A stretch of 64,000 bases of DNA from a virus: IMG/VR virus record IMGVR_UViG_3300013286_000501, positions 1 through 64,000 of that record; one strand, given 5' to 3'. The notes beneath the pieces are model-generated. The model had not been told where the DNA came from and did not search any database. It was given only the letters and a program-made list of their open reading frames with translations. Position numbers and translations under genes: made by a program. Positions 1-64,000 of this stretch are shown here, piece by piece (position 1 is the first letter of the stretch; each line of letters opens with the position of its first letter).

Positions 1-58
1 CTCGAACCACTAACACTCTCCGTATGAAGGAGGAAGACTACCATTGTCCTACAGTACC
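1..58 (-). tRNA. tRNA-Met-type (CAT), cut by window edge
   Basis: Minus-strand tRNA missing its 3' end at the window edge. Acceptor 5' strand GGTACTG, D stem GGAC/GTCT and anticodon loop TTCATAC with anticodon CAT are visible, followed by the beginning of a T arm (GGTTCGAG). CAT could be elongator Met, initiator Met or lysidine-modified Ile; the missing 3' half prevents a decision. Confidence 0.65.
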
Positions 59-200
59 ATATAGAAGACAACTGCGAAAACAATGTTGCTGGCACGGCGT
101 TGGTCGCGAAAACCTTTCCTTTCTACTTGGCATTGTTAACTGCCAGTTACTAGACTACAAGGGCCCTTGTGCCTGTGTTCACTGTCAATTGTCTTTTATA
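59..200. other. Non-coding spacer between tRNAs
   Basis: A 142-base stretch without a convincing gene. It contains the palindrome ACAAGGGCCCTTGT and a TGGCA...TGCCA inverted repeat. Short ORFs here lack ribosome binding sites. Confidence 0.4.
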
Positions 201-278
201 TGGTGGATTGCCAGGGAATCGAACCCTGAGTCTTACTCCTTAAAAGGGAGATGTTTTAACCGTTAAACTAGCAATCCC
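201..278 (-). tRNA. tRNA-Lys (TTT)
   Basis: Cloverleaf on the minus strand. Acceptor GGGATTG pairs with CAATCC, the anticodon loop is CTTTTAA with anticodon TTT, the T arm is AGGGTTCGATTCCCT, and 3' CCA is encoded after discriminator A. Confidence 0.9.
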
Positions 279-282
279 GTAT

Positions 283-357
283 TGGTCCCTCCGGGCAGAC
301 TTGAACTGCCAACCAGCGGATTAAGAGTCCGTTGCGCTACCATTGCGCCACAAAGGG
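283..357 (-). tRNA. tRNA-Lys (CTT)
   Basis: Acceptor CCCTTTG/CGGAGGG, D arm GCGCAATGGTAGCGC, anticodon loop CTCTTAA (anticodon CTT) and encoded ACCA end. With the neighbouring TTT gene both lysine codons are covered. Confidence 0.9.
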
Positions 358-418
358 TTAGTTGTATTAAATTGATTTAATGTGCCAACCCTAGACCAAT
401 ACGGGATCTAGAGCGACA

Positions 419-439
419 CTAACGTTTAGCACGTTTCAT
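419..439 (-). CDS. Possible 6-codon leader peptide MKRAKR
   Basis: ATG at 439 follows a good ribosome binding site (GAGGAAACGAT) and lies about 30 bases downstream of a consensus promoter. It reads MKRAKR then TAG, just before the two lysine tRNA genes. The ORF is very short and could be chance; the promoter-SD-ATG arrangement is what is seen. Confidence 0.25.
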   Translation of the reverse strand: MKRAKR

Positions 440-468
440 ATCGTTTCCTCTTTTGTGTTTAAGTTTAA

Positions 469-497
469 AGTATACAACCTTTTGCAGTAGTTGTCAA
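469..497 (-). promoter_or_regulatory. Sigma70-type promoter for tRNA-Lys cluster
   Basis: TTGACA (492-497), 17-base spacer, TATACT (469-474) on the minus strand. It would transcribe the leader ORF, both Lys tRNAs and the Met tRNA. Confidence 0.75.
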
Positions 498-506
498 CTG
501 TTTTTT

Positions 507-582
507 TGGTACCAAGAGTCGGAATCGAACCGACCACACCCTATTCTTCAGACAGGTGCTCTACCAACTGAGCTATCTTGGC
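507..582 (-). tRNA. tRNA-Phe (GAA)
   Basis: Acceptor GCCAAGA/TCTTGGT, D arm GCTCAGTTGGTAGAGC, anticodon loop CTGAAGA (GAA), T arm GTCGGTTCGATTCCGAC and encoded ACCA. Confidence 0.92.
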
Positions 583-588
583 ATTGAT

Positions 589-662
589 TGGGGTGAAAGC
601 GGGAATCGAACCCTGGTCAACTGATTCACAGTCAGCTATGTTACCACTACACTACTAACACC
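589..662 (-). tRNA. tRNA-His (GTG), weak acceptor stem
   Basis: Anticodon loop CTGTGAA gives GTG. The sequence starts with an extra G, as histidine tRNAs need (G-1 opposite C73), and ends in CCCCA. The acceptor stem has two T-T mismatches and the T stem is imperfect, so it may be poorly stable. Confidence 0.75.
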
Positions 663-674
663 ATAAATAAGTGC

Positions 675-1415
675 ATGAATAATATTCCTTTCCTACAGAA
701 AGTTGATAATCTAGGACAATGGGACATTCCTAAAGTTATCAATGATATCCGAAATTTATTTCAGTTATCTGGTTGTAACTGGGATACATGGCAAAGAAAT
801 AACAAATTAACACATGGTCAGTTTGTAGATTCAAAGTTACACGATAACCAAGGTTACTTAAACCTAACATACAATCCTGGATTGTCAAACTCTATTGAAG
901 ATCGTCTATGGTCATTTTCCGGAAGAAAGTTCCAAGAACGAAATGATGTAGCAGACGGTGATCTCCATACTCTGCAACCTGAACTAGCAGGAACATATAT
1001 TGAAGAGCTGTTTAAAAAACTAACACAAGAGCTAGGTCCTGTTCGGCTTCGTTTACATAACAAAGCGGATCAAAAAGGATTATATTGGCATCGAGATGAA
1101 TGGGACGATGTCTCACAATATCGATATCATTTAACCTTATGGACTAATCCTGGACATTTTATAGTCTGGACTAAAGATGAATTTACTTGGCAATATGGAT
1201 TTGATCCCAGAGAAACCAAGAAAGACATAAAAATCAATGCAGAATATATGCCAGTGAATGGCAATATATTTCAAATGGCTACCGGAGTATATCTCCATGG
1301 AGTATCTAGTATTGCAATAGGATGGAACGCTTCTCATCAAATGCAGAGTAGATGTCATCTTGTAGCAATACCTATGGTACCAAATAATAGGCATTTTGAA
1401 TATACTTACAAATAA
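675..1415 (+). CDS. 2OG-Fe(II) oxygenase, aspartyl/asparaginyl hydroxylase type
   Basis: A 246-aa protein and the only plus-strand gene inside the tRNA array. It carries an iron-binding H139-x-D141 pair, then R150 and H152 in an RYHLTLWTNPG stretch, a second histidine at 208 (HGV) and R226 in a CHLVAIP strand. This spacing matches the cupin fold of aspartyl/asparaginyl beta-hydroxylases, which hydroxylate side chains with 2-oxoglutarate and O2. The family call is from motifs; the substrate is unknown. Other 2OG dioxygenase subfamilies are possible. The stop is two bases from the convergent tRNA-Gln gene. Confidence 0.6.
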   Translation: MNNIPFLQKVDNLGQWDIPKVINDIRNLFQLSGCNWDTWQRNNKLTHGQFVDSKLHDNQGYLNLTYNPGLSNSIEDRLWSFSGRKFQERNDVADGDLHTLQPELAGTYIEELFKKLTQELGPVRLRLHNKADQKGLYWHRDEWDDVSQYRYHLTLWTNPGHFIVWTKDEFTWQYGFDPRETKKDIKINAEYMPVNGNIFQMATGVYLHGVSSIAIGWNASHQMQSRCHLVAIPMVPNNRHFEYTYK

Positions 1416-1416
1416 G

Positions 1417-1494
1417 TGGCAGGGGTAATCGGATTCGAACCGATGATACTAATTTCAAAGACTAGTGCTTTAGGCCAAACTAAGCTATACCCCA
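1417..1494 (-). tRNA. tRNA-Gln (TTG)
   Basis: Starts TGGGGTAT like bacterial tRNA-Gln, anticodon loop CTTTGAA (TTG), T arm ATCGGTTCGAATCCGAT and encoded GCCA end. Confidence 0.88.
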
Positions 1495-1566
1495 ACAAAT
1501 AAAACAGGATGCTTATTTTTGAATTAAAAGTTCAATTGTATAAGTTGCTGAACGCATCCTAAAAAC
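1495..1566 (-). repeat. Inter-tRNA hairpin, copy 1
   Basis: Just after the CCA end of the next tRNA, the minus strand has AGGATGC (1554-1560) facing GCATCCT (1506-1512) around an AT-rich interior that includes GTTCAGCAACTT. A diverged second copy lies at 1815-1889. It may be a processing or decay signal. Confidence 0.5.
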
Positions 1567-1649
1567 TGGTGCTGCCTATAGGAATTGAACCTATGTTCTC
1601 TTTCGAGCCGCCTTATCAAGACGGTGCCTAACCATTCGGCCAAAGCAGC
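1567..1649 (-). tRNA. Class II tRNA with Ile-type anticodon GAT
   Basis: Acceptor GCTGCTT/AGGCAGC, a Ser-like D arm, anticodon stem CCGTC/GGCGG with loop TTGATAA (GAT, codon ATC), then a long variable arm (CTC-GAAA-GAG), T arm ATAGGTTCAATTCCTAT and ACCA. The anticodon says isoleucine, but a long variable arm belongs to Leu, Ser or Tyr tRNAs. Shifting the loop to read TGA (Ser) breaks the stem. Amino-acid identity is unresolved. Confidence 0.65.
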
Positions 1650-1656
1650 ATTATAT

Positions 1657-1731
1657 TGGTACCGCCAAAAGGAATCAAACCTCTATTCCCACGTTCGTAG
1701 CGTAGTGTATTATTCATTATACTATGGCGAT
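1657..1731 (-). tRNA. tRNA-Arg (ACG)
   Basis: Acceptor ATCGCCA/TGGCGGT, anticodon loop CTACGAA (ACG), T loop TTTGATT and encoded ACCA. An A at position 34 implies inosine modification by host TadA. Confidence 0.82.
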
Positions 1732-1736
1732 AAAAT

Positions 1737-1814
1737 TGGAAGTGCGGGCCAGATTTGAACTGGCGGTTTTACTGGTTTGCAATCAGTTGCCTTGGACCAC
1801 TCGGCCACCGCACT
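1737..1814 (-). tRNA. tRNA-Cys (GCA)
   Basis: Acceptor AGTGCGG/CCGCACT with the cysteine-type discriminator T before CCA. The anticodon loop TTGCAAA gives GCA and the T arm is GCCAGTTCAAATCTGGC. Confidence 0.85.
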
Positions 1815-1889
1815 ATAATAAAACAGGATCAACTTTTTAGTTTCTGGATAAAAGAAAGTTGTTTAAGTTTGCTGAACTGATCCTAAAAC
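1815..1889 (-). repeat. Inter-tRNA hairpin, copy 2
   Basis: Diverged copy of the element at 1495-1566. AGGATCA (1878-1884 on the minus strand) pairs with TGATCCT (1825-1831), with inner AACTTT/AAAGTT pairing and the shared GTTCAGCAAACTT segment. It again begins right after a tRNA CCA end. Confidence 0.5.
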
Positions 1890-1965
1890 TGGTCTCTCCT
1901 GTGGGACTCGAACCCACGAAATCCTCGCCCCAAACGAGGTGGCATAGCCGCTAACCGAAAGAGAG
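1890..1965 (-). tRNA. tRNA-Pro (TGG)
   Basis: Acceptor CTCTCTT/AGGAGAG, anticodon stem CCTCG/CGAGG with loop TTTGGGG (TGG), T arm GTGGGTTCGAGTCCCAC, encoded ACCA. Confidence 0.9.
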
Positions 1966-1972
1966 ATAAAAT

Positions 1973-2047
1973 TGGCATCCCCTGTTCGATTTGAACGAAC
2001 CCCGGTGATTTTGGAGATCACTGTGCTGCCGCTGACACTAAGGAGAT
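1973..2047 (-). tRNA. tRNA-Trp (CCA)
   Basis: Acceptor ATCTCCT/AGGGGAT with discriminator G. Anticodon stem GTGAT/ATCAC with loop CTCCAAA gives CCA. The T arm is GTTCGTTCAAATCGAAC and 3' CCA is encoded. Confidence 0.88.
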
Positions 2048-2053
2048 ATAAAT

Positions 2054-2143
2054 TGGTGGAAACGGTGAGATTCGAACTCACGGACCCCTTTCGGAGTCGA
2101 CTCCTTAGCAAGGAGCTGCCTTCGGCCACTCGGCCACGTTTCC
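2054..2143 (-). tRNA. tRNA-Ser (GCT)
   Basis: Class II tRNA. Acceptor GGAAACG/CGTTTCC, anticodon loop TTGCTAA (GCT), variable arm GACTCCGAAAGGGGTC and T arm GTGAGTTCGAATCTCAC. The discriminator is A rather than the G usual for bacterial serine tRNAs. Confidence 0.88.
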
Positions 2144-2149
2144 TAAAAC

Positions 2150-2261
2150 TGTTACGACTGGTAGGTCTTGAACCTACAAAGGCTATGACTATGTCTTCGC
2201 CCCGTCCCCTGTCTATGCTATGAGCATAGCGGGAGGTCTTCCATATTCCACTCACAGTCGC
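2150..2261 (-). tRNA. tRNA-like element with hairpin insertion, no CCA
   Basis: Acceptor-like GCGACTG/CAGTCGT and a perfect T arm (GTAGG-TTCAAGA-CCTAC) flank a 112-base body. Where an anticodon arm should be, a hairpin CTATGCT-CAT-AGCATAG is inserted and no normal 7-base loop is found. The 3' end reads ACA after the discriminator, while the complete neighbouring tRNAs encode CCA. It may be a tRNA with an insertion, a decayed class II tRNA, or a tRNA-like RNA with another role. Confidence 0.45.
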
Positions 2262-2268
2262 ATATATA

Positions 2269-2296
2269 ATTATACACGAGTTAAGTAGAATGTCAA
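2269..2296 (-). promoter_or_regulatory. Sigma70-type promoter inside tRNA array
   Basis: TTGACA (2291-2296), 16-base spacer, TATAAT (2269-2274), placed so that transcription starts at about the 5' end of the tRNA-like element. Confidence 0.75.
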
Positions 2297-2302
2297 GTTA
2301 TT

Positions 2303-2397
2303 TGGTGGAAAGCGGAGGAGTCGAACCCCACCCTGTTCTTCACAAGGACCCAGTTTTCAAGACTGGTCGGGGAACCAACTCCCCTGCATCACTTTCC
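2303..2397 (-). tRNA. tRNA-Ser (TGA)
   Basis: Class II tRNA. Acceptor GGAAAGT/GCTTTCC, anticodon stem CCAGT/ACTGG with loop CTTGAAA (TGA), long variable arm, T loop TTCGACT, encoded ACCA. The D arm is extended (GGGG...CCCC). Confidence 0.87.
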
Positions 2398-2403
2398 ATT
2401 ATT

Positions 2404-2478
2404 TGGCGACTCGACGGGGAATCGAACTCCGATAATCGGATAGACAATCCGAAGTAATGACCTTTATACGATCGAGCC
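2404..2478 (-). tRNA. tRNA-Asp (GTC), copy 1
   Basis: Acceptor GGCTCGA/TCGAGTC, anticodon stem TCGGA/TCCGA with loop TTGTCTA (GTC), discriminator G, encoded CCA. Confidence 0.85.
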
Positions 2479-2484
2479 TAAAAT

Positions 2485-2560
2485 TGGCGCCGTCGACGGG
2501 AATCGAACCCGCCTAAATCTGATAGACAATCAGGTGCCCTACCCAGAGGACTACAACGGC
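2485..2560 (-). tRNA. tRNA-Asp (GTC), copy 2
   Basis: Acceptor GCCGTTG/CGACGGC, loop TTGTCTA (GTC), discriminator G, encoded CCA. The body differs clearly from the adjacent Asp tRNA, so this is not a fresh duplicate. The Glu tRNA next door has a similar D and T arm. Confidence 0.82.
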
Positions 2561-2564
2561 AAAT

Positions 2565-2640
2565 TGGTATCGCGGACGGGAATCGAACCCGCCTAGCCAC
2601 CTTGAAAGGGTAGTGACCTAGCCCAGAAGTCAACCGCGAT
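2565..2640 (-). tRNA. tRNA-Glu (TTC)
   Basis: Acceptor ATCGCGG/CCGCGAT, anticodon stem CTACC/GGTGG with loop CTTTCAA (TTC), T arm GCGGGTTCGATTCCCGT, encoded ACCA. Confidence 0.85.
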
Positions 2641-2646
2641 GTAATT

Positions 2647-2736
2647 TGGTGGATCATGAAGGAATTGAACCTAACTGCCAGCCACCCAACAATATTATGG
2701 CAACGATTTTACAGACCGCCGTTGGGAACATGATCC
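2647..2736 (-). tRNA. tRNA-Tyr-like (GTA) without normal D arm
   Basis: Acceptor GGATCAT/ATGATCC is perfect and the anticodon stem GCGGT/ATCGT carries loop CTGTAAA (GTA). Only about ten bases lie between acceptor and anticodon stem, so no D arm can form. The long variable region has a TGCCA/TGGCA stem whose loop contains GTTGGG, complementary to CCCAAC in the D region. Expression of an altered Tyr tRNA is plausible but untested. Confidence 0.55.
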
Positions 2737-2975
2737 AAAACACACTCTAGCAGTTTATCTTTCTGCCTCTCTGTACTATGTACTCGGAACGAATGTGTGT
2801 ATTAAAATGCTCTACCGCTATGCGTTTAGACACCGTCGTAAGGTGAATGAAGAACACTTTAATACGATCTAATTTTTAGTCCCACAAGAGGGATTCCATC
2901 CTAGTCGCCGCCCGTTTGCTAGATGTTTATACTGCCTAGCGAGGACCTCGTTTCCTCATAACACAGTTTGCGATG
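2737..2975 (-). other. Structured non-coding stretch
   Basis: No credible ORF in 239 bases. The minus strand can form an 11-bp stem (2857-2867 with 2809-2819) around CACC-TTACGAC-GGTG, a CGAGG-TC-CTCG hairpin, and a CATCTAG/CTAGGATG stem. It lies between the 50-aa ORF and the tRNA array and may be a leader or small RNA; no known family recognised. Confidence 0.35.
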
Positions 2976-3128
2976 TTAACGACCTCCGCAGAGTATCTCT
3001 CGCTTTCTCATAGCTTCATAACTTTGAGCAGCTCTTGCTAACTTGTTCTCGAACAACTGTTTAAGTTGTTCGGGGGTTAGAGTGTGCTGTTTAAGCCAAT
3101 TCACTTCTTTGATCTTTTTATCGTCCAT
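2976..3128 (-). CDS. Small protein, 50 aa, unknown
   Basis: Starts MDDKKIKEVNWL and is rich in K, E and Q; it should form a charged helix. It begins 13 bases after a terminator and precedes the tRNA array. The ribosome binding site is weak. Composition is like other small phage proteins, but no family is recognised. Confidence 0.5.
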   Translation of the reverse strand: MDDKKIKEVNWLKQHTLTPEQLKQLFENKLARAAQSYEAMRKREILCGGR

Positions 3129-3140
3129 TTTCTTAATCGG

Positions 3141-3175
3141 AAAACAAAAAACCCCAGGGTTCTTAATCCTGGGGT
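3141..3175 (-). terminator. Rho-independent terminator
   Basis: Minus-strand hairpin ACCCCAGG/CCTGGGGT (3168-3175 with 3151-3158) followed by a T-rich run (3141-3150). It ends the transcript of the 47-aa ORF. Confidence 0.85.
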
Positions 3176-3200
3176 CCTTGGAAGTTAAAATGTAATCTAG

Positions 3201-3344
3201 TTACACTTTGGTCTCCTGGGACCCCGAGTTAATCTCCGGTGTGCGATCATAACTTGACAGACTATTAATCGCTAACCAGCCGGCGGACATGCATCCAACC
3301 TGTTTGGCTATCGTATTAAAATGTTGTCTTTGTTGCGATTGCAT
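3201..3344 (-). CDS. Small protein, 47 aa, unknown
   Basis: Starts MQSQQRQHFNTIAKQ and has one hydrophobic stretch (VGCMSAGWLAI). A complete expression unit supports it: consensus promoter at 3403-3431, a leader hairpin at 3376-3393, ribosome binding site AAAGAGAAAAC, and a terminator 26 bases after the stop. The product is unknown; the strong promoter suggests an early host-directed protein. Confidence 0.6.
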   Translation of the reverse strand: MQSQQRQHFNTIAKQVGCMSAGWLAINSLSSYDRTPEINSGSQETKV

Positions 3345-3375
3345 TTTGTTTTCTCTTTAAACCTTTGTTTACATC

Positions 3376-3393
3376 GACAGCACCATTGCTGTC
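3376..3393 (-). promoter_or_regulatory. 5' leader hairpin shared with 62633 gene
   Basis: ACAGCA-4 bases-TGCTGT hairpin in the untranslated leader, preceded by ACATAG. Nearly the same ACATAGACAGCAAT..TGCTGT occurs in the leader of the plus-strand gene at 62633. Confidence 0.55.
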
Positions 3394-3402
3394 TATGTGT
3401 TA

Positions 3403-3431
3403 ATTATACATTTATTTAGTCTCGTTGTCAA
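3403..3431 (-). promoter_or_regulatory. Consensus sigma70-type promoter
   Basis: TTGACA (3426-3431), 17-base spacer, TATAAT (3403-3408): a perfect match to the bacterial vegetative consensus. Confidence 0.85.
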
Positions 3432-3506
3432 CCACTTTTTGCAATTTTGGCAAAATATTTTAAAGTATTTTGTCTAGTTGCCTACAATGCTTGCTAACTT
3501 AACTCC

Positions 3507-3535
3507 ATTGTACAGGTATTTACCTCACCTGTCAA
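3507..3535 (-). promoter_or_regulatory. Second sigma70-type promoter
   Basis: TTGACA (3530-3535), 17-base spacer, TACAAT (3507-3512). It overlaps the 3' end of the glycosyltransferase gene and points to the small-ORF/tRNA region. Confidence 0.7.
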
Positions 3536-4397
3536 CCACTATTTGCAAATTTGGAAACATTGTTTTTGTAACTAATTCTGTTACATTTTTTGTTACCAGC
3601 TGTTTTCTAGCAGTCCACCAATTGTAACACCTATTTCTCAACTGGTCAAGTCCCACAGGATCTTGTATGTATTGATGTACTAGCGTAGGAACCAATGCCC
3701 AGTTGTCAATCTGTATAGCAGGAAAATCTAAACCATGCATGTTTGCCCAATAGTCACTGCGCTCAACTATAGGGATACATCCTGCTTCTAGAGCTTCTGT
3801 TACACGGAAGTTATCCATGATGATAGCACCACGAGGACAAGGAACAAACATACTGTCCCTATACATTTTGCTCATTTCGGCAGGAGTTAGTCTAGGACCA
3901 TGATGCCCTGCAACATATAAATTACCATTAGGTATAGAACTCATAGCCTGTGCCATGTTATTCCTATTTTGATCCCATCGTGCTCCCACGCAGGCCCATA
4001 TAAACTTACGTTGATCGGCTGGTGGATTTTCAGTATGTGCAGTGAATCCCGTATTGTAACCTAGCGGAATGTGCATGACATTATTGGGCACTGAATTGCG
4101 GTAGTAGTTTCTTAATACAAACTTGCAATCTTTGTAACTAGAAATGTCGTCAGCAGTAGATTCATCTGTTAAATGCACCATGCCAAAGTTTAAACCACGA
4201 CGAGTCATTTCTGCAACATATTCATTATGATACGGTGCCCAGCAAATTGCATCAACAATTACACTGTTGTCAATAAACTGTGTGTGATCTAGATTTTCAA
4301 CTGTGCGATGTGGAATATCTTGGAACAAGTATTCAACCCATTCATCTTCCCAAACACTACTTCTAGCACGTTGCCAAACAATTGTAAGTTCTTGCAT
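3525..4397 (-). CDS. Exostosin-like glycosyltransferase
   Basis: About 290 aa from the start MQELTIVWQ; the alternative upstream ATG would overlap the preceding methyltransferase. The C-terminal half has the exostosin/GT47-like signature: DSMFVPCPRG, then an R before EALEAGCIPIV. Such enzymes transfer sugars from nucleotide donors. It is the last gene of a glycosylation island and follows a SAM methyltransferase by one base. A truncated copy of its first 25 residues lies at 4947-5113. Donor and acceptor are unknown; modification of host surface polysaccharide, phage protein or DNA are all possible. Confidence 0.6.
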   Translation of the reverse strand: MQELTIVWQRARSSVWEDEWVEYLFQDIPHRTVENLDHTQFIDNSVIVDAICWAPYHNEYVAEMTRRGLNFGMVHLTDESTADDISSYKDCKFVLRNYYRNSVPNNVMHIPLGYNTGFTAHTENPPADQRKFIWACVGARWDQNRNNMAQAMSSIPNGNLYVAGHHGPRLTPAEMSKMYRDSMFVPCPRGAIIMDNFRVTEALEAGCIPIVERSDYWANMHGLDFPAIQIDNWALVPTLVHQYIQDPVGLDQLRNRCYNWWTARKQLVTKNVTELVTKTMFPNLQIVVDR

Positions 4398-4398
4398 G

Positions 4399-4947
4399 TT
4401 AATCTTTCTGAAATGCCCAAGTAACACCGTCAACTATCTGTGCATCTGGAACTAGTTCTTGAACAGCTTGCATAACACCGGGCCATGTGTGGTGATAATC
4501 GTCACCAGATAGTATACCACCGGATTTAACTTTTGGCATCCACGCTAGAATATCTGCCTTTACATCTTTGTATTCGTGGCTAGCATCTAACATGACAAAG
4601 TCTAGACTGTTGTCTTCGTATGAAGCTGCCGCTTCCAAACTGGTCATGCGTTTAGGATTATAATATCCTTCAACTGATTTCATATTGTCGATGAAATGAT
4701 TATATAGTTGGTCTTGTTGAACCATTTCGTCATTCTGATGTTCTAGAGATCCCGCCCATGTATCAACAACATCGAATTTAATATTCTTACCGCTGTTGGC
4801 AATTGCCACAGCAAGGTAAGAAGTGCTCTTGCCTTTCCATGCCCCTACTTCAACAAAGTGGTCGCCTTCATCTGCATTTTCTACAGCATAGGTGTAGATT
4901 GAGATGTAGTTAAACCATCCCTCGATTGTGTGATAAAAGTGATCCAT
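4399..4947 (-). CDS. Class I SAM methyltransferase, copy A
   Basis: 182 aa. SAM-binding motif VEVGAWKGKS near residues 32-41, acidic FDVVDTW after strand 2, and DFVMLDASHEY then GGILSGDDYHHTWPGV: the class I fold of the Methyltransf_24/CmcI-type group often found next to glycosyltransferases. The close relative at 5110-5661 shares these motifs and the MDHF..TIEGWF start, so the two arose by tandem duplication. TAATG overlap with the upstream relic suggests coupled translation. Likely an O-methyltransferase acting on a sugar; substrate unknown. Confidence 0.7.
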   Translation of the reverse strand: MDHFYHTIEGWFNYISIYTYAVENADEGDHFVEVGAWKGKSTSYLAVAIANSGKNIKFDVVDTWAGSLEHQNDEMVQQDQLYNHFIDNMKSVEGYYNPKRMTSLEAAASYEDNSLDFVMLDASHEYKDVKADILAWMPKVKSGGILSGDDYHHTWPGVMQAVQELVPDAQIVDGVTWAFQKD

Positions 4948-5113
4948 TATATTTTTCCTTTTATTTTATGTATAAGATTTCTTAATAATTCTTCAGTTGG
5001 TGCAGAACACAGATCATGTGTGATTGTTTTTACTGTTTCAACAGGTATTCGACCCATTCATCTTCCCAGACACTATCTCTAGCACGTTGCCAAACTAAAG
5101 TTAATTCACTCAT
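4947..5113 (-). pseudogene. Internally deleted copy of exostosin-like gene
   Basis: ATG at 5113 overlaps the stop of the upstream methyltransferase (ATGA). The first 25 residues (MSELTLVWQRARDSVWEDEW...) nearly repeat the start of the intact glycosyltransferase, then the frame stops at 5030. In another frame the sequence continues as a K/T/L-rich tail like the intact protein's C-terminus, ending at a TAA that overlaps the next ATG. This fits a duplicated methyltransferase-glycosyltransferase unit that lost its middle. Confidence 0.7.
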
Positions 5114-5661
5114 GGTTTTTTATAAATCCAGCAGCCATTTTCAATTTGGCAACCCGGAAATTGTTCGTCAGCGGCTTTCATTACTCCGGGAAAGTCTCTT
5201 TGATAGTCGTCCCCTGCTAGAACTCCGCCGGACTTAACTTTAGGTAACCAAGCCAAAATATCTGCTTTAACATTTTCATAATCATGGCTAGCATCCAATA
5301 GAACCATATCTAAGCTGTTATCTGCATATTCAGCGGCAGCTTCTAAACTAGTGGTTCTTTTTGGTGTATAATACCCTTCGACAGGTTTCATATTACTTAG
5401 AAAGTGTTCGTATAATGTATCAGCAATAACCATAGGATCAGTACAATGATACACTTCATCCGAACCACGCCATGTATCTACTACATCAAATTTAATTTGT
5501 TTGCCACTGTTAACAATTGTTGTAGCTAGATATGCTGAACTTTTACCTTTCCATGCACCAACTTCAACAAAGTGAGATCCGTCAACTGCTTCTGCAACTG
5601 CTCTGTTGTAGATATTGTGGAACTGAAACCAGCCCTCAATTGTTTCAAAAAAATGATCCAT
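5110..5661 (-). CDS. Class I SAM methyltransferase, copy B
   Basis: 183 aa. Motifs VEVGAWKGKS, FDVVDTWRGS and MVLLDASHDY..GGVLAGDDY match the copy at 4399-4947 throughout. Same family and probable role: methylation of a glycan made by the neighbouring glycosyltransferases. Both copies keep all SAM-binding motifs, so both may be active with different specificity. Confidence 0.7.
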   Translation of the reverse strand: MDHFFETIEGWFQFHNIYNRAVAEAVDGSHFVEVGAWKGKSSAYLATTIVNSGKQIKFDVVDTWRGSDEVYHCTDPMVIADTLYEHFLSNMKPVEGYYTPKRTTSLEAAAEYADNSLDMVLLDASHDYENVKADILAWLPKVKSGGVLAGDDYQRDFPGVMKAADEQFPGCQIENGCWIYKKP

Positions 5662-5678
5662 TATATTTTTCCTTTATG

Positions 5679-6518
5679 TTATAGGTATTCGTTAATTGAT
5701 TCTAACTCACCAGTGACAATATAGTCTTTGTATTTGTCTTGATTTTCTAGAATTGTTTTGGGGAAGTAATCGTCTAATGCAACTTTGACAAACGGACGGC
5801 TATCTAGTGGATTGAATCCCACACCCTTTTCCATCATCTCGTCAACGTTGATCTGTGCCAATATTTCTTCCTTGTTTAGTTCAGCGTGTGAAGACTCCTT
5901 GAGTTTAGTTTTAACCCATTCAGTATCGCCCATGTAGGTAAAATGCCAACCTGCGTGTTCGTACATTTTAATTCGGCCATCATCGTACTCATACTCGAGA
6001 TTATTTAATCCGAATCGTTGTGCTCTGAAATCTTCTGGCTTAATGACAAACTTCTTACGACCGCCTGTGATCCAAACACAATAGCTTTCGTGGTTGTCAA
6101 CTAACATGTAATTGAACTTGAAGTTAAAATAAGGAGTTCTGAATCCGTATAGGTCTCGAGGGTTTGCTCTAATGTCATCCATAATTTCTGGGCGTAGGAT
6201 TTCATCACAGTCACATACAATAACAATATCGTCATCTTCTGCACTAACTAGGCCTCGGACAATAGCATTACGTTGATGGTGGTCGTTGTCCCATGGACCT
6301 GTATTGGGCATGTCATCAACAACAACATAGATCATTTTATCATGCCATTGTGCAAATCGTTCCCAGTTATTTTTAAGAACAAGATCTTTTGGTTCACATT
6401 GGAATGTATGCGTAGCTTCTACAATAACAAAGTGATCAACATGATCATAAAGTTCACGTAGTCGTAGTTCCAATAGGTCTAGTTCATTTCTGAACAGTGA
6501 GCAGTCATATATTTTCAT
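5679..6518 (-). CDS. GT17-type glycosyltransferase
   Basis: 279 aa. The start MKIYDCSLFRNELDLLELRL, then VDHFVIVEATHTF and IVCDCDEILRPE (metal/donor-binding DxD-like CDCDE), is the pattern of family GT17, beta-1,4-N-acetylglucosaminyltransferases that also occur in bacteria and phages. The family name is from motifs; the bacterial substrate is not known. ATGA overlap with the upstream gene puts it in the same operon as the methyltransferases. Confidence 0.75.
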   Translation of the reverse strand: MKIYDCSLFRNELDLLELRLRELYDHVDHFVIVEATHTFQCEPKDLVLKNNWERFAQWHDKMIYVVVDDMPNTGPWDNDHHQRNAIVRGLVSAEDDDIVIVCDCDEILRPEIMDDIRANPRDLYGFRTPYFNFKFNYMLVDNHESYCVWITGGRKKFVIKPEDFRAQRFGLNNLEYEYDDGRIKMYEHAGWHFTYMGDTEWVKTKLKESSHAELNKEEILAQINVDEMMEKGVGFNPLDSRPFVKVALDDYFPKTILENQDKYKDYIVTGELESINEYL

Positions 6519-7213
6519 TTAATAATATCCATTCTATAAAGTTCGGGAGGGAATTCTTGCTGGTAATGATCTACATTACTATCAAACAAAGAATACGGGT
6601 TTAAGTTTGATTGTCTACCATACCAAAATTCAATATCGTACCTATAAAAATTCATAGGTGAAATAATTTGAGGATAAAATCTTACTGTACTTGGTAATTG
6701 TATTTTAGGCCAGCTGGCAATAAATTCAGATTTAGCCCAGTATTGATTACCGCTAAAATGAACAACTGGATCATACAACAAATTACAACCAACAATGTTA
6801 TATCCGTTATCTAATTGGTAGATGCATGACTGCCAATTTTCAATGCACCAATAGTCCATTAACCATCGCCAATGAGCCATTTTTTGCTCTGCATCAGTAC
6901 CTACGGCTGTTATACCCTTTTGATGTAGATACAATGCGTAGAATGGTTCATCGGCATCTACCGCATGAGTTTGCATTAGTATTGCAGTAGGATGTTCGTA
7001 TTCTTCTTTTGTTGCATCACAATGCACCCAATGAATATTTGGATGTGATTGTGATTTTATTAAATCGTTATAAGATTCTGGATCATAATGAAGATACACA
7101 TACAGTTCTGCATTATCTAGTAATCCACTAGATGTTAATTTATCAATACGTTCAGTTACTAACACTTCCCAGCCCGGCAAATTAGTAACCTGATAAAATA
7201 TTTTTAGTTTCAT
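6515..7213 (-). CDS. Putative glycosyltransferase
   Basis: 232 aa. The middle has LYLHQKGITA followed by HWRWLMDYW, and further on VGCNLLYDPVVHFSGNQYWAKSEFI. HFSGN-x-WWA/YWA blocks of this kind occur in bacterial polysaccharide glycosyltransferases of poorly described families. Neighbours on both sides are glycan genes. No DxD can be assigned with confidence. Confidence 0.5.
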   Translation of the reverse strand: MKLKIFYQVTNLPGWEVLVTERIDKLTSSGLLDNAELYVYLHYDPESYNDLIKSQSHPNIHWVHCDATKEEYEHPTAILMQTHAVDADEPFYALYLHQKGITAVGTDAEQKMAHWRWLMDYWCIENWQSCIYQLDNGYNIVGCNLLYDPVVHFSGNQYWAKSEFIASWPKIQLPSTVRFYPQIISPMNFYRYDIEFWYGRQSNLNPYSLFDSNVDHYQQEFPPELYRMDIIK

Positions 7214-7214
7214 G

Positions 7215-7778
7215 TTAGTTGGTTGTAAATGTTTCTTTTACAAAATCAATAAACTTTTCATTGTGTGAAAGAACACCTAACCCTGCCGAGTGAGTAAAAA
7301 ATACTTTATACATTGGAATTTCTTCAAACACTGCCATGGTCTCGGGGAACAGTGCAACATCGTGCATAATAATAACTGCATTGGGTCCTGATAGGAACTT
7401 TGACCAAGTTTTGTAATCATTCTTTACGGCATCATATGTATGTAATCCATCAATGTGTAAAATATCAATAGGAGTGGACCAGCCTAGTGCCACATCGTCA
7501 AAAAACCCTTTGATTAGTTCTATGTTATTATATTGATTTTCTTTTATAACATTTTTTACAACTTCATAAGCATCCGGATGATGTCCGGCATGTTCGTCGC
7601 CTTCAAATGAATCAATACCGTATACTGTGCCAATATCTGGTTCCGCTAGGCAGAATAGACTATACCCGTAGTCTACTCCTAGGTCAACAATAACTTTAGG
7701 TTGTAATTGCTCCACTAGCCAGTTGGCAAAGTATCTGTGGCCTTTCCATGCGCTATCTAATGTTTCTATATCAATCAT
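7215..7778 (-). CDS. Class I SAM methyltransferase
   Basis: 187 aa. The VIVDLGVDYGYS SAM-binding loop, YGIDSFEGDEHAGHH after strand 2 and DILHIDGLHTYDAVKNDY are typical of the CmcI/Methyltransf_24 group. It differs from the two duplicated methyltransferases downstream and probably has a different substrate. Its start is six bases after the upstream gene's stop. Confidence 0.7.
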   Translation of the reverse strand: MIDIETLDSAWKGHRYFANWLVEQLQPKVIVDLGVDYGYSLFCLAEPDIGTVYGIDSFEGDEHAGHHPDAYEVVKNVIKENQYNNIELIKGFFDDVALGWSTPIDILHIDGLHTYDAVKNDYKTWSKFLSGPNAVIIMHDVALFPETMAVFEEIPMYKVFFTHSAGLGVLSHNEKFIDFVKETFTTN

Positions 7779-7783
7779 TTAAT

Positions 7784-8530
7784 TTACTCTATGCTATTTA
7801 ATTTTTCAGAGCATAGGCCCAATAGATTATTGAAACCTTGTTCTTGTAATGTGTTGGCAAATGCATTTACCTTGCTGTGATCTTTCCAAAAGCGAGTTGG
7901 AAGATTCTCTATGACATATCTAATGTCAGATTCTTTAAAAAATCTAGGTATGTTCCACGGACCATGGAATCCAAATGTTGGACCTAACCATTCATTCTCA
8001 GTGGCAAACTGTCTAGCTAGATCAACCGGAGCATACTCTATTCCATATTCTTCTTGCAACAGTTTTCTATGATCTACACAGATGGCAATGTCTTCGTTAT
8101 GTCCTGCAAAGCCACCTAGCTGAACACGCTGATCCCGGAGTGCCTCAATCAGCTTTCTTGAGCGCAAACTAAACCCACCATTACCCATTACAATACCCTG
8201 TTGAGGCCAAGGCCAGATTGCACCAATGTAGTCGTACTTTAGGAAATCGTCAGTCCATAGTTCCTGATTGACAGCCATAGCATCCCATTGTATGACCAAT
8301 GCATGTTCAGTTTCTACATGCAGCCAAAGGTGCTTGATCATAATCTCACTGTAGTCGTGTAGATTGATATTGGGCCTAATGGGAATGTGTTTAGCACCTT
8401 GGATGATCTCTCGGTCGCTAAACACCAATACTTCTTTACAATCTATAGTCTTTAGTGTTTGTTCAATAGCAAACTTGGCCAGCGTATGACTAGCGGTATC
8501 TACAATGACCAAAGAGATGTCTTTACTCAC
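7784..8530 (-). CDS. DUF5672-like glycan-modifying protein
   Basis: 248 aa from a GTG start at 8530, chosen because it overlaps the upstream TGA as GTGA; an ATG at 8557 would overlap further. Motifs ALVIQWDAM, YDYIGAIWPW and VMGNGGFSLRSRK are those of the DUF5672 group, believed to be glycosyltransferase-like. Context supports a role in glycan assembly. Catalytic residues unknown. Confidence 0.55.
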   Translation of the reverse strand: MSKDISLVIVDTASHTLAKFAIEQTLKTIDCKEVLVFSDREIIQGAKHIPIRPNINLHDYSEIMIKHLWLHVETEHALVIQWDAMAVNQELWTDDFLKYDYIGAIWPWPQQGIVMGNGGFSLRSRKLIEALRDQRVQLGGFAGHNEDIAICVDHRKLLQEEYGIEYAPVDLARQFATENEWLGPTFGFHGPWNIPRFFKESDIRYVIENLPTRFWKDHSKVNAFANTLQEQGFNNLLGLCSEKLNSIE

Positions 8531-9303
8531 TTCCACAACTCCGGAACACTGTCCCACAATGCATCAAAGTCTAGGTAAGGGTCTTTGCCAGACGATTCCA
8601 TGATGTGAAATGCAAGTCCGGGAATAGGACTGAATAGCATGACATCTGGTTTGTTCCAAACTAGATTAATTGATTTGTTCTCAACCCAAGCTGCGTTCTG
8701 TGCAGTAAGTGTAACGACATCCTGAAAGTGATTAAGGTACTTGTCGTAAATTGCTCGGCTAGCTAAACAGGTGTAGGTAGTATGCTTGACTGTTCTATAA
8801 TGACGATATGGTCCTAACAACAAGATGCTTTCGTAAATCTCACTAACATAACGCCATATGTCATCATGTGGATTCATCGCAACCATTTGTCCAGTATTGC
8901 TTTCAAATTGGTCAACAGTATCAATCATGTCTTGGATTGTTTCGGGCTTGTGTATATAATCGTCCTCTACGTGATACCAAAGGTCGGAACATTTTTGTTC
9001 TACTAATTCATATACCTTTGACATAGTATAAGCATTGCCCGTGCCGCCCTTGACGGGTATAAAGGTCACTGGAACGCCACACCGATTTATTATAGTATTA
9101 ATGTCTGCTATGCAGGTGGGATCGCTATGGTCGTCCAATACAAATAGTTCTACATCGTGACCTTCAACCTGATTGATACTGTTAACCAAACTGCTAACAC
9201 ATACATTAATAATTTCAGGTTTGGTTTTATTAATGTATCTGCCGCCGTGTTGGGCAAATACCTTGCCACACGTTCTCAATATTATTGTTAGTTTTCTACC
9301 CAT
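8527..9303 (-). CDS. Family 2 glycosyltransferase
   Basis: 258 aa. GT-A fold start (LTIILRTCGK), acidic VLDDHSD near residue 55 and DLWYHVEDDY as the DxD-like metal site near residue 110. GT2 enzymes transfer sugars from nucleotide donors with inversion. Overlaps the epimerase stop as TAATG and the next gene as GTGA, so translation is probably coupled. Confidence 0.7.
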   Translation of the reverse strand: MGRKLTIILRTCGKVFAQHGGRYINKTKPEIINVCVSSLVNSINQVEGHDVELFVLDDHSDPTCIADINTIINRCGVPVTFIPVKGGTGNAYTMSKVYELVEQKCSDLWYHVEDDYIHKPETIQDMIDTVDQFESNTGQMVAMNPHDDIWRYVSEIYESILLLGPYRHYRTVKHTTYTCLASRAIYDKYLNHFQDVVTLTAQNAAWVENKSINLVWNKPDVMLFSPIPGLAFHIMESSGKDPYLDFDALWDSVPELWK

Positions 9304-10307
9304 TACATTATTCTTTCAGACCATGTCTTTGGAGTTTGATCATTAATGATTTCCAAAGGATAGCTGTAGTCAAAAGGTCTTGCGCCGCGTGACTTAATGT
9401 AATCAATTGTACTGCGAATACCTTCGATTAATGTTGTAGTTGTTTTATACCCTAATTGCTCTCTTGCTTTAGTAGCATCGCAAGTTGCATAACGAATTTC
9501 TTTAGGGCGAGCCGGAAGATAGATAATTTGATCTTTAGGAAAGTTCATCTCATCACAAATAAGTTCAGCTAAATCTTTAATGGATACAAATTCTTCGTCT
9601 GGACCAATGTTAAAGGTATCGTTTTTAATGTTGGGATCTAATGCTAGTTTTTCTAAACAGTACACACAATCGTTAATAAAGCTAAAACATCTCATCTGAC
9701 CACCATCACCATAGACAATAGGAGCTTTACCTTGTAAAATACGATTAATAAAGATGCTCATTACATTACGGAATGGATCGTCATATCGTTGCCTTGGTCC
9801 GACAATGTTATGTGGAATAGCAACTATCCATTCCATATTATTCATCTCTGCAATACTCTTCAGAACATCTTCGCTTGCCACTTTGGCAATAGCATACGGA
9901 TCAACCGGGTGTGGAATTTGTGTTTCTTTGTAGGGGTATTCTTGATTACCAAAACGTGCCATACTTGAGCAATAGACAAACCGTTTTACTTTATTTTGAA
10001 TAGAAGCGCTGATAGTAGCTACACTGGCTTGGAAATTATTCTTAGTAATAAAGTTAGGACTAAAGATACTAAGTCCTTCGTGTGCGGTGGCTGCGGTATG
10101 GAATACAACATCGCATCCTGCAATGATTTTAGCCATTGCATCAATATCGCAACAATCAGCTTGATGGAATTCAACTCTCTTTGGTACATTATCTAGATAG
10201 CCTCCAATTAGAGTATCATTGCCTACAACTTCATGTCCTAGTGCTAACATTCTGTCAGCTAAATGACTGCCTAAAAATCCTGCAATCCCTGTAATAAAAA
10301 TTTTCAT
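9303..10307 (-). CDS. NAD-dependent sugar epimerase/dehydratase
   Basis: 334 aa from MKIFITG at 10307; the longer ORF would run into tRNA-Arg. An extended short-chain dehydrogenase: GIAGFLGSH nucleotide loop, CSSM serine, and YAIAK (Y-x-x-x-K) catalytic pair, then PHNIVGPRQRYDD as in UDP-glucose 4-epimerase relatives. It would convert a nucleotide sugar, supplying the glycosyltransferases that follow. The exact reaction cannot be read from motifs. Confidence 0.75.
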   Translation of the reverse strand: MKIFITGIAGFLGSHLADRMLALGHEVVGNDTLIGGYLDNVPKRVEFHQADCCDIDAMAKIIAGCDVVFHTAATAHEGLSIFSPNFITKNNFQASVATISASIQNKVKRFVYCSSMARFGNQEYPYKETQIPHPVDPYAIAKVASEDVLKSIAEMNNMEWIVAIPHNIVGPRQRYDDPFRNVMSIFINRILQGKAPIVYGDGGQMRCFSFINDCVYCLEKLALDPNIKNDTFNIGPDEEFVSIKDLAELICDEMNFPKDQIIYLPARPKEIRYATCDATKAREQLGYKTTTTLIEGIRSTIDYIKSRGARPFDYSYPLEIINDQTPKTWSERIM

Positions 10308-10325
10308 ATTTGTTGTTATTTTGTT

Positions 10326-10400
10326 TGGTCCGCCCACCAAGAATTGAACTTGGAATTAAGACTTAGAAGGTCCTTGTTATATCCATTTAACTATGGGCAG
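10326..10400 (-). tRNA. tRNA-Arg (TCT)
   Basis: Acceptor CTGCCCA/TGGGCGG, D arm GTTAAATGGATATAAC, anticodon stem AGGAC/GTCTT with loop CTTCTAA (TCT), encoded ACCA. It lies apart from the main array, directly upstream of the epimerase operon, and may share its transcript. Confidence 0.88.
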
Positions 10401-10408
10401 TTGTATAT

Positions 10409-10436
10409 ATTATACAGGATATTTAATACTTGTCAA
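10409..10436 (-). promoter_or_regulatory. Sigma70-type promoter
   Basis: TTGACA (10431-10436), 16-base spacer, TATAAT (10409-10414). Transcription would begin at about the 5' end of tRNA-Arg and run into the glycan operon. Confidence 0.8.
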
Positions 10437-10494
10437 GTTATGTGCGTATATTTCTATTGTTATATGCCCAGTAAATACACTTGAGGAGAACAAA

Positions 10495-10773
10495 ATGGGT
10501 GAATTTTTTAAATTAGTAGCAGAGTTAGGCTTCCCAATTGCAGGAGCAATGGCTGCGGGCTACTTTGTTTTCCTAACCCTGAAGTTTATTCTAGCTGGTG
10601 TGACTAGCAGTGTAAATGGTATGGGCGGCATTATCAAAGGCTTGGATGCTCGTGTTGACACTATGACTAATCAGTTGGTCCGTATTGATGTTAAAGTAAG
10701 CCATGCATTGGGCCTACAACCTGACTACGATAGATTAAGTAGAGCGGACCAAGCAAGCCAAAGGAAAGACTAA
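10495..10773 (+). CDS. Small membrane protein, holin-like (YvrJ-like), A
   Basis: 92 aa from ATG 10495, which has the strong site GAGGAGAACAAA; upstream ATGs lack one. It has an N-terminal ELGFPIAGAMAAGYFVFLTLKFIL membrane segment, then an amphipathic tail with heptad-like spacing (LDARVDTMTNQLVRIDVKV). This resembles the YvrJ/BhlA group of small phage or bacteriocin-associated membrane proteins. A paralogue follows. Holin function is inference. Confidence 0.5.
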   Translation: MGEFFKLVAELGFPIAGAMAAGYFVFLTLKFILAGVTSSVNGMGGIIKGLDARVDTMTNQLVRIDVKVSHALGLQPDYDRLSRADQASQRKD

Positions 10774-11135
10774 TGGACAGTATTGCAGATCTAATAAACA
10801 GATATGGTTTTCCAATTGTGGCGGCGGCTGGGATGGGCTACGGAGTATTCTACGTATGGACCTGGGTGACCACAGAAATTAAACCCGTTATAGGACAAGC
10901 TAATGGAACACTTATTGCTCTTATTGATCGTATTCGTATGCTTGATAATGACCTTATACGACTTAACCAAAAAGTAGAAACTGTTATGGAGCTGCGTGGC
11001 AAGACTATCGAACGTGAACGTATTGAGGCTGAAAAAGATATCAATACTACTAAAAAGAAAGATGATACCGATATTCCAATCGGCAAGCGTAAAGCGTCCG
11101 CTAAAGAAATTAAAGAAACAGCAGGCGACGACTAA
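10773..11135 (+). CDS. Small membrane protein, holin-like (YvrJ-like), B
   Basis: 120 aa, TAATG overlap with the previous gene. Same plan as its neighbour: RYGFPIVAAAGMGYGVFYVW membrane segment, coiled coil (RIRMLDNDLIRLNQKVETV), then a very charged Lys/Glu/Asp tail. Paralogous to gene A and probably works with it. Confidence 0.5.
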   Translation: MDSIADLINRYGFPIVAAAGMGYGVFYVWTWVTTEIKPVIGQANGTLIALIDRIRMLDNDLIRLNQKVETVMELRGKTIERERIEAEKDINTTKKKDDTDIPIGKRKASAKEIKETAGDD

Positions 11136-11806
11136 TGAAAAAAACTATTGCCCTGTTCTTACACCAACCAATGTGTAGCATACAGTCGGGAAATGGGATC
11201 ATTAACGCATTACAATCCCATTACAATTTTAAAATTTTTACCAAACACGAGTTAGAAGACAGCTTCTTTGATGATGTTGATATGCTAGCCTTTCCCGGGG
11301 GCTTTGGCAACTCTGATAGCTATGACTATCTAATGAAGATCAACAGTAAGCCCATTACCAACTTTATAAACAGCGGTGGCTATTACCTTGGTATATGTAT
11401 GGGAGCTTACTGGGCAGGTAAAAATTACTTTAAACTGTTAGAAGGTGTTGATGCTGTCCAATACTACAAAAGACCCACAGCCTGCACTCGTCGTCCACAT
11501 ACTAAAAATATGCCAGTGACTTGGCAAGGAGTAGAGGATAAGATGTTCTTTAATGATGGATGTACATTTGTGGGCTCGGGCAAGTATGAAACCTATGCTA
11601 CATACTCAAATGGTGAGCCTATGGCTATCATTCAAAATAGATTAGGATTAATAGGTTGCCACCCAGAGAGTGAGAAGTTTTGGTATGATAGTTATCCGCA
11701 GCTTATCGGACAATATCACAATGGCGCTCACCATACCCTACTACTAGACTTTGTTAATACTTTATTTCGAAGTAGCTCTGAAGGTTCCGTCCCAGTCACT
11801 AGGTAA
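11135..11806 (+). CDS. BPL_N-like class I glutamine amidotransferase-fold protein
   Basis: 223 aa. A flavodoxin-like start, AFPGGFGNSDSYDYL, then the nucleophile elbow GICMGAYWAG with Cys near residue 89, and GCHPESEKFW with a possible catalytic His/Glu. This is the glutamine amidotransferase-like fold of the biotin-protein ligase N-terminal domain family. Substrate unknown. Its 3' end overlaps the convergent adenylate cyclase gene by 45 bases. Confidence 0.6.
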   Translation: MKKTIALFLHQPMCSIQSGNGIINALQSHYNFKIFTKHELEDSFFDDVDMLAFPGGFGNSDSYDYLMKINSKPITNFINSGGYYLGICMGAYWAGKNYFKLLEGVDAVQYYKRPTACTRRPHTKNMPVTWQGVEDKMFFNDGCTFVGSGKYETYATYSNGEPMAIIQNRLGLIGCHPESEKFWYDSYPQLIGQYHNGAHHTLLLDFVNTLFRSSSEGSVPVTR

Positions 11807-13822
11807 GTCTTTGTTACGCATATCGGCAATGCGATCAATCCACAGTTCATAGTAGTGATCCATATTGCCATCAAAGCTACCTGTAAGTTCTTTACATAGC
11901 GTGATAGCTTTATCCCAATCCTGTTCGCGATAGTATTGTAACATAAGCTCATGTTGTTCTCTAGCACTGTTCCATGCTTCTGCTACAGTCTCATCTGGCA
12001 TGTAATTCACTGTAAAGATATTAACACCAACTGTCTTACCTTTAACTGCAATACAGTCCAGAGGTATTGTAAAGTATATATCGCTAACACGTTGCTCTGT
12101 GCTTTCACTAATAATGATCTTTTGTCCGTAATTCTTTGTTTGGCTTTCTAATCGTGCAGTTAAGCTGACACTGTCACCTAGTACGTCATAACCAAAGCGG
12201 TCCTTACTGCCAATATTACCAATTAGAGTTTGCCCAGTATTAATACCTAGTCCCATACCCACACGTGGTTTGCCTTCTTCTTCTAACTCAATGTTGAACA
12301 AGTCAACAGCATGAATCATTTCCAATCCAGTACGAACAGCAGCATGGGCATGATCAGGATCTTGTTCTTCTTGAATAGGAGCACCATGAACGTGCAATGA
12401 TGCATCACCAATGAACTTGATCAAACAACCGTTGTTGCGTAGAATAGGTTCAGAAATAGCAGTCATGTAACGATTCATTGTATTGGTAAATGCTACAACA
12501 TCCTCGCCGTAGGTCTCACCTAGGCCTGTGAAGTTACGCATGTCGCTCATTATAATAGTAAGCTCTTTCTTTTCACCGCCTAGTTTAATAAAGCTAGGAT
12601 CTTTCTGTAGACGTTCTACAATAACAGGATTGACATATGATCCAAACTGTTTTTTGATTGCAGACTTTTGTAAGTATTCGCTTACAAATTTGACACTATA
12701 TGCATGAATGTATACCAAACTAGTAGCAACAATAAACCAAGTGGCGTCCAATAAGATTCTGGAAGTTTCGTATAGGTATGATACAGCAAAGTGACTAGCA
12801 CCGAGAAAGATAATAATAGGAAGAAAAGCATAAGTCCACCTTGATAAAAATAATACCAACAGTCCTGCTACAAGAACGGCAAAGATCTCTGCATCATCGG
12901 CCCACTCCGGTCTCTTGATAGATGTTCCGCTCATTAACGTGCCCAACAAAGTAGCCTGCATATATTGGGGCCATACCTCGCCTCGAGCAGTAGCAACGGG
13001 ATTAACAAGCCCAGCAGCACTTAACCCAACAACAACAACTTCACCGTTAAAGGTTTGTGGTAGTTTAGCTAGACTGTATTCTTGCGGAGTCCTGCTCCAA
13101 TCAATCCATACACGGCTTAATGCATCTGTTTCAACTTTTCCAAATTTAGGAACACGTAGAGCTTCTACACCCATGTCTCCAATCTTAATTTGGAACTTGG
13201 GATCCTTGGCTGCAACACGCAATGTCTCCAATGCTAGGCTAGGATGAATGATGTTATCACTCATAATGACCAAAGGCATACGGCGAACAACACCATCAAC
13301 CTCTGGGAATGTATTAACAACTCCAACACCTGCGGCAGCTTGTTCAACTGCTGGCACGTTGGCAATGATACCAGGATACTCTACTATAGCACCACCCGGA
13401 TCTGCACCTACTACTTGGGCAACACTCTTGGAAGGTATGTTCTTATCCTTGGCTCCACCTAGTTCAGGCAGGACCACGGGCAACTGACCGAGTACCCTAG
13501 CCAGTTGGCCATCTTGACCAAATCGGTCTGGCTCTGGCATAAGAATATTAAACACGACAAGGCCAGCGCCACGGTCGTAAAGGTCTTTAATAATAGCCCC
13601 ATAGGTTGCCCTTGGGAACGGGAATTGTCCATATTTTTCTAACGCCTCTTCATCTATGTTAACTGTGTTTACGGGAATGATTTCTGCCGGCTGTGCGGTG
13701 ACTAACTGGTCAAAATAACGGAGTCTAACTGACTCCACAAAACTAGGATCGGCAAGTCTAATGCCTAACATTAAGGCCAGTGTCACTACAGCCAGCCACG
13801 GTGATAATAATATTTTCTTCAT
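11762..13822 (-). CDS. CHASE2-domain adenylate/guanylate cyclase
   Basis: 686 aa from ATG 13822 with site GGAGAAGAA. An N-terminal membrane anchor, a periplasmic CHASE2 sensor domain (about 30-290), three membrane helices (about 310-395), then a class III cyclase domain (about 430-600): LTIIMSDMRNFT with metal Asp, KFIGDASLHVHG, and GINTGQTLIGNIGSKDRFGYDVLGD. Class III cyclases make cAMP or cGMP. It is the last gene of the curli operon; in bacteria CHASE2 cyclases often sit next to FecR-domain genes, as here. It may signal through host CRP-type regulators. Confidence 0.85.
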   Translation of the reverse strand: MKKILLSPWLAVVTLALMLGIRLADPSFVESVRLRYFDQLVTAQPAEIIPVNTVNIDEEALEKYGQFPFPRATYGAIIKDLYDRGAGLVVFNILMPEPDRFGQDGQLARVLGQLPVVLPELGGAKDKNIPSKSVAQVVGADPGGAIVEYPGIIANVPAVEQAAAGVGVVNTFPEVDGVVRRMPLVIMSDNIIHPSLALETLRVAAKDPKFQIKIGDMGVEALRVPKFGKVETDALSRVWIDWSRTPQEYSLAKLPQTFNGEVVVVGLSAAGLVNPVATARGEVWPQYMQATLLGTLMSGTSIKRPEWADDAEIFAVLVAGLLVLFLSRWTYAFLPIIIFLGASHFAVSYLYETSRILLDATWFIVATSLVYIHAYSVKFVSEYLQKSAIKKQFGSYVNPVIVERLQKDPSFIKLGGEKKELTIIMSDMRNFTGLGETYGEDVVAFTNTMNRYMTAISEPILRNNGCLIKFIGDASLHVHGAPIQEEQDPDHAHAAVRTGLEMIHAVDLFNIELEEEGKPRVGMGLGINTGQTLIGNIGSKDRFGYDVLGDSVSLTARLESQTKNYGQKIIISESTEQRVSDIYFTIPLDCIAVKGKTVGVNIFTVNYMPDETVAEAWNSAREQHELMLQYYREQDWDKAITLCKELTGSFDGNMDHYYELWIDRIADMRNKDLPSDWDGTFRATSK

Positions 13823-13865
13823 TTCTTCTCCAGGGTGTATACACCTATTATCATTGTATTTAACA

Positions 13866-14366
13866 TTAACCCATAAAGCGGGTAAAGAATACCCAGGATA
13901 GTGCAACAACAGGAATTAGAACAGCAACACCGCCTACAAAGTATAGGAATACTTCCACAACTTTTGCTAGTTCTTCTCGCTTGATACGCTTCTGTCTTTC
14001 TATTTCAACAGCAGCAGCGGCACGCTCTTTGTAGATACGAATACGTTCTTTCATCATATCTTCCCAGACATCTCCATTACCGGAATAAATCAGTATATTT
14101 TTTAGTGCCCTTTCGTCTTCTCGAAGTTTCTTAGAAGCCATTGCTACCTGAAATGCTAGACCTCGAACATCTGAATCGGACCTGTTAGCACTTTCTATAC
14201 GCAATTTGGCATTTGCAGTATGTACCTCATCACTAGAACTAAAGAACTTACTGAAATCATTGTATAATTGCGAGATATCTTTACCTAGTGCTTGAGCTTT
14301 CTTAATGCCATCTACTGCGCTCCTGGCTGCTGCAAATGCTAAACTGATACTAACGGGATCAATCAT
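13866..14366 (-). CDS. Conserved phage-type protein with C-terminal membrane helix
   Basis: 166 aa: an N-terminal small-residue region (SLAFAAARSAVDGIKKAQALG), a long charged helix (about 60-130) and one hydrophobic helix near the end (FLYFVGGVAVLIPVVALSWVFF). This layout resembles small proteins of marine T4-like phages. It lies inside the curli operon, ATGA-coupled to the small ORF before it. Function unknown. Confidence 0.5.
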   Translation of the reverse strand: MIDPVSISLAFAAARSAVDGIKKAQALGKDISQLYNDFSKFFSSSDEVHTANAKLRIESANRSDSDVRGLAFQVAMASKKLREDERALKNILIYSGNGDVWEDMMKERIRIYKERAAAAVEIERQKRIKREELAKVVEVFLYFVGGVAVLIPVVALSWVFFTRFMG

Positions 14367-14506
14367 TTTTTCTTGTCCTTATCCTCTTTGGGCTTGCTCC
14401 ACTCTAAGCATATGGACACACGGGTATAGTCTTTGCCTACCCAATACCACCGTAAGCATCGAGGCTCTGCTAACAAATAAATTGATAGCATTGCTGCGGA
14501 AAGCAT
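14363..14506 (-). CDS. Small protein, 47 aa, unknown
   Basis: Starts MLSAAMLSIYLLAEPRC and ends with a Lys/Asp-rich tail. Start overlaps the curlin stop (TAATG) and its stop overlaps the next start (ATGA). The site AAGGAAC precedes it. Short hydrophobic N-terminus then CLRWYWVGKDYTRV; such basic aromatic motifs occur in small phage proteins next to the coiled-coil gene. Function unknown. Confidence 0.55.
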   Translation of the reverse strand: MLSAAMLSIYLLAEPRCLRWYWVGKDYTRVSICLEWSKPKEDKDKKK

Positions 14507-15927
14507 TATTTGTTCCTTATAACGGAAACACTACATCCAACTGGATTGGTGCAAATTTGTTGTAGGTTGTAGGCATCACCTGCGCCTGTTTGAATAACAC
14601 TCACTGTATTAGCTCCACCTGCATTTACAAGACTCAATACAGTCCCGTGATTGTTGCCAGTTTGTGATACGGTGGCCACATTGTTGTTTCCGTATAAGTT
14701 TGCTGCTGCAATGTTGCCATTACCAGTTTGCCCGAAAGATAAAGAATTATTATTTCCACTTATAGTACTGTATACTTGATTATTGTTACCAGTCTGGGTA
14801 GCTAATAATGAATTATAAGTTCCTGTAGAACTAATAATGGCGCTATTACTATTACCAACCTGTGAGTTGACTACTCCGTTAAAATTGCCCGATACTGCTA
14901 CAGCCGATAAGTTGTAGTTACTGGCATTGGCAGATTCTGTGGATGCCCCTGTAGTGTTGAATGTATAACCTTGTCCCAGTCTAACAATATTGTTAGACCC
15001 ACCCAGACTAACACTTTCATAGTTGCCACGCCCACTTTGATTGGTAGTTACTTTATTGCTAGCACCAGCATTTGTTTGTGTTATGTAAACACTGTTTTTA
15101 TTTGTGCTAGCATTGGGACTAACTGGAATAGTAGTAGGTCCAGTAACTGTGTAGTTCCAAGTAGTGTCGCTAGTAGTTGTAGGAGTACCTCTCGAAGTAG
15201 TCTTACTACCATCACTATATGTAGTAGTTGTTACAGGAGTAGTAGTTGTTGTAATTGTTGTGGGTGTGCTAGTTCCTACTACAGAATATGTGCCGCCGCT
15301 CCATTGATATGTGTTAGATGTAGTTTCTGTAGGACCTGTAGAACTACTTGACCCAACTTCGTTAGCTGTACTAGTTCCTGTTACAGTCGGCGACGCGGGT
15401 GCAGATGGTTGTGCTGTCTGTCCGGCGGCCAATGGGGTTGTACTACCATTGGCAGCGTATGCGTTAACCTGTGCTACGGTAGGGTTTAATGTTCCAGTCC
15501 AAGATACACCGCTAGTGTTGGAAAATCCTTGTGTCATACTAAACAACTGTCCAGTATTATTATCATTGCCCACAAAGAAGAAATAATCGTTGCCCATGTT
15601 AATAATATGGCCAGTACCCAATACTGCCTTCTGTGCTCCGTTGGCAGAGTATTGAATAGCATTGAATGGGTTAGTACTGTTACCTGTGGTTGCAAAGGCA
15701 ACGTAATCACCTGCAGCCCATGTTAATTTTCCACTAGTCCACGGAATCTTGTATACTGTTCCTGGATTCTTACTATAGATTTGACAAGTTGCTGTTTGTG
15801 TACAGGCACTGACATTCCATTGACTATCTGCTATTTGTGCTTGCCCAAATTTTAAATCCGACAAGCTGGTTGCCTGTGCAGTTAAACACATCATTAATGC
15901 AAAAATAAATGATAGAAATTTTTTCAT
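14506..15927 (-). CDS. Large curlin-repeat secreted protein
   Basis: 473 aa. Signal peptide (MKKFLSFIFALMMCLTAQA), a globular region to about 165, a Ser/Thr/Pro-rich linker to about 280, then curlin-type repeats to the end: repeated (S/V)xxxQ-x-G-x-x-N-x-(A/V) units such as QTGNNNQV, GNNNSLSFGQTGNGN and QTGNNHG. Curlin repeats form beta-solenoid amyloid strands. It may be the nucleator or adhesin partner of the smaller curlin at 17076. Two cysteines (CTNPVGC) near the C-terminus are unusual. Confidence 0.75.
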   Translation of the reverse strand: MKKFLSFIFALMMCLTAQATSLSDLKFGQAQIADSQWNVSACTQTATCQIYSKNPGTVYKIPWTSGKLTWAAGDYVAFATTGNSTNPFNAIQYSANGAQKAVLGTGHIINMGNDYFFFVGNDNNTGQLFSMTQGFSNTSGVSWTGTLNPTVAQVNAYAANGSTTPLAAGQTAQPSAPASPTVTGTSTANEVGSSSSTGPTETTSNTYQWSGGTYSVVGTSTPTTITTTTTPVTTTTYSDGSKTTSRGTPTTTSDTTWNYTVTGPTTIPVSPNASTNKNSVYITQTNAGASNKVTTNQSGRGNYESVSLGGSNNIVRLGQGYTFNTTGASTESANASNYNLSAVAVSGNFNGVVNSQVGNSNSAIISSTGTYNSLLATQTGNNNQVYSTISGNNNSLSFGQTGNGNIAAANLYGNNNVATVSQTGNNHGTVLSLVNAGGANTVSVIQTGAGDAYNLQQICTNPVGCSVSVIRNK

Positions 15928-17063
15928 TATTTGTAGCTCTGGTTAATGATGATACTGCCTTGAGGCTTATTATAACCACCTGCAAAGTTATAGGCATCTG
16001 TTACACGATCCTGTGTTACTACGACTAATACTTTGTTGTCGTTAATTAAAGTTATGGCGGTAAAGTTATTACCGTTAGGACTCAAACTCATATATCCCCA
16101 TCCTAGTTGGTTTAAATTAGGGTTATCGTTTTTATACATTCCAACAACGTGTTCATTTTCATAAGGTTTATCCGAAACCTTAATGCCTTTGTTCTTGAGT
16201 TCATTTAACAGTGATAGGGCTCGATCTTCAGCAGCCTGTGCAGCCGCAGTCTTTTGTTGATTATCTTTTTGTTGATCAGCTGATGCTTGGGCTTCTGCTG
16301 CTGGAGGTTCTTTATTCTCTTTATCCCCACCATCCTTTTTAGAGTCGCCTGTCTTTTCAGCAGCTGATTTTGCAGCCTGCTGTATGGCAATACCGGACAT
16401 TGTCGATGGTGGTTTGATGATTAGATTATTGCCAATTGGTGTATTGCTTAAATTAACAACTACAGGAGGGCTTGGGGGAGTGCTTGCTGTCTCAACGATA
16501 GTAGCCTGGTATGGTTTGTCTAAACGGATTATAGTAGATCCACTATCTACATCAATTTTACCACTACCACATGTTAAGCCTTTTAGGTTAATGTTTTGGT
16601 CAACTTCACATGTTGGCATCAACATGATCATACTTTTGCCAGTTTCGTCAACAGCCATAACAAAGTCTGTACCACGTACAGCAATGGCCGCTGTAGGAGT
16701 ATTGATTTTTACACTGTTGGGATTGTTGTGTGCGATATTACCAGATACATAACGTACAGTTCCGGCAGCAGCCTTAAGACCTAGCTTGCCGCCTGCAGCA
16801 TTTTTAGGATCGTATACAAAGTCATCGATTATTAAAGTAGAGTTTTCTGTGACCTTAACGGTAGTATCGTCTTTGAATCGAATATTAACAACACCGTTTT
16901 TGGTTTCTACTTTATCATTGGTTTCGATAGGAGTACCGTTGGCTACTGCAATAGTTTCTTTGCCGCGTTTAATAACCGCTGTGCCTTTTAGTTCAACAAC
17001 TGAACCAATATCGGCAACAGCAGCCGTAGCAACTAACCATAACAGGATGGCCCATTTTTTCAC
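15927..17063 (-). CDS. FecR-domain periplasmic protein
   Basis: 378 aa. Signal peptide (MKKWAILLWLVATAAVA), then a FecR fold: GTPIETNDKVETKNG, IRFKDDTTVKVTENS, and a strand reading AIAVRGTDFVMAVDE. The middle is rich in Lys, Gln and Ala (about 235-285). FecR domains bind ligands or signal partners at the cell surface. TAATG-type overlap with the following curlin gene. Likely partner of the CHASE2 cyclase of the same operon; this pairing is inferred from typical bacterial gene neighbourhoods. Confidence 0.75.
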   Translation of the reverse strand: MKKWAILLWLVATAAVADIGSVVELKGTAVIKRGKETIAVANGTPIETNDKVETKNGVVNIRFKDDTTVKVTENSTLIIDDFVYDPKNAAGGKLGLKAAAGTVRYVSGNIAHNNPNSVKINTPTAAIAVRGTDFVMAVDETGKSMIMLMPTCEVDQNINLKGLTCGSGKIDVDSGSTIIRLDKPYQATIVETASTPPSPPVVVNLSNTPIGNNLIIKPPSTMSGIAIQQAAKSAAEKTGDSKKDGGDKENKEPPAAEAQASADQQKDNQQKTAAAQAAEDRALSLLNELKNKGIKVSDKPYENEHVVGMYKNDNPNLNQLGWGYMSLSPNGNNFTAITLINDNKVLVVVTQDRVTDAYNFAGGYNKPQGSIIINQSYK

Positions 17064-17075
17064 AATAGCCCCTTA

Positions 17076-17882
17076 TTAACGGCTTTTCTGAATGATGTTA
17101 AAACTACCACCGGCGGCAGTTGCTTGGATATTAGCTACGTTAGAGAATGTACCAGTTTGGCTAACATTGAATGTTGTGCCGCCTGATCCATTCTGTGCCA
17201 ATACCAAACTGCTCATGCTTGCGCTAGTTTGTAATACATTTACCGTATTATTATCACTACCGGTTAAGTTGATCAACATCTGTTGACCAGCTGTGCTATC
17301 TTGTCGTAGGTTAAGTGTATTACCATTGCCAGTAACATAAACAGCAGCCTGTAGCTGTGATCCATTGCCAGTATAGTTTGCAGTGTTGCTATTACCGCTG
17401 AATCTTAAGTCTAACAGTGCATTAGTGCCAGCTTGTGCAGACCCAGTTGTGGTTACTGTTTGACCAGCACTTACATTAGCTGTGTTGCTATTGCCCGATT
17501 GTAACAAATAAACATTGGCTTGATCACCTTTAACTCGTAATGTGTTAATAAGGTTGTTGTTGCCAGTTTGGTTAAGTGTAATAATTTGACTATCACCTTC
17601 TAACTTCATACTGTTAATTGTGCCAGTTGCATCGCTACCAGCACGGTTGCTATTACCGTCTTGGTTGATACTAACTGTTGGCGCACTACCAGTCTGCTCT
17701 AGATAGATAATGTTAGTTGTAGCAGCATTGCGAGAAGCAGTTACGCCAGCCGCAAAACGTGTTGTCGATTGATCAGTAATAGCAGGTGCTGATGCCTGTG
17801 TAGGTGCTGTGGGTGCAGTTTGTGCATAAACAGATCCTACGAATATACCTGCTAGTAGTGTTGCTAGTAGTTTTTTAATCAT
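17076..17882 (-). CDS. Curlin-repeat protein (CsgA/CsgB-like)
   Basis: 268 aa from ATG 17882 (site GGAGAAAACACT; upstream ATGs at 17906 and 17930 are less likely). Signal peptide ending VGSVYA, then about nine curlin-like repeats with Q-x-G-x-S-N-x-A/L spacing: INQDGNSNRAG, LNQTGNNNLIN, LLQSGNSNTAN, LAQNGSGGTTF. These are the hallmark of amyloid subunits secreted through CsgG. Longer than E. coli CsgA (about 150 aa). Confidence 0.8.
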   Translation of the reverse strand: MIKKLLATLLAGIFVGSVYAQTAPTAPTQASAPAITDQSTTRFAAGVTASRNAATTNIIYLEQTGSAPTVSINQDGNSNRAGSDATGTINSMKLEGDSQIITLNQTGNNNLINTLRVKGDQANVYLLQSGNSNTANVSAGQTVTTTGSAQAGTNALLDLRFSGNSNTANYTGNGSQLQAAVYVTGNGNTLNLRQDSTAGQQMLINLTGSDNNTVNVLQTSASMSSLVLAQNGSGGTTFNVSQTGTFSNVANIQATAAGGSFNIIQKSR

Positions 17883-17926
17883 AGTGTTTTCTCCGAGAGT
17901 TTTCATTTTTACTCCTGTTTTTTGGA

Positions 17927-18856
17927 TCATCTGATCCCTGTACTTTCTTCTTTGTTTCCTCCAGCATCTTTTCTGATGCTGGGCTGCTGCGTTGCCTTGG
18001 TAGGTGTTTTGGTATCCCCTTCGGACGCGGTTTTACTTTGAACCAACTCATTAGACGCCTCCTTGTATTTCCATAATCCTAACTTCTCACCCTTCTTCAC
18101 CATTTCAACAACACCTTGTTCAATTGCCGAACGAAGTGCATAGTTTCCAGGTTCATTGAACGTCTGGCTTGAATCAAACTCAAACGACTTTGTTCCCTGA
18201 TCGTAAAATCTCATTGCAGTAGCACCATCTTGTGTACTCAATAAGTTCTTTTCAATAGTCACAGATGATAAAACTTCACCTGTTTGAACACTGATCAGTC
18301 TCAAGCTGATAACAACTTGATCTTGTGTATAGCTAGTATATGGACCGATACCTAATATAGCAAATCCAGTACCACCTGTTAGCACGTTACTATTGTAATC
18401 AATAACGCCACCTTCTAGGATAACACCTGCTAATGTTAGTGGCGGAAGCATTTTAGCTTCGGCGCCTTCATAAATTTCACGAGTTTGTTTGATCATCTGA
18501 CGCTCTTTTAAAAGATTGTCTAGATTGCTACGTTCTACAACTGTGAACCATTGACGGTTTCCAGCTTCCTGTAGACTCTTGATTAGATAACTTTCAGCAC
18601 CCTGTGTAACTGCTGTACTGAAGGAACTTAATGTTACACTTGGCTTACGTTGACCGGTAAGATCTTTGAAACTATAAACTGCCACCGCAATTTTTTGACC
18701 TGCAGGTGCTGGTAGTGTATTGATCTCTTTAACAATAGTTGTTGAAACTTTTGGCGCTTCAGTTAGACTAATGTGTTCGCCCCATGGACGAATTGAAGAA
18801 CAGCCTGTCATTGCGGCTAGTGCTAGGGCAATAGTTGTTAATTTTAGTAATTTCAT
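17927..18856 (-). CDS. csgG: Curli secretion channel CsgG
   Basis: 309 aa lipoprotein with lipobox MTGC at Cys 19. KIAVAVYSFKDLTGQRKPS, VVERSNLDNLLKERQMI, LAGVILEGGVIDYNSNVLTGG and the TYTQDQVVISLRLISVQTGEVL strand match CsgG, which forms a nonameric outer-membrane pore for curlin export. The C-terminal 40 residues are an extra charged tail (KTASEGDTKT...). Lies between csgF and a curlin gene. All channel-domain motifs appear intact. Confidence 0.88.
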   Translation of the reverse strand: MKLLKLTTIALALAAMTGCSSIRPWGEHISLTEAPKVSTTIVKEINTLPAPAGQKIAVAVYSFKDLTGQRKPSVTLSSFSTAVTQGAESYLIKSLQEAGNRQWFTVVERSNLDNLLKERQMIKQTREIYEGAEAKMLPPLTLAGVILEGGVIDYNSNVLTGGTGFAILGIGPYTSYTQDQVVISLRLISVQTGEVLSSVTIEKNLLSTQDGATAMRFYDQGTKSFEFDSSQTFNEPGNYALRSAIEQGVVEMVKKGEKLGLWKYKEASNELVQSKTASEGDTKTPTKATQQPSIRKDAGGNKEESTGIR

Positions 18857-18866
18857 CTATTGCTCC

Positions 18867-19349
18867 TTAAAAACTAAAACTTGAAATTGGCACAGTGATG
18901 GTCTGTGTAGGACTTTTATTTGCAACAAATGCACCGTTGACCGTTTTACCGTCGTATACAGTTAATGTAACTTGACCGTTTAATTTGGTCCATTGGATTT
19001 GTTGTGCGTCAGCAACCATAAAGTTGCCGGTACTACATGCACCTGTGGTACACTCTTTGAATAAGTTGTTAGTTAGTTGAGTTGCCAATTGGCTATAAAC
19101 TTGTCCAGTAAACAATGACATAAATTTCGCTAGTGGAGTATTTGCAGCAGCAGCACCGATAGCAGCGGCATCTGCAGCCTTTTTAGAATCAACAGCATTT
19201 TGTGCGCTGTTACGCATCTGTTCTACCGTAAGGACTTGACTAGCCCAACCTTGGCCACTAAATGTTGGATCTTTAAATTGTTGAACTAATTCTGCTTGTG
19301 CTGTAGCTACAATCACTATCAACCCAAGGGTTGCTAAAGTTTTTTTCAT
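18867..19349 (-). CDS. csgF: Curli assembly factor CsgF
   Basis: 160 aa. Signal peptide (MKKTLATLGLIVIVATAQA) then FKDPTFSGQGWASQVL, the N-terminal segment that in CsgF binds and constricts the CsgG pore, and a C-terminal domain ending TITVPISSFSF. First gene of the operon with a strong site (CGGAGGAATCA). Upstream is a GTAAATAC late-type promoter motif. CsgE was not found in the window. Confidence 0.82.
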   Translation of the reverse strand: MKKTLATLGLIVIVATAQAELVQQFKDPTFSGQGWASQVLTVEQMRNSAQNAVDSKKAADAAAIGAAAANTPLAKFMSLFTGQVYSQLATQLTNNLFKECTTGACSTGNFMVADAQQIQWTKLNGQVTLTVYDGKTVNGAFVANKSPTQTITVPISSFSF

Positions 19350-19421
19350 TGATTCCTCCGAATGACCTTGTATTGTATTTACAGGGTTATATAGCGGAGT
19401 TATGTAAGCGGTTAATGCTGA

Positions 19422-19793
19422 TTAAGGAACTAACAAATACCATACCATCCACAGGTATGTTGCTTGGTGTGCTAATTGATCTAGACCAAATTGCGTCCAG
19501 AAGATAGGTTTTGTTTGATCTTTGCTTCCATATTTTACTTTAGTATAATCTACAAGGTAATGGATTGCACCCTCTGCTAATATCAAAAATACTACAAGAA
19601 ATGCATTAGTGGGTACAAAGAAGCTAAACAACAGCAAAGAAACGGCAGAGCAGATCATGTGCTCGGTAGTGTGGCTCATTCCAATTGGATCTAACCACAC
19701 TCCTTTTTTAATGGTCTGCATATAGGTCTGCAATACAAAGTCGGCATAGCAATGCTTAACCTGTAGCAGTAGGAGTAAGAGTAATATATCCAT
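19422..19793 (-). CDS. DUF3307 membrane protein
   Basis: 123 aa with three to four membrane helices. HCYADFVLQTYMQTIKKG, MSHTTEHMICSAV and HYLVDYTKVKYGSK..FGLDQLAHQ match the DUF3307 pattern of conserved H, D and Q residues in membrane segments. Such proteins are found in bacteria and large phages; function unknown. Confidence 0.65.
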   Translation of the reverse strand: MDILLLLLLLQVKHCYADFVLQTYMQTIKKGVWLDPIGMSHTTEHMICSAVSLLLFSFFVPTNAFLVVFLILAEGAIHYLVDYTKVKYGSKDQTKPIFWTQFGLDQLAHQATYLWMVWYLLVP

Positions 19794-19838
19794 ATTATTA
19801 TTTAAGAGTATTTAACTCTTACCTAACAATTTCTGATA

Positions 19839-19985
19839 TTACTTTTTAGAATCTAAAAGCTCCGCTAGTGTAGTAGAAGTAGTATTTTCTGTCAAATTTG
19901 GATGAGGATCAGCTAAAGTGAATGCATTTTGGAGTTCTTTTTCCATATCTACAATTACTATGATTTTATTTAGATCTTCGTTCAT
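19839..19985 (-). CDS. Small acidic protein, 48 aa
   Basis: Starts MNEDLNKIIVIVDMEKELQNA and ends LAELLDSKK. ATGA overlap with the upstream 362-aa gene implies coupled translation. Function unknown. Confidence 0.55.
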   Translation of the reverse strand: MNEDLNKIIVIVDMEKELQNAFTLADPHPNLTENTTSTTLAELLDSKK

Positions 19986-21070
19986 ACTGCTGGTTCCTGT
20001 GGTATTGGTGCCGATCCCATTGGGATTTTCGGTCCTAGCGGCTTTTGAAGATTCTGGATACTGGCCGGAACTGGTGCTGGCGTCGGTTGTGCTGGGACAG
20101 GAGCTGATACTGTAAGATCATCTAACCACTGTACTTTTCGAGTTTCGTTCTTTGTATTGGTTTCTGCTCTAGCATTCTTAAGACCTAAATCTGGACGATC
20201 AGTCATAAATCTAACAGCGAGATACGGCTCGTATAAACCTGTAGGAGTTTTACCATTAAGAAATACAGTATCGGCGCCTAATTTAAACACTCCCTGACCT
20301 GCTGGTTTTATGGTAGCGTAACCTATTAGAACAGCATTGACATTAGAAAAGCCAAACGGGCCTCCAAAATCTTTCCCAAAGACGATTTTATTTTTAACCA
20401 CATCATCTTTAATGTGGTGGCCAAATGATTGTTTTGGTCCTAGTACTCCGCCTGTGATTTCTTTTATCTTTGAAATCCATGCTTGTATTTCTGGACTCGT
20501 TGGAATCAGGTGTTGAAACCCGCCCCACTTTTTAAAATTAGATCCTTTTAGGCTAACCCATGCAACAGCAGTACCATTCTCATCATATACGCTCATATCG
20601 CTCTTTGGTTGCTTGCCACCGACTAACTCGACGGTTTTACCAAATTTAGCAGCGTGGACTATTTTTCTGCCAAAAGCTAATTTAATAAAAGGTTGACCTT
20701 CTTTTAGTTTTTCTAATTCTTTAGATAAGCCGTCGATCTGTCCTTGTTCTATACCTTCTCGAGATCCGGCATGTTCGCCGCCGAACTCTTTTGTTTTAAT
20801 GATAGATCCAAATGGAATTTCTTCTTGAGAATCTTTTAACTTTAAGGATAATGATTTACGAGGAGCAGGAGTTTGTATCCATGCCGTAACCTTATCGAGC
20901 TCGTCGGGATCGATTACAACTTCTCGTCCGTCTTTTAGCTCAAACGGAGTACCTAACATAATTTTTTCAAGAAAGATAGGAACTCTATCCTTGGGAGTAT
21001 TTGTATACTTAAACAGTCCCGGACCACCAATTGGTGCCTTTTCTGTAAGTTTAAATTCATTAAATCGCAT
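19982..21070 (-). CDS. Phage-type protein, possible nuclease-like core
   Basis: 362 aa. It begins MRFNEFKLTEKAP, the style of many T4-like phage virion proteins. The centre reads PKSDMSVYDENG..VAWVSLKG, a D...(V/I)SLK arrangement like PD-(D/E)XK nuclease folds, followed by conserved-looking GGFQHL. The C-terminus is Pro/Ala-rich (APVPAQPTPAPVPAS). A CATAAATA late motif precedes it at 21078. Nuclease activity is a weak inference. Confidence 0.45.
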   Translation of the reverse strand: MRFNEFKLTEKAPIGGPGLFKYTNTPKDRVPIFLEKIMLGTPFELKDGREVVIDPDELDKVTAWIQTPAPRKSLSLKLKDSQEEIPFGSIIKTKEFGGEHAGSREGIEQGQIDGLSKELEKLKEGQPFIKLAFGRKIVHAAKFGKTVELVGGKQPKSDMSVYDENGTAVAWVSLKGSNFKKWGGFQHLIPTSPEIQAWISKIKEITGGVLGPKQSFGHHIKDDVVKNKIVFGKDFGGPFGFSNVNAVLIGYATIKPAGQGVFKLGADTVFLNGKTPTGLYEPYLAVRFMTDRPDLGLKNARAETNTKNETRKVQWLDDLTVSAPVPAQPTPAPVPASIQNLQKPLGPKIPMGSAPIPQEPAV

Positions 21071-21080
21071 AATCTAATAT

Positions 21081-21746
21081 TTATGCCACTTCTGGGAACA
21101 ATACTTCACTTACAAATTGCTTCATAGTAGATTCGGGGACTCCCATAGCAACCATACTCTTGATCACGTGAGGATTCTGTTTTTGCCAATGACAGTAGCG
21201 ATTCTGCGCCATATGATAGTCTGCACCACTTTGTTGGTCAATGCCCACATTCTTAAGATAGAAATCTAATGTAGTCAATGCTGTAGCACACAGTTGATCT
21301 ATCTCCGCTTCTTCCTGTAGATTACCTGCGGCAACCATAGCGGTACTAAAGATTTGTCGAGCCCATTCTGGAAGTTCTCTGGGCTTATTCCACTCTAGTA
21401 CATTGACCTGCGCCTTGAACCAAAGATACATGAAGCTGGTAGGATCGCCCGAGATACTGAAGTCGTGGAACGCACCTGTTATTTTATTAGGTCCACATAC
21501 TGCATCAAACCCGTAGATAGGGCTAGGATCGTTATAATGTGGGAATACAGTGCAGTGTAGAATGTAGAGCTTGTGCGTATCACGCTTGTCTACAATTTCA
21601 ATGTGTGCTCTACGGAATCTAGGACTTGACCAAAGTTGGTTATGCCAGTCGTAATCTAGTTTACCCTCGATAGGCTCGCCGGCGGCATTGAATCGTTCTT
21701 CGATGTCTTTGGCCAGTTTGCTGATCTTATCCCAAGCTAGAGTCAT
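21081..21746 (-). CDS. Ferredoxin-dependent bilin reductase (PcyX/PcyA/PebS family)
   Basis: 221 aa, typical for phage bilin reductases. The core reads LHCTVFPHYNDPSPIYGFDAVCGPNKITGAFHDFS: in this family the H and P-x-F/Y-G-x-D segment contributes catalytic His/Asp, and the Asp of YGFDAV is present. These enzymes reduce biliverdin IX-alpha with ferredoxin electrons. It overlaps the heme oxygenase gene by 20 bases, a substrate-supplying partner. Similar pairs are known from cyanophages (ho1-pebS) and phages with pcyX; product specificity cannot be told from sequence. Confidence 0.8.
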   Translation of the reverse strand: MTLAWDKISKLAKDIEERFNAAGEPIEGKLDYDWHNQLWSSPRFRRAHIEIVDKRDTHKLYILHCTVFPHYNDPSPIYGFDAVCGPNKITGAFHDFSISGDPTSFMYLWFKAQVNVLEWNKPRELPEWARQIFSTAMVAAGNLQEEAEIDQLCATALTTLDFYLKNVGIDQQSGADYHMAQNRYCHWQKQNPHVIKSMVAMGVPESTMKQFVSEVLFPEVA

Positions 21747-22263
21747 AATCCCTCATCATGCGGATTGCCCAGTCAAAGGCTATATTGGCTTCGTCGCCCA
21801 TGCTGTCATCTAGTTTAGCACGAATATTGGTCATCAGTGTGCGGGGATCTGCAAACTCTAAATTGCGGTGTGCGCCCGGAACAATCTTCTTAATCATCTG
21901 CCCACCGAACATATCGCCCATGTGCCAGGTGTATAGGTGTGCCATGATCTTGTCGGGCTCTTTGGCAATAGAAATTAAGTATTTGTAGTAGTCGACTACC
22001 ACAGGACGAAACTGATGCTTCTTACTATCAGTGTTCATTTCATTGTAATCCATGAACAGGTAAAATGTTCTGCGTAGATCTGGCAAATCACCTAACAACT
22101 GATTAGCACCTGCGGCACCTTCGATAGCTCCGTAGAACAACCATTTCTGATATGTCCAATCTATCCATAGGTCTTGGGGCAGCGTCTTGGCAAACACCGC
22201 TTTCATAAAGGGTGTTGATTCAGCTTCTTGATGTTTTTCTACTGTAAGGTCTTTGAGGCTCAT
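21727..22263 (-). CDS. Heme oxygenase
   Basis: 178 aa. LTVEKHQEAESTPFMKAVF supplies the proximal His region, and YTWHMGDMFGGQMIKKIVPG is the distal helix with the G-D-x-x-G-G-Q motif of biliverdin-producing heme oxygenases. It opens heme to biliverdin, CO and iron. Start overlaps the ClpS stop (ATGA), and the stop lies inside the bilin reductase gene: a translationally coupled pair. Confidence 0.85.
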   Translation of the reverse strand: MSLKDLTVEKHQEAESTPFMKAVFAKTLPQDLWIDWTYQKWLFYGAIEGAAGANQLLGDLPDLRRTFYLFMDYNEMNTDSKKHQFRPVVVDYYKYLISIAKEPDKIMAHLYTWHMGDMFGGQMIKKIVPGAHRNLEFADPRTLMTNIRAKLDDSMGDEANIAFDWAIRMMRDYDSSLG

Positions 22264-22565
22264 TCGGCCTCCGCTTTTAATACCAACGGATAGCCATTTA
22301 GCTTGGCCATGTTGGTAGCATCGATGACCTTTTGTTCGGCAATTTCGTATGAGTAGATACCTGCGACAGCACTACCTTTGTTGTGGATTGCCATGGTTAG
22401 CGAGATAGCTTGACGTTCTTCATGACTGAATACAGAGACCAACATGGCCACTACAAACTCCATAGGTGTGACATCGTCGTTGCAGACAATGACCTTATAC
22501 TTACTAGGCTCTTTAACTTTTCGAGAAGTGGTTGTTTTCTTTTCGATGATGGTATCAATGGTCAT
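22260..22565 (-). CDS. clpS: ClpS adaptor
   Basis: 101 aa from MTIDTII at 22565. YKVIVCNDDVTPMEFVVAML is the N-degron pocket region (N-D-D, M), followed by a histidine-bearing MAIHNKGSAVAGIYSYEIAEQK. ClpS carries N-end-rule substrates to ClpAP; a conserved MTMxxH helix is recognisable. Start is ATGA-linked to heme oxygenase downstream. Upstream the strong GC hairpin at 22592-22608 lies between it and hsp20. Confidence 0.85.
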   Translation of the reverse strand: MTIDTIIEKKTTTSRKVKEPSKYKVIVCNDDVTPMEFVVAMLVSVFSHEERQAISLTMAIHNKGSAVAGIYSYEIAEQKVIDATNMAKLNGYPLVLKAEAE

Positions 22566-22591
22566 AATTCTATTTAATAAAAGTTTATAAT

Positions 22592-22608
22592 GGGGGGCCG
22601 GGGCCCCC
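22592..22608 (-). terminator. Strong GC hairpin (attenuator or weak terminator)
   Basis: GGGGGCC-2 bases-GGCCCCC hairpin between hsp20 and clpS. It is followed on the minus strand by ATTATAAACTTTTATT, not a clean T-run, so it may attenuate rather than end transcription. Confidence 0.45.
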
Positions 22609-22614
22609 AACGCT

Positions 22615-23049
22615 TTACTCGGCTGTGATTTTCAACTGACGCGGCTTTAACGCTTCAGGAACAATACGAGTAAGGGCAATAGTAAGAACACCGTTCTTGA
22701 TCTTGCCTTCACCTACCTCCATGTGTTCGGCCAGTGTCCAACTACGAGTAAAGTCTCGTGTTGCTAGCCCACGGTGTAGGTATTGTGGTTCGTCAACTTC
22801 ACGCAGACGTTGCCCCTTGATTACCAGTTGATTCTGGTCGATCTCAACTGTAACTTCCTCTGGTGCAAATCCTGTGACTGCAACTTCGATCTCATAAGAG
22901 TCTTCGCTGTGCTTTAGGATGTTGTATGGGGGATAGTTGTCTTTGATTTGATTTGCAAAACGACCTTCAAAGTCGTTAAACAATGTGTCAAATCCTAGTA
23001 GGGCTCTGTTTAGAGCGTTCGTGTCGAAACGTACGATTTGTTGATTCAT
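22615..23049 (-). CDS. Small heat shock protein Hsp20 (IbpA-like)
   Basis: 144 aa. An alpha-crystallin domain: YEIEVAVTGFAPEEVTVEIDQNQLVIKGQR, HRGLATRDFTRSWTL, and the GVLTIAL motif (G-x-L), ending with a basic tail. Hsp20 oligomers hold unfolding proteins for DnaK. Own promoter at 23111-23140 within the dnaK end, plus a TAATAAATAC late-type motif. Confidence 0.88.
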   Translation of the reverse strand: MNQQIVRFDTNALNRALLGFDTLFNDFEGRFANQIKDNYPPYNILKHSEDSYEIEVAVTGFAPEEVTVEIDQNQLVIKGQRLREVDEPQYLHRGLATRDFTRSWTLAEHMEVGEGKIKNGVLTIALTRIVPEALKPRQLKITAE

Positions 23050-23110
23050 AATTTTCTCCTTAATAAGTAAGAATCAGGTGGGACCCTTTATAGGTATCCC
23101 ACTTGTATTT

Positions 23111-23140
23111 ATTATACAGTCTCTGTGACCTCTGCGTCAA
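23111..23140 (-). promoter_or_regulatory. Sigma70-type promoter of hsp20
   Basis: TTGACG (23135-23140), 18-base spacer, TATAAT (23111-23116), located in the last codons of dnaK and directed to hsp20. Confidence 0.6.
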
Positions 23141-24992
23141 CGATGTTATTATCCTTATCAGCTTTGGCTTTTTCTTCAGCCTCGTGCTTTTTACCAGTAA
23201 TAGGACCCATAGCTTCGTAAAGTTTTGGAATACTATCTTGGATGATCTTTGCATCGTCGCCTTTGATTGCATCTTCAACTGCTTTTACAGCATCTTCCGC
23301 ATTGGCTTTTTCTTCAGCAGTCACTAGATCGCCGTACTTTTCTACATCGCCTTTGAAGCCGTGTAGTGTGCCTTCTGCGCTGTTGCGAGCTTCAATCAAT
23401 TCACGTTGCTTCTTATCTGCTTCTGCATTAGCTTCTGCATCTTGAACCATACGTTCGATTTCTTCCTTGCTCAACCCACTGTCGGACTTGATAGTGATCT
23501 TGTTCTCTTTGCCTGTGCCTTGGTCTTTGGCACTGATCTTCATGATACCGTTGGCATCAACATCGAATGTAACTTCAATCTGTGGTGTGCCGCGGCGTGC
23601 TGGAGGAATACCATCCAACTTAAAATCACCAAGTGCTTTGTTGTATTGGAACAACTCACGCTCACCCTGTGCCACTTTGATATCAACAGCAGGTTGATTG
23701 TCTTCAGCAGTGCTGAACACTTGACTTGCCTTGGTTGGGATAGTTGTGTTCTTCTGAATCAACTTGGTAAACACACCGCCCATGGTTTCAATGCCTAAAC
23801 TCAATGGAGTAACATCCAACAATAGAACGTCAGTGCGGCCACCGCCTAGAACATCACCTTGGATAGCAGCACCTGCGGCAACTGCTTCGTCTGGATTAAC
23901 ATCCTTACGTGGAGCCTTGCCGAATAGTTGTTCAACAACTTCCTGCACCTTTGGCATACGTGTCATACCACCAACTAGAATAACTTCGTCAATATCGCTA
24001 GCACTAACACCTGCATCTGACATGGCAGTCTTGCAAGGGCCGATACTGCGCTGGATCAATTCTTCAACTAGCTGTTCTAACTTACTGCGTGTAAGTTTAA
24101 CATTCATGTGCTTGGGACCACTTGCATCTGCTGTGATGTAAGGAAGATTAACATCTGTCTGGGCACTACTTGACAGTTCAATCTTGGCCTTTTCAGCAGC
24201 TTCTTTCAAGCGTTGCAGGGCCAACATGTCTTTCTTAAGATCAACACCGTTGTCTCGTTTGAATTCATCGACCAAGAAGTCCATGATACGTTGGTCGAAG
24301 TCTTCACCACCTAGGAATGTATCACCGTTAGTGGATAGAACTTCAATTTGTTTGTCGCCTTCAACGTTGGCAATTTCAATAATGCTCACATCAAATGTTC
24401 CACCACCCAAGTCATAGACTGCAATCTTACGATCACGCTTGTCTTGTTTATCAACACCATAGGCCAATGCAGCCGCAGTTGGTTCGTTGATGATACGCAA
24501 TACTTCAAGACCTGCAATCTTACCTGCGTCTTTGGTTGCCTGACGTTGGCTATCGTTAAAGTAAGCCGGAACTGTGATAACAGCCTGTGTCACTTCGTGG
24601 CCCAAATAGTCTTCCGCAGTTTTCTTCATCTTGCGTAGAACTTCGGCGCTGATCTGTGGAGGTGCTAGTTTGTCGTTGTTTGCTTCTACCCATGCATCAC
24701 CATTGTCCGCCTTGATAATCTTGTAGGGCATCAAGTCAATGTCCTTCTGAACAGCCTGTTCAGTGAACTTTCGTCCGATCAAACGCTTGGCTGCATAGAT
24801 TGTATTCTTTGGGTTTGTGACTGCTTGGCGTTTTGCACTGGCGCCAACGAGGATTTCGTCATTAGCATAGGCAACAATACTTGGTGTAGTGCGAGCACCT
24901 TCTGCGTTTTCAATGATTTTTGTGATGCCGTTTTCGATAACAGCTACACAAGAGTTGGTTGTACCTAGGTCGATACCGATTACTTTGCTCAT
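23112..24992 (-). CDS. dnaK: Chaperone DnaK (Hsp70)
   Basis: 626 aa, close to full bacterial length. ATPase signatures [27 protein letters not shown] and [14 protein letters not shown] are intact, the linker [12 protein letters not shown] and the peptide-binding domain are complete, and the acidic lid ends VDAEVTETV instead of the E. coli EEVKDKK. DnaK refolds proteins with DnaJ/GrpE, which are not in the window. A consensus promoter stands upstream. A full-length DnaK is rare in phages. Confidence 0.95.
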
Positions 24993-25063
24993 TAATTTCT
25001 CCTTAATAAGTGAGCGGGCTTTGTGCCCATATAGAAGCCATAAGGTCTTCTACAGCTTTATTT

Positions 25064-25092
25064 ATTATAGTAGCATACTATATAAATGTCAA
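25064..25092 (-). promoter_or_regulatory. Consensus sigma70-type promoter of dnaK
   Basis: TTGACA (25087-25092), 17-base spacer, TATAAT (25064-25069). Not a sigma32 heat-shock promoter, so dnaK is expressed independently of the host heat response. Confidence 0.85.
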
Positions 25093-25370
25093 GTGAGTGT
25101 ATCATCTATATGATCCGATGCCCGGGGCACTCGATCGATGAACTGTTCTTTATATGATTGTCTAGCCTTTTCTGCATCGTAAGTAGATTTAACGTTAGAT
25201 ATTGCTTTGTATATAGGGTGCATGAGTTTATCCATAATCCTACGTGCCATTTGTTCTAACACTTGATCCATATCTTTGCCCTGTGCAATCTGCATCATAG
25301 CATGGCCGTGTTCAAACATGCGAACACGTTCACTCCAAGACTCGTAGCTTTCACCCTCATTGATTTTCAC
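25089..25370 (-). CDS. Conserved phage protein, 93 aa
   Basis: Starts MKINEGESYESWSERVRMFEHGHAM, followed by a helical region rich in Met, Gln and Lys. The strongly patterned N-terminus looks like a family seen in T4-like phages. Overlaps the following gene by four bases (ATGA). Function unknown. Confidence 0.55.
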   Translation of the reverse strand: MKINEGESYESWSERVRMFEHGHAMMQIAQGKDMDQVLEQMARRIMDKLMHPIYKAISNVKSTYDAEKARQSYKEQFIDRVPRASDHIDDTLT

Positions 25371-25618
25371 TGCAATAGTTTTCCAACATGTTCCACTGTG
25401 AGCTTATCATCTGGAACAATTTCGGCATTCCACATGATAGCCATAACCAATGCATCTTTGTTGCTGTCAAACGTAAAGTCCATATACATCTCGTTGGCAT
25501 GGACAAAAAACTTGCCGCCAGGCAAACCAAATCGTTCAACGGCCCATGCACATACTTCGTTCCAATAGCCGCCCTTATCTGTTTCGATAGTCCAGGGTAT
25601 TCTTACGGTTGAGCTCAT
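25367..25618 (-). CDS. Hypothetical protein, 83 aa
   Basis: Starts MSSTVRIPWTIETDKGGYWNEV. A compact alpha/beta composition with many aromatics; ATGA overlaps on both sides. No family recognised. Confidence 0.5.
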   Translation of the reverse strand: MSSTVRIPWTIETDKGGYWNEVCAWAVERFGLPGGKFFVHANEMYMDFTFDSNKDALVMAIMWNAEIVPDDKLTVEHVGKLLQ

Positions 25619-26373
25619 TTTGTAATCTTTATATTTTTAACATCGGCACACATATTGATATTTTGATCTTTTTCTAAAAACACTTCATGTAAAAAATCAA
25701 ATTGATATAACTCGTAATTGTTCAAGTCACCTTTAGGTACAATCTTTCTTATCATAGCTTGGTCAATGACAACATCATAATGTTGATAATCATAGGGTTT
25801 ATTTTTCATGTGTGATTTTGTATCAACATACTGAACCGGTGCTGTATAGAAGTTTACATATGTATCGTTTTGTATTTGTGGAGGATAATCGTCATACCGA
25901 TTATCAAAGAGTGCCCACAAGATTGCAGAATATTCATCTGTTATTTTGTTGCGAACGTAGATTCCTGCTGATAGTTGACCGATACCCGTGCCTGAAAAAC
26001 TACCGACCTTTGCATCAAAACTTAATACGTAACGATCATTTGCCGGCAATAATAAATTGGCGCTAAATGCTGTAGCATTGCCGCCGCCTGTTATCGTTTG
26101 AAAATCACTGTAATTTTGTTTAATACAACTACTATAGGCATGTGGTTCCCAATGTATTTGGGCAAGGTTATTTTTAGCGGTGTATCTATCTGATGTTGTA
26201 AAATATCCAAGATAATGTGCATGGGCGTTCCAACGATATAGTTCATCACCATGTAATACATCTCCAGAATTACGAACCTGCAATTCTGGATTAACATCAT
26301 ACGGTATATTCAGTTCTGTATTACCTCCACACGAAATCAAAACAGTAGATAACAATGCCAACAATTTTTTCAT
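25615..26373 (-). CDS. Putative lipoprotein, 252 aa
   Basis: The N-terminus MKKLLALLSTVLISCGG has a lipobox (LISC) for lipid attachment at Cys 15. The rest is beta-rich with HWEPHAYSSC, FSFDAKVGSFSGTGIGQLSAGIYVRN. A secreted carbohydrate-binding or adhesin-like fold is possible but unsupported. Phage lipoproteins often block superinfection. Confidence 0.5.
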   Translation of the reverse strand: MKKLLALLSTVLISCGGNTELNIPYDVNPELQVRNSGDVLHGDELYRWNAHAHYLGYFTTSDRYTAKNNLAQIHWEPHAYSSCIKQNYSDFQTITGGGNATAFSANLLLPANDRYVLSFDAKVGSFSGTGIGQLSAGIYVRNKITDEYSAILWALFDNRYDDYPPQIQNDTYVNFYTAPVQYVDTKSHMKNKPYDYQHYDVVIDQAMIRKIVPKGDLNNYELYQFDFLHEVFLEKDQNINMCADVKNIKITK

Positions 26374-26382
26374 TTTGTTTCC

Positions 26383-26778
26383 TTAATATAAATGTGGTTC
26401 TACTGTGTGTTCATCTTTTAGAATCAGCATGACTTCTTCTTTGTTGGTATAGATCAACTGATTGTACTCCAAAATAATCCTACGCTGTGCTGGATCGATA
26501 CCGCACCAGGCATTGATCTTGTCATAACTGCCATGTGCTTCTTCCGGCACAGTATCTCGGATCCAACCTACTAATGCTTTAAATGCTTCGATAGTATTGC
26601 AAGGATGGCTACGTGCTATTGCCTTGGCAAAGTCGTTGGCCAGTACTGCTTCAAAACAACTGCCTGGCCTGAATCCCCACACTAGGTAGTTGTAGAAAGG
26701 ATCGGCAAACTCCTTGGGCACATCCCAACGTTCAAATGTTTGCATCAGTTTGTTTTTACTATATTTTGTCAAGTTCAT
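26383..26778 (-). CDS. Conserved phage protein, 131 aa
   Basis: MNLTKYSKNKLMQTFERWDVPKEF then ADPFYNYLVWGFRPGSCFEAVLANDFAKAI. The GFxPGSCFEAVLANDF stretch looks family-specific. Overlaps the next small gene by four bases. No known function. Confidence 0.5.
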   Translation of the reverse strand: MNLTKYSKNKLMQTFERWDVPKEFADPFYNYLVWGFRPGSCFEAVLANDFAKAIARSHPCNTIEAFKALVGWIRDTVPEEAHGSYDKINAWCGIDPAQRRIILEYNQLIYTNKEEVMLILKDEHTVEPHLY

Positions 26779-27011
26779 TCTTCAACTCCGAAATGTTTTG
26801 TAAATCTTTCTTGCCAATCTCGCAACCATTCAATATATTCTGTAGGTCGTTCGCCGGGCTCAAAACAATGATACGCATCGTCCTCTGCTTGTTCCATCAA
26901 CCCACACATTTCTTTCACAATCAACTGGGCGAGGATTTCATCATAGATACTACGTGTTTCGCTACATTTACGGTCAGCCTCTGCCATTAGTTCTTTAATT
27001 CGTTCGTTCAT
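26775..27011 (-). CDS. FGVEE-family small protein 1
   Basis: 78 aa. Begins MNERIKELMAEADRKC and ends KHFGVEE. One of four related ORFs here with MNE-R/Q-I N-termini, an AELIV-type helix and a fixed HFGVEE end. Coupled by ATGA overlap to its neighbours. The family is abundant in T4-like phages of environmental samples; function unknown. Confidence 0.6.
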   Translation of the reverse strand: MNERIKELMAEADRKCSETRSIYDEILAQLIVKEMCGLMEQAEDDAYHCFEPGERPTEYIEWLRDWQERFTKHFGVEE

Positions 27012-27124
27012 TCTTCAACTCCGAAATGTTTGTTAGGGCGTATGTTTAACATTACTCTATTGATTTCATCAACAATATAAAATGCATCGGGTGTACCATA
27101 TTGTTCAACGATTCCGACACATTC
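27006..27124. repeat. 119-bp exact direct repeat, copy 1
   Basis: Identical to 27895-28013. It covers the 3' ends of two FGVEE-family ORFs and the start of the gene behind each. Confidence 0.9.
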
Positions 27125-27256
27125 TCTCACAATCAACTCGGCGAACTTTCCCTTGTCGAACTTATAGTGTTTAACAGTTTTGTGATTATATTGATCAAAA
27201 GTTTCGTAAGCAAGTTCCGTAGCCTCATCAGCAAGTTGTCGAATTCGTTCGTTCAT
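27008..27256 (-). CDS. FGVEE-family small protein 2
   Basis: 82 aa. MNERIRQLADEATELAYE, KFAELIVRECVGIVEQY, ending HFGVEE. The last 38 or so codons are identical at DNA level to the ORF at 27897 (119-bp exact repeat), which points to recent duplication or gene conversion. Confidence 0.65.
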   Translation of the reverse strand: MNERIRQLADEATELAYETFDQYNHKTVKHYKFDKGKFAELIVRECVGIVEQYGTPDAFYIVDEINRVMLNIRPNKHFGVEE

Positions 27257-27531
27257 AATGTTTTACAATAGTCCTTAACTGCCTGGTCAATAACTCGGTT
27301 TATGTTGTCGAACAAGTCTTGAGCTTCTTGTGACAGTGCTTTTTCGTATCCACTTTCCCATAGCAAGTGTCCCCACTCACGCCAGAACTGTACGGTACGG
27401 TACAATCCCTTGCGGGGAATCTTGCCAAACTCTCCGTAGCCGGAAAATTCACCATCATCGTCCCAGCCACGAAACTGTGGACACTCGCACATGGCCTCAT
27501 AGCAAGCATCGTGTAATTCTTGTGCTGTCAT
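27253..27531 (-). CDS. Hypothetical protein, 92 aa
   Basis: MTAQELHDACYEAMCECPQFRGW, then DDDGEFSGYGEFGK and a helical C-terminus. Lies between FGVEE-family ORFs but has no FGVEE end. Overlaps both neighbours by four bases. Function unknown. Confidence 0.5.
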   Translation of the reverse strand: MTAQELHDACYEAMCECPQFRGWDDDGEFSGYGEFGKIPRKGLYRTVQFWREWGHLLWESGYEKALSQEAQDLFDNINRVIDQAVKDYCKTL

Positions 27532-27794
27532 TCTTCAACTCCGAAATGCTCTTTAATCGTTCTAACACATCCATTAGCGGCACTACGCACATCATTCAAT
27601 CGACCATCTTGGATAATAGCAGTAGCACATTCTCGCACAATCAACTCGGCGAACTTTTGATTGAATTGTGTATGCCAACCCACGTGTCCATCTTCCCAAA
27701 TCTTGCCCGGAGTTTTACTTCTAACAGGTCCGGTATATGTTTCATTCACATAGTCACCAGCCTGTTTACTAAGTTTTCTAATTTGTTCGTTCAT
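27528..27794 (-). CDS. FGVEE-family small protein 3
   Basis: 88 aa. MNEQIRKLSKQAGDYVNE, FNQKFAELIVRECATAI, ending EHFGVEE. Divergent from the other copies in the middle but with the same ends. Confidence 0.6.
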   Translation of the reverse strand: MNEQIRKLSKQAGDYVNETYTGPVRSKTPGKIWEDGHVGWHTQFNQKFAELIVRECATAIIQDGRLNDVRSAANGCVRTIKEHFGVEE

Positions 27795-27900
27795 TCTTCA
27801 ACTCCGAAATGTTTTTACATTTATGAAATGGCATAATGCGGCCAAGCCAGCCAATAAGTTCGCCACATGTTTGGCAACAATATGATGGATATTTGTTCAT
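27778..27900 (-). CDS. Zinc-ribbon-like small protein, 40 aa
   Basis: MNKYPSYCCQTCGELIGW then RIMPFHKC: a C-C-x-x-C-G...H-K-C arrangement that could bind one zinc. Starts on the upstream ORF's stop (ATGA) and overlaps the start of the next by 17 bases. Tiny zinc-finger proteins of this sort are common in phages. Confidence 0.55.
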   Translation of the reverse strand: MNKYPSYCCQTCGELIGWLGRIMPFHKCKNISELKNERTN

Positions 27901-28013
27901 TCTTCAACTCCGAAATGTTTGTTAGGGCGTATGTTTAACATTACTCTATTGATTTCATCAACAATATAAAATGCATCGGGTGTACCATATTGTTCAACGA
28001 TTCCGACACATTC
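27895..28013. repeat. 119-bp exact direct repeat, copy 2
   Basis: Identical to 27006-27124. Recombination between copies would delete about 890 bp with three small genes. Confidence 0.9.
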
Positions 28014-28139
28014 CTGAACAATCAACTCGGCGAACTTTTCTCTATCAAATTTAGCATAGGAACTTGAATAACCTTGTGAATTAACCGTATCTACAATGGT
28101 AGTAGCCTGTTCAGCAAGTTCTCGAATTTGTTCGTTCAT
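27897..28139 (-). CDS. FGVEE-family small protein 4
   Basis: 80 aa. MNEQIRELAEQATTIVDT, KFAELIVQECVGIVEQY, ending HFGVEE. Shares a 119-bp identical 3' end with the ORF at 27008. Confidence 0.65.
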   Translation of the reverse strand: MNEQIRELAEQATTIVDTVNSQGYSSSYAKFDREKFAELIVQECVGIVEQYGTPDAFYIVDEINRVMLNIRPNKHFGVEE

Positions 28140-28142
28140 ATG

Positions 28143-28967
28143 TCATACCTCAAAGTAAAAGCCAGGAATAAATTGATCACCTTCCCAAGGAAGGTATCCC
28201 CTAGGATTACTAATGATCCGTGTAGAGCCAATCATAAAATTTACCGGGTCATGCATGTGCCCGTGGCACCACACCTTGATGTTTTCGTTGTCAAGGATGA
28301 ACTCACTCATGTCACTGGCATAGGCACCATTGCTGGTAGTTTCATGTTTATACTTTTCATTTATACTCATGTAGCTGGGAGCCATATGTGTAATAACCAC
28401 AAAAGGTTTATCTCTGTTCATTTCCAACACAGCCTTAAAATACTGTTTGGTCTTACGATGAATAGCCACTGTATGTTCCGGTGTCAATTTATGATAGAGA
28501 CTTTTAGCAGGATAGAAGTTTTGAATAACCTGGTAGTCATTCATAAAACTTCTCATAGAATGAACAGTGATAGGATCACCCTTGTTCATATCGGTCCATA
28601 ATGTAGCACCCATGAACATAACACCTTCATACTCTACTACCTCATCTTCCAGAATGGTCACGTTGGGGGGCATCAAGGATTTTAAATCATTATAAGTTTT
28701 ATCCAATCTATGATGATAGAATTCGTGATTTCCCAGCACATAGAACACTTTCTTATATTTGGCACATTCGTGATAAAAGAAATCATAGGCATTCAATCCA
28801 CCGGGAGTATAGGGAATTACTCGAGTGCTATGAAAGTCCTTTTTGAGAGTTCGGTATTCACAGATATCTCCGGCCAATATCAATAGATCTCCCCCAGGAA
28901 GTGATTGGTATCCAAACTCAAGGTGAAGATCGGAAACAAGAGATATGTTAAGTTTAGTGTGCGTCAT
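28143..28967 (-). CDS. Calcineurin-like metallophosphoesterase
   Basis: 274 aa from MTHTKL at 28967. Metal-binding motifs in order: LVSDLHLEFG (D-x-H), LAGDICE (GD), LGNHEFYHH (GNH-E), VVITHMAPSY (H) and WCHGHMHDP (G-H-x-H). Complete two-metal site. Could act on phosphodiesters of nucleotides or nucleic acids. The ATG sits where transcription should begin (-10 box TATAAT seven bases upstream), so the mRNA may be leaderless. Confidence 0.8.
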   Translation of the reverse strand: MTHTKLNISLVSDLHLEFGYQSLPGGDLLILAGDICEYRTLKKDFHSTRVIPYTPGGLNAYDFFYHECAKYKKVFYVLGNHEFYHHRLDKTYNDLKSLMPPNVTILEDEVVEYEGVMFMGATLWTDMNKGDPITVHSMRSFMNDYQVIQNFYPAKSLYHKLTPEHTVAIHRKTKQYFKAVLEMNRDKPFVVITHMAPSYMSINEKYKHETTSNGAYASDMSEFILDNENIKVWCHGHMHDPVNFMIGSTRIISNPRGYLPWEGDQFIPGFYFEV

Positions 28968-28973
28968 GTTAAT

Positions 28974-29002
28974 ATTATACAGGAAAACCACAAAAAAGTC
29001 AA
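28974..29002 (-). promoter_or_regulatory. Sigma70-type promoter, predicted leaderless mRNA
   Basis: TTGACT (28997-29002), 17-base spacer, TATAAT (28974-28979). The expected start point falls on the A of the phosphoesterase ATG at 28967. Confidence 0.75.
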
Positions 29003-29041
29003 GTCTGATTTTACCAAGTTAAATAGTAAAAAGGATCTATT

Positions 29042-29461
29042 ATGGACAGAATTAAGCGTGGTATTTGGTTTGCATTAGGGATGATCTGCTTGGGCATTGC
29101 CTATATTGGAGTAGTAACACCCGGAATTCCGTGGTCAACTCCCACAGTCGGTGCTGCCTACTGCTTTGCCAAAAGCAATAAGAAGTGGCACGATTGGATT
29201 ATGAACCATAAACTGTTTGGACCCTTCCTCCGCAATTGGAGTGAGAAGCGTGTATTCCCCACATATGGTAAGTGGGCCATGGTCATCACTATGGATGTTA
29301 GTTTGATCATATTGTGGTTTACTACCTACAACTGGAAGTTGGTAGCAGGTGTTGGCCTAGGAATGGCACTCTGCGCTGTATGGGCATTACGTTATCCTAG
29401 CAGCCCAGAAGAGTATGACCAAAGAAAAGCCAATGGTCTACGCATTGGCTGGTTCAAATAA
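29042..29461 (+). CDS. DUF454 (YbaN-like) inner membrane protein
   Basis: 139 aa. GIVTPGIPWSTPTVGAAYCFAKSNKKWHDWIMNHKLFGPFLRNW is the signature of DUF454/YbaN proteins; two to three membrane helices. Bacterial members are widespread and uncharacterised. Single plus-strand gene here, divergent from the phosphoesterase. Probably host-derived. Confidence 0.8.
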   Translation: MDRIKRGIWFALGMICLGIAYIGVVTPGIPWSTPTVGAAYCFAKSNKKWHDWIMNHKLFGPFLRNWSEKRVFPTYGKWAMVITMDVSLIILWFTTYNWKLVAGVGLGMALCAVWALRYPSSPEEYDQRKANGLRIGWFK

Positions 29462-29480
29462 AATAGGACCCGAAGGTCCT
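29455..29480 (-). terminator. Rho-independent terminator
   Basis: Minus strand AGGACC-TTCG-GGTCCT followed by ATTTTATTT. It ends transcription of the Ala/Glu-rich gene at 29563 and lies right after the convergent DUF454 stop. Confidence 0.75.
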
Positions 29481-29562
29481 ACCACTGGTTACGAGAATCC
29501 AGCGACACTCTATCTTGTGCCCGATTTAAATATGCTTCCAAAAAAACTTCGGAAGCTGGAAA

Positions 29563-30216
29563 TTACTTCCCCAATAGCGTATCAACCTTTGCTTCGGCAA
29601 CATCTAAACGTGCTTCGATAGTATCCAATTCTGGATCAGCTGGAGTTGCAATTGCTTCGGCAATTTCAGCGTGTACTTCGGGAGCAACTTCTTCACCTGT
29701 TGCGGCAGCAATAACTTCAGCAACTGCGCCTGCAACTTCTTCTGCAACTTCTGGAGCTGGGGCTGGCATGTCAGCAACTGCTTCCATGATAGCGGCTGTG
29801 ATTGCTACTGGATCTGTAACAACTTCTGGCTCTGCTGCAACAACTGCTTGAACTGCGGCTGAAACGATATCAGCAACTTCAGTATTCATAACTGGGTCTG
29901 CTTCTGCTTGTGCTGTAACAACGTCAGCAACAATGTCAGCAGCTTCTGCGTGGTCAGCACTAGGAGATAGTGCAACTACTTCTGCAACTGCGGCTTGGAT
30001 GCTCTCAACAGCTTGTGCTGCTGCGGCAACAATAGCATCAACGTGTTCTTGAGTTTTCACAGAGATCAATTGATCAACTGTAATTTCAACAAGTGTTAAT
30101 CTTGCGTCTAGTTCAGCAATGCTTGTGGCATTGTCTGTATTAACTGTTGTGCCAGTTAGGTTTGCTAACTTGGCTTCTACGGCTACTAATCTTGCGGCTA
30201 GGTCTTCAAATCTCAT
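29563..30216 (-). CDS. Ala/Val/Glu-rich low-complexity protein
   Basis: 217 aa. Starts MRFEDLAARLVAVEAKLANL (coiled-coil heptads), then long runs of A, V, E and D (such as VADVVTAQAEADPV) and ends TIEARLDVAEAKVDTLLGK. Composition suggests an extended helical or intrinsically disordered, very acidic protein. No family. It may be structural or a DNA-mimic-like protein; not demonstrable. Confidence 0.5.
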   Translation of the reverse strand: MRFEDLAARLVAVEAKLANLTGTTVNTDNATSIAELDARLTLVEITVDQLISVKTQEHVDAIVAAAAQAVESIQAAVAEVVALSPSADHAEAADIVADVVTAQAEADPVMNTEVADIVSAAVQAVVAAEPEVVTDPVAITAAIMEAVADMPAPAPEVAEEVAGAVAEVIAAATGEEVAPEVHAEIAEAIATPADPELDTIEARLDVAEAKVDTLLGK

Positions 30217-30297
30217 GGGTTGCTCCTTGTTTTATGAGTGTGTGCCACTTCGGCACGCAATTATTTAACCATGTACATATTACATTGAGATTACAAT

Positions 30298-31305
30298 TTA
30301 ATGTTTTTCAACCAAATTGTCACGAAATATTTCCCAGGCTCGTTGCCAACTCCAACGCTGACTTACTCTATGCACATCAGCTCTATCAATTTTCAAACAT
30401 TTGTCAACAGCTACAGCTAGGCCTTCGCGATCTTCAACCATAAATCCAGTAACGCCTTGATCAATAACATCTTTGGGGCCTTGGCAGTTGTATGCCGCCA
30501 CAGGTGTGCCGCAGGCCATTGCTTCAATCATGACTATACCAAATGTTTCCCACTTGCTGGGAAATACAAATACTTCAGCATTGGCATAGTATCGTGCTAG
30601 ATCTACGCCGGTCTTGAATCCTGTGAATGTAACATCTGGATATTTCTTTCGATAGATTTCTAGCATCGGTCCATCACCTACCATAATCTTTTGGTATCCA
30701 GGGTAGTCTAATTCCAGGAATGCTTCTAAATTCTTTTCCTTACTAACACGGCTAACACATAACAGATACTTACTAGGTAAATTTTCTCTTAACTCCGGTT
30801 TAAAAACATTACGATCAACACCACGTGTCCAAGGAATAACTTCACCCTTAAATCCGTGTGCTTGTAATTCTTTGACCATACTATCAGTAGTGGTCAACAC
30901 CTTGCCACTATGCTTGTGAAACCAGCGCACAAAATGCCAGGTAAGAGTTTCGGGAATACCAAATAACAATTTTAACCCTTCAGGAAAGCGAGTATGATAA
31001 GCGGTATTGTGCCTAATACCAGCCAATGACAAATACTTTCTAGCCCAACAACCAAGAGGACCTTCTGTCGCGATGTGTATATAATCCGGAGAAATCTCCT
31101 CGATCTTCTTGCCCATGTTGCGCGGCCAGGCAAGTTTGACTTCGTTATATTTAGGGCAATCAATGTAGCCGAACCACCCGGGATGCAGCACCACAAACTT
31201 ATAACCATCCAGAATCGCACATGCCTCAATATTCGTGTAGGTCGTGACCACGCCATTTATTTGCTCCGGTAAATTATCTGTTATTATCAGTATAGTTTTT
31301 GACAC
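30298..31305 (-). CDS. GT4-family glycosyltransferase (mannosyltransferase-like)
   Basis: 335 aa GT-B fold. N-terminal GVVTTYTNIE, a middle WTRGVDRNVFKPE, YLLCVSRVSKEKNLEAFLEL and the C-terminal VFVFPSKWETFGIVMIEAMACGTPVAA with the E-x7-E pair of GT4 retaining transferases. It resembles GDP-mannose-dependent alpha-mannosyltransferases. The next gene downstream is LpxH-like; bacterial genomes often keep this GT and phosphohydrolase together. Confidence 0.8.
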   Translation of the reverse strand: MSKTILIITDNLPEQINGVVTTYTNIEACAILDGYKFVVLHPGWFGYIDCPKYNEVKLAWPRNMGKKIEEISPDYIHIATEGPLGCWARKYLSLAGIRHNTAYHTRFPEGLKLLFGIPETLTWHFVRWFHKHSGKVLTTTDSMVKELQAHGFKGEVIPWTRGVDRNVFKPELRENLPSKYLLCVSRVSKEKNLEAFLELDYPGYQKIMVGDGPMLEIYRKKYPDVTFTGFKTGVDLARYYANAEVFVFPSKWETFGIVMIEAMACGTPVAAYNCQGPKDVIDQGVTGFMVEDREGLAVAVDKCLKIDRADVHRVSQRWSWQRAWEIFRDNLVEKH

Positions 31306-31326
31306 TTGCCGTCTACCTTAAAACTC

Positions 31327-32214
31327 TTAAACTTTAGATTCCACTTCATTGTGCTCAATACTTGTTCGCAAGTTTTTTGATCCTCGAACTTTAGTTCTAT
31401 CCTGCCTGGTTGATCCTGCGGATCCGTCAGGTGTACTGCTATTAATATCATCAGCCACATCGTCTTTCTCCTTGGTCCAAGTTATGATTTCCCAATGACC
31501 ATCCCAGTGTTCGACTAGGGCAGTGCATGACTCAACCCAGTCACCGTCATTCATATAAATGATGCCATCTATATCTTTTATTTCAGCATGGTGTATATGT
31601 CCACATATCACACCATCGAATCCACGCTTCTTGCAATAGGCTGCTAGATTATGTTCAAACTTGAACATAAAATCTACTGCCTTCTTTACTCTGTGCTTAA
31701 GATATTTGCTAATACTAAAGTACCCAAAACCAAAACGATGGCGTATCCAATTGAACTTACTATTGAGCGAAAGAATGACATCATATGCTTTATCTCCTAA
31801 AAATGCTAGCCATGGCGCTAGTCTTGTAATGCCGTCAAATAGATCACCGTGGACTACGAGGTAGTGCTTACCGTCAGCACCTATATGTTCTATTTGATTA
31901 TGTATTTCTACTAGACCAAAACTGAAACCGTATGTAATTAATGGACGAAGAAATTCGTCATGATTTCCTGCAACATATATAACACGGGTACCACGCTTAC
32001 TGTGCCCAAGGACACGCCTAACAACATTAGTATGGCTTTGTTTCCATCTCCATTTGTTTTGTTGGATTCGCCACGCATCAATAATGTCTCCTACTAAGTA
32101 GAGGGTATCACAAGTATTGTGTTTAAGAAAATTGTTTAACTTTTCCGCTTGGCTATCTTTGGTTCCGAGATGAATGTCAGAAATGAAAATGCTACGATAA
32201 GTTTTGGTTTTCAT
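31327..32214 (-). CDS. LpxH-like UDP-2,3-diacylglucosamine diphosphatase family
   Basis: 295 aa. Metallophosphoesterase motifs FISDIHLG (D-x-H), LVGDIIDAW (GD), VAGNHDE (GNHDE), VVHGDLFD and VICGHIHHAEIKDI (GHIHH) as in LpxH/YbbF-type hydrolases, but with a long C-terminal tail. LpxH makes lipid X in lipid A synthesis; relatives act on other pyrophosphates. Preceded by a GATAAATA late motif. Likely acts on host envelope glycolipid with the GT4 enzyme. Confidence 0.7.
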   Translation of the reverse strand: MKTKTYRSIFISDIHLGTKDSQAEKLNNFLKHNTCDTLYLVGDIIDAWRIQQNKWRWKQSHTNVVRRVLGHSKRGTRVIYVAGNHDEFLRPLITYGFSFGLVEIHNQIEHIGADGKHYLVVHGDLFDGITRLAPWLAFLGDKAYDVILSLNSKFNWIRHRFGFGYFSISKYLKHRVKKAVDFMFKFEHNLAAYCKKRGFDGVICGHIHHAEIKDIDGIIYMNDGDWVESCTALVEHWDGHWEIITWTKEKDDVADDINSSTPDGSAGSTRQDRTKVRGSKNLRTSIEHNEVESKV

Positions 32215-32257
32215 ACCGTATTTATCGTAGCAATGTGTGTAAAATATTACAGTTGTA

Positions 32258-32416
32258 TTACACCTGCACTATTGTCCATTTAGTTGTAAATGGTTTACCT
32301 TCGGCCTTGTGTTTCAAGATCTTGGCGAATTCCTTCTTGCGAAGTTCAAACTGTTTCTCGGCATTGTGGTCGAAGCAAGCCTTATACACTTTTCTAACTA
32401 ATTTAGATTGTTTCAT
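32258..32416 (-). CDS. Small basic protein, 52 aa
   Basis: MKQSKLVRKVYKACFDHNAEKQ then FELRKKEFAKILKHKAEGKP. Strong site AAGGAGGGACA and a perfect TATAAATA late motif at 32438 support it. Lys-rich helix; nucleic-acid binding possible. Confidence 0.7.
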   Translation of the reverse strand: MKQSKLVRKVYKACFDHNAEKQFELRKKEFAKILKHKAEGKPFTTKWTIVQV

Positions 32417-32437
32417 AGATTGTCCCTCCTTGAAAAC

Positions 32438-32445
32438 TATTTATA
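32438..32445 (-). promoter_or_regulatory. T4-type late promoter TATAAATA
   Basis: Exact TATAAATA on the minus strand, 22 bases before the ATG of the 52-aa gene. Confidence 0.6.
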
Positions 32446-32461
32446 CTGTTTTGTCAAACAA

Positions 32462-32863
32462 TTAAAATCTTTCAGCAAGACTCTTGTATCCAGCCCAGCT
32501 TGGGTGAATCTTGTCTGCCTGCCAGCGTGTTGTGATTAATACTGTGTCCCCAAAATGTTCTGCAACTTTACGGACATGCTGCACTGCTTCGAACTTACTT
32601 TCACGATTTGGCTCGATCCAGAACACTTTAGTATCCCCTTTAATTTTCGTGCGAATGTTTATTAACATACCATAGGTATCGGCTTTTTCCCAATCGTTGG
32701 TACTTAAACTAATGATAACAGTTTTGGCAGTTAAATCTTTATTACCAAACTTCGTGTTCCATCTGTGGCTAGTAATCCCACCCTGTGCGTAGGCTACACA
32801 ATCAGGTCGGAACTGGTGTGTGCCCACTGCAATGCTATCTCCTAAAATTAGGCACTCCAGCAT
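32462..32863 (-). CDS. SGNH/GDSL hydrolase-like protein
   Basis: 133 aa from MLECLILGDSIAVG at 32863, overlapping the rubredoxin stop (TAATG). Block I GDSIAVG, block II GGITSH, block III ISLSTND and block V DKIHPSWAGY make the four catalytic blocks of SGNH hydrolases. Esterase or acyl-hydrolase activity is expected; the length is short. Confidence 0.65.
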   Translation of the reverse strand: MLECLILGDSIAVGTHQFRPDCVAYAQGGITSHRWNTKFGNKDLTAKTVIISLSTNDWEKADTYGMLINIRTKIKGDTKVFWIEPNRESKFEAVQHVRKVAEHFGDTVLITTRWQADKIHPSWAGYKSLAERF

Positions 32864-32991
32864 TAGATGGTCTCGTAGTCTTCTTTGCCTACACCGCATT
32901 CTGGGCACAGGAAATCATCGGGCAAAGAATCCCATGCGCCTTCTAGTTCTTCACTGTGGACATGGCCACAAACAATACAAACGTGTTCCAT
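32863..32991 (-). CDS. Rubredoxin
   Basis: 42 aa. MEHVCIVCGHVHSEELEGAW then LPDDFLCPECGVGKEDY: the two C-x-x-C-G knuckles that bind one iron and the DDFLCP core. Starts on the rubrerythrin stop (TAATG), so expression is coupled. Delivers electrons to rubrerythrin. A start at 32991 is fixed by the overlap. Confidence 0.85.
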   Translation of the reverse strand: MEHVCIVCGHVHSEELEGAWDSLPDDFLCPECGVGKEDYETI

Positions 32992-33440
32992 TATAGTGAC
33001 TCCTTAACTTGTTGATACGCTTCTGCGTGACGCTGTTCTACTCGCTTCAATGCGGCAAAACGCTTTTCAGCTTTGGCTAGAACTGCGGCAAACTGATAAG
33101 CGTGTTCTTTACTTTCTTCAATTTGTGCTTTAGCTTCTGCTACGGCATTATCGTGGCCTTCGGCATTGGCGGCTGCTGCGAACTCTGGATACATTGTAGT
33201 GAACTCATATGTTTCACCTTCGATAGCCATTTCCAAACACTGCTTAACATCCGGCTTGCCGATCAGCAATTCCAAATGACCCCAAGCGTGTAGCAGTTCT
33301 TGGTCTGCGGTATGTTCGAAATGTTGGGCAACTTCTTCAAAACCTTGCGCTCTTGCCATCTTGGCAAAGTAGCGGTACTTGGTATGGGCCTGACTTTCAC
33401 CTGCGAAAGCGGCCTCTAAATTTTTAATTGTAACAGACAT
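32991..33440 (-). CDS. Rubrerythrin (diiron peroxidase), no rubredoxin tail
   Basis: 149 aa. Ferritin-like four-helix bundle with diiron ligands: AFAGESQAHTKYRYFAKMA (E), HFEHTADQELLHAWGHLELL (E..H), AIEGETYEFTTMYPEFA (E..E) and EESKEHAYQFA (E..H). The C-terminal rubredoxin domain of standard rubrerythrins is missing, but a separate rubredoxin gene follows with TAATG overlap. Reduces hydrogen peroxide. A stress-defence gene. Confidence 0.85.
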   Translation of the reverse strand: MSVTIKNLEAAFAGESQAHTKYRYFAKMARAQGFEEVAQHFEHTADQELLHAWGHLELLIGKPDVKQCLEMAIEGETYEFTTMYPEFAAAANAEGHDNAVAEAKAQIEESKEHAYQFAAVLAKAEKRFAALKRVEQRHAEAYQQVKESL

Positions 33441-33685
33441 CAGAACTCCTTTAATTTTTTTATGTCTTTGTGCTTAACAATTATAAGATTGTGTATAGCA
33501 CCTTTATACTTAATCGGAAGATCTAAATGAATAGAAATTCTTGGACCTTCAATATCGTTTATCTTTGTATCATTACCGACAGTACCAACAAATGGAATTT
33601 TATTCCAGTGTCCAAATACTCGTTCACCTATCCAGTATTTAGGTTGGTATCCAATTTTGTTAAAGTAATCAGTTTGATTTCCCAT
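33440..33685 (-). CDS. Hypothetical protein, 81 aa
   Basis: MGNQTDYFNKIGYQPKYWIGERV then a beta-rich VGTVGNDTKINDIEGPRISIHLD. Looks like a small beta-barrel (SH3-like). Overlaps the rubrerythrin start by one base. Function unknown. Confidence 0.5.
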   Translation of the reverse strand: MGNQTDYFNKIGYQPKYWIGERVFGHWNKIPFVGTVGNDTKINDIEGPRISIHLDLPIKYKGAIHNLIIVKHKDIKKLKEF

Positions 33686-33703
33686 ACACTTCTCAACATT
33701 TGT

Positions 33704-33862
33704 TTATACAAATATACCAACTAAAATTACAATAAATCCTATGGCCAGTATAAGGCTTAAAAAGTTAATAAACCAAAGTTGCAAGATGCCGTGCTCCGAT
33801 GTACACCAAGGACAGCGTGTACTAAATGCAGGAGTAGACTTCGTGCATCTTGGGCAAATCAT
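33704..33862 (-). CDS. Zinc-ribbon membrane protein, 52 aa
   Basis: MICPRCTKSTPAF..CPWCTSEHG, a two-CxxC zinc ribbon, then one membrane helix (FINFLSLILAIGFIVILVGIFV). ATGA overlap with the upstream gene. Confidence 0.6.
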   Translation of the reverse strand: MICPRCTKSTPAFSTRCPWCTSEHGILQLWFINFLSLILAIGFIVILVGIFV

Positions 33863-34089
33863 ATAGCTATTCCAATTACTTTATAAATTAACTGATCCAG
33901 CTCTGTTTGATAATCGTGATTACCTACTCTGCGCTTTAGCCAAATCTTTTCTACTAAATCTTTGGCATTGATATCTGTATCTGGAGGCAGCTCTCCACGA
34001 GATTCTAGTTCTTCCTTAAGGTCATCTGTGTCAAAATCAGAGAGATCAACATCAACTTCGACTTCTGTGTATACTGTTTTATAGGTCAT
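33859..34089 (-). CDS. Acidic protein, 76 aa
   Basis: MTYKTVYTEVEVDVDLSDFDTDDL then LKEELESRGELPP, ending in a basic helix. Acidic N-terminal half. Stop one base before the exonuclease stop-start junction. Similar small proteins occur in T4-like phages; unknown. Confidence 0.5.
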   Translation of the reverse strand: MTYKTVYTEVEVDVDLSDFDTDDLKEELESRGELPPDTDINAKDLVEKIWLKRRVGNHDYQTELDQLIYKVIGIAI

Positions 34090-34090
34090 A

Positions 34091-34621
34091 TTATCTTTCT
34101 CTTATTTTAAGTTTAGCGTAGATGTTTTGCACACCTACTGACTGTCGGATAGCATCTTGTAATGCATCGTGTTTACTACCTTGAGGCATCTCTGGATCAT
34201 ATCCTAGATCAAAAAGGGTGCGAGTATCACGTAGTTGCCAATAGCTCCAAGGCAATGGTTTGTTCAATTGCTGGAAAATATCTTCAATGATAACCAAATC
34301 GAATGTAGCACCGTGACTCCAAAACGCTGAACAACCCCAAGCAAACTTATGAAACTGATCCATAGCATCTACTAGGCTAATGCGATTGTCTGGGCTAAAC
34401 GCTTCTTCCATAACAGTAGGGTCTTGCTTGCTCCACCACAAAAGTGTGTTAGGATCAATTTCACGACCTAGCTTGTCTTGGTCGTCGATGCTGATACGGA
34501 AATACAGTTTATCTCCGTAACCATTTCCATAGGGATTAAAATGAACTGCTCCCAGGGATAGGACTACCGCCTTTGGAGACACTGCCATAGTCTCCATGTC
34601 AATCATCAAATGTTTTGCCAT
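34091..34621 (-). CDS. dexA: DexA-like 3'-5' exonuclease
   Basis: 176 aa. DEDDh exonuclease motifs: LMIDMETMAVSPKAVVLSLG (D-x-E), FWSHGATFDLVIIEDIF (D) and GSKHDALQDAIRQ (H..D). T4 DexA, a 3'-5' exonuclease, has this same fold with D-x-E-T. Shorter than T4 DexA (227 aa). RNA-directed relatives (Rv2179c) exist. Own promoter at 34647-34675. Confidence 0.7.
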   Translation of the reverse strand: MAKHLMIDMETMAVSPKAVVLSLGAVHFNPYGNGYGDKLYFRISIDDQDKLGREIDPNTLLWWSKQDPTVMEEAFSPDNRISLVDAMDQFHKFAWGCSAFWSHGATFDLVIIEDIFQQLNKPLPWSYWQLRDTRTLFDLGYDPEMPQGSKHDALQDAIRQSVGVQNIYAKLKIRER

Positions 34622-34646
34622 TTTGGCTTTCTATATGTAAAAGTAT

Positions 34647-34675
34647 AGTTTAACAGGTTACAAGAAGTTTGTCAA
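34647..34675 (-). promoter_or_regulatory. Sigma70-type promoter of exonuclease
   Basis: TTGACA (34670-34675), 17-base spacer, TAAACT (34647-34652). The -35 sits on the end of the methyltransferase gene. Confidence 0.6.
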
Positions 34676-35640
34676 GATTTAATTTCTTCAAACATACTAG
34701 GATTGAGTGTCGCTGGAACTTTTTTAACTTTAGGAACCTTTTTCTTTTTATGATTAGGAATTTCTCCACGTTCTTTAACACTTAAATGTTTTCCCTCAAG
34801 TGCTAGTTTAGCATCTAACACAGCAGAAAAATCTTTAATTTGCTCATTCTTAATTCTGTCTTCGGCAGTAGTACAGTAGTCGGCACTCAAGTCTATTCCT
34901 AAATAACGACGACCTGTTTTTTCTGCAACAAAGGTAGTCGTTCCTGCTCCATTGAATGGATCTAGAATAACATCATTTTGAAAAGAAAACATCTTTAATG
35001 CCCTGTATGCTAACTCTGTAGGGAACATAGCAGGATGTCCGTAATCTTTCATTTTGTGTTCCGGTGAAATACTCCATTTAGCATCTGCCCAAGTCTTGAA
35101 TTCATTACCTGTAATATCTGCTAGCTTGCTATCACCTTCGTGTTTGAGATCACCTTTGCAAAATACTTCTAAAAATTCCCAGGTATATTTAAAATAAGGA
35201 CCACTTGGACTTTTCCAAGAGCCCCAAGCGCAGTAAGCACAATTCCTATGATTCTTCTCCCATAGGATTTCTGCCTTCCAAATCAATCCTCTCTCCATAA
35301 ATCCTTTAGAAATAAGATGATGACTGGGAATATATTCACTGAACAAGGGTTGTGTATTAACAATGATTCTACCACCGTGTTTAACTACACGGATACATTC
35401 GTCAAATATAGCCCACAACATCTCAAAATATTTTGGCCAATCTGTTTTGTCATTATGCGTATCATACCCCATACCAAAATTATAAGGAGGAGAAGTGAAT
35501 ACCAAATCTACACAATTATCTGGTAATTGCTTTAATACAGACAAACTTTCTGCATTGATAATTTTATTTGTGAATGCCAGCGGAAATTCGTTGTTTGTTT
35601 TTGAAAATTCTTTAGTGTATGATTTGTAACCTTCTGCCAT
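34672..35640 (-). CDS. Type II DNA methyltransferase (TSPPY class)
   Basis: 322 aa. Catalytic motif IV LVFTSPPYNFGMGYD near residue 45 and SAM-binding motif I ILDPFNGAGTTTFVAEKTGRRYLGID near 220. The order (IV before I) marks a beta-class enzyme that methylates the N4 of cytosine or N6 of adenine; TSPPY favours N4-cytosine. The C-terminus is Lys-rich. Preceded by overlapping early (35660-35688) and late (TATAAATA) promoters. The adjacent nuclease-like gene suggests a restriction-modification unit; alternatively it protects phage DNA from host enzymes. Confidence 0.85.
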   Translation of the reverse strand: MAEGYKSYTKEFSKTNNEFPLAFTNKIINAESLSVLKQLPDNCVDLVFTSPPYNFGMGYDTHNDKTDWPKYFEMLWAIFDECIRVVKHGGRIIVNTQPLFSEYIPSHHLISKGFMERGLIWKAEILWEKNHRNCAYCAWGSWKSPSGPYFKYTWEFLEVFCKGDLKHEGDSKLADITGNEFKTWADAKWSISPEHKMKDYGHPAMFPTELAYRALKMFSFQNDVILDPFNGAGTTTFVAEKTGRRYLGIDLSADYCTTAEDRIKNEQIKDFSAVLDAKLALEGKHLSVKERGEIPNHKKKKVPKVKKVPATLNPSMFEEIKS

Positions 35641-35659
35641 AATGAATCCTTAATTGTTT

Positions 35660-35688
35660 ATTATACTGTAATATTTATATAGTGTCAA
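35660..35688 (-). promoter_or_regulatory. Sigma70 promoter overlapping a late motif
   Basis: TTGACA (35683-35688), 17-base spacer, TATAAT (35660-35665). The spacer contains exact TATAAATA on the same strand (35672-35679), so early and late control may overlap. Confidence 0.75.
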
Positions 35689-35695
35689 TGCGGCA

Positions 35696-36547
35696 TTATA
35701 GGTATTGTGTTAGTTCCGGCGGAACGTAAACTCCATTGGAGTCAATTTGAGCTCGAAGGTACACATTACTACTAGCAGTAGATATTTTAATCAAGAAGTC
35801 TTCTTTGGATTTATTGGCCAAATAATTCAAACATATTTTTTCTACCAACTCGAATTTATCTGCATTGAGTTTAGGATATTTCTCATATACACCGTTAGTT
35901 CCACGTTGGCATACCAATAGGCCGCCTGCACCGAATACGTTTTCAACTAAACTAGTTTGACCAACACTTACATTATTGTCAGTAATACACATGCCCAATA
36001 CATTGGGGTTCATTGCCCTTACTCGACGCATAATTCCGTCAACTCCGGTACATGCTGTTTTACAAAAATGACCAGTTTTATCTTCCGCTACAACAATGGG
36101 CATGATGCATCCGTGGGTAGGATCTACTATACCAACACCGCCGTCGACATCTTTAAAACTTGTGGGACCATTGCTCCAACTTTCGACTACTTCTGTATTT
36201 TGAATAAGAGCAAGACTAGTGTTCCATTGGTTCTCAAAGGATTTCCTTACACGTTCAAACACAGGAGCCCATAATTGTTCTGTCCAGCTAGGACTAACTT
36301 TAATTTTTTTATAGGCAAAAATATTGGTTTTATCGCCCTTTTGACTTTGTTCCCAAACAAATTGATCATATGTTTCGATACTTTGGCAATACTTTGCCCA
36401 ATCACCGTCAACGACTGCATTCAACATAGCTTGGGCAACGACTGGATAAAGTTCTTCAGCCTGCCTAGCAAGAACATGATCATTGGCTGTTCGGTTATAA
36501 CCTGTGGTAGGTTTTTTAACTAAATTGATATGATAGTTTGTATCCAT
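35696..36547 (-). CDS. Putative restriction-type nuclease
   Basis: 283 aa from MDTNYH at 36547. DVDGGVGIVDPTHGCIMPIVVAEDKTGHFCKT resembles a PD-(D/E)XK core (D...15 residues...E-D-K), followed by a GIMRRVRAMNPNVLGMCITDN helix/strand. It lies just upstream of the DNA methyltransferase. Restriction endonuclease identity is inferred from motif and context, not from a recognised family; it could be another nuclease. Confidence 0.5.
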   Translation of the reverse strand: MDTNYHINLVKKPTTGYNRTANDHVLARQAEELYPVVAQAMLNAVVDGDWAKYCQSIETYDQFVWEQSQKGDKTNIFAYKKIKVSPSWTEQLWAPVFERVRKSFENQWNTSLALIQNTEVVESWSNGPTSFKDVDGGVGIVDPTHGCIMPIVVAEDKTGHFCKTACTGVDGIMRRVRAMNPNVLGMCITDNNVSVGQTSLVENVFGAGGLLVCQRGTNGVYEKYPKLNADKFELVEKICLNYLANKSKEDFLIKISTASSNVYLRAQIDSNGVYVPPELTQYL

Positions 36548-36578
36548 TTTATGCCCTGTATTGTTTCCGTATGTGTAT

Positions 36579-36607
36579 ATTATACACGATTTTACCAGAG
36601 CAGTCAA
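36579..36607 (-). promoter_or_regulatory. Sigma70-type promoter
   Basis: TTGACT (36602-36607), 17-base spacer, TATAAT (36579-36584), for the nuclease-like gene. Confidence 0.75.
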
Positions 36608-36638
36608 GAGAAAACGGACCTAAAATAGAATCCGTTTT
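36608..36638 (-). terminator. Terminator after rpsU
   Basis: Hairpin AAAACGGA/TCCGTTTT (36631-36638 with 36611-36618) followed by CTC, 9 bases after the S21 stop. Short T-run within the stem side. Moderately convincing. Confidence 0.55.
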
Positions 36639-36646
36639 ACCAAATA

Positions 36647-36886
36647 TTAGAACATTTTTTTAGGTAGTTCGTTATCGCGTAGCTTCTTTAGCCAACGTGC
36701 CCTTGCAGCACCTTTCTTACGCTTACGTTCGGTAGTGGGTTTTTCAAAGTGAGTACGGGCTTTAAGTTCTTCCAACTTACCCGAATCATCTACACGTTGT
36801 TTAAATTTGCGAAGTGCTACAGGTAAAGGTAAGTCTCCTACCACTATTTTGGAGCCCTGAATTCCTTTGTCTTTATTTCTGCTCAT
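36647..36886 (-). CDS. rpsU: Ribosomal protein bS21
   Basis: 79 aa from MSRNKDKG at 36886, overlapping the clpX stop by 14 bases. LPVALRKFKQRVDDSGKLEELKARTHFEKPTTERKRKKGAARARW is the S21 core with its basic C-terminus. S21 helps the 30S subunit select mRNA starts near the anti-Shine-Dalgarno. Phage copies may replace host S21 and bias initiation to phage mRNA. Confidence 0.9.
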   Translation of the reverse strand: MSRNKDKGIQGSKIVVGDLPLPVALRKFKQRVDDSGKLEELKARTHFEKPTTERKRKKGAARARWLKKLRDNELPKKMF

Positions 36887-38099
36887 TTGCTTTCTTATCA
36901 AATATCATTGTAGCAGGCTTTCCGGCTACGGTATCTTTAGTTATCACAATTTTGGTTAAACCACGTTCTACAAGATTAATAGCATCAAATTGATAAGGTA
37001 GCAATGTCTTTTCCAGGATATTTTTAAGACCACGGGCATTAGTTTTAAGTTCTTTGGCCTTTTCTGCAATATAAGTCAATGCCGAATCTTCAAATGTTAA
37101 TTCAATACCATCTAACTCAAAGATATATTGATACTGATTAATTAGGCTATTCTTGGGTTCTTTAAGTACACTGACAAGGCTTTCTATACTCAATTCATCA
37201 ACATTGGTAATAAGTCCAAATCGACCAATAAATTCAGGAATCAATCCGTATTGGATCAAGTCTTTAGTAGTAGCCTGTTGATACAGATCGTTTGATTTAT
37301 TCTTATCAATGATAGCAGAGTGAAATCCCACACTGCGAGCATCTGTGCGCTTTTCAATGATCTTATCTAGTCCAACAAAAGCACCACTGCAAATAAACAA
37401 GATACTACGGGTATCGATCTCTTGCATGTCACTTCCCGGATGTTTACGTTTTCCCGAGAAAGGCACACGCATAATTGATCCTTCGACCATCTTTAGTAAA
37501 GCCTGTTGTACACCTTCACCACTAACATCGCGGGTAATTGATACGTTTTCGCCTTTACGGGCAATCTTATCGATTTCATCAATATAAACAATACCGCGTT
37601 GTGCTTTTTCGATGTCTCCGTCAGCTTCGTTCATTAGGCGTGTTAGGATACTTTCAACGTCATCACCCACATATCCCGCTTCTGTAATGCCAGTGGCATC
37701 ACAAATAGCAAATGGAAGATCTAGGTATTCGGCAATCTTACGTGCCAACATGGTCTTACCACAACCAGTAGGACCTAACATTAGTACGTTGGTCTTTTCT
37801 AGTTTGATTGTTTCACTTGGATTGTTTACACGTTTGAAGTGCTGACTAACTGCTACACTTAGTGCAATTTTAGCATCGTCTTGCCCTATAACATATTCGT
37901 CTAGGAAGTCCTTGATCAGTGATGGATTTAGTGTGGCGGTATCAGATGGAAACTTTTTGATTTTTTCATCTTTTAGTATATCGACACATAGCTCAACACA
38001 GTCGTTACATATTGCACTGTTCTCACCTACAATAAGTTTCTCTACATTCTCTTTGCTTTTTCCGCAAAAGTCACAGGTATGTTCAGGTTGTTTGGCCAC
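36873..38099 (-). CDS. clpX: ClpX ATPase
   Basis: 408 aa. N-terminal zinc domain ([12 protein letters not shown]...CNDCVELC), Walker A GPTGCGKT, Walker B VYIDEIDK, pore loop 1 GYVG, RKH loop (GKRKHPG) and the ClpP-docking loop as VGF in place of IGF; sensor regions LIPEFIGR and NARGLKN follow. All parts needed to engage ssrA tags and to dock to a ClpP appear present. ClpP itself is not in the window, so host ClpP would be needed. Phage ClpX is known from some large phages. Confidence 0.95.
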
Positions 38100-38481
38100 T
38101 TAATGCTCTTTCTAAAAATTCTTCTATCTGGTGAACACGGTTACTATTAATATGACTATATACTGCCGCAATATTTTTGTCTGTAGTTTTATAAACGAAA
38201 TTATTCTTTCCCAGCACATAACCACTTAACGCGGAAGTAACATAATTATTTCCATCTAGGTCTATATACTTATGTTCACATGATCCAATGGCATGAAAAA
38301 ACCACGTGACATTTGGTTCACCGTTATAGAAATAGATGTTGATGTTTTCATCTATGTTAGTATCGGACAACCATTTACTAACTGCATCCTGATCTTGTTC
38401 AGATAAGTTTACGAACAGTAGACTAATATTACCGTTCTCAAATATGTCCGGCGGAGTGATTAGTGTAATTTTACCGTTCAT
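38083..38481 (-). CDS. Hypothetical phage protein, 132 aa
   Basis: MNGKITLITPPDIFENGNISLLF then DENINIYFYNGEPNVTWFFHAI. Rossmann-like alternation of strands and helices. Overlaps clpX start by 17 bases and the next gene by four. Function unknown. Confidence 0.5.
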   Translation of the reverse strand: MNGKITLITPPDIFENGNISLLFVNLSEQDQDAVSKWLSDTNIDENINIYFYNGEPNVTWFFHAIGSCEHKYIDLDGNNYVTSALSGYVLGKNNFVYKTTDKNIAAVYSHINSNRVHQIEEFLERALSGQTT

Positions 38482-39866
38482 ACTCTGGCCTTAACTTCTG
38501 CCATCAATGATTCGGGTACTTCATCCATTGTCATCTTACCTTGTCTAACCAATTCTGCAATTTCATTAACGTGCAACTCAATCTTATCTTGGCTGGCCTG
38601 CATATATTCCTCATGCGATATAACACCTGTCCATAGACTACTTTCTTGTTGTTCCTCATTCTGAACAAACAATGGCTCATCTAGATAGGTGTCGTCCACT
38701 AGTGGGTTATGTACTGCTGAACGATCATCCATACTGTCGAGTTCTGGCTTGTATACTAGCGGCGTAAGATTTTCAAAATGTGCGAAACCTTTTGTCAAGT
38801 AAGGGTGTTGTTCTAGTAGGGTTGGTTCTCTCACCGGAGTTAACGCTTCTATAACTTCTTCAACCTCTGCATCTGTACCAGGATACGGAACAGGGATTTC
38901 ATCGAACATCCAACCTATGGGATGTGGATCGGATTCTGTGACAGTGGCTGTGCTGACTACATAAGATTTCTTTTCAGGGCTGTCACCCTCCGTGGCTTTT
39001 AGTTCTTCCGCAGTGGGTTTTTCAAAATCCTCAAATGTGTATCTTCCTAGATTATCTTCTGCGATCTGATCAAAATCGCGTTGTTCCAACCGCTTTCTAA
39101 AGTCCTGGAAACTGATCTGACTAGACAACAATAGGATAACAGCCATAGGATCAAACACTACAATCAATGTAATGATAACCCAGGTCACTGCTTTCTCTAG
39201 TATGCCTTCATTAGTCTCACCATAGACAAATGCTGCAATATATTTTATCGGACCAACTTCTGCTTCCACCTTGCGTACTTCAGCGGCGATGGGTGCCCGT
39301 TCTTCACTAAGCTGGGTAATTGTTTTCTGTTCGGTGGTAATCTCATAAAGTAATCTAGTGCGTTCTTTGGCCTGCCCTCTACGGAGCGCAACTGCCTTGT
39401 CCGCACCCTTTTCATCTTGACTTCGACCCATAACTTGGTCCACAGACTCATCCATCTGTTTGAGCGCCTTGCGATTAGCATCGATATTTTCCTTTGCTGT
39501 TTTAATCTTTTCGTCATACACACTAATCTTTGCCTGGACATCACCACTGACTAGACTTTGGTCACTGTGTGCTTTACTCAAGAATCCAAAGATACCCATG
39601 CTGGTGACCATCATGAGTACTATGATAGCGGCAAATAGATAGCCTCGCATAGTCCACGGGGCAATCTTCCAGTTTTGTTTTAGCCACAATGTAGCAGTGA
39701 CTTTACCCAGGCCCAATGCTATTCCCATAATAACAACGGGGATAACTGCGGCAGAGAAAATAGCGGTAAGGCCGAGAATACTATAATACTCTGCGACCAA
39801 GGATAGGAACAGTCCGCTAAACAGTGCTAGGTAGGCGAGGAACTTTTCATTTAATGTTGGTTTCAT
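38478..39866 (-). CDS. Large membrane protein with coiled coil
   Basis: 462 aa. Three N-terminal membrane helices (about 8-100), a coiled coil (about 115-205, with AKISVYDEKIKTAKENID), a further membrane helix (WVIITLIVVFDPMAVILLL) and an acidic C-terminal tail of about 220 residues. This layout recurs in T4-like environmental phages. Exact TATAAATA lies at 39872-39879, only six bases from the ATG. Function unknown; may act on the host inner membrane. Confidence 0.6.
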   Translation of the reverse strand: MKPTLNEKFLAYLALFSGLFLSLVAEYYSILGLTAIFSAAVIPVVIMGIALGLGKVTATLWLKQNWKIAPWTMRGYLFAAIIVLMMVTSMGIFGFLSKAHSDQSLVSGDVQAKISVYDEKIKTAKENIDANRKALKQMDESVDQVMGRSQDEKGADKAVALRRGQAKERTRLLYEITTEQKTITQLSEERAPIAAEVRKVEAEVGPIKYIAAFVYGETNEGILEKAVTWVIITLIVVFDPMAVILLLSSQISFQDFRKRLEQRDFDQIAEDNLGRYTFEDFEKPTAEELKATEGDSPEKKSYVVSTATVTESDPHPIGWMFDEIPVPYPGTDAEVEEVIEALTPVREPTLLEQHPYLTKGFAHFENLTPLVYKPELDSMDDRSAVHNPLVDDTYLDEPLFVQNEEQQESSLWTGVISHEEYMQASQDKIELHVNEIAELVRQGKMTMDEVPESLMAEVKARV

Positions 39867-39874
39867 AAGGTTAT

Positions 39875-40402
39875 TTATAACCAGTCAAACAATCCCGTAG
39901 ATCTCATTAGGGGAGTCTTCTTGATAGCAATAGTTTGAATTTTATTTCCTATAGGTCTATGCCCGTGATTTTTTACGTGAGACTCAACTAATTCGTCTTC
40001 GATACGTTGCAGTTCAGCACGAGGATTGTCAATTTCAAAAGGAGCAAGAGTATAATCCATCATAGTTAGCACTACATCATTCTTGTCAAATACTACATTA
40101 AATGTAGTTTCTATTTTGTTGATAATTTCGTCAATGTCTGCTTTTGTAGACGGCCCCCGTTTAAGATTCGGCTTTTCCCAACCGGGCATGTGTCCTGCCT
40201 GTGTATATGCACGTTCACCGTAATCATTTCCGCCATGTCCGAATTTATGTTGGATACCGTATTTTAATATGTAACCTTTCCATGTAAAACAATAAACATA
40301 GATTTGTATATCTTGTGACCGACAGAACCTCATGATATCTGTATAGTCATTGATATTTTTAAAATCTAAAGTGTAGGTAGCCGGAATATATTTTGTAATC
40401 AT
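39875..40402 (-). CDS. GIY-YIG-like protein
   Basis: 175 aa. IQIYVYCFTWKGYILKYGIQHKFG suggests the GIY-YIG nuclease start (Y-V-Y...K-Y-G-I), followed by YGERAYTQAGHMPGW with a possible catalytic Arg. A Glu later in the protein could be the metal ligand. Moderate motif match; function not certain. Confidence 0.45.
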   Translation of the reverse strand: MITKYIPATYTLDFKNINDYTDIMRFCRSQDIQIYVYCFTWKGYILKYGIQHKFGHGGNDYGERAYTQAGHMPGWEKPNLKRGPSTKADIDEIINKIETTFNVVFDKNDVVLTMMDYTLAPFEIDNPRAELQRIEDELVESHVKNHGHRPIGNKIQTIAIKKTPLMRSTGLFDWL

Positions 40403-40782
40403 CGTCGCATCCTTGAAATGTTAATTGCTTCTTCATCACTAAACACTGGTACAGCGTTTGACTTGTGCATGGTTCCGATGCCTAGAATTTTAGTCCCAGT
40501 GTACTGGGGAATATCTTTGGTGCGAACTGCACCTGTATGTCCTGTATCGCGACTAGGCATACGAGTGGTCTCGCGGCCTGACAGCGTATAGACAAGTGGT
40601 TCGGCCGACATGGCTCGCTTGCGTTTTTTATCTTCGGCCTCTACTGCCCACTTCTTCTGTAGTTGTTTCCAGGCCTCATCTAACTCGCGGGCCTTCTTTG
40701 CCTCTTCGGCATTGCGGAACTTGACCTTGCCACGCTTCTTACCAACGGTAGAGAGCCAAGGTCCTTCAAGATGCATTGTCAT
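40399..40782 (-). CDS. Charged phage protein, 127 aa
   Basis: MTMHLEGPWLSTVGKKRGKVKFRN then a Lys/Arg/Glu-rich helix, LVYTLSGRETTRMPSRDT and KDIPQYTGTKILGIGTMHKSN. The final blocks look conserved (phage conserved protein of unknown role). ATGA overlaps. Confidence 0.5.
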   Translation of the reverse strand: MTMHLEGPWLSTVGKKRGKVKFRNAEEAKKARELDEAWKQLQKKWAVEAEDKKRKRAMSAEPLVYTLSGRETTRMPSRDTGHTGAVRTKDIPQYTGTKILGIGTMHKSNAVPVFSDEEAINISRMRR

Positions 40783-41027
40783 TATTCGTCCTGTTCGTTT
40801 GTAAGTTGATCTCGAAATACCTGCAACTGCTGAATCAAATTATCAACACCTGTCCTATTCATTGTAAGCTCACTATAGCCTACTTGTAAAGATACAGTAT
40901 TGTCATCTGTCACGCCGATACGATAAAAGACTTTTGTTTCGGATTTGGGAGGCGGCATCTTCGGCGGCTCTGGAAACTTGACTACATTACTGTATTCACG
41001 TTTTCTAAAAAAATCAAAATCAAACAT
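40782..41027 (-). CDS. Hypothetical protein, 81 aa
   Basis: Begins MFDFDFFRKREYSNVVKFPEPP, a proline-rich hinge, then a compact beta-alpha domain (VFYRIGVTDDNTVSLQVGY). Overlaps neighbours by one and eight bases. Confidence 0.45.
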   Translation of the reverse strand: MFDFDFFRKREYSNVVKFPEPPKMPPPKSETKVFYRIGVTDDNTVSLQVGYSELTMNRTGVDNLIQQLQVFRDQLTNEQDE

Positions 41028-41355
41028 GGGCTTCTTCTAATTTGGGGAAGTCAATAGGGTTGTTTGTATTTGTTGAGTGAGGTTCGAATGTCATCTGAAC
41101 CTTACGGGGCAGGCCTGTCCAACGCTGGATTACACCGTTCGGAGCAATCTTAATACTTCCAGCTACTACCCAAATCTTACTACCACTGGCATCTGTGCCT
41201 GCTAACTTTCGTACTACCCCGTTGATCAGTCCGCTTGCAGTATCCTTGCCGCGATTCCAATGATAGGTAGTACCCTTGTTTGTCCAAACTTGCTCATCGC
41301 CACTATCGGCTAGGCAATGTTGTTTAACTTTGTTCAATGTGTATTCAGCGTTCAT
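41020..41355 (-). CDS. Hypothetical protein, 111 aa
   Basis: MNAEYTLNKVKQHCLADSGDEQVW then WNRGKDTASGLINGVVRKLAGTDASG. Beta-rich. First gene of this small operon, with promoter 41387-41415 and leader ACATAGACATACACATTAGGAGG, which closely matches the leader of the 62633 gene. Early expression likely. Confidence 0.5.
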   Translation of the reverse strand: MNAEYTLNKVKQHCLADSGDEQVWTNKGTTYHWNRGKDTASGLINGVVRKLAGTDASGSKIWVVAGSIKIAPNGVIQRWTGLPRKVQMTFEPHSTNTNNPIDFPKLEEAHV

Positions 41356-41386
41356 AGAACCTCCTAATGTGTATGTCTATGTTAAT

Positions 41387-41415
41387 ATTATACGGTAAAT
41401 CCAGTATTCACGCAA
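41387..41415 (-). promoter_or_regulatory. Sigma70-type promoter
   Basis: TTGCGT (41410-41415), 17-base spacer, TATAAT (41387-41392). The leader carries the shared ACATAGACATACACAT sequence. Confidence 0.65.
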
Positions 41416-41426
41416 GAGGAATTTTT

Positions 41427-41454
41427 ACCAAAAGAAAACCCACCGAAGCGGGTT
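41427..41454 (-). terminator. Rho-independent terminator
   Basis: Minus strand AACCCGC-TTCG-GTGGGTT then TTCTTTT. It ends the transcript of the outer-membrane barrel gene at 41474. Confidence 0.8.
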
Positions 41455-41473
41455 TAATTGGGTTTCTGATATT

Positions 41474-42028
41474 TTAGAAACTAACTTTTAGACCTAGGCC
41501 CAAAGCGTTTTCTTGGATGTCTTGATAGCTCTTGCTTGCGTTAACATTAATTGCAACATTCTTGGCAACTGGAATGCTGTAGGTAGCAAATGCCAAAGTC
41601 TGTTTTGTGCGAGTGTGCTCATCACTACCGACACGAGTCTTAACACCAACTAGTGCAAAGCCTGGGCCAACTGGCAAGCCAGCAGTAGCGCCAACTAGAC
41701 CGTATGTGTAAGGAGCGCCCTTAACACCGTTGAAGCCATTGTCATGACCAACACCAACGAATGGAGTAACACCTGCAAAGCCAATTTTGTTGTTAGCGGC
41801 AGTTACTTCTGTGCTGTTTACCAAACCACCAGTTTTGAAGTTAGCAGTGCGAGACTGTAAACCCAATTGGTAGTCGCCGAAGCCTTTACCAGCACGAACA
41901 TATTGTGCTGTGCTGTCTTTTCCACCCTTAAGACCTGTGACTGCATCAACGTCGACAGATACATAATCAGCGGCTGCTGCCATACCGGCTGCTAGAGCAA
42001 TGGCTGTTGCGATTGCGATTTTTTTCAT
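41474..42028 (-). CDS. Outer-membrane beta-barrel protein A
   Basis: 184 aa from MKKIAIAT at 42028 (site AAAGGAAATTTC). Cleavable signal (AAGMAAAA), alternating beta strands with glycine turns (YQLGLQSRTANF, TPFVGVGHDN) and a C-terminal phenylalanine strand (GLGLKVSF), the BamA-recognition signature of outer-membrane barrels. Own terminator. Likely modifies the host surface, as do lysogenic-conversion barrels; OmpW/Ail-like size. Confidence 0.7.
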   Translation of the reverse strand: MKKIAIATAIALAAGMAAAADYVSVDVDAVTGLKGGKDSTAQYVRAGKGFGDYQLGLQSRTANFKTGGLVNSTEVTAANNKIGFAGVTPFVGVGHDNGFNGVKGAPYTYGLVGATAGLPVGPGFALVGVKTRVGSDEHTRTKQTLAFATYSIPVAKNVAINVNASKSYQDIQENALGLGLKVSF

Positions 42029-42099
42029 ATATGAAATTTCCTTTAAAGAATGACTGTGTGTCATTGAACTATTATTTACTCTTTAGGCATAAAGGTCAA

Positions 42100-42123
42100 G
42101 AAAAAAGGCAATAAAATTGCCTT
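42100..42123 (-). terminator. Rho-independent terminator
   Basis: AAGGCAAT-TTT-ATTGCCTT then TTTTTC on the minus strand, just after the barrel-B stop. Confidence 0.85.
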
Positions 42124-42140
42124 CTTTGAGCAAATTTGGA

Positions 42141-42713
42141 TTAAAATGCGTATTTTAATCCAGCAGTTACTCTATTACCGTTAAAGACACTAACAGTAGA
42201 CTGTCCGACCTGACGAGTAAAATCACCTGTCAAGTATACGTTTTTCATAACCGGAATGTCAACTCCGAGACCAGCAGTGGCTGCAAGTCCGGTATGGCTG
42301 TATGTATTATGTGTTAGAGAATACCTAGTGCTAACTGGATCAGTAACTAGTATGGCGCCGCCTACCTTTGCCACTAGTAATACTCCACGTACATTGGCTA
42401 GATCGAATGAAGTGATTAAACTATAACGATCTTGTTTAATATCTGGTAACAGCCCATCGCTGTCAACAGTTACGGGGTAACCCCCGGTTGATCGGCTATA
42501 ACCCGCAGTCAATGCAAATCGTCCAATCTGGTGTCCTACAGTAATTCCAAACTCGTTACGATTAGCACCTTGGTTACAACTCCTTGGGCCAACAACAAAT
42601 CCACAACTGCCAGTAGCAGAAGATAAATCTCGACCACCGATGATGCCAACTTCAACAGCATTGGATGCCATTGTAAATGCTGCCATTAACGATGCGATAA
42701 TTAATTTTTTCAT
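42141..42713 (-). CDS. Outer-membrane beta-barrel protein B
   Basis: 190 aa from MKKLIIASL at 42713 (site AAAGGAAGT). Signal peptide (MAAFTMASNA), strands such as FALTAGYSRSTGG and GLAATAGLGVDIPVMKN and terminal KYAF with C-terminal Phe. Related to barrel A in plan and partly in sequence (IPV-x-KN-V segments). A palindrome CTATACAG-T-CTGTATAG lies in its leader (42731-42747), a possible operator. Confidence 0.7.
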   Translation of the reverse strand: MKKLIIASLMAAFTMASNAVEVGIIGGRDLSSATGSCGFVVGPRSCNQGANRNEFGITVGHQIGRFALTAGYSRSTGGYPVTVDSDGLLPDIKQDRYSLITSFDLANVRGVLLVAKVGGAILVTDPVSTRYSLTHNTYSHTGLAATAGLGVDIPVMKNVYLTGDFTRQVGQSTVSVFNGNRVTAGLKYAF

Positions 42714-42730
42714 TATACTTCCTTTGTAAT

Positions 42731-42747
42731 CTATACAGACTGTATAG
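42731..42747. promoter_or_regulatory. Palindromic leader element
   Basis: CTATACAG-T-CTGTATAG, a perfect 8-bp inverted repeat upstream of barrel B. It could be an operator or an mRNA hairpin. Confidence 0.45.
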
Positions 42748-42760
42748 TGTAGATATTTAA

Positions 42761-42788
42761 TCAAAAGAAAAGCACCCAAAGGTGCTTT
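42761..42788 (-). terminator. Terminator of tmRNA
   Basis: AAAGCACC-TTTG-GGTGCTTT then TCTTTTG on the minus strand, closely following the tmRNA coding piece. Confidence 0.8.
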
Positions 42789-42794
42789 CTGGTT

Positions 42795-43070
42795 GTTTTG
42801 GTAACAAGGTAAGTCCTACCTCGGAGATCAAGCGGCTAGCGCCCAGACCTCATCGTTAGATGCGTTTGCATTTAGGTTTTTTGTGTCTTTGACCGGGTTC
42901 CCCCAATCCTAACGGCTTCTACATTGCCGGACAGTCCATTTCATTACTCTTGACCCAATCGATCCTGTGTCATCCCCACCTAAATATACAGCATACACTT
43001 AGGTGGAGATGTCGGGCACTGCCCCCGAGTCTTGAATCCTTTTCAATCTACTTCATACCATCATAACTTT
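42795..43070 (-). ncRNA. ssrA: Circularly permuted two-piece tmRNA
   Basis: On the minus strand the 3' (acceptor) piece comes first: GACTC, a T-arm-like CGGGGGCAGTGCCCG, then CATCTCC (43005-43011) and ACC. After an intervening loop the 5' piece starts GGGGATGA (42970-42977), pairing GGGGATG/CATCTCC. The intervening segment extends this as a 13-bp stem. Downstream comes the tag ORF starting GCA at 42869 and reading ANASNDEVWALAA, stop TGA at 42828. The 5' piece start resembles the bacterial GGGGCTGA..GGAT. It would be cut into two RNAs and rescue stalled ribosomes, adding an ALAA-ending tag. RNA ends are approximate; SmpB was not found in the window. Confidence 0.88.
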
Positions 43071-43075
43071 ACTTA

Positions 43076-43276
43076 TCATTTTACAAATCTCGGCATACGA
43101 TCTTCGGTGCCAGCGTATTGAAAGTTATCCAACATAGGCACAAGACTGGCCATGTCACTGGCAGGGTGGCGATAAATTTCTTTTAAGTCGGCACCGTCGA
43201 TCAACATGAAATACAACTTGGTTGTACCTTCATCAACTTGTGGCTTAAAAATATATTCCAAATCTTCTAAAATCAT
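43076..43276 (-). CDS. Hypothetical protein, 66 aa
   Basis: MILEDLEYIFKPQVDEGTTKLYFML then IYRHPASDMASLVPMLDNF. Directly upstream of the tmRNA gene. Compact alpha/beta; unknown. Confidence 0.5.
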   Translation of the reverse strand: MILEDLEYIFKPQVDEGTTKLYFMLIDGADLKEIYRHPASDMASLVPMLDNFQYAGTEDRMPRFVK

Positions 43277-43402
43277 AATGTTTCCTTAATAACACACCAA
43301 ATGAAAGAGCACTTGCATACCTTCTAGGGCATATACAACCCGTTTACAACTATACAACCTTACGCCTCTTTCCTGACCCAGGCTTCTCAGTGTGTGTTAA
43401 AT
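43277..43402. other. Non-coding leader with inverted repeat
   Basis: 126 bases without an ORF. AACACAC (minus strand) and GTGTGTT can pair across most of it. No known RNA family recognised. Confidence 0.3.
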
Positions 43403-43552
43403 TTACTCATCATAGGGTTTCAAAAAATCGTCTCCCTCTGAATCTTCATCAAACTTTGACCAATCGTAAGTAGCTACGGCGTAGGCCCAATATCCTACCA
43501 ATCCGATCATTATTACTACCAGTAATAGATTACTGAGAACAGGTGCGTTCAC
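43403..43552 (-). CDS. Small membrane protein, 49 aa (GTG start)
   Basis: From GTG 43552: a membrane helix (LLLVVIMIGLVGYWAYAV) and an acidic tail (FDEDSEGDD). An internal ATG at 43510 gives 35 aa without the full helix. Overlaps the 3' end of the upstream gene. Confidence 0.45.
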   Translation of the reverse strand: MNAPVLSNLLLVVIMIGLVGYWAYAVATYDWSKFDEDSEGDDFLKPYDE

Positions 43553-43844
43553 GGTAAATTGTTCCATCAGAATTTTGTATCTCTCTCCATTCTGTACAAA
43601 CGGTTTGACGTTGAATAATCACCGACTGCGGTTGTTGCACCACTACAGGAGGTTGTTGGACTACTACTGGAGCAGATTCTCTGGCAATTACTGCACCTGC
43701 AATACCGCCAAGGATCAAAGGTGCAACCCAACCACCTCCACCATAGTAGCCGCCGCGGTATCCACCGTAGCCATGATGGTGCCACTGTGCCATTGCGGGC
43801 AAGGTGGCCAATGTCAATACTGCAACTGCTAATACTTTTTTCAT
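43530..43844 (-). CDS. Secreted Gly/Tyr-rich protein, 104 aa
   Basis: From ATG 43844 with site GGAGATAGTT. Signal peptide (MKKVLAVAVLTLATLPAMA), then HHHGYGGYRGGYYGGGG, a membrane-like APLILGGIAGAVIA, a PVVVQQP repeat and a C-terminal domain with CTEWREIQNSDGTIYRERTC. Similar proteins exist in proteobacteria (surface or periplasmic). Likely host-derived. Confidence 0.6.
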   Translation of the reverse strand: MKKVLAVAVLTLATLPAMAQWHHHGYGGYRGGYYGGGGWVAPLILGGIAGAVIARESAPVVVQQPPVVVQQPQSVIIQRQTVCTEWREIQNSDGTIYRERTCSQ

Positions 43845-43870
43845 AACTATCTCCAAAAATGTGACGGAAT

Positions 43871-43951
43871 CCGAAGGGCTTGTGGAGTCTCCGCCTAACC
43901 TTCAAGGGCCTCTCACCCTGACAACCTGCTACGCAGATTTACCCCTTCCGG
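43871..43951 (-). ncRNA. Structured leader, possible multi-branch RNA
   Basis: On the minus strand CCGGAAGGG (43943-43951) pairs with CCCTTCGG (43871-43878). Between them lie hairpins CTGC-GTA-GCAG, CAGGG...CCCTTG and GGAG-A-CTCC: a three-hairpin junction of about 81 bases that precedes the secreted-protein gene at 43844. It could be a riboswitch-like leader or small RNA; no known family was recognised. Confidence 0.45.
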
Positions 43952-43957
43952 CGTATA

Positions 43958-44425
43958 TTATTTAACACTTTGCGTCTCTGCGGTCAATTTACACATCAAC
44001 ATAAAATGATCATATGCTTTACGCACAGCCTCATTTTGTAATAACTTTTCAGCTTCTACTGCCATGGCCTTAACACCTTCCTCGGCAATCTCACGAGCAC
44101 TAGGTATTTCGATATAGTAGCGATCGTTATCAAATGCTTTGGCCAATGCCGCCCAGGCCTTGCGTTGTTTTTCAGTAATGGGCTTGTTATGTGGCCGCAT
44201 TTCACTAGCCCGGACCACTGCCTTACTGATAGCATCCTCTGCAACACGACCGGCAGCAATCATTGGAGCATATGCTGCATCAATGTTAAAGCGACGACTA
44301 GACCCCCCAGGATAACACATAACCAAGTGATTACCTTTTGGAAAACTGTCGAGGTAATCATTGTCGTATTCAGCCACTGGAACATATCTACAACCAATTT
44401 TTTCATAGTAGATCTTCTTTGTCAT
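43958..44425 (-). CDS. Conserved phage protein, 155 aa
   Basis: MTKKIYYEKIGCRYVPVAEYDND, HLVMCYPGGSSRRFNID, and ITEKQRKAWAALAKAFDNDRYYIE. A strongly patterned central block. Overlaps the upstream gene by 23 bases. Function unknown. Confidence 0.55.
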   Translation of the reverse strand: MTKKIYYEKIGCRYVPVAEYDNDYLDSFPKGNHLVMCYPGGSSRRFNIDAAYAPMIAAGRVAEDAISKAVVRASEMRPHNKPITEKQRKAWAALAKAFDNDRYYIEIPSAREIAEEGVKAMAVEAEKLLQNEAVRKAYDHFMLMCKLTAETQSVK

Positions 44426-44702
44426 TACTCAATCCGTTACTGTGCCGATCTGTGATCTTTTCCACATCTTGGAAAAGTCGTCTTTCCTGTAGTGTGGGCT
44501 CGTTAAAAAACTTTCGAGGATTGCCGCACATAACACAGTTTGGATCACCACAGGTAGTTCCACTTAATTTGTGTAAACGATGCGCTTCATCGTTCTTAAC
44601 TGGAAAGCCGTGTGCTTTGGCAATCTTTACCTGTTTGGCAATATGTGCATCGTCCTTGAGTAGACGCTTACTGTGTTTGAACTTGTCTTGCTCTATACTC
44701 AT
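44403..44702 (-). CDS. Small CxxxxCxxC zinc-type protein, 99 aa
   Basis: A distinctive core HRLHKLSGTTCGDPNCVMCGNPRKFF: C-x4-C-x2-C with conserved GNPRK. Similar small proteins occur in phages and bacteria. Promoter at 44721-44749 and site GAAAGAGGTAGCAG. Possible zinc binding; function unknown. Confidence 0.6.
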   Translation of the reverse strand: MSIEQDKFKHSKRLLKDDAHIAKQVKIAKAHGFPVKNDEAHRLHKLSGTTCGDPNCVMCGNPRKFFNEPTLQERRLFQDVEKITDRHSNGLSNDKEDLL

Positions 44703-44720
44703 CTGCTACCTCTTTCATAT

Positions 44721-44749
44721 AGTATAGCATCTTGTTGGTTGTTGGTCAA
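44721..44749 (-). promoter_or_regulatory. Sigma70-type promoter
   Basis: TTGACC (44744-44749), 17-base spacer, TATACT (44721-44726). Confidence 0.6.
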
Positions 44750-44994
44750 CCGGCTAGTACATCCTGGCTTCCGCCATTTAATACTCTGCCTTTGGATGTA
44801 GCGGCACCCTCTACAACTAAATGTTTATTTTCCACAAATACAGTTGTCGGGCTACTGACAAATACTCCGCTACCTACTGTGTTCCCACCTTCGATAGCAG
44901 CTTCTTTATTATTAATGAACACAGTCTTTGCGCCAGTAACAATTAAGGTACCGGCAACATCAACTCCTACTCTACCTGCCGGATGATCAGCCAT
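44746..44994 (-). CDS. PAAR-like spike tip protein (gp5.4-like)
   Basis: 82 aa from MADHPAGRVGVD at 44994. Repeated short strands (IVTGAKTVFINNKEAAIEGG, VSSPTTVFVENKHLVVEG) form the beta-helical cone of PAAR proteins, which sharpen the tail spike of contractile phages and T6SS. Sits in an operon with other virion genes. Confidence 0.75.
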   Translation of the reverse strand: MADHPAGRVGVDVAGTLIVTGAKTVFINNKEAAIEGGNTVGSGVFVSSPTTVFVENKHLVVEGAATSKGRVLNGGSQDVLAG

Positions 44995-44995
44995 A

Positions 44996-45673
44996 TTATA
45001 CCAGGTTAGAAATATCAGGAGTGCCCGACAATGCTGCTGCATTGTTGGCAATGGAACTAGGTTTCTTGAAGTTAAACACAGCAAGCAATCGATCTTTCTG
45101 TTTCTTCAACCAACCAGTAACTTCTTGATATATTGTCATTTCAGTAATCCAGGTACCTATCGATTTCATTGTATCTGTAAGTTTCTGATTCAAATAATTT
45201 CCAGCTACGGCCTGCTGATGGATCATAAACCCGTCTTTTAGTGCTGTCTTTATTTGTTCTATCACTGGGGGCATTGTTGGAACAGTTTTGCCAGCATCGA
45301 TCAATCCTTGTTTAGTCACAGCAGTCTGAAAGTTGTTGGTTTGGATAACACTTGCGGCCATCATCTCTTGAGTTCCAGCAGCATCGGCTATTGCTACCTT
45401 AACACTACCCATTGCCGAGTTAAGATCGCTAACAGCTTTACTAGCACCTTCTGAATTTTCTTTTATAGCATTAAGTGGAACTGCAAGATCAGCCAATGTA
45501 ATTCTAACTCTTTCTAATTGAGCCAACATGGCGGTATGCTGTAAAGCCTGCACTGCATATTGTTTTTCCATAGATGCCATTAAGGCTCCGACAGCAACAG
45601 CAGTTGTATCGGCAATAGTTAATGTTCCGCTGCCGCCTGGCGGGAATACGGTGGTTATGGTAGTTAAAGACAT
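44996..45673 (-). CDS. Virion-associated protein, 225 aa
   Basis: MSLTTITTVFPPGGSGTLTIADTT then long helices rich in Ala, Gln and Thr (QHTAMLAQLERVRITLADLAVPL). Next to the PAAR tip gene and preceded by exact TATAAATA (45695-45702), so likely late and structural. No family. Confidence 0.5.
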   Translation of the reverse strand: MSLTTITTVFPPGGSGTLTIADTTAVAVGALMASMEKQYAVQALQHTAMLAQLERVRITLADLAVPLNAIKENSEGASKAVSDLNSAMGSVKVAIADAAGTQEMMAASVIQTNNFQTAVTKQGLIDAGKTVPTMPPVIEQIKTALKDGFMIHQQAVAGNYLNQKLTDTMKSIGTWITEMTIYQEVTGWLKKQKDRLLAVFNFKKPSSIANNAAALSGTPDISNLV

Positions 45674-45694
45674 ATAAATGCTCCTAGTTTAGAG

Positions 45695-45702
45695 TATTTA
45701 TA
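45695..45702 (-). promoter_or_regulatory. T4-type late promoter TATAAATA
   Basis: Exact motif 22 bases before the ATG of the virion gene at 45673. Confidence 0.7.
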
Positions 45703-45711
45703 TGTGGATTA

Positions 45712-45999
45712 TTAGGCTAATGCAATTCCGGTAGTTCCCTGCATGTATTGATCAGCTGCGTCTTTCTTGCTGGGCAACATGACAAATACATGTTCTCTCT
45801 TAAGAGTCATTGTTTCTTTGTCAGCTAGAAAGATCCACGGCATCATGCCTAGTCCGCCACCACTCATTGTCAGTGCTAGTGGGCGATTAATGGTAATACC
45901 ATTTTGATCATCTTTTTCCAAACGAGCGATAATTTCGTCGCCGTTGACTAGTTTGATACTGACTACATCGCCTTCGGCGATTGGTTTGCTTAATAACAT
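45712..45999 (-). CDS. Sm/Lsm-like small protein
   Basis: 95 aa. IAEGDVVSIKLVNGDEIIARLEKDD is the Sm1 motif shape (strongly bent beta-sheet with a G-D-E turn) seen in Lsm/Hfq-like phage proteins. RNA-binding is the usual property of the fold. Sits among virion genes. Confidence 0.55.
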   Translation of the reverse strand: MLLSKPIAEGDVVSIKLVNGDEIIARLEKDDQNGITINRPLALTMSGGGLGMMPWIFLADKETMTLKREHVFVMLPSKKDAADQYMQGTTGIALA

Positions 46000-46000
46000 T

Positions 46001-46495
46001 TTATTCCTTTGTTTCTTTCGGTAAATCGCACAAGGCTTCTAGAGTCTTGTAATTGTTGTAGGCTTTTTTCAATGCCTCAAAGTGTTCTAACTTTGCAGGG
46101 TCCGGAACCAATATGGCTAACCGACTCTGTATATCATCTAATATTTTGGCAATACTAACACCTTTGATCTTAACATCTCCTTCAAAATCTGCATCGCCTC
46201 GGACACTTAATGATGAAGGATTAGATGATGATGTTATTATGCTTGGAGCAGTACTCCAAGTAGTTCCATTCATGCCGTTATATAGATATGATCCTGCACT
46301 ACCTATAGCGCCAGCTGTGGATATAGTAAAAGAGCTCGAACTCCATAATGACGAGTCAAGAGTAATAGTATCAGAATCTATTTCTCCAGTCTCCTGCGCT
46401 ATAAAACCTGGTTCATCTGACTCGTCTTTCCATTTAAAATCTTCTGTTTTAATATTGGACAGAGCCTCTTTGATTTTATCAAATCCATTAGCCAT
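46001..46495 (-). CDS. Phage structural-type protein, 164 aa
   Basis: MANGFDKIKEALSNIKTEDFKWKD, a Ser/Thr/Gly-rich centre (SSSFTISTAGAIGSAGSYLYNG) with DGDADFEGDVKIKG-type strand motifs seen in tail-fibre and structural proteins, and a helical C-terminus. Overlaps the glutaredoxin stop. Confidence 0.45.
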   Translation of the reverse strand: MANGFDKIKEALSNIKTEDFKWKDESDEPGFIAQETGEIDSDTITLDSSLWSSSSFTISTAGAIGSAGSYLYNGMNGTTWSTAPSIITSSSNPSSLSVRGDADFEGDVKIKGVSIAKILDDIQSRLAILVPDPAKLEHFEALKKAYNNYKTLEALCDLPKETKE

Positions 46496-46712
46496 TTAGA
46501 TGCGCTTTCAATTCATTAACTCCGCCGATTACTATACCGTCAATAATAATTTGTGGAACTGATCGAGCAGTTGGGATTTCTTCTAGCAATTCTTCTCTGC
46601 TATATCCATCACCAATTTTACGTTCTTCAAATTTAATATCACGCTGGCCTAACAATGTTTTGGCTTGATCGCATTGGGGACAATTGTATTTTGACCATAC
46701 AACAACTTTCAT
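46488..46712 (-). CDS. Glutaredoxin
   Basis: 74 aa. VVWSKYNCPQCDQAKTLL carries the C-P-Q-C redox site; TARSVPQIIIDGIVIGGVNEL is the cis-proline and glutathione-binding part. Lies just after nrdB and would reduce the phage ribonucleotide reductase. Confidence 0.85.
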   Translation of the reverse strand: MKVVVWSKYNCPQCDQAKTLLGQRDIKFEERKIGDGYSREELLEEIPTARSVPQIIIDGIVIGGVNELKAHLNG

Positions 46713-46724
46713 TTTTATTTTCCT

Positions 46725-47825
46725 TTATAGATCTGGTAGTTCGTCATATGTCACAGAGTCCGACATGGCCCCAATGACATAATTTGTACTTTCAGTTTCC
46801 TGTAAAGCACTTTGCTTTTTTCCGATATTGACATGCTTATTAAACCATGGGATAGGGTTAGATTTAGGATGCTCTCCTTGATACTTAACGCCAATGTCTT
46901 TGAGACGAGTAAATGCAGTATAATCAACAAAGTCACTCAAGATGGCAGCATTAAGTCCAATGACTGGACCTAGTTTAAACAAATAGGTGGCCCAATCTTT
47001 TTCTTCTTGGATAACAGACATATACATTGCATATACTTCATCAGCACATTCTTCAACTAAATTGGCAAAATCTGCATCATCTTTGGTCACATTGTTGATT
47101 AACCAGGCAGTCCATTCTGCATGTAGGATTTCGTCCTGTAGGATTAGACTAATAATATTACCATTACCAATATAAATCTTATTCTCTACCATGGCTAGAC
47201 TAGTAGCAAATGATACCATAAAGCGGAATGCTTCTAGTGCATAGCTGGCATGTAGTGCTAGCCAAATTGCTCGCTTGTGTTCTCGTATTGATATTTCCTC
47301 ACCTAACTCTTTACGACAGTTAAGAATATGAAGGTCCTCATAGTAGCGACCAATGTTAGCAGCCATACTAACAATTTCGCTTGTGTCGTGAATCTTGTTA
47401 AATTCTTCTTTAGGTACTCCATATACGTTCCTAATAATGTGACTGTATGACTTGCTGTGAATATTAGTTTCAAAGAAACTCCAGTTACTAACAAGTGCTT
47501 CTAGTTCAGGGATACTGATAACAGGACTAAACACTTGATTAGGCGCTCGCCCTTGAATACTGTCCAGTGCAGTTTGGCGCAGTAGGTTGCTGGTGAAGAT
47601 ATGCTTGATTGCATCACTGGAATCCTTGTGATCCATTTTGTCTTTGGTAAGACTAATTTCCTCTGGCACCCAAAAGAAACCACGTGCTGTTTCTTCATAT
47701 TTGGCGATCCGAGGATACTTGACTTCTTCAAACCGCTGTACAGTGACCGGACCTGCTGGATCCAAAAACATTGTGCGTTTTAGATAGTTTGTTTGTTTTG
47801 TTAAATTGTATTGTGCTTTGCTCAT
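46725..47825 (-). CDS. nrdB: Ribonucleotide reductase beta subunit (class Ia)
   Basis: 366 aa. Diiron ligands in ALVSNWSFFETNIHSKSYSHI (E..H) and LILQDEILHAEWTAWL (E..H), with radical-bearing tyrosine region nearby. C-terminus (SDSVTYDELPDL) is the usual tail that docks to NrdA. Supplies the tyrosyl radical for deoxynucleotide synthesis. nrdA follows at 51363 with ten or so genes between. Confidence 0.93.
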   Translation of the reverse strand: MSKAQYNLTKQTNYLKRTMFLDPAGPVTVQRFEEVKYPRIAKYEETARGFFWVPEEISLTKDKMDHKDSSDAIKHIFTSNLLRQTALDSIQGRAPNQVFSPVISIPELEALVSNWSFFETNIHSKSYSHIIRNVYGVPKEEFNKIHDTSEIVSMAANIGRYYEDLHILNCRKELGEEISIREHKRAIWLALHASYALEAFRFMVSFATSLAMVENKIYIGNGNIISLILQDEILHAEWTAWLINNVTKDDADFANLVEECADEVYAMYMSVIQEEKDWATYLFKLGPVIGLNAAILSDFVDYTAFTRLKDIGVKYQGEHPKSNPIPWFNKHVNIGKKQSALQETESTNYVIGAMSDSVTYDELPDL

Positions 47826-48067
47826 TGCTTATCCTGTTTTGTTAGTGTTGGATTGTTCCAAACATTTCTATTGTGTATTACACTGTCTTTCAGTAACCGC
47901 CAAGTGCGTTCTTGGAGTGTTTCTGTCCATTCAAAATACAAACTGTTCAAAGGCGGTCTGCCAGTTGATTCATCGTATAGGCTTTTGTGCTGGAGGTAGT
48001 ATTTAAGCCAAATACATTTTCCACTAGTTACTTTGGTGGGTAACCAGGCGAATTTTTTATTTTCCAT
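47822..48067 (-). CDS. Hypothetical protein, 81 aa
   Basis: MENKKFAWLPTKVTSGKCIWLKYYL then TETLQERTWRLLKDSVIHNRNVW. Aromatic- and basic-rich; ATGA-coupled to nrdB. Function unknown. Confidence 0.5.
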   Translation of the reverse strand: MENKKFAWLPTKVTSGKCIWLKYYLQHKSLYDESTGRPPLNSLYFEWTETLQERTWRLLKDSVIHNRNVWNNPTLTKQDKQ

Positions 48068-48115
48068 TGCACATTGGCTTTCTAGTAGTTCTGCCGCAGG
48101 TACATGTACTCATAG

Positions 48116-48334
48116 TTATCCTTTGTAGTATTGTACAATGCCTAGGAACCATACCGAAGCCAGCATGCCAAAGTTTGCGGCACTGGGCCAATCTCTTGTG
48201 CGTACAGCAGTGGCTAACCAAGCGGCATTGCCTATAAACAATAATTCAATGCCTAGGATAGGATCTAGTTGAAAACTAACCACAGTAGCGCCTGCTAGCA
48301 TGACACTAAAGCATAACCATTTGATTACATTCAT
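48116..48334 (-). CDS. Small membrane protein, 72 aa
   Basis: From MNVIKWLCF at 48334. Two to three membrane helices (LAGATVVSFQLDPILGIELLFIGNAAWL, GMLASVWFLGIVQYY). In a membrane-gene cluster with the DoxX-like protein. Function unknown. Confidence 0.5.
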   Translation of the reverse strand: MNVIKWLCFSVMLAGATVVSFQLDPILGIELLFIGNAAWLATAVRTRDWPSAANFGMLASVWFLGIVQYYKG

Positions 48335-48335
48335 A

Positions 48336-48461
48336 TTAGGCCATGGTGATGGCAATAAATGCCAGCATAAAACTCAACACTGCTCCTACGATGGGAATCA
48401 CAATGTGTATGTGTTTTACCACATCTTCTACTGGATCTTCTTCTTGATTTGGATCTTCCAT
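48336..48461 (-). CDS. Tiny membrane protein, 41 aa
   Basis: Acidic N-terminus (MEDPNQEEDPVEDVVKH) and one membrane helix (IVIPIVGAVLSFMLAFIAI). Stop two bases before the next ATG. Unknown. Confidence 0.5.
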   Translation of the reverse strand: MEDPNQEEDPVEDVVKHIHIVIPIVGAVLSFMLAFIAITMA

Positions 48462-48464
48462 ATT

Positions 48465-48929
48465 TTAACTTTCTGTTATTCTTTTCACACGCACAGCCCA
48501 GTTGCCACGTAGGGCAAAATACAATCCACCAATCCAAAGACTGAAGTGTAAGTAGTCAGTGAGAATAAACTGTAGGATGCTTTCTGGTTTCAACACTGTC
48601 CAGATCACACCAGTGGCCACACAGCACATCACAATGCCGCTGAATCTGGTGACAACATCGCCCAGTTCTGCCAAGATGCTGATGTCTCTGATTCGGGGCA
48701 GGGTTGGCACAGCACCTGCCAACAGGCCCACACCAGCGCCAATCTCACTCACAATAACAAACAGCCACACCATGGCGGGCAAGCCAAATGCTTCTCCACC
48801 CCCAGCATCGTAGGGCAGTTTGCTGAGACCCTGCGTAATGAATACAAGGGCAAGTGGTATGCGTAACAAGATGTGGCTCCAGTCAAAGTCTGGTAGTCGT
48901 TGCCAATAGTTTTTAAATATGTTTGTCAT
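48465..48929 (-). CDS. DoxX-like membrane protein
   Basis: 154 aa, four membrane helices. ILLRIPLALVFITQGLSKLPYDAGG and VSEIGAGVGLLAGAV are DoxX-family blocks. DoxX proteins are linked to quinone/thiol redox at membranes. Coupled by ATGA to the 44-aa gene. Host-like metabolic gene. Confidence 0.65.
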   Translation of the reverse strand: MTNIFKNYWQRLPDFDWSHILLRIPLALVFITQGLSKLPYDAGGGEAFGLPAMVWLFVIVSEIGAGVGLLAGAVPTLPRIRDISILAELGDVVTRFSGIVMCCVATGVIWTVLKPESILQFILTDYLHFSLWIGGLYFALRGNWAVRVKRITES

Positions 48930-49060
48930 GGTTCAACTCCGAATAGTTTCACTGGGTGCCCATTCATCTGAACAGTCCAATGATTCTTATAAAGTATAGG
49001 GACAAAACACAAGGTCATCCCAATCATGCAAAATACAAACGCCTTTAATAGTTCTTTCAT
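48926..49060 (-). CDS. Small protein with signal-anchor, 44 aa
   Basis: MKELLKAFVFCMIGMTLCFVPIL then HWTVQMNGHPVKLFGVEP. One N-terminal membrane helix and an FGVEP end reminiscent of the FGVEE family. ATGA overlap with the DoxX-like gene. Confidence 0.5.
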   Translation of the reverse strand: MKELLKAFVFCMIGMTLCFVPILYKNHWTVQMNGHPVKLFGVEP

Positions 49061-49076
49061 TTTGTTTCCTTAATTG

Positions 49077-49610
49077 CTATATTTTGCGGCAAATGGCCAC
49101 TGCCGCTCTACTGCCCACACCAATCATGCCACACCATGCGCTTAGTATGGGATTGCTACTGACCACTCTAGCGCCAGCATCGTCCCTGTGATGAATCTCA
49201 TCTGCTTGACACTTGATCAGCACCTCAAGGATCTTGTTGTGATCCCTATACTCACTCAACTGATCGATCTGTTGCTGATAATGCTGGTCCACAAATGTTT
49301 CCACTGCTTGAATAGTGGCATACACAGTATTACGGCCAAACAGGGCAGGCACAGCACCAGTGAGCCAACCTGCCACTCGCCAAGGTGTTTCCAGTCTGCT
49401 ACGCTGTTCACCGGGCACCAACTGGTTCATCATGGTCAAATGCGCCTGTTCTACAGCACCGTGCTCATCAGCAAACCGCATGAGTTCATGGTCACCACGC
49501 CAAAGAGCCACGGCTTTGATACCACGATAGATTTCCACAGCACCCACTTCGCCAGCATGATCCGAACGCAGTTCCTGCTCTATGTATTTGGAGTCAGGAT
49601 GTGTGTTCAT
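49077..49610 (-). CDS. coq7: Coq7-like demethoxyubiquinone hydroxylase
   Basis: 177 aa. IEQELRSDHAGEVGAVEIYRGI, DEHGAVEQAHLTMM, VETFVDQHYQQQ and CQADEIHHRDDAGA give the paired E-x-x-H diiron sites of Coq7, which hydroxylates a ubiquinone precursor at the membrane. Length and motif order match bacterial Coq7. The cytochrome c gene follows two bases later. Phage Coq7 is unusual and suggests tuning of the host's respiratory quinone. Confidence 0.85.
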   Translation of the reverse strand: MNTHPDSKYIEQELRSDHAGEVGAVEIYRGIKAVALWRGDHELMRFADEHGAVEQAHLTMMNQLVPGEQRSRLETPWRVAGWLTGAVPALFGRNTVYATIQAVETFVDQHYQQQIDQLSEYRDHNKILEVLIKCQADEIHHRDDAGARVVSSNPILSAWCGMIGVGSRAAVAICRKI

Positions 49611-49611
49611 G

Positions 49612-49908
49612 TTATTTCATTGTGGCTGTGTAGGCCGCAATGTTTTTAATATCGTCAGCGCTCAGCGCACCAGCCATACCCCACATGAGAGCACTTTGTG
49701 GACCACGCTGTTCTTTGTTTTTGTAGGCTGTGAGTTTTTGTACAATCACTTCTGGCTTCTGTCCTGCCAACTTGGGACCTGCTCCGCCTTGACCTTGAGC
49801 ACCATGACAGGCCGCACAGGTGGCATATTTGGCCTTGCCCAGATCGGCATTCTGTGCCTGGGCTGGAACTGATAACGCTACAAGAGAGGCTACTACGAGA
49901 TATTTCAT
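49612..49908 (-). CDS. Small cytochrome c (class I)
   Basis: 98 aa. Signal peptide (MKYLVVASLVALSVPAQAQ), heme site CAACHG at 33-37 and a methionine ligand in SALMWGMAGALS. Single-heme cytochrome c5/c553-like, periplasmic electron carrier, matured by host Ccm machinery. The gene is between coq7 and a membrane protein. Confidence 0.85.
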   Translation of the reverse strand: MKYLVVASLVALSVPAQAQNADLGKAKYATCAACHGAQGQGGAGPKLAGQKPEVIVQKLTAYKNKEQRGPQSALMWGMAGALSADDIKNIAAYTATMK

Positions 49909-49928
49909 TTTGTTACCTTTATTAAAAA

Positions 49929-50312
49929 TTAATTACGAGACAGCATTTGGTCAGCTCGTGTTACTGCGGCAAGTCTTTGATCTTCAGTCAGCTCATCACA
50001 GCGACTGGAACGATCTGGTGCTCGCAACCAATCCACACCTGTACGTGGTGCATAGGTTCGTTCCACTGAACGAAACACAGCCCATGTGCCAAACACCATA
50101 CTGATAATGGCAATGTGCCCAATCATGTTGTAACCGATTGTAAGCAGTTCGCCCACATATAAACCAAATGCCAAACTCCAAAAGCAACCCAGCAAGATTG
50201 AGGCAAAGTATTTGATGTGTGCGGGAGCATGTCGTAGGGGATTGATGTTGGGATTCATGATGTTCCACGAGGAACGAGTCACTAACCAGAAAAATTTGAG
50301 TATGCTAAACAT
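49929..50312 (-). CDS. Membrane protein, 127 aa
   Basis: Two membrane helices (FASILLGCFWSLAFGLYVGELL and GHIAIISMVFGTWAVF) and a charged C-terminus with WLRAPDRSSRCDEL. First gene of the operon that includes cytochrome c and Coq7; promoter at 50338-50367. Unknown. Confidence 0.5.
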   Translation of the reverse strand: MFSILKFFWLVTRSSWNIMNPNINPLRHAPAHIKYFASILLGCFWSLAFGLYVGELLTIGYNMIGHIAIISMVFGTWAVFRSVERTYAPRTGVDWLRAPDRSSRCDELTEDQRLAAVTRADQMLSRN

Positions 50313-50337
50313 AACAGTCCTTGAATGTTAAAATTTA

Positions 50338-50367
50338 ATTATACTATGTTCAAGTACCTGTTGTCAA
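50338..50367 (-). promoter_or_regulatory. Sigma70-type promoter of redox operon
   Basis: TTGACA (50362-50367), 18-base spacer, TATAAT (50338-50343), for the membrane protein, cytochrome c, Coq7 and DoxX-like genes. Confidence 0.7.
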
Positions 50368-50386
50368 CTGTTTTTGATAACAAATA

Positions 50387-51037
50387 TCAATATCTTCCGC
50401 TGGCAAGAACTATGCGGGCAATGTGCTCGAGGCGTTCTATGTGCTCATATGCACGCCACGGACTTGTGTCAATGGCCACAACGCCATGTCCTTTGATACC
50501 CACAATGTCGTAGGCAATGTTTCCGTCTTTATCTAACTGTAAGTTTTCGTGACAACGATCAGCAAGCTCTTGGCTGATTGGAGCAACATCACCTACGTTT
50601 GGTGCTACTTTTGTATAACGATTGAGTTCCGGGAACGCATCGCTGATAGTACTGAGATCAATGCCGGCATGCATAGCTGCAATGCAGTAGGTAGGGTGAA
50701 CGTGTACCACTACACGAACTTCACCACTATGCTGACCCATATTCTTTTGTAGGCCAAAGTGTAATGGAATCTCGCCGCTAGGTTCCAAGTTAGAACTGAT
50801 ATTAGTATAAAACTCTTCTTCCCACGATTTTGTTAAAAACGGCGGGGCTATATTAAGTTGATCTACTAATTTAATCTTCTTAAACTGGTCAGGCTGTAGT
50901 GTTTGCTTGCGGACGCCGCTGGGCGTGATATAAAAGTGATCACGGTCGTGATGACGAATGCTAACATTGCCATCACGACTGGTAATCCAATTGCGCTTAT
51001 ATGCGTCTTCTAATACTTCACAAATTGTTTCTAACAT
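50387..51037 (-). CDS. Class II aldolase family protein
   Basis: 216 aa. RDGNVSIRHHDRDHFYITPSGVRK, the zinc histidines in VVVHVHPTYCIA (H-x-H) and GIKGHGVVAID (H), plus SGEIPLHF with the catalytic Glu. Family includes fuculose-phosphate aldolase and methylthioribulose dehydratase; substrate not determinable. Unusual in a phage. Confidence 0.75.
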   Translation of the reverse strand: MLETICEVLEDAYKRNWITSRDGNVSIRHHDRDHFYITPSGVRKQTLQPDQFKKIKLVDQLNIAPPFLTKSWEEEFYTNISSNLEPSGEIPLHFGLQKNMGQHSGEVRVVVHVHPTYCIAAMHAGIDLSTISDAFPELNRYTKVAPNVGDVAPISQELADRCHENLQLDKDGNIAYDIVGIKGHGVVAIDTSPWRAYEHIERLEHIARIVLASGRY

Positions 51038-51039
51038 TT

Positions 51040-51357
51040 TTATACTCTAAAACTTTCACCACATCCGCAACGGTCACGCTCGTTGGGATTTTTAAATTCA
51101 AATCCTTCGTTCAATCCATTTATTACATAATCTACTTCAACGCCATTAACATATGGAGATGATCTACCATCCACCCAAACTTTAACTCCGTAGCTTTCAT
51201 AAACAAATTGATCACGTGTAACAGGCACACTGTCTACATATTCTAACACATAGGCAAGGCCAGAGCAACCGGTAGTTTTAACACCTACCCTTATACCCAA
51301 TCCCTTGCCGCGTTTTTCAATAACCTGTGCTACTTTTTTGGCAGCACGTTCTGTCAT
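51040..51357 (-). CDS. IscA-like iron-sulfur assembly protein
   Basis: 105 aa from MTERAAKKV at 51357. [15 protein letters not shown] and [12 protein letters not shown] hold the three conserved cysteines of A-type Fe-S carriers; FKNPNERD also conserved. Follows nrdA with a small gap. May mature phage or host Fe-S proteins. Confidence 0.85.
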
Positions 51358-51362
51358 TGAGA

Positions 51363-53720
51363 TCACAACTTGCAGGATTCGCAAGAATCATCTTCCAATT
51401 CAGTGTATAGTATAACATTATCTACGGCATTGATTGCAATAGGTGTGAGTGAATGTGTGCCGGTATCCGCCTTGGCACCAACTTTGTTGATCAAACTGTA
51501 GTAGATTGTTTTCAATCCCCACTTGTAGGCTAACATTAAATTCTTGGCAATCAGTGTGCCGGGAACTTTGCGATCCTGTTGTGTATCACTACTAGTGAAG
51601 TGTGCAGGATTGTAGAATGTATTGGTGCTTAATGATTGATCAATATACACTGCCAGTACCGCCGATGTCTTCAAATACTCGACACAATCCTTTTGATCCC
51701 ACATCAACTGATAACGATTCTTTAGGCGTTTGTACTCTGGTACTACCTGTACAAACGATCCAGCCTTTGATTCCTTAACACTAATTAATTCCATCGGCAT
51801 TTCAATTCCGTTGGTACTGTTTAGAACAACTGAGCTAGACTCTACAGGCGCAACTGCCATCAGTGTAGCATTACGGATACCATACTTCTTCATACGTGCT
51901 CGCAATGGTTCCCAATCTAGACTAGGAGTAAAGTCTGTTAGCTCATTAACACCGGGCGCACGGCGCTCCCAGGGGAATACTCCCTTACCGTAGTAAGTGT
52001 ATTGGCTACGCTGACATGGTCCACGCTCTTGGGCCAGTTCAACACTCGCTTCAGTGAGGTAGTATGCTTGATGCTCCATCCACCGCTTGACTTCTGCAAG
52101 TGCATCAGCTTCGCCGTACTTAAAACTCTTACGCGCATGCCAGTAGGCTAGATTAGTGATGCCAACGCCGAGAGGTTCGAAGTCTGTGTTGGCTAATTTA
52201 CTTTGTACTGATAAGAAGTCTTGATAGTTCAACAAGTTGGATAACGAGCGAACTAGCACACGACAGGCTTTTCTCATTTCTTGTGGGTTACGGAATGCGC
52301 CCCAGTTGATTGACCCAAGAGTGCAAAGAGCAATTCGTCCCTCTGGATCTTCAATTCTTTGGAAAGGCTTCGTGGGTAAAAGTATCTCTTGGCATAAGTT
52401 TGATTGATATATAGGGTCAAGCTGTGTATCAAACGGCCCCTGGTTGATAACATTGTCGATATTGACAAGATATATGCGCCCAGTATCAGTACGTTCTTTA
52501 AGGATTCCAGCTTTGAATATCGCATCCGCAGATACAACTTTCTTTTTAATTTTCTTGTCCTGCTCATATTGTAGATATAACTTCTCAAATTCTTTACTGT
52601 CTCTGTAGTAGGCTTCGTATAGGTCCGGGACCTCGTGAGGATCAAATAAAGAAATCATTTCGTTATTCTTATAACGATTCCAGAACATCTTATTAACTAC
52701 AACACTATAGTCCATTTGTCTTACACGAACTTCTTCAGTACCTTGATTGTTCTTTAGTACAATAAGGTCCTCAAATTGATAATGCCAAACAGGGAAGGTA
52801 ACTGTACAACTGGCGTTGCGTATGCCGCCTTGGCTGCATGATCTCAAATCAGCAAACCATTTCTTCAAGAATGGTATCATACCCGTATGTTTGATTTCTC
52901 CGTTGCGAATTGGAGCACCTAACGGTCTGATTCTGCCTATTTCGAGGCCGATTCCGGCTCGTTTTGAGGCATATTTGGCCATCATTTCCCCGGCCGCGAA
53001 AATACTGTCCAAAGTATCATCCGAACTAATGAGAACGCAAGAACTAAATTGTTTTGTAGTTGTTCCAAGCCCTGCCAAAACTGGTGTAGCCAACGTGAAG
53101 TGGCCTGCACTAGCACATTCATAATATTCTTTAACATATTTTAATCTTGTCTCTTTTAATTCATTATGGAATGCTGTTGCAGCCGCAACAGCATAACGCA
53201 CCTGCGGTGTTTCATAGATAGTATTATTGGCACGATTTTGTACAAGATATTTTTCACATAACTGTGCGATAGCCGCAAACGTGTAAGTTTCATCTTTGTC
53301 GTGGTCAATAAACAGGTCAATAATGTTCCATTCATCTTCTGTGTACCAGTCTAGCAGTTCACTGGTGTACATACCTAGTTCTACATTCTTTTTAACAATA
53401 TGGTAAAGTTTAGGCGGATCATATTCACCATATACTTCTTTACGCAACATACTGACACGTTGGCGACCTGCTACGTATTGATAATTAACGTTGTTGATTT
53501 CTGGGTTTTCAGATTCATCTATCAAATTAACCATAGCGTTGAGTAATAACTCATCTATGGTCTTTGTGCTCATTCCGTCGTGCAATTCTATTTGTGCTTT
53601 AATTTCAATCATACTAGGACTAACACCGTCAATGCCTTTGCAAGCATGGGCGACCTGTCTCTGTATTTTAGAAATGTTTAGTGGGACTTTTGTCCCATCT
53701 CTTTTGATCACGTTGATCAT
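51363..53720 (-). CDS. nrdA: Ribonucleotide reductase alpha subunit (class Ia)
   Basis: 785 aa. N-terminal ATP cone ([22 protein letters not shown]), substrate-site cysteines in [15 protein letters not shown], and a C-terminal redox pair SCESCKL re-reduced by glutaredoxin. Complete length compared with E. coli NrdA (761). GGTAAATA late-type motif upstream. Works with nrdB and the glutaredoxin in the same region. Confidence 0.94.
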
Positions 53721-53758
53721 TGTTAGTTGAACCTTCTTAAATGTGTCGAGGAAGATAT

Positions 53759-54196
53759 TTACCTAGCGGGCTCAAGTTCCACTAGATTTTCTAGTAAAAA
53801 CGAGTCTGGTATATTTTCTATGGTTACAGGGCCGTTATCAATATAGTTAATTGCCCATGTATCGTCAACACATACTACATTGTATTGCCTAGACTTTGAT
53901 TTGTCTACATAAGTTTTAACCATGATTACAGATTTGTTAAACCTATCAGTTAGCTTTAATGTCCATGCTATCATAACAGCTTTGGTAAAATCATCGTATT
54001 TGTTGTCCACAATGATTTCCCAAGGGCTAGGCCAACTAGCTTTATGGTAAGGGTCAATTTTGTTGTTGTAGGGGATATAGGGAGCCTGTTTCCAGAATGC
54101 CCATACATCCTCAAATGGTAAAGTGCTGTTATTTAATTGGGCACGGTGCTGTGCCCACAATGACAATCTGTCATCGATTGATTGGCTAAACATCAA
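53759..54196 (-). CDS. Conserved phage protein, 145 aa
   Basis: MMFSQSIDDRLSLWAQHRAQLN, PFEDVWAFWKQAPYIPYNNKIDP and WPSPWEIIVDNKYDDFTKAVMIAWTL. Aromatic and patterned; resembles proteins conserved in T4-like phages. Function unknown. Confidence 0.55.
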   Translation of the reverse strand: MMFSQSIDDRLSLWAQHRAQLNNSTLPFEDVWAFWKQAPYIPYNNKIDPYHKASWPSPWEIIVDNKYDDFTKAVMIAWTLKLTDRFNKSVIMVKTYVDKSKSRQYNVVCVDDTWAINYIDNGPVTIENIPDSFLLENLVELEPAR

Positions 54197-56209
54197 TTAT
54201 TGTAAAATGTTAATATTAAATTCTATGCTAGAAATTGTTGCAGTTGAAGTCGAGTCATTCCTAGCAGTTAGTGTGACATAATTAGTAGTAGTAGACGATG
54301 TTGTATTCACATCTATTACAATAGGGCTTGATACAGATCTTGCCAAAATATATTGATTTAGATTATCAAATGTCATTACTGGAGCAGACTGTGTATCAAA
54401 TACTGCAACGTTTCCACTACTGGTATTAAAGTAAGTTATCTGTGCAGCATTATTGTTATTGGCTGTGTCTACAAGGAACCATGTTCCATCTGTTTCAACA
54501 GGTGTTCCCGGATACGGCTCACTAACTCCGATGATGTCTCTAAAATTGCGATGGTCAACTAAATTAACTACAAATTGTGTAGGACTATGTAGTACACCTG
54601 TAGATGTTGATATGTTTTCTTCAATAACAAGATCGCTAGAATTAAAATTGTAAGTATCTGTTAATGATGCAAATGCTTCCGTTGAAGTACTTGATGATCC
54701 TACATTAACTACAACGTTACCTTTTCTAGACAACACAGTATTAACCAACTGGTACTGAATAGTAACCATCTGGTCGTAATCATTCAAACCAATTTTCATT
54801 AAGTTTTGAATTCCGTGTGTAACTGAAGTATATGTTCCAATGGTTGCAGTGAATACAGCACTATCATCTATAATTGCTCTGCCTTTTACTAATGGGTAGT
54901 AATAAAATGCCGCATTGGTTGTAGAGTTAGCAACTGTTCTTCTATGGAAATAGTCATTAACAGTTTTGTTGCCTTCGGAATAAAAAGTGATAACAGATGT
55001 TGCTGTAGAATTAATAGTGGTGTGATCATCTAGTTCACGACCGTTGCCAACCTGTACAAAATAATTATTTTCGCTAACATGCATAGTCTTGTTGGTACTG
55101 GGTCCAACGAAGATAGCTTCACGTACAATACTCTTAAATCTATTAGAGCTAATCAATCCGTTAGTTGGACCTAACAATGCATCAGATGCATATAATGATA
55201 CACCTCTATCTAGATTACTAAACACGTTGTCAGTTATAACAGGACGAACAATAGTACCTGTACCTTCTACACCTGTGTACAACCTATCAAAATTACATCT
55301 GTGGATCTGTATATTTTCGCATAGGTTAACATCACCCGATTCAATGCCACCACCTGTTCCTCTAATAGAAATTCCAATACCACTACCTACAAGACTATAT
55401 GTAGCTGTGCTAGTTGTATCAATAGCTGTTCTAAAAGATACATTTTCAATAATAGTATTCAACACATTGTCGACAGATATCAATGCAGGACTAGCGGCAT
55501 TGTTAGTTGATGTAGAATACCGCAATGTCATACCTTTGATGGTGACTTGTCTTGCACGTTTTACACCACCGCTCATACCCACTTCATATGTATGCCCTTC
55601 TGCATCAACAGTTCTAAACATGTTGGTGATAGTAGATGCTAATGTTAATGTAGTTAATTCCTGTCCTTCACCTTCGATAGAAGTATATGGAGGCAAATTT
55701 ATAACTTCATTAATCAAGTAGTTGCCTGCCGGAACAATTAGTTTACGTCTAGCATCTCTTCTTTGTAGATCACTCCAGTTTCCATTCTTAAACAAATCAT
55801 TGACTGCTAGTTGAAATTTAGCAGTAATATCAGTAGCTGTGGAACTTACTCTAACATCATAGTCTGTTAAGTTAACTGTATTGTCTGACTTGACGGCAAC
55901 TGAAGAAATAGACGAATGTATAAAATTTACACCATCTCTATATTTGTATGAGCTAGTAGTAGCATCTTGACTATGAGGGCGGAATGTACTAAAAATACCA
56001 CCTAACTGATCAATAATATCAGCCTTGTCATTATCAGTTAAGATACGCGAGTTGTTATCGTTTGTAGCACCTTCTGATATGCGCTTACCAATATATAAGT
56101 GTTCAGTATCTTCTGCCCATCCAAATTCGCCGGGTGCTAGTTGCGGAATGCCCGTTTGATTTTCTTGTCCTCTACGGATTTGTATCTTCGCTATTTCTAA
56201 AATTGCCAT
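54197..56209 (-). CDS. Tail fibre / receptor-binding protein with pectate-lyase-like repe
   Basis: 670 aa. N-terminal IAKIQIRRGQENQTGIPQLAPGEFGWAEDTEHLYIG is the tail-attachment domain of T4-like fibre proteins. The centre (about 150-420) has parallel beta-helix features (IEGEGQELTTLTLAS, ENIQIHRCNFDRLYTG, ITDNVFSNLDRG) as in pectate-lyase-type tailspikes that bind or cut host polysaccharide. C-terminal beta-rich domain. Late promoter GATAAATA at 56231. Probable host-range determinant. Confidence 0.8.
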   Translation of the reverse strand: MAILEIAKIQIRRGQENQTGIPQLAPGEFGWAEDTEHLYIGKRISEGATNDNNSRILTDNDKADIIDQLGGIFSTFRPHSQDATTSSYKYRDGVNFIHSSISSVAVKSDNTVNLTDYDVRVSSTATDITAKFQLAVNDLFKNGNWSDLQRRDARRKLIVPAGNYLINEVINLPPYTSIEGEGQELTTLTLASTITNMFRTVDAEGHTYEVGMSGGVKRARQVTIKGMTLRYSTSTNNAASPALISVDNVLNTIIENVSFRTAIDTTSTATYSLVGSGIGISIRGTGGGIESGDVNLCENIQIHRCNFDRLYTGVEGTGTIVRPVITDNVFSNLDRGVSLYASDALLGPTNGLISSNRFKSIVREAIFVGPSTNKTMHVSENNYFVQVGNGRELDDHTTINSTATSVITFYSEGNKTVNDYFHRRTVANSTTNAAFYYYPLVKGRAIIDDSAVFTATIGTYTSVTHGIQNLMKIGLNDYDQMVTIQYQLVNTVLSRKGNVVVNVGSSSTSTEAFASLTDTYNFNSSDLVIEENISTSTGVLHSPTQFVVNLVDHRNFRDIIGVSEPYPGTPVETDGTWFLVDTANNNNAAQITYFNTSSGNVAVFDTQSAPVMTFDNLNQYILARSVSSPIVIDVNTTSSTTTNYVTLTARNDSTSTATISSIEFNINILQ

Positions 56210-56230
56210 GGAAATATCCCTTGTATGGGA

Positions 56231-56238
56231 TATTTATC
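56231..56238 (-). promoter_or_regulatory. Late promoter GATAAATA
   Basis: GATAAATA 22 bases before the tail fibre ATG; same spacing as for other late-type motifs here. Confidence 0.55.
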
Positions 56239-56964
56239 TTACTGTGTGAGCAATTGCTTCAAGCCGTTCATGCCTGTAGTATAGTATTCTTCTACTTTAC
56301 CCAACCAAATATCTTCATATTTGTTAAAGTTATCTTTAGTTAAATCAAATTGTTGATACTGTAGATCTCTGCTACACATAAAGATAACACCTCTACGAAT
56401 GTCAGTACCATATACTTCATTATGTGCTAGGATATAGGCAACTAACTGCACATAGTAATCTTCAACCCACTCTGCTTTTTTTGCCTTGTTTGATTGTTTG
56501 TGGTCGCAAACTGCTGGTTCACCTTCAAACACTCCTACCAAGTCTGTAGTTCCGCTGTACAGTCCTGGGAAGTATAATGACTGTTCCATGGCCCATACTT
56601 CGTTCATTTTGATTAGTCCGTTTTCGATAATAACATCGGCCATTTTGTTAGCCTGCACATGCACCGCATTATTGCCGGGCTGTCGTTGTTCGCCAATTAG
56701 GAAACGTTCTAGGTTGGCGTGCATACTTGTTCCTACAGAAGCGGCTTCGGTGGTAATTTGTTGTGCCTTTTCAACACCTACTCGTTTCTTCCATTCATTT
56801 AAATGTGTCATATCTTTTGTTGCACCTAGAATAGTTGTTACGCTAGGCAACGACTCACCATCCGGAGTTTGATAAACACGCTTCCTTGTTACGGGATCGT
56901 TTACCTGTACGCAGTTTTTATATTGGAATCGTTCAATGAACGGAGGAGGAGTATATATAGTCAT
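56239..56964 (-). CDS. PD-(D/E)XK exonuclease (RecB-like)
   Basis: 241 aa. AASVGTSMHANLERFL, YSGTTDLVGVFEGEPAVCDHKQSNK (G-x-x-D and D-x-K metal core) and DYYVQLVAYILAHNEVY (Q-x-x-x-Y helix) form the RecB/Cas4-type PD-(D/E)XK fold of phage recombination exonucleases. Starts with promoter 56972-57000. Acts on DNA ends in recombination or degradation. Confidence 0.75.
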   Translation of the reverse strand: MTIYTPPPFIERFQYKNCVQVNDPVTRKRVYQTPDGESLPSVTTILGATKDMTHLNEWKKRVGVEKAQQITTEAASVGTSMHANLERFLIGEQRQPGNNAVHVQANKMADVIIENGLIKMNEVWAMEQSLYFPGLYSGTTDLVGVFEGEPAVCDHKQSNKAKKAEWVEDYYVQLVAYILAHNEVYGTDIRRGVIFMCSRDLQYQQFDLTKDNFNKYEDIWLGKVEEYYTTGMNGLKQLLTQ

Positions 56965-56971
56965 AAACTTA

Positions 56972-57000
56972 ATTATAACTATATATTCTCATGATGTCAA
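56972..57000 (-). promoter_or_regulatory. Consensus sigma70-type promoter
   Basis: TTGACA (56995-57000), 17-base spacer, TATAAT (56972-56977), for the exonuclease gene. Confidence 0.75.
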
Positions 57001-57338
57001 ATTTTAGGAGTAAGATCCGAATTTGATTTTGCCATTTGATCTACGCTAGAGCCCGAAGATTTTTTAACAGCCGGATCTTGTGCATCGCCGGGCACTTTTG
57101 TTTTTAATACCACTGTGCCGTTGTCTAAAATATCTTGGATTACATCACCAGCTGGATCAACTTCATTCTTAAGTGCAATTAGTCCGTCCGGTGTGCTGAT
57201 GCCTAAACCAAATGGACGGATCATATTCATCACTGCAGGAAAAGGCAACTCTGATGGTTGCCCTTGCTTGTTTGCTAGTCCTTGGAATACTGCTAGAACA
57301 TCTCTAGCAGATCCCAAATCTACTTCCAGTAATCTCAT
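56997..57338 (-). CDS. Phage structural-type protein, 113 aa
   Basis: MRLLEVDLGSARDVLAVFQGLAN then LPFPAVMNMIRPFGLGISTPDGLIAL, and a Ser/Lys-rich tail. This start (MRLLEV) is typical of virion proteins near the scaffold gene in T4-like environmental phages. One-base overlap with it. Unknown. Confidence 0.55.
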   Translation of the reverse strand: MRLLEVDLGSARDVLAVFQGLANKQGQPSELPFPAVMNMIRPFGLGISTPDGLIALKNEVDPAGDVIQDILDNGTVVLKTKVPGDAQDPAVKKSSGSSVDQMAKSNSDLTPKI

Positions 57339-58822
57339 TACTTGGCTAGTTTAGACATGATGCTGTGTGATTCAGCTAGCTTGCGAGCAAACTTGCTTTC
57401 ACGCATTGCGCGACCACTTGTCTCTGGTCCACCGGCAGCAGCATCAGCAGCGCCAAATTCATCACCAGCTGGCATTGGATTCATTTCATCAGGAGCACTC
57501 ATGTCCATTCCATCTTCTGGAGGCATACCTGGCTCCATACCCATTGGCTCTTCTGGCATACCGCCACCTGCTAGAGCAGCAACAGCAGCACTGATAGTTT
57601 CACGTTGTTGTGTTAGTACTTCTAGAGTAGCACTTAATGCAGGAGCAACTGCGGCTTTGAATGCTTCGGATTCAGCTTGACCAAAGTCTGCCTTGATACT
57701 ATCAGCTAATTCAATCATGCTCTTGGTTTGATATTGACCAACACGTTGCATCCAGCTTGTATAGTCATTGACCATGTCGCCAGCAGCAGTAATAGCTTTA
57801 GCTTTACCTTCTTCGTCTTCTGACAACAAGAACTGTAAGCTCTCATTTACAAAACGTACATTGTGTTTAAAATTGCTTTCTTCTAGTTGACCAGCTTTTT
57901 TCATCTTTTGGAATTGTGCGCCAGCAATTTTCTGACCTTTTTCACCTCCACCCGCTTTCTTGGCAAGTGCTTTGAAACCAGTAGTCTTGTTGTTGTGCTT
58001 GCCCATGTCGCCTTCGTACATGCCCATACATTCTTTGCAGTCACAATCATTAGGATGTGCTTTGCCTTCTTTCATTTTCTTATCGCTGTCAGGAGTCTTT
58101 GGAGCATCCTTGCCACCATAGTTCTTACCAGCAGTGTGCTTTAGGCCAGTAGCAGTCTTTGTGATTTCGCCACCTGTGCTAGACTTCTTCTTCTCGCCAG
58201 CTTTCATACCAGCTGTACCAGCGGCAGCTTTTTTAGCATCGTCAACAGTTGGGAAGCCTTCCTTAACTGGATATTCTTTACCGCCTACTTTAACTTTCTC
58301 GCCAGGTTGAATACCATCTTTCTTTGCGTTGCGAACAGCTTGGCCAAAGGCGTTACCTTCTAGTTCTTTTTCATCTTTCTTGATAGTCTCTTTGACTTTA
58401 GCACTCTTGGCCGCGCTTTTCATCGGTTCGGCCTTGTTACCGTCTTTGTCTAAATCAAGAAAGTCTGGTTTACTGCCTTTAGCTTTCTTGGCATGTTTGA
58501 TGTCGCGTACACCTTTTTTGGCCTCGCTTAATTGATCCATACGATCGCGTAGTTGTTGCATTTGTTCGCCTAGCATTTCTTTAATCCTTGTGTTTAGCAA
58601 ATCTAACATTGCTTTATCTTTTTGGTATGTCTCGTTGGTCAGCAGGTCATTAATACCAGCGGCACCTTCCTGTTGAAAAATACGTGTGCGTAACTTGTTA
58701 CGTATGTCTTCTAGCTGTTCTCTGTCATACTTGGCTAGATTAACACGAGCACCGAAACGCTTTTCCAAGTCCTCTTTGAGTTGAGCACTTGTAATTGCTT
58801 TGTTAAAATCTGTGGTTTTCAT
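57338..58822 (-). CDS. Prohead core / scaffold-like protein
   Basis: 494 aa. Lys/Glu/Ala-rich and helical, with a long charged N-terminal coiled coil (LEKRFGARVNLAKYDREQLEDI), a K/A/D-rich central region (KKEKELEG...), a D/K stretch (DKKMKEGKAHPNDCDCKECMG) and a Gly/Met/Pro-rich acidic tail. Scaffold-type composition; exact TATAAATA (58848-58855) is 26 bases upstream. Assignment is by character and position, not by domain. Confidence 0.55.
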   Translation of the reverse strand: MKTTDFNKAITSAQLKEDLEKRFGARVNLAKYDREQLEDIRNKLRTRIFQQEGAAGINDLLTNETYQKDKAMLDLLNTRIKEMLGEQMQQLRDRMDQLSEAKKGVRDIKHAKKAKGSKPDFLDLDKDGNKAEPMKSAAKSAKVKETIKKDEKELEGNAFGQAVRNAKKDGIQPGEKVKVGGKEYPVKEGFPTVDDAKKAAAGTAGMKAGEKKKSSTGGEITKTATGLKHTAGKNYGGKDAPKTPDSDKKMKEGKAHPNDCDCKECMGMYEGDMGKHNNKTTGFKALAKKAGGGEKGQKIAGAQFQKMKKAGQLEESNFKHNVRFVNESLQFLLSEDEEGKAKAITAAGDMVNDYTSWMQRVGQYQTKSMIELADSIKADFGQAESEAFKAAVAPALSATLEVLTQQRETISAAVAALAGGGMPEEPMGMEPGMPPEDGMDMSAPDEMNPMPAGDEFGAADAAAGGPETSGRAMRESKFARKLAESHSIMSKLAK

Positions 58823-58847
58823 GTAAGTTCCAAAAAGTGTTTAGTAT

Positions 58848-58855
58848 TATTTATA
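58848..58855 (-). promoter_or_regulatory. T4-type late promoter TATAAATA
   Basis: Exact match to the T4 late promoter consensus upstream of the scaffold-like gene, within the end of the preceding gene. Confidence 0.7.
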
Positions 58856-59318
58856 CGAGTTTTCGAAGTTTCTCGAAACTCTTGTTAATAGTAGTGCGAC
58901 ATTGTTCTTTTTTGGCACGAGCTACAGTACATTTACCCATCATTACTTCAAAGTGTTCTAATGATTTCTTCTTGCTTAATCGAACAGCACGTTCATGTAC
59001 CATTTCATCAAACAGGGCATAACCATAGTTTTGATCTTCTTTAAGTAGCGCATCATCCAAAAACTTGCCTAGTGCTAATCCGTTGGCTAGCAAAATAGCA
59101 GTATGGGGTAAATTAATTTGATCAACAATTGCATCACCACTGCGATTAACTATAGCATAAAATCCATCAGAATCTTTAGTTATAGTGAAATTATCTAGTG
59201 TTATTGATCCGTCTTTATTTTCTACAGGAATTACAAGTCCCTTACGGCGAAAATCTTGTTTGACTTCCGTAGAGACTTTTATCAACTTCTTATATAGTTC
59301 GTCAGTTAGTGGTTTCAT
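58851..59318 (-). CDS. Conserved phage protein, 155 aa
   Basis: MKPLTDELYKKLIKVSTEVKQDF, GSITLDNFTITKDSDGFYAIVNRSGDAIVDQINLPHTAI and a C-terminal K/R-rich helix. Probably a small virion protein. Overlaps the neighbour by 17 bases. Confidence 0.55.
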   Translation of the reverse strand: MKPLTDELYKKLIKVSTEVKQDFRRKGLVIPVENKDGSITLDNFTITKDSDGFYAIVNRSGDAIVDQINLPHTAILLANGLALGKFLDDALLKEDQNYGYALFDEMVHERAVRLSKKKSLEHFEVMMGKCTVARAKKEQCRTTINKSFEKLRKLV

Positions 59319-59511
59319 TTACATTATTGATCAGTGTAGTGCTGTCTTTACTTATTGCGTAAATGCCCTTACGAACTAAACTCTGGGCTAGCCACTTATC
59401 ATGCTCGTCTAGGCTTGTTAGTCTAACATCTTTCTCAAAACGTTCCATGAACTTTTGTTCTTCGTTAGTGACTGGGATTCTTACACCCGATAGGAGCTGA
59501 TGGATTTTCAT
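59302..59511 (-). CDS. Conserved phage protein, 69 aa
   Basis: MKIHQLLSGVRIPVTNEEQKF then DEHDKWLAQSLVRKGIYAISKDS. Helix-rich, possibly a DNA-contacting or virion-associated small protein. Overlaps both neighbours. Confidence 0.5.
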   Translation of the reverse strand: MKIHQLLSGVRIPVTNEEQKFMERFEKDVRLTSLDEHDKWLAQSLVRKGIYAISKDSTTLINNVNETTN

Positions 59512-59852
59512 GGTGTAGGTTGTTGCATTTGCTGTTGCATCTGCTGTTGTTTCTGTTTGAGGCCTACAATCTGTGCTGCAATTTTATCAAGGTCTGTCAT
59601 TGTAGTTTTCATACCTTGTTGCAGAGCTGGATTGATAGGAACAGGTTGTGATCCAGTAGCTGTTTGTTGTTGCGGCTGTTGACCAATTTTAGGAGCATTG
59701 GGGTTAGGTGGTGTTGTTGCTACAGGCTGTGTTCCGGGCGCGGGAGGAATAGTTCCTGCAGGAGCACCAGTCTTGGGCAATCCATTTGGCTGCAAAGGAT
59801 CAGTGGTAGAACCAATAGTTCCTATAGCTTCGAATAACTCTTTAATTTTCAT
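59508..59852 (-). CDS. Pro/Gln-rich virion protein, 114 aa
   Basis: Starts MKIKELFEAIG, in the style of T4-like phage virion proteins, then a Pro/Gly/Thr-rich linker and a Gln/Met-rich helix ending QQMQQPTP. Low complexity. ATGA overlap. Confidence 0.5.
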   Translation of the reverse strand: MKIKELFEAIGTIGSTTDPLQPNGLPKTGAPAGTIPPAPGTQPVATTPPNPNAPKIGQQPQQQTATGSQPVPINPALQQGMKTTMTDLDKIAAQIVGLKQKQQQMQQQMQQPTP

Positions 59853-59853
59853 G

Positions 59854-60090
59854 TTAACTCATTTTTGTTAGTATAACAAGAACTACGCTTATAACACCAG
59901 TTACTACTGTACCTGCTGTACCTACTAATACTTTGAACATGCTATTGTGGCTGTCCTCGATTAGTTTTTGTAAAGAACCAACTTTGTTTTCAATAGTGGT
60001 CAATCTATTTTCTATTTGACTATAGCGTAATGCACACAGTTCTACGTGTGTTTCTAAATTCTCTTTTTCGATTTCCGTGGGTGACGACAT
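59854..60090 (-). CDS. XhlA-like membrane protein, 78 aa
   Basis: A coiled coil (YSQIENRLTTIENKVGSLQKLI) followed by one C-terminal membrane helix (LVGTAGTVVTGVISVVLVIL). This is the layout of the XhlA family, cell-surface or holin-associated. Strong site TTGGAGCATATAC. Possibly part of lysis along with the holin-like pair at 10495. Confidence 0.6.
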   Translation of the reverse strand: MSSPTEIEKENLETHVELCALRYSQIENRLTTIENKVGSLQKLIEDSHNSMFKVLVGTAGTVVTGVISVVLVILTKMS

Positions 60091-60135
60091 GTATATGCTC
60101 CAAAATGACGCGCTAATAACCTAACTAACCGTTGC

Positions 60136-60564
60136 CTATATTGCGCCTTTGAGAGCCTTGATGATTGTGTTTTTATATTGACTATCTTTGAGATCGAAGA
60201 TAGCCTTGTCAATATTTATCGTTTCTAAAAGATTTTTGGTAAACGGCACTTGATTGAGGTCATTGACTAGTTCACCGACTGGATCATTTCTATCATCTGT
60301 ATATACTCCTTCGCGATCTGGGGTAATTCTAAATGTCCATACAGTATGTTTGCCTTTGTATGCACTGCCAAAGCCCATGTCTTTAATATCAACGGTGTCA
60401 AATGCAGGACGACTATCGTAGCTGACAATAGATCTAATCTCAATACACTGCATCAGTGTGATAAAGTTTCGTTGTTGATCTAACTGTAGCTGTGTGCCTT
60501 GATTGGGTCTTATCACTCTGGTGTTAGTGATATCAACTAGTGTTTGAATTTCTATGATCTGCAT
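60136..60564 (-). CDS. Conserved phage protein, 142 aa
   Basis: MQIIEIQTLVDITNTRVIRPNQGT then QQRNFITLMQCIEIRSIVSYDS and FRITPDREGVYTD. Late-type CATAAATA at 60582. Beta-rich; virion component likely, exact role unknown. Confidence 0.55.
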   Translation of the reverse strand: MQIIEIQTLVDITNTRVIRPNQGTQLQLDQQRNFITLMQCIEIRSIVSYDSRPAFDTVDIKDMGFGSAYKGKHTVWTFRITPDREGVYTDDRNDPVGELVNDLNQVPFTKNLLETINIDKAIFDLKDSQYKNTIIKALKGAI

Positions 60565-60592
60565 AATATACCTATATAATATATTTATGCCA

Positions 60593-60620
60593 CAAAAAAA
60601 GGTACTTAAAAAAGCACCTT
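60593..60620 (-). terminator. Rho-independent terminator
   Basis: AAGGTGCTT-TTT-AAGTACCTT then TTTTTTG on the minus strand, right after the 60643 gene. Confidence 0.85.
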
Positions 60621-60642
60621 CTTTGTTTTCTAACTTTTAATA

Positions 60643-61044
60643 TTAGAATGCGTTACCACGAACACCAGCAGCTACAGTAGTAGAACCGTTAGCAATACCT
60701 TGTAAGGCACCAGTAACTGTACCAGAAGCCTGGATTAGAGTAGTTAGACGTTGAACAAAAGTCTGGCTGCTATTACCGTCATACATTTCAGTACCAAAGT
60801 CGCCGCCAAGTGCTGCAACAGCGATTGGCAATGTTGTTGTAGAAACTGTACCGATCAACTCAATGCTAGCAATTTGACTGATAGCTTCTAGAGCTTGTGC
60901 AACTGGACTCTTAACACCCGCAACAGTAGCAGTTAAAACACCACTAACATCACCTGGGAATGTGATTGTAACGAACTGTAGAGATACACCGTTCTTATAA
61001 AAAGGCGCTACAACCTTTTCGTTTTTCTTAATAATTTGAGCCAT
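60643..61044 (-). CDS. Probable major virion protein, 133 aa
   Basis: Beta-rich with Thr/Ala/Ser strands (FVTITFPGDVSGVLTATVAG, TLIQASGTVTGALQGIANGS), typical of small head-decoration or tube-type proteins. A late GATAAATA (61099), a 7-bp leader hairpin (GAGCTTC/GAAGCTC, 61066-61091), strong site TTAGGAGG and a terminator form an insulated unit, suggesting high late expression. Confidence 0.5.
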   Translation of the reverse strand: MAQIIKKNEKVVAPFYKNGVSLQFVTITFPGDVSGVLTATVAGVKSPVAQALEAISQIASIELIGTVSTTTLPIAVAALGGDFGTEMYDGNSSQTFVQRLTTLIQASGTVTGALQGIANGSTTVAAGVRGNAF

Positions 61045-61065
61045 TTTGGCCTCCTAATCTTTTTA

Positions 61066-61091
61066 TTTTTGAGCTTCCCTATGAAGCTCTA
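61066..61091 (-). promoter_or_regulatory. 5' leader hairpin and late promoter GATAAATA
   Basis: Stem GAGCTTC-5 bases-GAAGCTC between GATAAATA (61099-61106) and the ribosome binding site of the virion gene; may stabilise the mRNA. Confidence 0.45.
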
Positions 61092-61145
61092 GTGTAATTA
61101 TTTATCAAATTGATAAAATAATATCCAATATGGGTATAAAACTGA

Positions 61146-61445
61146 TCAATCGTCGTCTTTAAGATCGCCTTCTATAATGGTCAAATGACGGGCGGTTTCT
61201 TTACTATCACGTAGTCTGCGTATGCTACGGACAAATTTGCTAGAATCACCACCTTTGATACTGTTGAGCAATCTACGTTCTAACTCGTAGGCCTGTTCTA
61301 GTGGAAAGTTTTCTTTGATCAGTGTCAATAAATTGATGGCACTGTCAATAACATGAGTAGCCCTAGCTTCGATGATAGCTTCACCATTCTTCTTTTCGGA
61401 TATGGAATTAAGTTCTTCTAATAGACTTTTAGTGGCTCGTTTCAA
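61146..61445 (-). CDS. Conserved phage protein, 99 aa
   Basis: Highly helical: MKRATKSLLEELNSISEKKNGEAI then LEQAYELERRLLNSIKGGDSSKFVRSIRRLRDS. Charged, possibly nucleic-acid or structural adaptor. Unknown. Confidence 0.5.
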   Translation of the reverse strand: MKRATKSLLEELNSISEKKNGEAIIEARATHVIDSAINLLTLIKENFPLEQAYELERRLLNSIKGGDSSKFVRSIRRLRDSKETARHLTIIEGDLKDDD

Positions 61446-61552
61446 GTTAGTGTCCTTTTTGATATTTAGTATTATTATAGCATAGATATTGTAAAACTAA
61501 CATTAGTATTGGCTCACTAAAGAAAAGACTTTTGCGGCGGCGCAACATATGT

Positions 61553-61564
61553 TATACTAAATAC
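61553..61564 (+). promoter_or_regulatory. Plus-strand promoter (TATACT plus TAAATAC)
   Basis: TATACT (61553-61558) overlapping TAAATAC, upstream of ATG 61622. A weak -35 (TTTGCG) 17 or so bases before it. Confidence 0.45.
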
Positions 61565-61621
61565 AATATCAGTGTTTACCATGAGTCGATACTGATAAAA
61601 CATAACACACAGGAGAAAATT

Positions 61622-61810
61622 ATGTTAAATGAATTAGCCCTATACTTCCAAAAGATGTTTAGCGCATTTGATAAGCCATTAACCTATGGCTCGGCACTAG
61701 AAAATTATATTGTTAGCCACAATCCACAAGACGGATGCGATGTTGACCGTCTAACTAGAGAGTTTGATCTAAAAAATTCAACTCGTACCACAGCAGGGTG
61801 GCCAGTATGA
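61622..61810 (+). CDS. Small protein, 62 aa (DUF3563-like)
   Basis: From ATG 61622, site ACACAGGAGAAAATT. NELALYFQKMFSAFDKPLTYGS, ALENYIVSHNPQDGCDVDRLTREF is similar in plan to small bacterial DUF3563 proteins (two helices). ATGA-coupled to the next ORF. Function unknown. Confidence 0.5.
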   Translation: MLNELALYFQKMFSAFDKPLTYGSALENYIVSHNPQDGCDVDRLTREFDLKNSTRTTAGWPV

Positions 61811-61908
61811 TTATGAAAATATTAACTGCTATTTTTGATTTCCTAATAGAACTTGGCGAATATCGTTATGAAGTTATGAAGTCCCATGGTTATAAGGCAT
61901 GGTATTGA
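61807..61908 (+). CDS. Tiny protein, 33 aa
   Basis: MIMKILTAIFDFLIELGEYRYEVMKS then HGYKAWY. Starts on the upstream TGA (ATGA) and stops two bases before the next ATG. Amphipathic; could bind membranes. Confidence 0.45.
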   Translation: MIMKILTAIFDFLIELGEYRYEVMKSHGYKAWY

Positions 61909-61909
61909 T

Positions 61910-61984
61910 ATGAGTAAAGATTGTTCTTTATTTTCAGTTGGTATTATGCTGTTCCTTTTTGGTATGCTTGTACTAGTAGTTTAA
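61910..61984 (+). CDS. Tiny membrane protein, 24 aa
   Basis: MSKDCSLFSVGIMLFLFGMLVLVV. A single membrane helix, stop directly before the GNAT start. Small, but its place in the gene chain supports it. Confidence 0.35.
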   Translation: MSKDCSLFSVGIMLFLFGMLVLVV

Positions 61985-62542
61985 ATGCCACATGCTACCG
62001 TTAGACGGGTATTGCCACACGAATACCATAAGTATAGATCACACCTTAAGGCCTTGGATGCGGAATCTAAGACACTCCGGTTTGGTCATCCTGTCACTGA
62101 CTATGTGATAGACAACTTATGTGATAAGTTTGAAACAGATATCAGCAATCATGTATTATTTGCTATAGAAAACCGTAAGTTAGAATTTATTGCCGTGGGA
62201 CATATTGCATTAGATGGAGGTATGGAACTGGCATTTAGTGTGCTCAAGAAACATCAAGGCCGAGGCTTTGGTAATTTATTAATGAAGCGTTGCATACAAT
62301 ACTGCCGCACACACGATATACTTAACGGCAACATGATCTGTTTAAGTTCCAACTCTGTTATTCGTCATCTATGCAAGAAGTATGACATCAGCATAGAAAA
62401 TGATCACGGCGAAAGCCTTGCTAACATTCAATTGCCGCCTGCTGGCATCGATACCTACATCAGTGAAACTATAGACAACAACATGTCTGCATTAGACTAC
62501 ATTACCAAGCGGGCAAATAACAACACACTATTTTTATCGTAA
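61985..62542 (+). CDS. GNAT-family N-acetyltransferase
   Basis: 185 aa. Acetyl-CoA-binding loop KKHQGRGFGNLLMKRC (Q/R-x-x-G-x-G) after strand FAVGHIALDGGMELAFSVL. Probably acetylates a small molecule or protein; substrate unknown. Last gene of the plus-strand operon that starts at 61622. Confidence 0.75.
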   Translation: MPHATVRRVLPHEYHKYRSHLKALDAESKTLRFGHPVTDYVIDNLCDKFETDISNHVLFAIENRKLEFIAVGHIALDGGMELAFSVLKKHQGRGFGNLLMKRCIQYCRTHDILNGNMICLSSNSVIRHLCKKYDISIENDHGESLANIQLPPAGIDTYISETIDNNMSALDYITKRANNNTLFLS

Positions 62543-62545
62543 AGA

Positions 62546-62574
62546 TTGTTTTACACAGATAGTCTGTGTATAAT
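62546..62574 (+). promoter_or_regulatory. Sigma70 promoter with palindromic operator
   Basis: TTGTTT (62546-62551), 17-base spacer, TATAAT (62569-62574). The spacer is almost entirely the palindrome TACACAGA-TAG-TCTGTGTA (62552-62570), a plausible repressor site between the two boxes. Confidence 0.65.
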
Positions 62575-62584
62575 AAATACATAG

Positions 62585-62600
62585 ACAGCAATAATGCTGT
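62585..62600 (+). promoter_or_regulatory. Leader hairpin shared with 3201-3344 gene
   Basis: ACAGCA-ATAA-TGCTGT after ACATAG, the same leader element as at 3376-3393; followed by ACATAGACATACACATAAGGAG as also found upstream of the 41355 gene. Confidence 0.55.
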
Positions 62601-62632
62601 TTACACATAGACATACACATAAGGAGAATAAT

Positions 62633-62905
62633 ATGTCAAATACATTCAATGCACCAAAACTACCAGAAGTTAAATTTAACAAGAATGGATACGAACTGAG
62701 AACAGATATCTTGGGCATGGCAAAAAGCCTAGTACAAGATGACTTTAGTGCTAAGTTCCAAGGATGGGAAATGACTGCTGCTCGTGATGAGAAGACTGGT
62801 CAAATCGTTAGTACAGTTAAGATGCCAGAGTTCCCAGGACTTGACAAAGTTCTAGAAACAGCGGAAAAAATGTACGCATTTGTCAACGCTGGCACAAAGA
62901 AATAA
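62633..62905 (+). CDS. Conserved phage protein, 90 aa
   Basis: From MSNTFNAPKL at 62633, site AAGGAGAATAAT. LPEVKFNKNGYELRTDILGMAKSLV, FSAKFQGWEMTAARDEKTGQIVSTVKMP and VLETAEKMYAFV. A recognisable family in marine T4-like phages with unknown role. Regulated early unit with its own palindromic promoter and terminator. Confidence 0.65.
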   Translation: MSNTFNAPKLPEVKFNKNGYELRTDILGMAKSLVQDDFSAKFQGWEMTAARDEKTGQIVSTVKMPEFPGLDKVLETAEKMYAFVNAGTKK

Positions 62906-62957
62906 TATAATAAAAATAATATTAGGGCATAGCCCAAAAATAATATAGTAAGTAATG

Positions 62958-62982
62958 AAAAAGGACCTTCGGGTCCTTTTTC
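62958..62982. terminator. Bidirectional terminator
   Basis: AAAGGACC-TTCG-GGTCCTTT with T-runs on both sides, between the convergent genes at 62633 and 62999. Confidence 0.85.
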
Positions 62983-62998
62983 TACGAGTCCGGAGTAA

Positions 62999-63415
62999 TT
63001 ATATAATAATTGGTTTAGAGGATAGATAGTTTGGGTATTGGCGGTTAAAATGGCGCATGATAATCCCCGCCATTTGGTTTGCTTGATTTTCTTCCGGACT
63101 ACCTGTGACGCCGCTTTGGTCGTTAAGTTGATGCTCCGAGTCCTGCTTGTAGTGAGTTAGTTCGTGTGCCACTGTGCGTAGTATGTCATTAGGATGACGG
63201 TCTGCTAGTGCAACATATAGAGTATGTTCACCATTGACATACATACCAAACGTTGGTTGATGTACGTCTTTAATATGCGAAGTGAAATGCATCTTGGGTA
63301 GATGATCTAACTCTAAATAGTGCATGGCTAACGGCAAGAATTTAGAAAACATTTCTACAAAGTCTTCTTTACTATTACCGTGGACGTTTTCAGTGAGGAA
63401 TTGTGCAGCTCGCAT
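62999..63415 (-). CDS. Zinc metallopeptidase (HExxH), prohead/virion associated
   Basis: 138 aa. Starts MRAAQFLTENVHGNS, the style of T4-like phage virion proteins. TVAHELTHYKQDSEHQL carries the H-E-x-x-H zinc motif with a third ligand probably in SGVTGSPEENQ (E). SprT-like minimal zincin. May mature virion proteins or act on host proteins. Unknown substrate. Confidence 0.7.
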   Translation of the reverse strand: MRAAQFLTENVHGNSKEDFVEMFSKFLPLAMHYLELDHLPKMHFTSHIKDVHQPTFGMYVNGEHTLYVALADRHPNDILRTVAHELTHYKQDSEHQLNDQSGVTGSPEENQANQMAGIIMRHFNRQYPNYLSSKPIII

Positions 63416-63561
63416 ACTTGTATTTAGTTGCCGCTTACTTTATGCGGCACCGCGTTTTTTAAGGCCCGGTAGTGTAATTACGCCAAGTGCTTACGGCACA
63501 ACTCGGACGCCCGGAGCAAGCTCCTAACCGTTGCGACAACGATCCCAAGGTGGGTGTTCTT
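63416..63561. other. Hairpin-rich spacer
   Basis: No ORF. Four short hairpins in tandem: GCCGC/GCGGC (63430-63448), GTGC/GCAC (63487-63499), GGAGC/GCTCC (63513-63524), CGTTG/CAACG (63529-63541). A TAAATAC motif lies just before the peptidase start. No known RNA recognised. Confidence 0.35.
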
Positions 63562-64000
63562 TTAGTCGTCTGAAGCGTTTGCTCCGCAACGGGCCTTCTT
63601 CGCCTTGGTCAACGCACCGAAGTCAACTGGCCATTCTGCACCAGGTTGTAGTTCTTTAGCACCTGCTGGATATGCATACTTAACACCAGCAGCGGTTTCA
63701 ATCTGTGCAATAGGTAAACGGAACTTGGTCAAGTCATTGCCTAGATTAGGATACGGAGCTACGTGTGGGAATGCCCATCCAGCAACTTCATTAGTTTGAT
63801 TGTTGATAACAATCTTGTAGAAACCATGTGGAACAACTACGCCAGTACCGATCTTTTTATCGTTAGCATCATAGACACCGCCTACATAAACTGTATAACT
63901 TTGGTTATGTTGTACAGTCCATCCACGTACACTAGTTTCAAGTAATTTCCAAATGCCGCGATTTAATGAACCTGCTTGTGGGCTCATGTTGGTCATTAGG
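63562..64000 (-). CDS. DNA/RNA non-specific endonuclease, C-terminal part (window-cut)
   Basis: The open frame continues past the window. Visible: TNMSPQAGSLNRGIWKLLE, which in this family follows the catalytic DRGH, then TVYVGGVYDAND, GTGVVVPHGFYKIVI and WAFPHVAPYPN. The DRGH itself lies outside. NUC1-type endonuclease, metal dependent; may degrade host nucleic acid or act in virion entry. Confidence 0.7.
   Translation of the reverse strand, partial: LMTNMSPQAGSLNRGIWKLLETSVRGWTVQHNQSYTVYVGGVYDANDKKIGTGVVVPHGFYKIVINNQTNEVAGWAFPHVAPYPNLGNDLTKFRLPIAQIETAAGVKYAYPAGAKELQPGAEWPVDFGALTKAKKARCGANASDD

What the first reader, a model, noticed from the sequence alone, without database searches (positions are those of the whole stretch)
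42795..43070. Phage-encoded circularly permuted (two-piece) tmRNA with an ALAA tag
Acceptor piece precedes coding piece, GGGGATG/CATCTCC acceptor pairing is intact, the intervening loop forms a 13-bp stem, and a tag ORF reading ANASNDEVWALAA ends in TGA. Permuted tmRNA is known from alphaproteobacteria, some betaproteobacteria and cyanobacteria; a complete permuted version in a phage would be rare and its tag peptide looks distinct.
Basis: partly seen in the sequence, partly recalled or inferred. Interest (0 to 1): 0.9.

Follow-up and report, generated by a model that had tools for sequence, protein, structure and literature searches.

The report
Phage two-piece tmRNA with capped end
A large bacterial virus carries its own two-piece version of tmRNA, the RNA that frees stuck ribosomes and tags their unfinished proteins for destruction; such genes turn out to be common in large aquatic phages, and what is unusual here is that the precursor's end is sealed in an almost unchanging hairpin and that the same phage also encodes ClpX, the kind of unfoldase that reads such tags.

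Summary
Window 43062-42828 (minus strand) is a circularly permuted tmRNA (Rfam RF04321, 100.6 bits, E 2e-18) with an intact acceptor stem carrying G3:U70, a T-arm, a covarying helix between the two pieces, and the tag ANASNDEVWALAA-TGA. It lies in an 80-kb fragment of a large tailed phage. It is not rare: pattern scans of IMG/VR stopped at their limit of 120 stretches, and permuted tmRNAs in marine phages were published in 2022. ARAGORN misses this subtype (0 of 31), so surveys undercount it.

Distinctive points: (1) the 3' end reads CCU, although all 16 phage tRNAs encode CCA, and the intervening segment extends the acceptor stem into one 19-bp hairpin; this form is known from Betaproteobacteria. 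(2) In phages the hairpin stem is nearly invariant (61 of 83 identical, across 31 T-arms) while its triloop varies; bacterial hairpins all differ. (3) Intervening segment and tag are exchanged separately between related phages. (4) The phage encodes a full ClpX 5 kb downstream; long relatives encode ClpP; no SmpB in 22 records.

Best reading: a functional phage tmRNA using host SmpB and host maturation. New variant of a known kind.

The parts
42828..43062 (-). permuted tmRNA, core of both pieces with intervening segment
   Evidence: RF04321 100.6 bits, full length
43058..43062 (-). helix P2, strand in the acceptor piece (GAUGG)
   Evidence: covarying pairs, 48 of 50
43012..43028 (-). T-arm UCGGG-GGCAGUG-CCCGA, alpha-like loop
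43005..43011 (-). acceptor stem, 3' strand CAUCUCC
   Evidence: pairs with 42971-42977; outer pairs covary
42978..43004 (-). ACC + intervening cap: ACCUAAGUGUAU-GCU-GUAUAUUUAGGU, 12-bp hairpin continuing the acceptor stem; CCU instead of CCA
42971..42977 (-). acceptor stem, 5' strand GGGGAUG, with G3:U70
42930..42934 (-). helix P2, strand in the coding piece (CUGUC)
42828..42869 (-). tag reading frame ANASNDEVWALAA and TGA stop
   Evidence: conserved in L003, L007, L144
42768..42789 (-). terminator-like hairpin with T-run
   Evidence: consensus match only
36873..38099 (-). phage ClpX, candidate reader of the tag (functional link inferred)
   Evidence: TIGR00382 498.5 bits; PDB 8e91 E 1e-123; syntenic in L003, L006, L007, L066

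Best explanation
The locus is a working, phage-encoded permuted tmRNA of the alpha/beta-proteobacterial kind. The precursor is transcribed leftwards and its acceptor end is sealed in a 19-bp hairpin. Host tRNA enzymes remove the cap (RNase P at the GGGG side; a 3' nuclease such as RNase Z at the discriminator, because no CCA is encoded), the host CCA-adding enzyme builds the end, and the two pieces stay together through the acceptor stem and helix P2. Host AlaRS charges it, host SmpB brings it to stalled ribosomes, and the tag ANASNDEVWALAA is added; the ALAA end marks the product for ClpX, the phage's own or the host's. Shown here: architecture, pairing, covariation, tag frame, CCU end, ClpX gene, no SmpB found in the records searched. 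Inferred: transcription, each processing step, charging, tagging, and the link to ClpX.
For: Full-length Rfam match; covariation in T-stem, acceptor stem and P2; conserved tag frame; G3:U70 kept; betaproteobacterial genes with the same CCA-less capped end and standard tags; same genomic place in related phages; tags of capped phage genes mostly end in LAA (27 of 43 distinct tags); ClpX with zinc finger, GYVG, RKH and VGF loops.
Against: Sequence only; no expression data. Scores are lower than those of bacterial genes (134-172 bits). The leader is paired with the trailer, which might hinder RNase P or RNase Z. No phage SmpB. Some relatives have tags not ending in LAA (e.g. LLAANA).
Confidence: 0.8

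Rival explanations
1. Decoy: the sealed, CCA-less acceptor end is not matured during infection, and the RNA binds SmpB without carrying alanine, blocking host trans-translation, as shown for the tRNA-domain-only tmRNA of mycobacteriophage DS6A.
For: CCU end and 19-bp cap; all 16 phage tRNAs do encode CCA; DS6A precedent.
Against: Tag frame and LAA ends are conserved across many phages, which a decoy does not need; Betaproteobacteria use the same end in what seems their chromosomal tmRNA.
Confidence: 0.1
2. The gene is a decayed or passenger host copy without function in the phage.
For: Lower covariance scores than bacterial genes; missed by ARAGORN.
Against: Covariation, tag conservation, same position in relatives, strongly conserved cap.
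Confidence: 0.04
3. The intervening segment, not the tmRNA, is what selection keeps: the excised hairpin acts as a small RNA or as a DNA recombination site, and the tmRNA is its carrier.
For: In phages the stem is more conserved than the mature RNA (61 of 83 identical across 31 T-arms; identity 0.89 against 0.70 and 0.71, though 12 of its 27 bases were fixed by the search pattern); a second 66-nt segment is identical in L002, L003, L005; segment and tag are exchanged separately.
Against: The motif does not recur elsewhere in the phage loci; the mature parts covary as a tmRNA must.
Confidence: 0.06

Closest known systems
beta_tmRNA (Rfam RF01850), permuted tmRNA of Rhodocyclaceae and relatives
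   Same: CCA-less end (Rfam consensus ACCcAAG) and leader-trailer hairpin
   Different: window scores 78.5, below the cut-off of 84; T-loop GGCAGUG instead of UUCGA-type; tag ANASNDEVWALAA instead of ANDERFALAA; cap stem invariant in phages, variable in bacteria
alpha_tmRNA (Rfam RF01849)
   Same: above cut-off (64.1 bits); GG-purine-GC type T-loop and AGGAUCGA region
   Different: 28 of 30 alphaproteobacterial genes inspected encode CCA and have an unpaired leader
Two-piece tmRNA of Methylophilales phage Melnitz and pelagimyophages (PMC9004378)
   Same: permuted tmRNA in a large aquatic tailed phage; curli-type genes also present
   Different: Melnitz gene has a predicted glutamine riboswitch and was found by ARAGORN; the window's subtype is missed by ARAGORN and no isolate phage matches its cap
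Bacillus phage G and Sinorhizobium jumbo phages AP-J-162 / Phosso
   Same: tmRNA together with ClpX (and ClpP) genes in one phage
   Different: phage G has no match to the permuted model; different ClpX (46-52% identity)
Huge phages with tmRNA and SmpB (PMC7162821)
   Same: large phages with ribosome-rescue genes and S21
   Different: SmpB not found in 22 records here

Membership tests
permuted tmRNA (RF04321) | full-length covariance-model match above the gathering score | tested here: met
   100.6 against 47 bits, model 1-213
permuted tmRNA (RF04321) | acceptor 3' strand precedes 5' strand; 7-bp acceptor with G3:U70; T-arm | tested here: met
permuted tmRNA (RF04321) | tag frame with hydrophobic-AA end and stop | tested here: met
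   ANASNDEVWALAA-TGA, conserved in relatives
permuted tmRNA (RF04321) | cleavage into two mature pieces held by base pairs | not testable with these tools
   pairing covaries; cleavage needs RNA data
alpha_tmRNA (RF01849) | score above gathering cut-off | tested here: met
   64.1 against 50
beta_tmRNA (RF01850) | score above gathering cut-off | tested here: not met
   78.5 against 84; relatives G008, G012, G019 pass
beta_tmRNA (RF01850) | CCA-less end with paired intervening segment | tested here: met
ClpX | equivalog score, zinc finger, GYVG pore loop, RKH loop, [LIV]GF docking loop | tested here: met
   498.5 against 370.75 bits; motifs read in the alignment to PDB 8e91
complete phage trans-translation system | phage-encoded SmpB | tested here: inconclusive
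   none in 22 records, but all are possible fragments

The most novel reading that the evidence does not exclude
Large aquatic phages run their own tag-and-destroy pathway: a phage tmRNA with its own set of tags feeds a phage ClpX (and ClpP), and the discarded cap is a sequence-specific signal that lets a phage or host factor decide when the tmRNA becomes active, by withholding the CCA end until the cap is cut.
Probability: 0.2. Interest if true: 0.78.

Novelty: new variant of a known kind. Interest (0 to 1): 0.5.

Why it matters
One subtype of phage tmRNA is invisible to the standard annotation program, so ribosome rescue by phages is undercounted. It offers a natural case in which the throw-away part of an RNA is more conserved than the mature RNA, and in which encoded or added CCA goes together with the pairing of the precursor. 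It also places a tmRNA and a tag-reading unfoldase in one phage, so that one can ask directly whether phages redirect protein degradation during infection.

Tried and rejected
Promoter or repeated element in the cap: the motif does not recur above chance in the window or in the other phage loci. Phage invention of the CCA-less cap: rejected, about 30 bacterial hits, mostly Betaproteobacteria, have the same form. DNA match of the window gene or its cap to isolate phages: none; more distant permuted genes in Alcaligenes phage QDWS595 and Acinetobacter phage BUCT628, both with CCA. ClpX next to the tmRNA as a general rule: rejected; only 6 of 35 ClpX loci had a tmRNA within 10 kb by my pattern, and nearness is confined to close relatives. 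Host: not settled; the alpha-like T-loop and beta-like cap point to different groups. The contrast CCA/unpaired against non-CCA/paired is clean only for in-register pairing (2 of 108 against 20 of 24 phage genes); 48 of the 108 show some complementarity if one base is skipped.

Full report
Observation. The minus strand from 43062 to 42828 matches Rfam tmRNA_permuted over its whole length with 100.6 bits (E 2.1e-18) and alpha_tmRNA with 64.1 bits, above its cut-off. The beta_tmRNA model scores higher, 78.5, but just misses its stricter cut-off of 84. ARAGORN finds the 16 tRNAs of the window but not this gene. In order of transcription there are a helix strand GAUGG (43062-43058), a T-arm with loop GGCAGUG (43028-43012), the acceptor 3' strand CAUCUCC (43011-43005), the segment ACCUAAGUGUAUGCUGUAUAUUUAGGU (43004-42978), the acceptor 5' strand GGGGAUG (42977-42971), and the tag frame ANASNDEVWALAA-TGA (42869-42828), followed by a terminator-like hairpin (42789-42768). 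The third acceptor pair is G-U, the alanine identity pair (established knowledge of AlaRS).

More than chance. The fold is more stable than all 200 shuffles. In 49 unique phage sequences, picked by a pattern that left the T-stem and the last three acceptor pairs free, those positions change in compensating pairs; for example one acceptor pair is U-A, C-G or G-C. The helix between the two pieces occurs in 10 strand combinations that form 48 of 50 pairs, against a mean of 38.6 when partners are reshuffled, 0 of 2000 as good. The tag frame is conserved: the same peptide in L003 and L007, and ANASNDEIYALAA in L144, which by my reading of the alignment differs by four synonymous and two amino-acid-changing codons.

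Carrier. The window is part of an 80,059-base virus record with baseplate/tail-fibre type proteins at its far end, ribonucleotide reductase, S21, DnaK, a tRNA cluster and many PHROG matches. Related contigs keep the gene in the same surroundings. No terminase was found in this fragment, but related records have one.

Rarity. Isolate phages have permuted genes that their records do not annotate: Alcaligenes phage QDWS595 and Acinetobacter phage BUCT628; Sinorhizobium phage Phosso has one too. Buchholz et al. 2022 described the two-piece tmRNA of phage Melnitz and counted 53 in phage genomes, 50 of them aquatic (PMC9004378). So the class is known. ARAGORN finds 24 of 27 bacterial loci with the capped pattern (the other three do not look like tmRNA), 68 of 78 capped phage genes with other T-loops, but 0 of 31 with the GGCAG loop, the window's type.

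The acceptor end. The window reads ACCU, not ACCA, although all 16 of its tRNAs encode CCA (tRNA-His read by eye with discriminator C). A 12-bp extension makes the precursor one continuous 19-bp hairpin with a triloop. In sets not selected for pairing, the leader pairs in register with the CC in 2 of 108 phage genes with CCA and in 20 of 24 without; in bacteria 0 of 34 and 3 of 4. In bacterial genomes the capped CCA-less form is mainly betaproteobacterial: most of 33 hits are Rhodocyclaceae and relatives with tags like ANDERFALAA, one is an alphaproteobacterial MAG. Permuted tmRNA passes the cut-off in 9 of 200 genomes sampled from the order of Dechloromonas and in 174 of 190 Alphaproteobacteria; 28 of 30 of the latter inspected encode CCA. 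The window thus combines an alpha-like T-loop and D-region with a beta-like cap.

The cap is oddly conserved in phages. Among 83 non-redundant capped phage genes there are 31 T-arms, yet 61 share exactly the stem ACCUAAGUGUAU/GUAUAUUUAGGU; 28 bacterial genes have 4 T-arms and 28 hairpins. The search pattern fixed the outer stem, but the inner six positions on each side were free and have 0 to 0.33 bits of entropy in the 49 unique sequences with a cap of the window's length, while the triloop has 18 variants. Three G-U pairs are conserved as such. These phages are related to one another, so common descent contributes, but the triloop shows that there was time to change. L002, L003 and L005 carry another intervening segment, 66 nt with CCA and identical in all three, while their coding parts are about 60% alike; L003 and the window share the tag but not the segment. 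I infer that segment and tag move as separate modules.

Partners. No SmpB was found in the own record or in 21 further records, so host SmpB is the likely partner, with the caveat that records may be fragments. At 36873-38099, same strand, the phage encodes a complete ClpX with zinc finger, GYVG pore loop, RKH loop and VGF in place of the IGF docking loop. It lies 3 to 7 kb downstream of the tmRNA in L003, L006, L007 and L066. The ClpX zinc finger is in 11 of 21 records, ClpP in 5, twice in four of the long ones; I had no background sample to say whether this is more than in other large phages. Bacillus phage G, with a standard tmRNA and ClpP- and ClpX-like genes, is a precedent.

Conclusion. 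A real and probably functional phage permuted tmRNA of a known class; a new variant by its mosaic make-up, its fixed cap and its setting with ClpX. Processing, charging, tagging and use of the phage ClpX are inferred.

Noticed in passing
window 36873-38099 (-), 36647-36901 (-): Full-length phage ClpX, overlapped by a gene for a ribosomal protein S21-like protein.
   Followed up: partly
window 23112-24992 (-): Full-length phage DnaK/Hsp70 of 626 aa (NCBIfam 979 bits); similar genes in several huge uncultured phages.
   Followed up: no
window 14506-18856 (-): Curli-type cluster: CsgG (17927-18856), a curlin-repeat protein (14506-15927) and a FecR-domain protein (15927-17063); curli genes also occur in phage Melnitz and pelagimyophages (PMC9004378).
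   Followed up: no
window 11762-13909 (-): Phage protein with CHASE2 sensor domain and nucleotide cyclase domain, 715 aa: a possible cyclic-nucleotide signalling gene.
   Followed up: no
L002, L194, L230, L235: Relatives with tags ending LLAANA instead of LAA, and others with long tags such as ANDDSFDFAALSFTGNTVGGRVALAA (L214); such ends may alter ClpX recognition.
   Followed up: no
L397 (Acinetobacter phage BUCT628), L396 (Alcaligenes phage QDWS595): Permuted, beta-type tmRNA genes not annotated in isolate phage records; the BUCT628 record names an Acinetobacter host.
   Followed up: partly
L171/L332: An alphaproteobacterial MAG (Hyphomicrobiales) with a CCA-less capped tmRNA of otherwise alpha type.
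   Followed up: no
window 32991-33440 (-): Rubrerythrin-like protein, 149 aa, below the curated cut-off; its relatives lie next to the tmRNA in L002, L006, L007 and L031.
   Followed up: no
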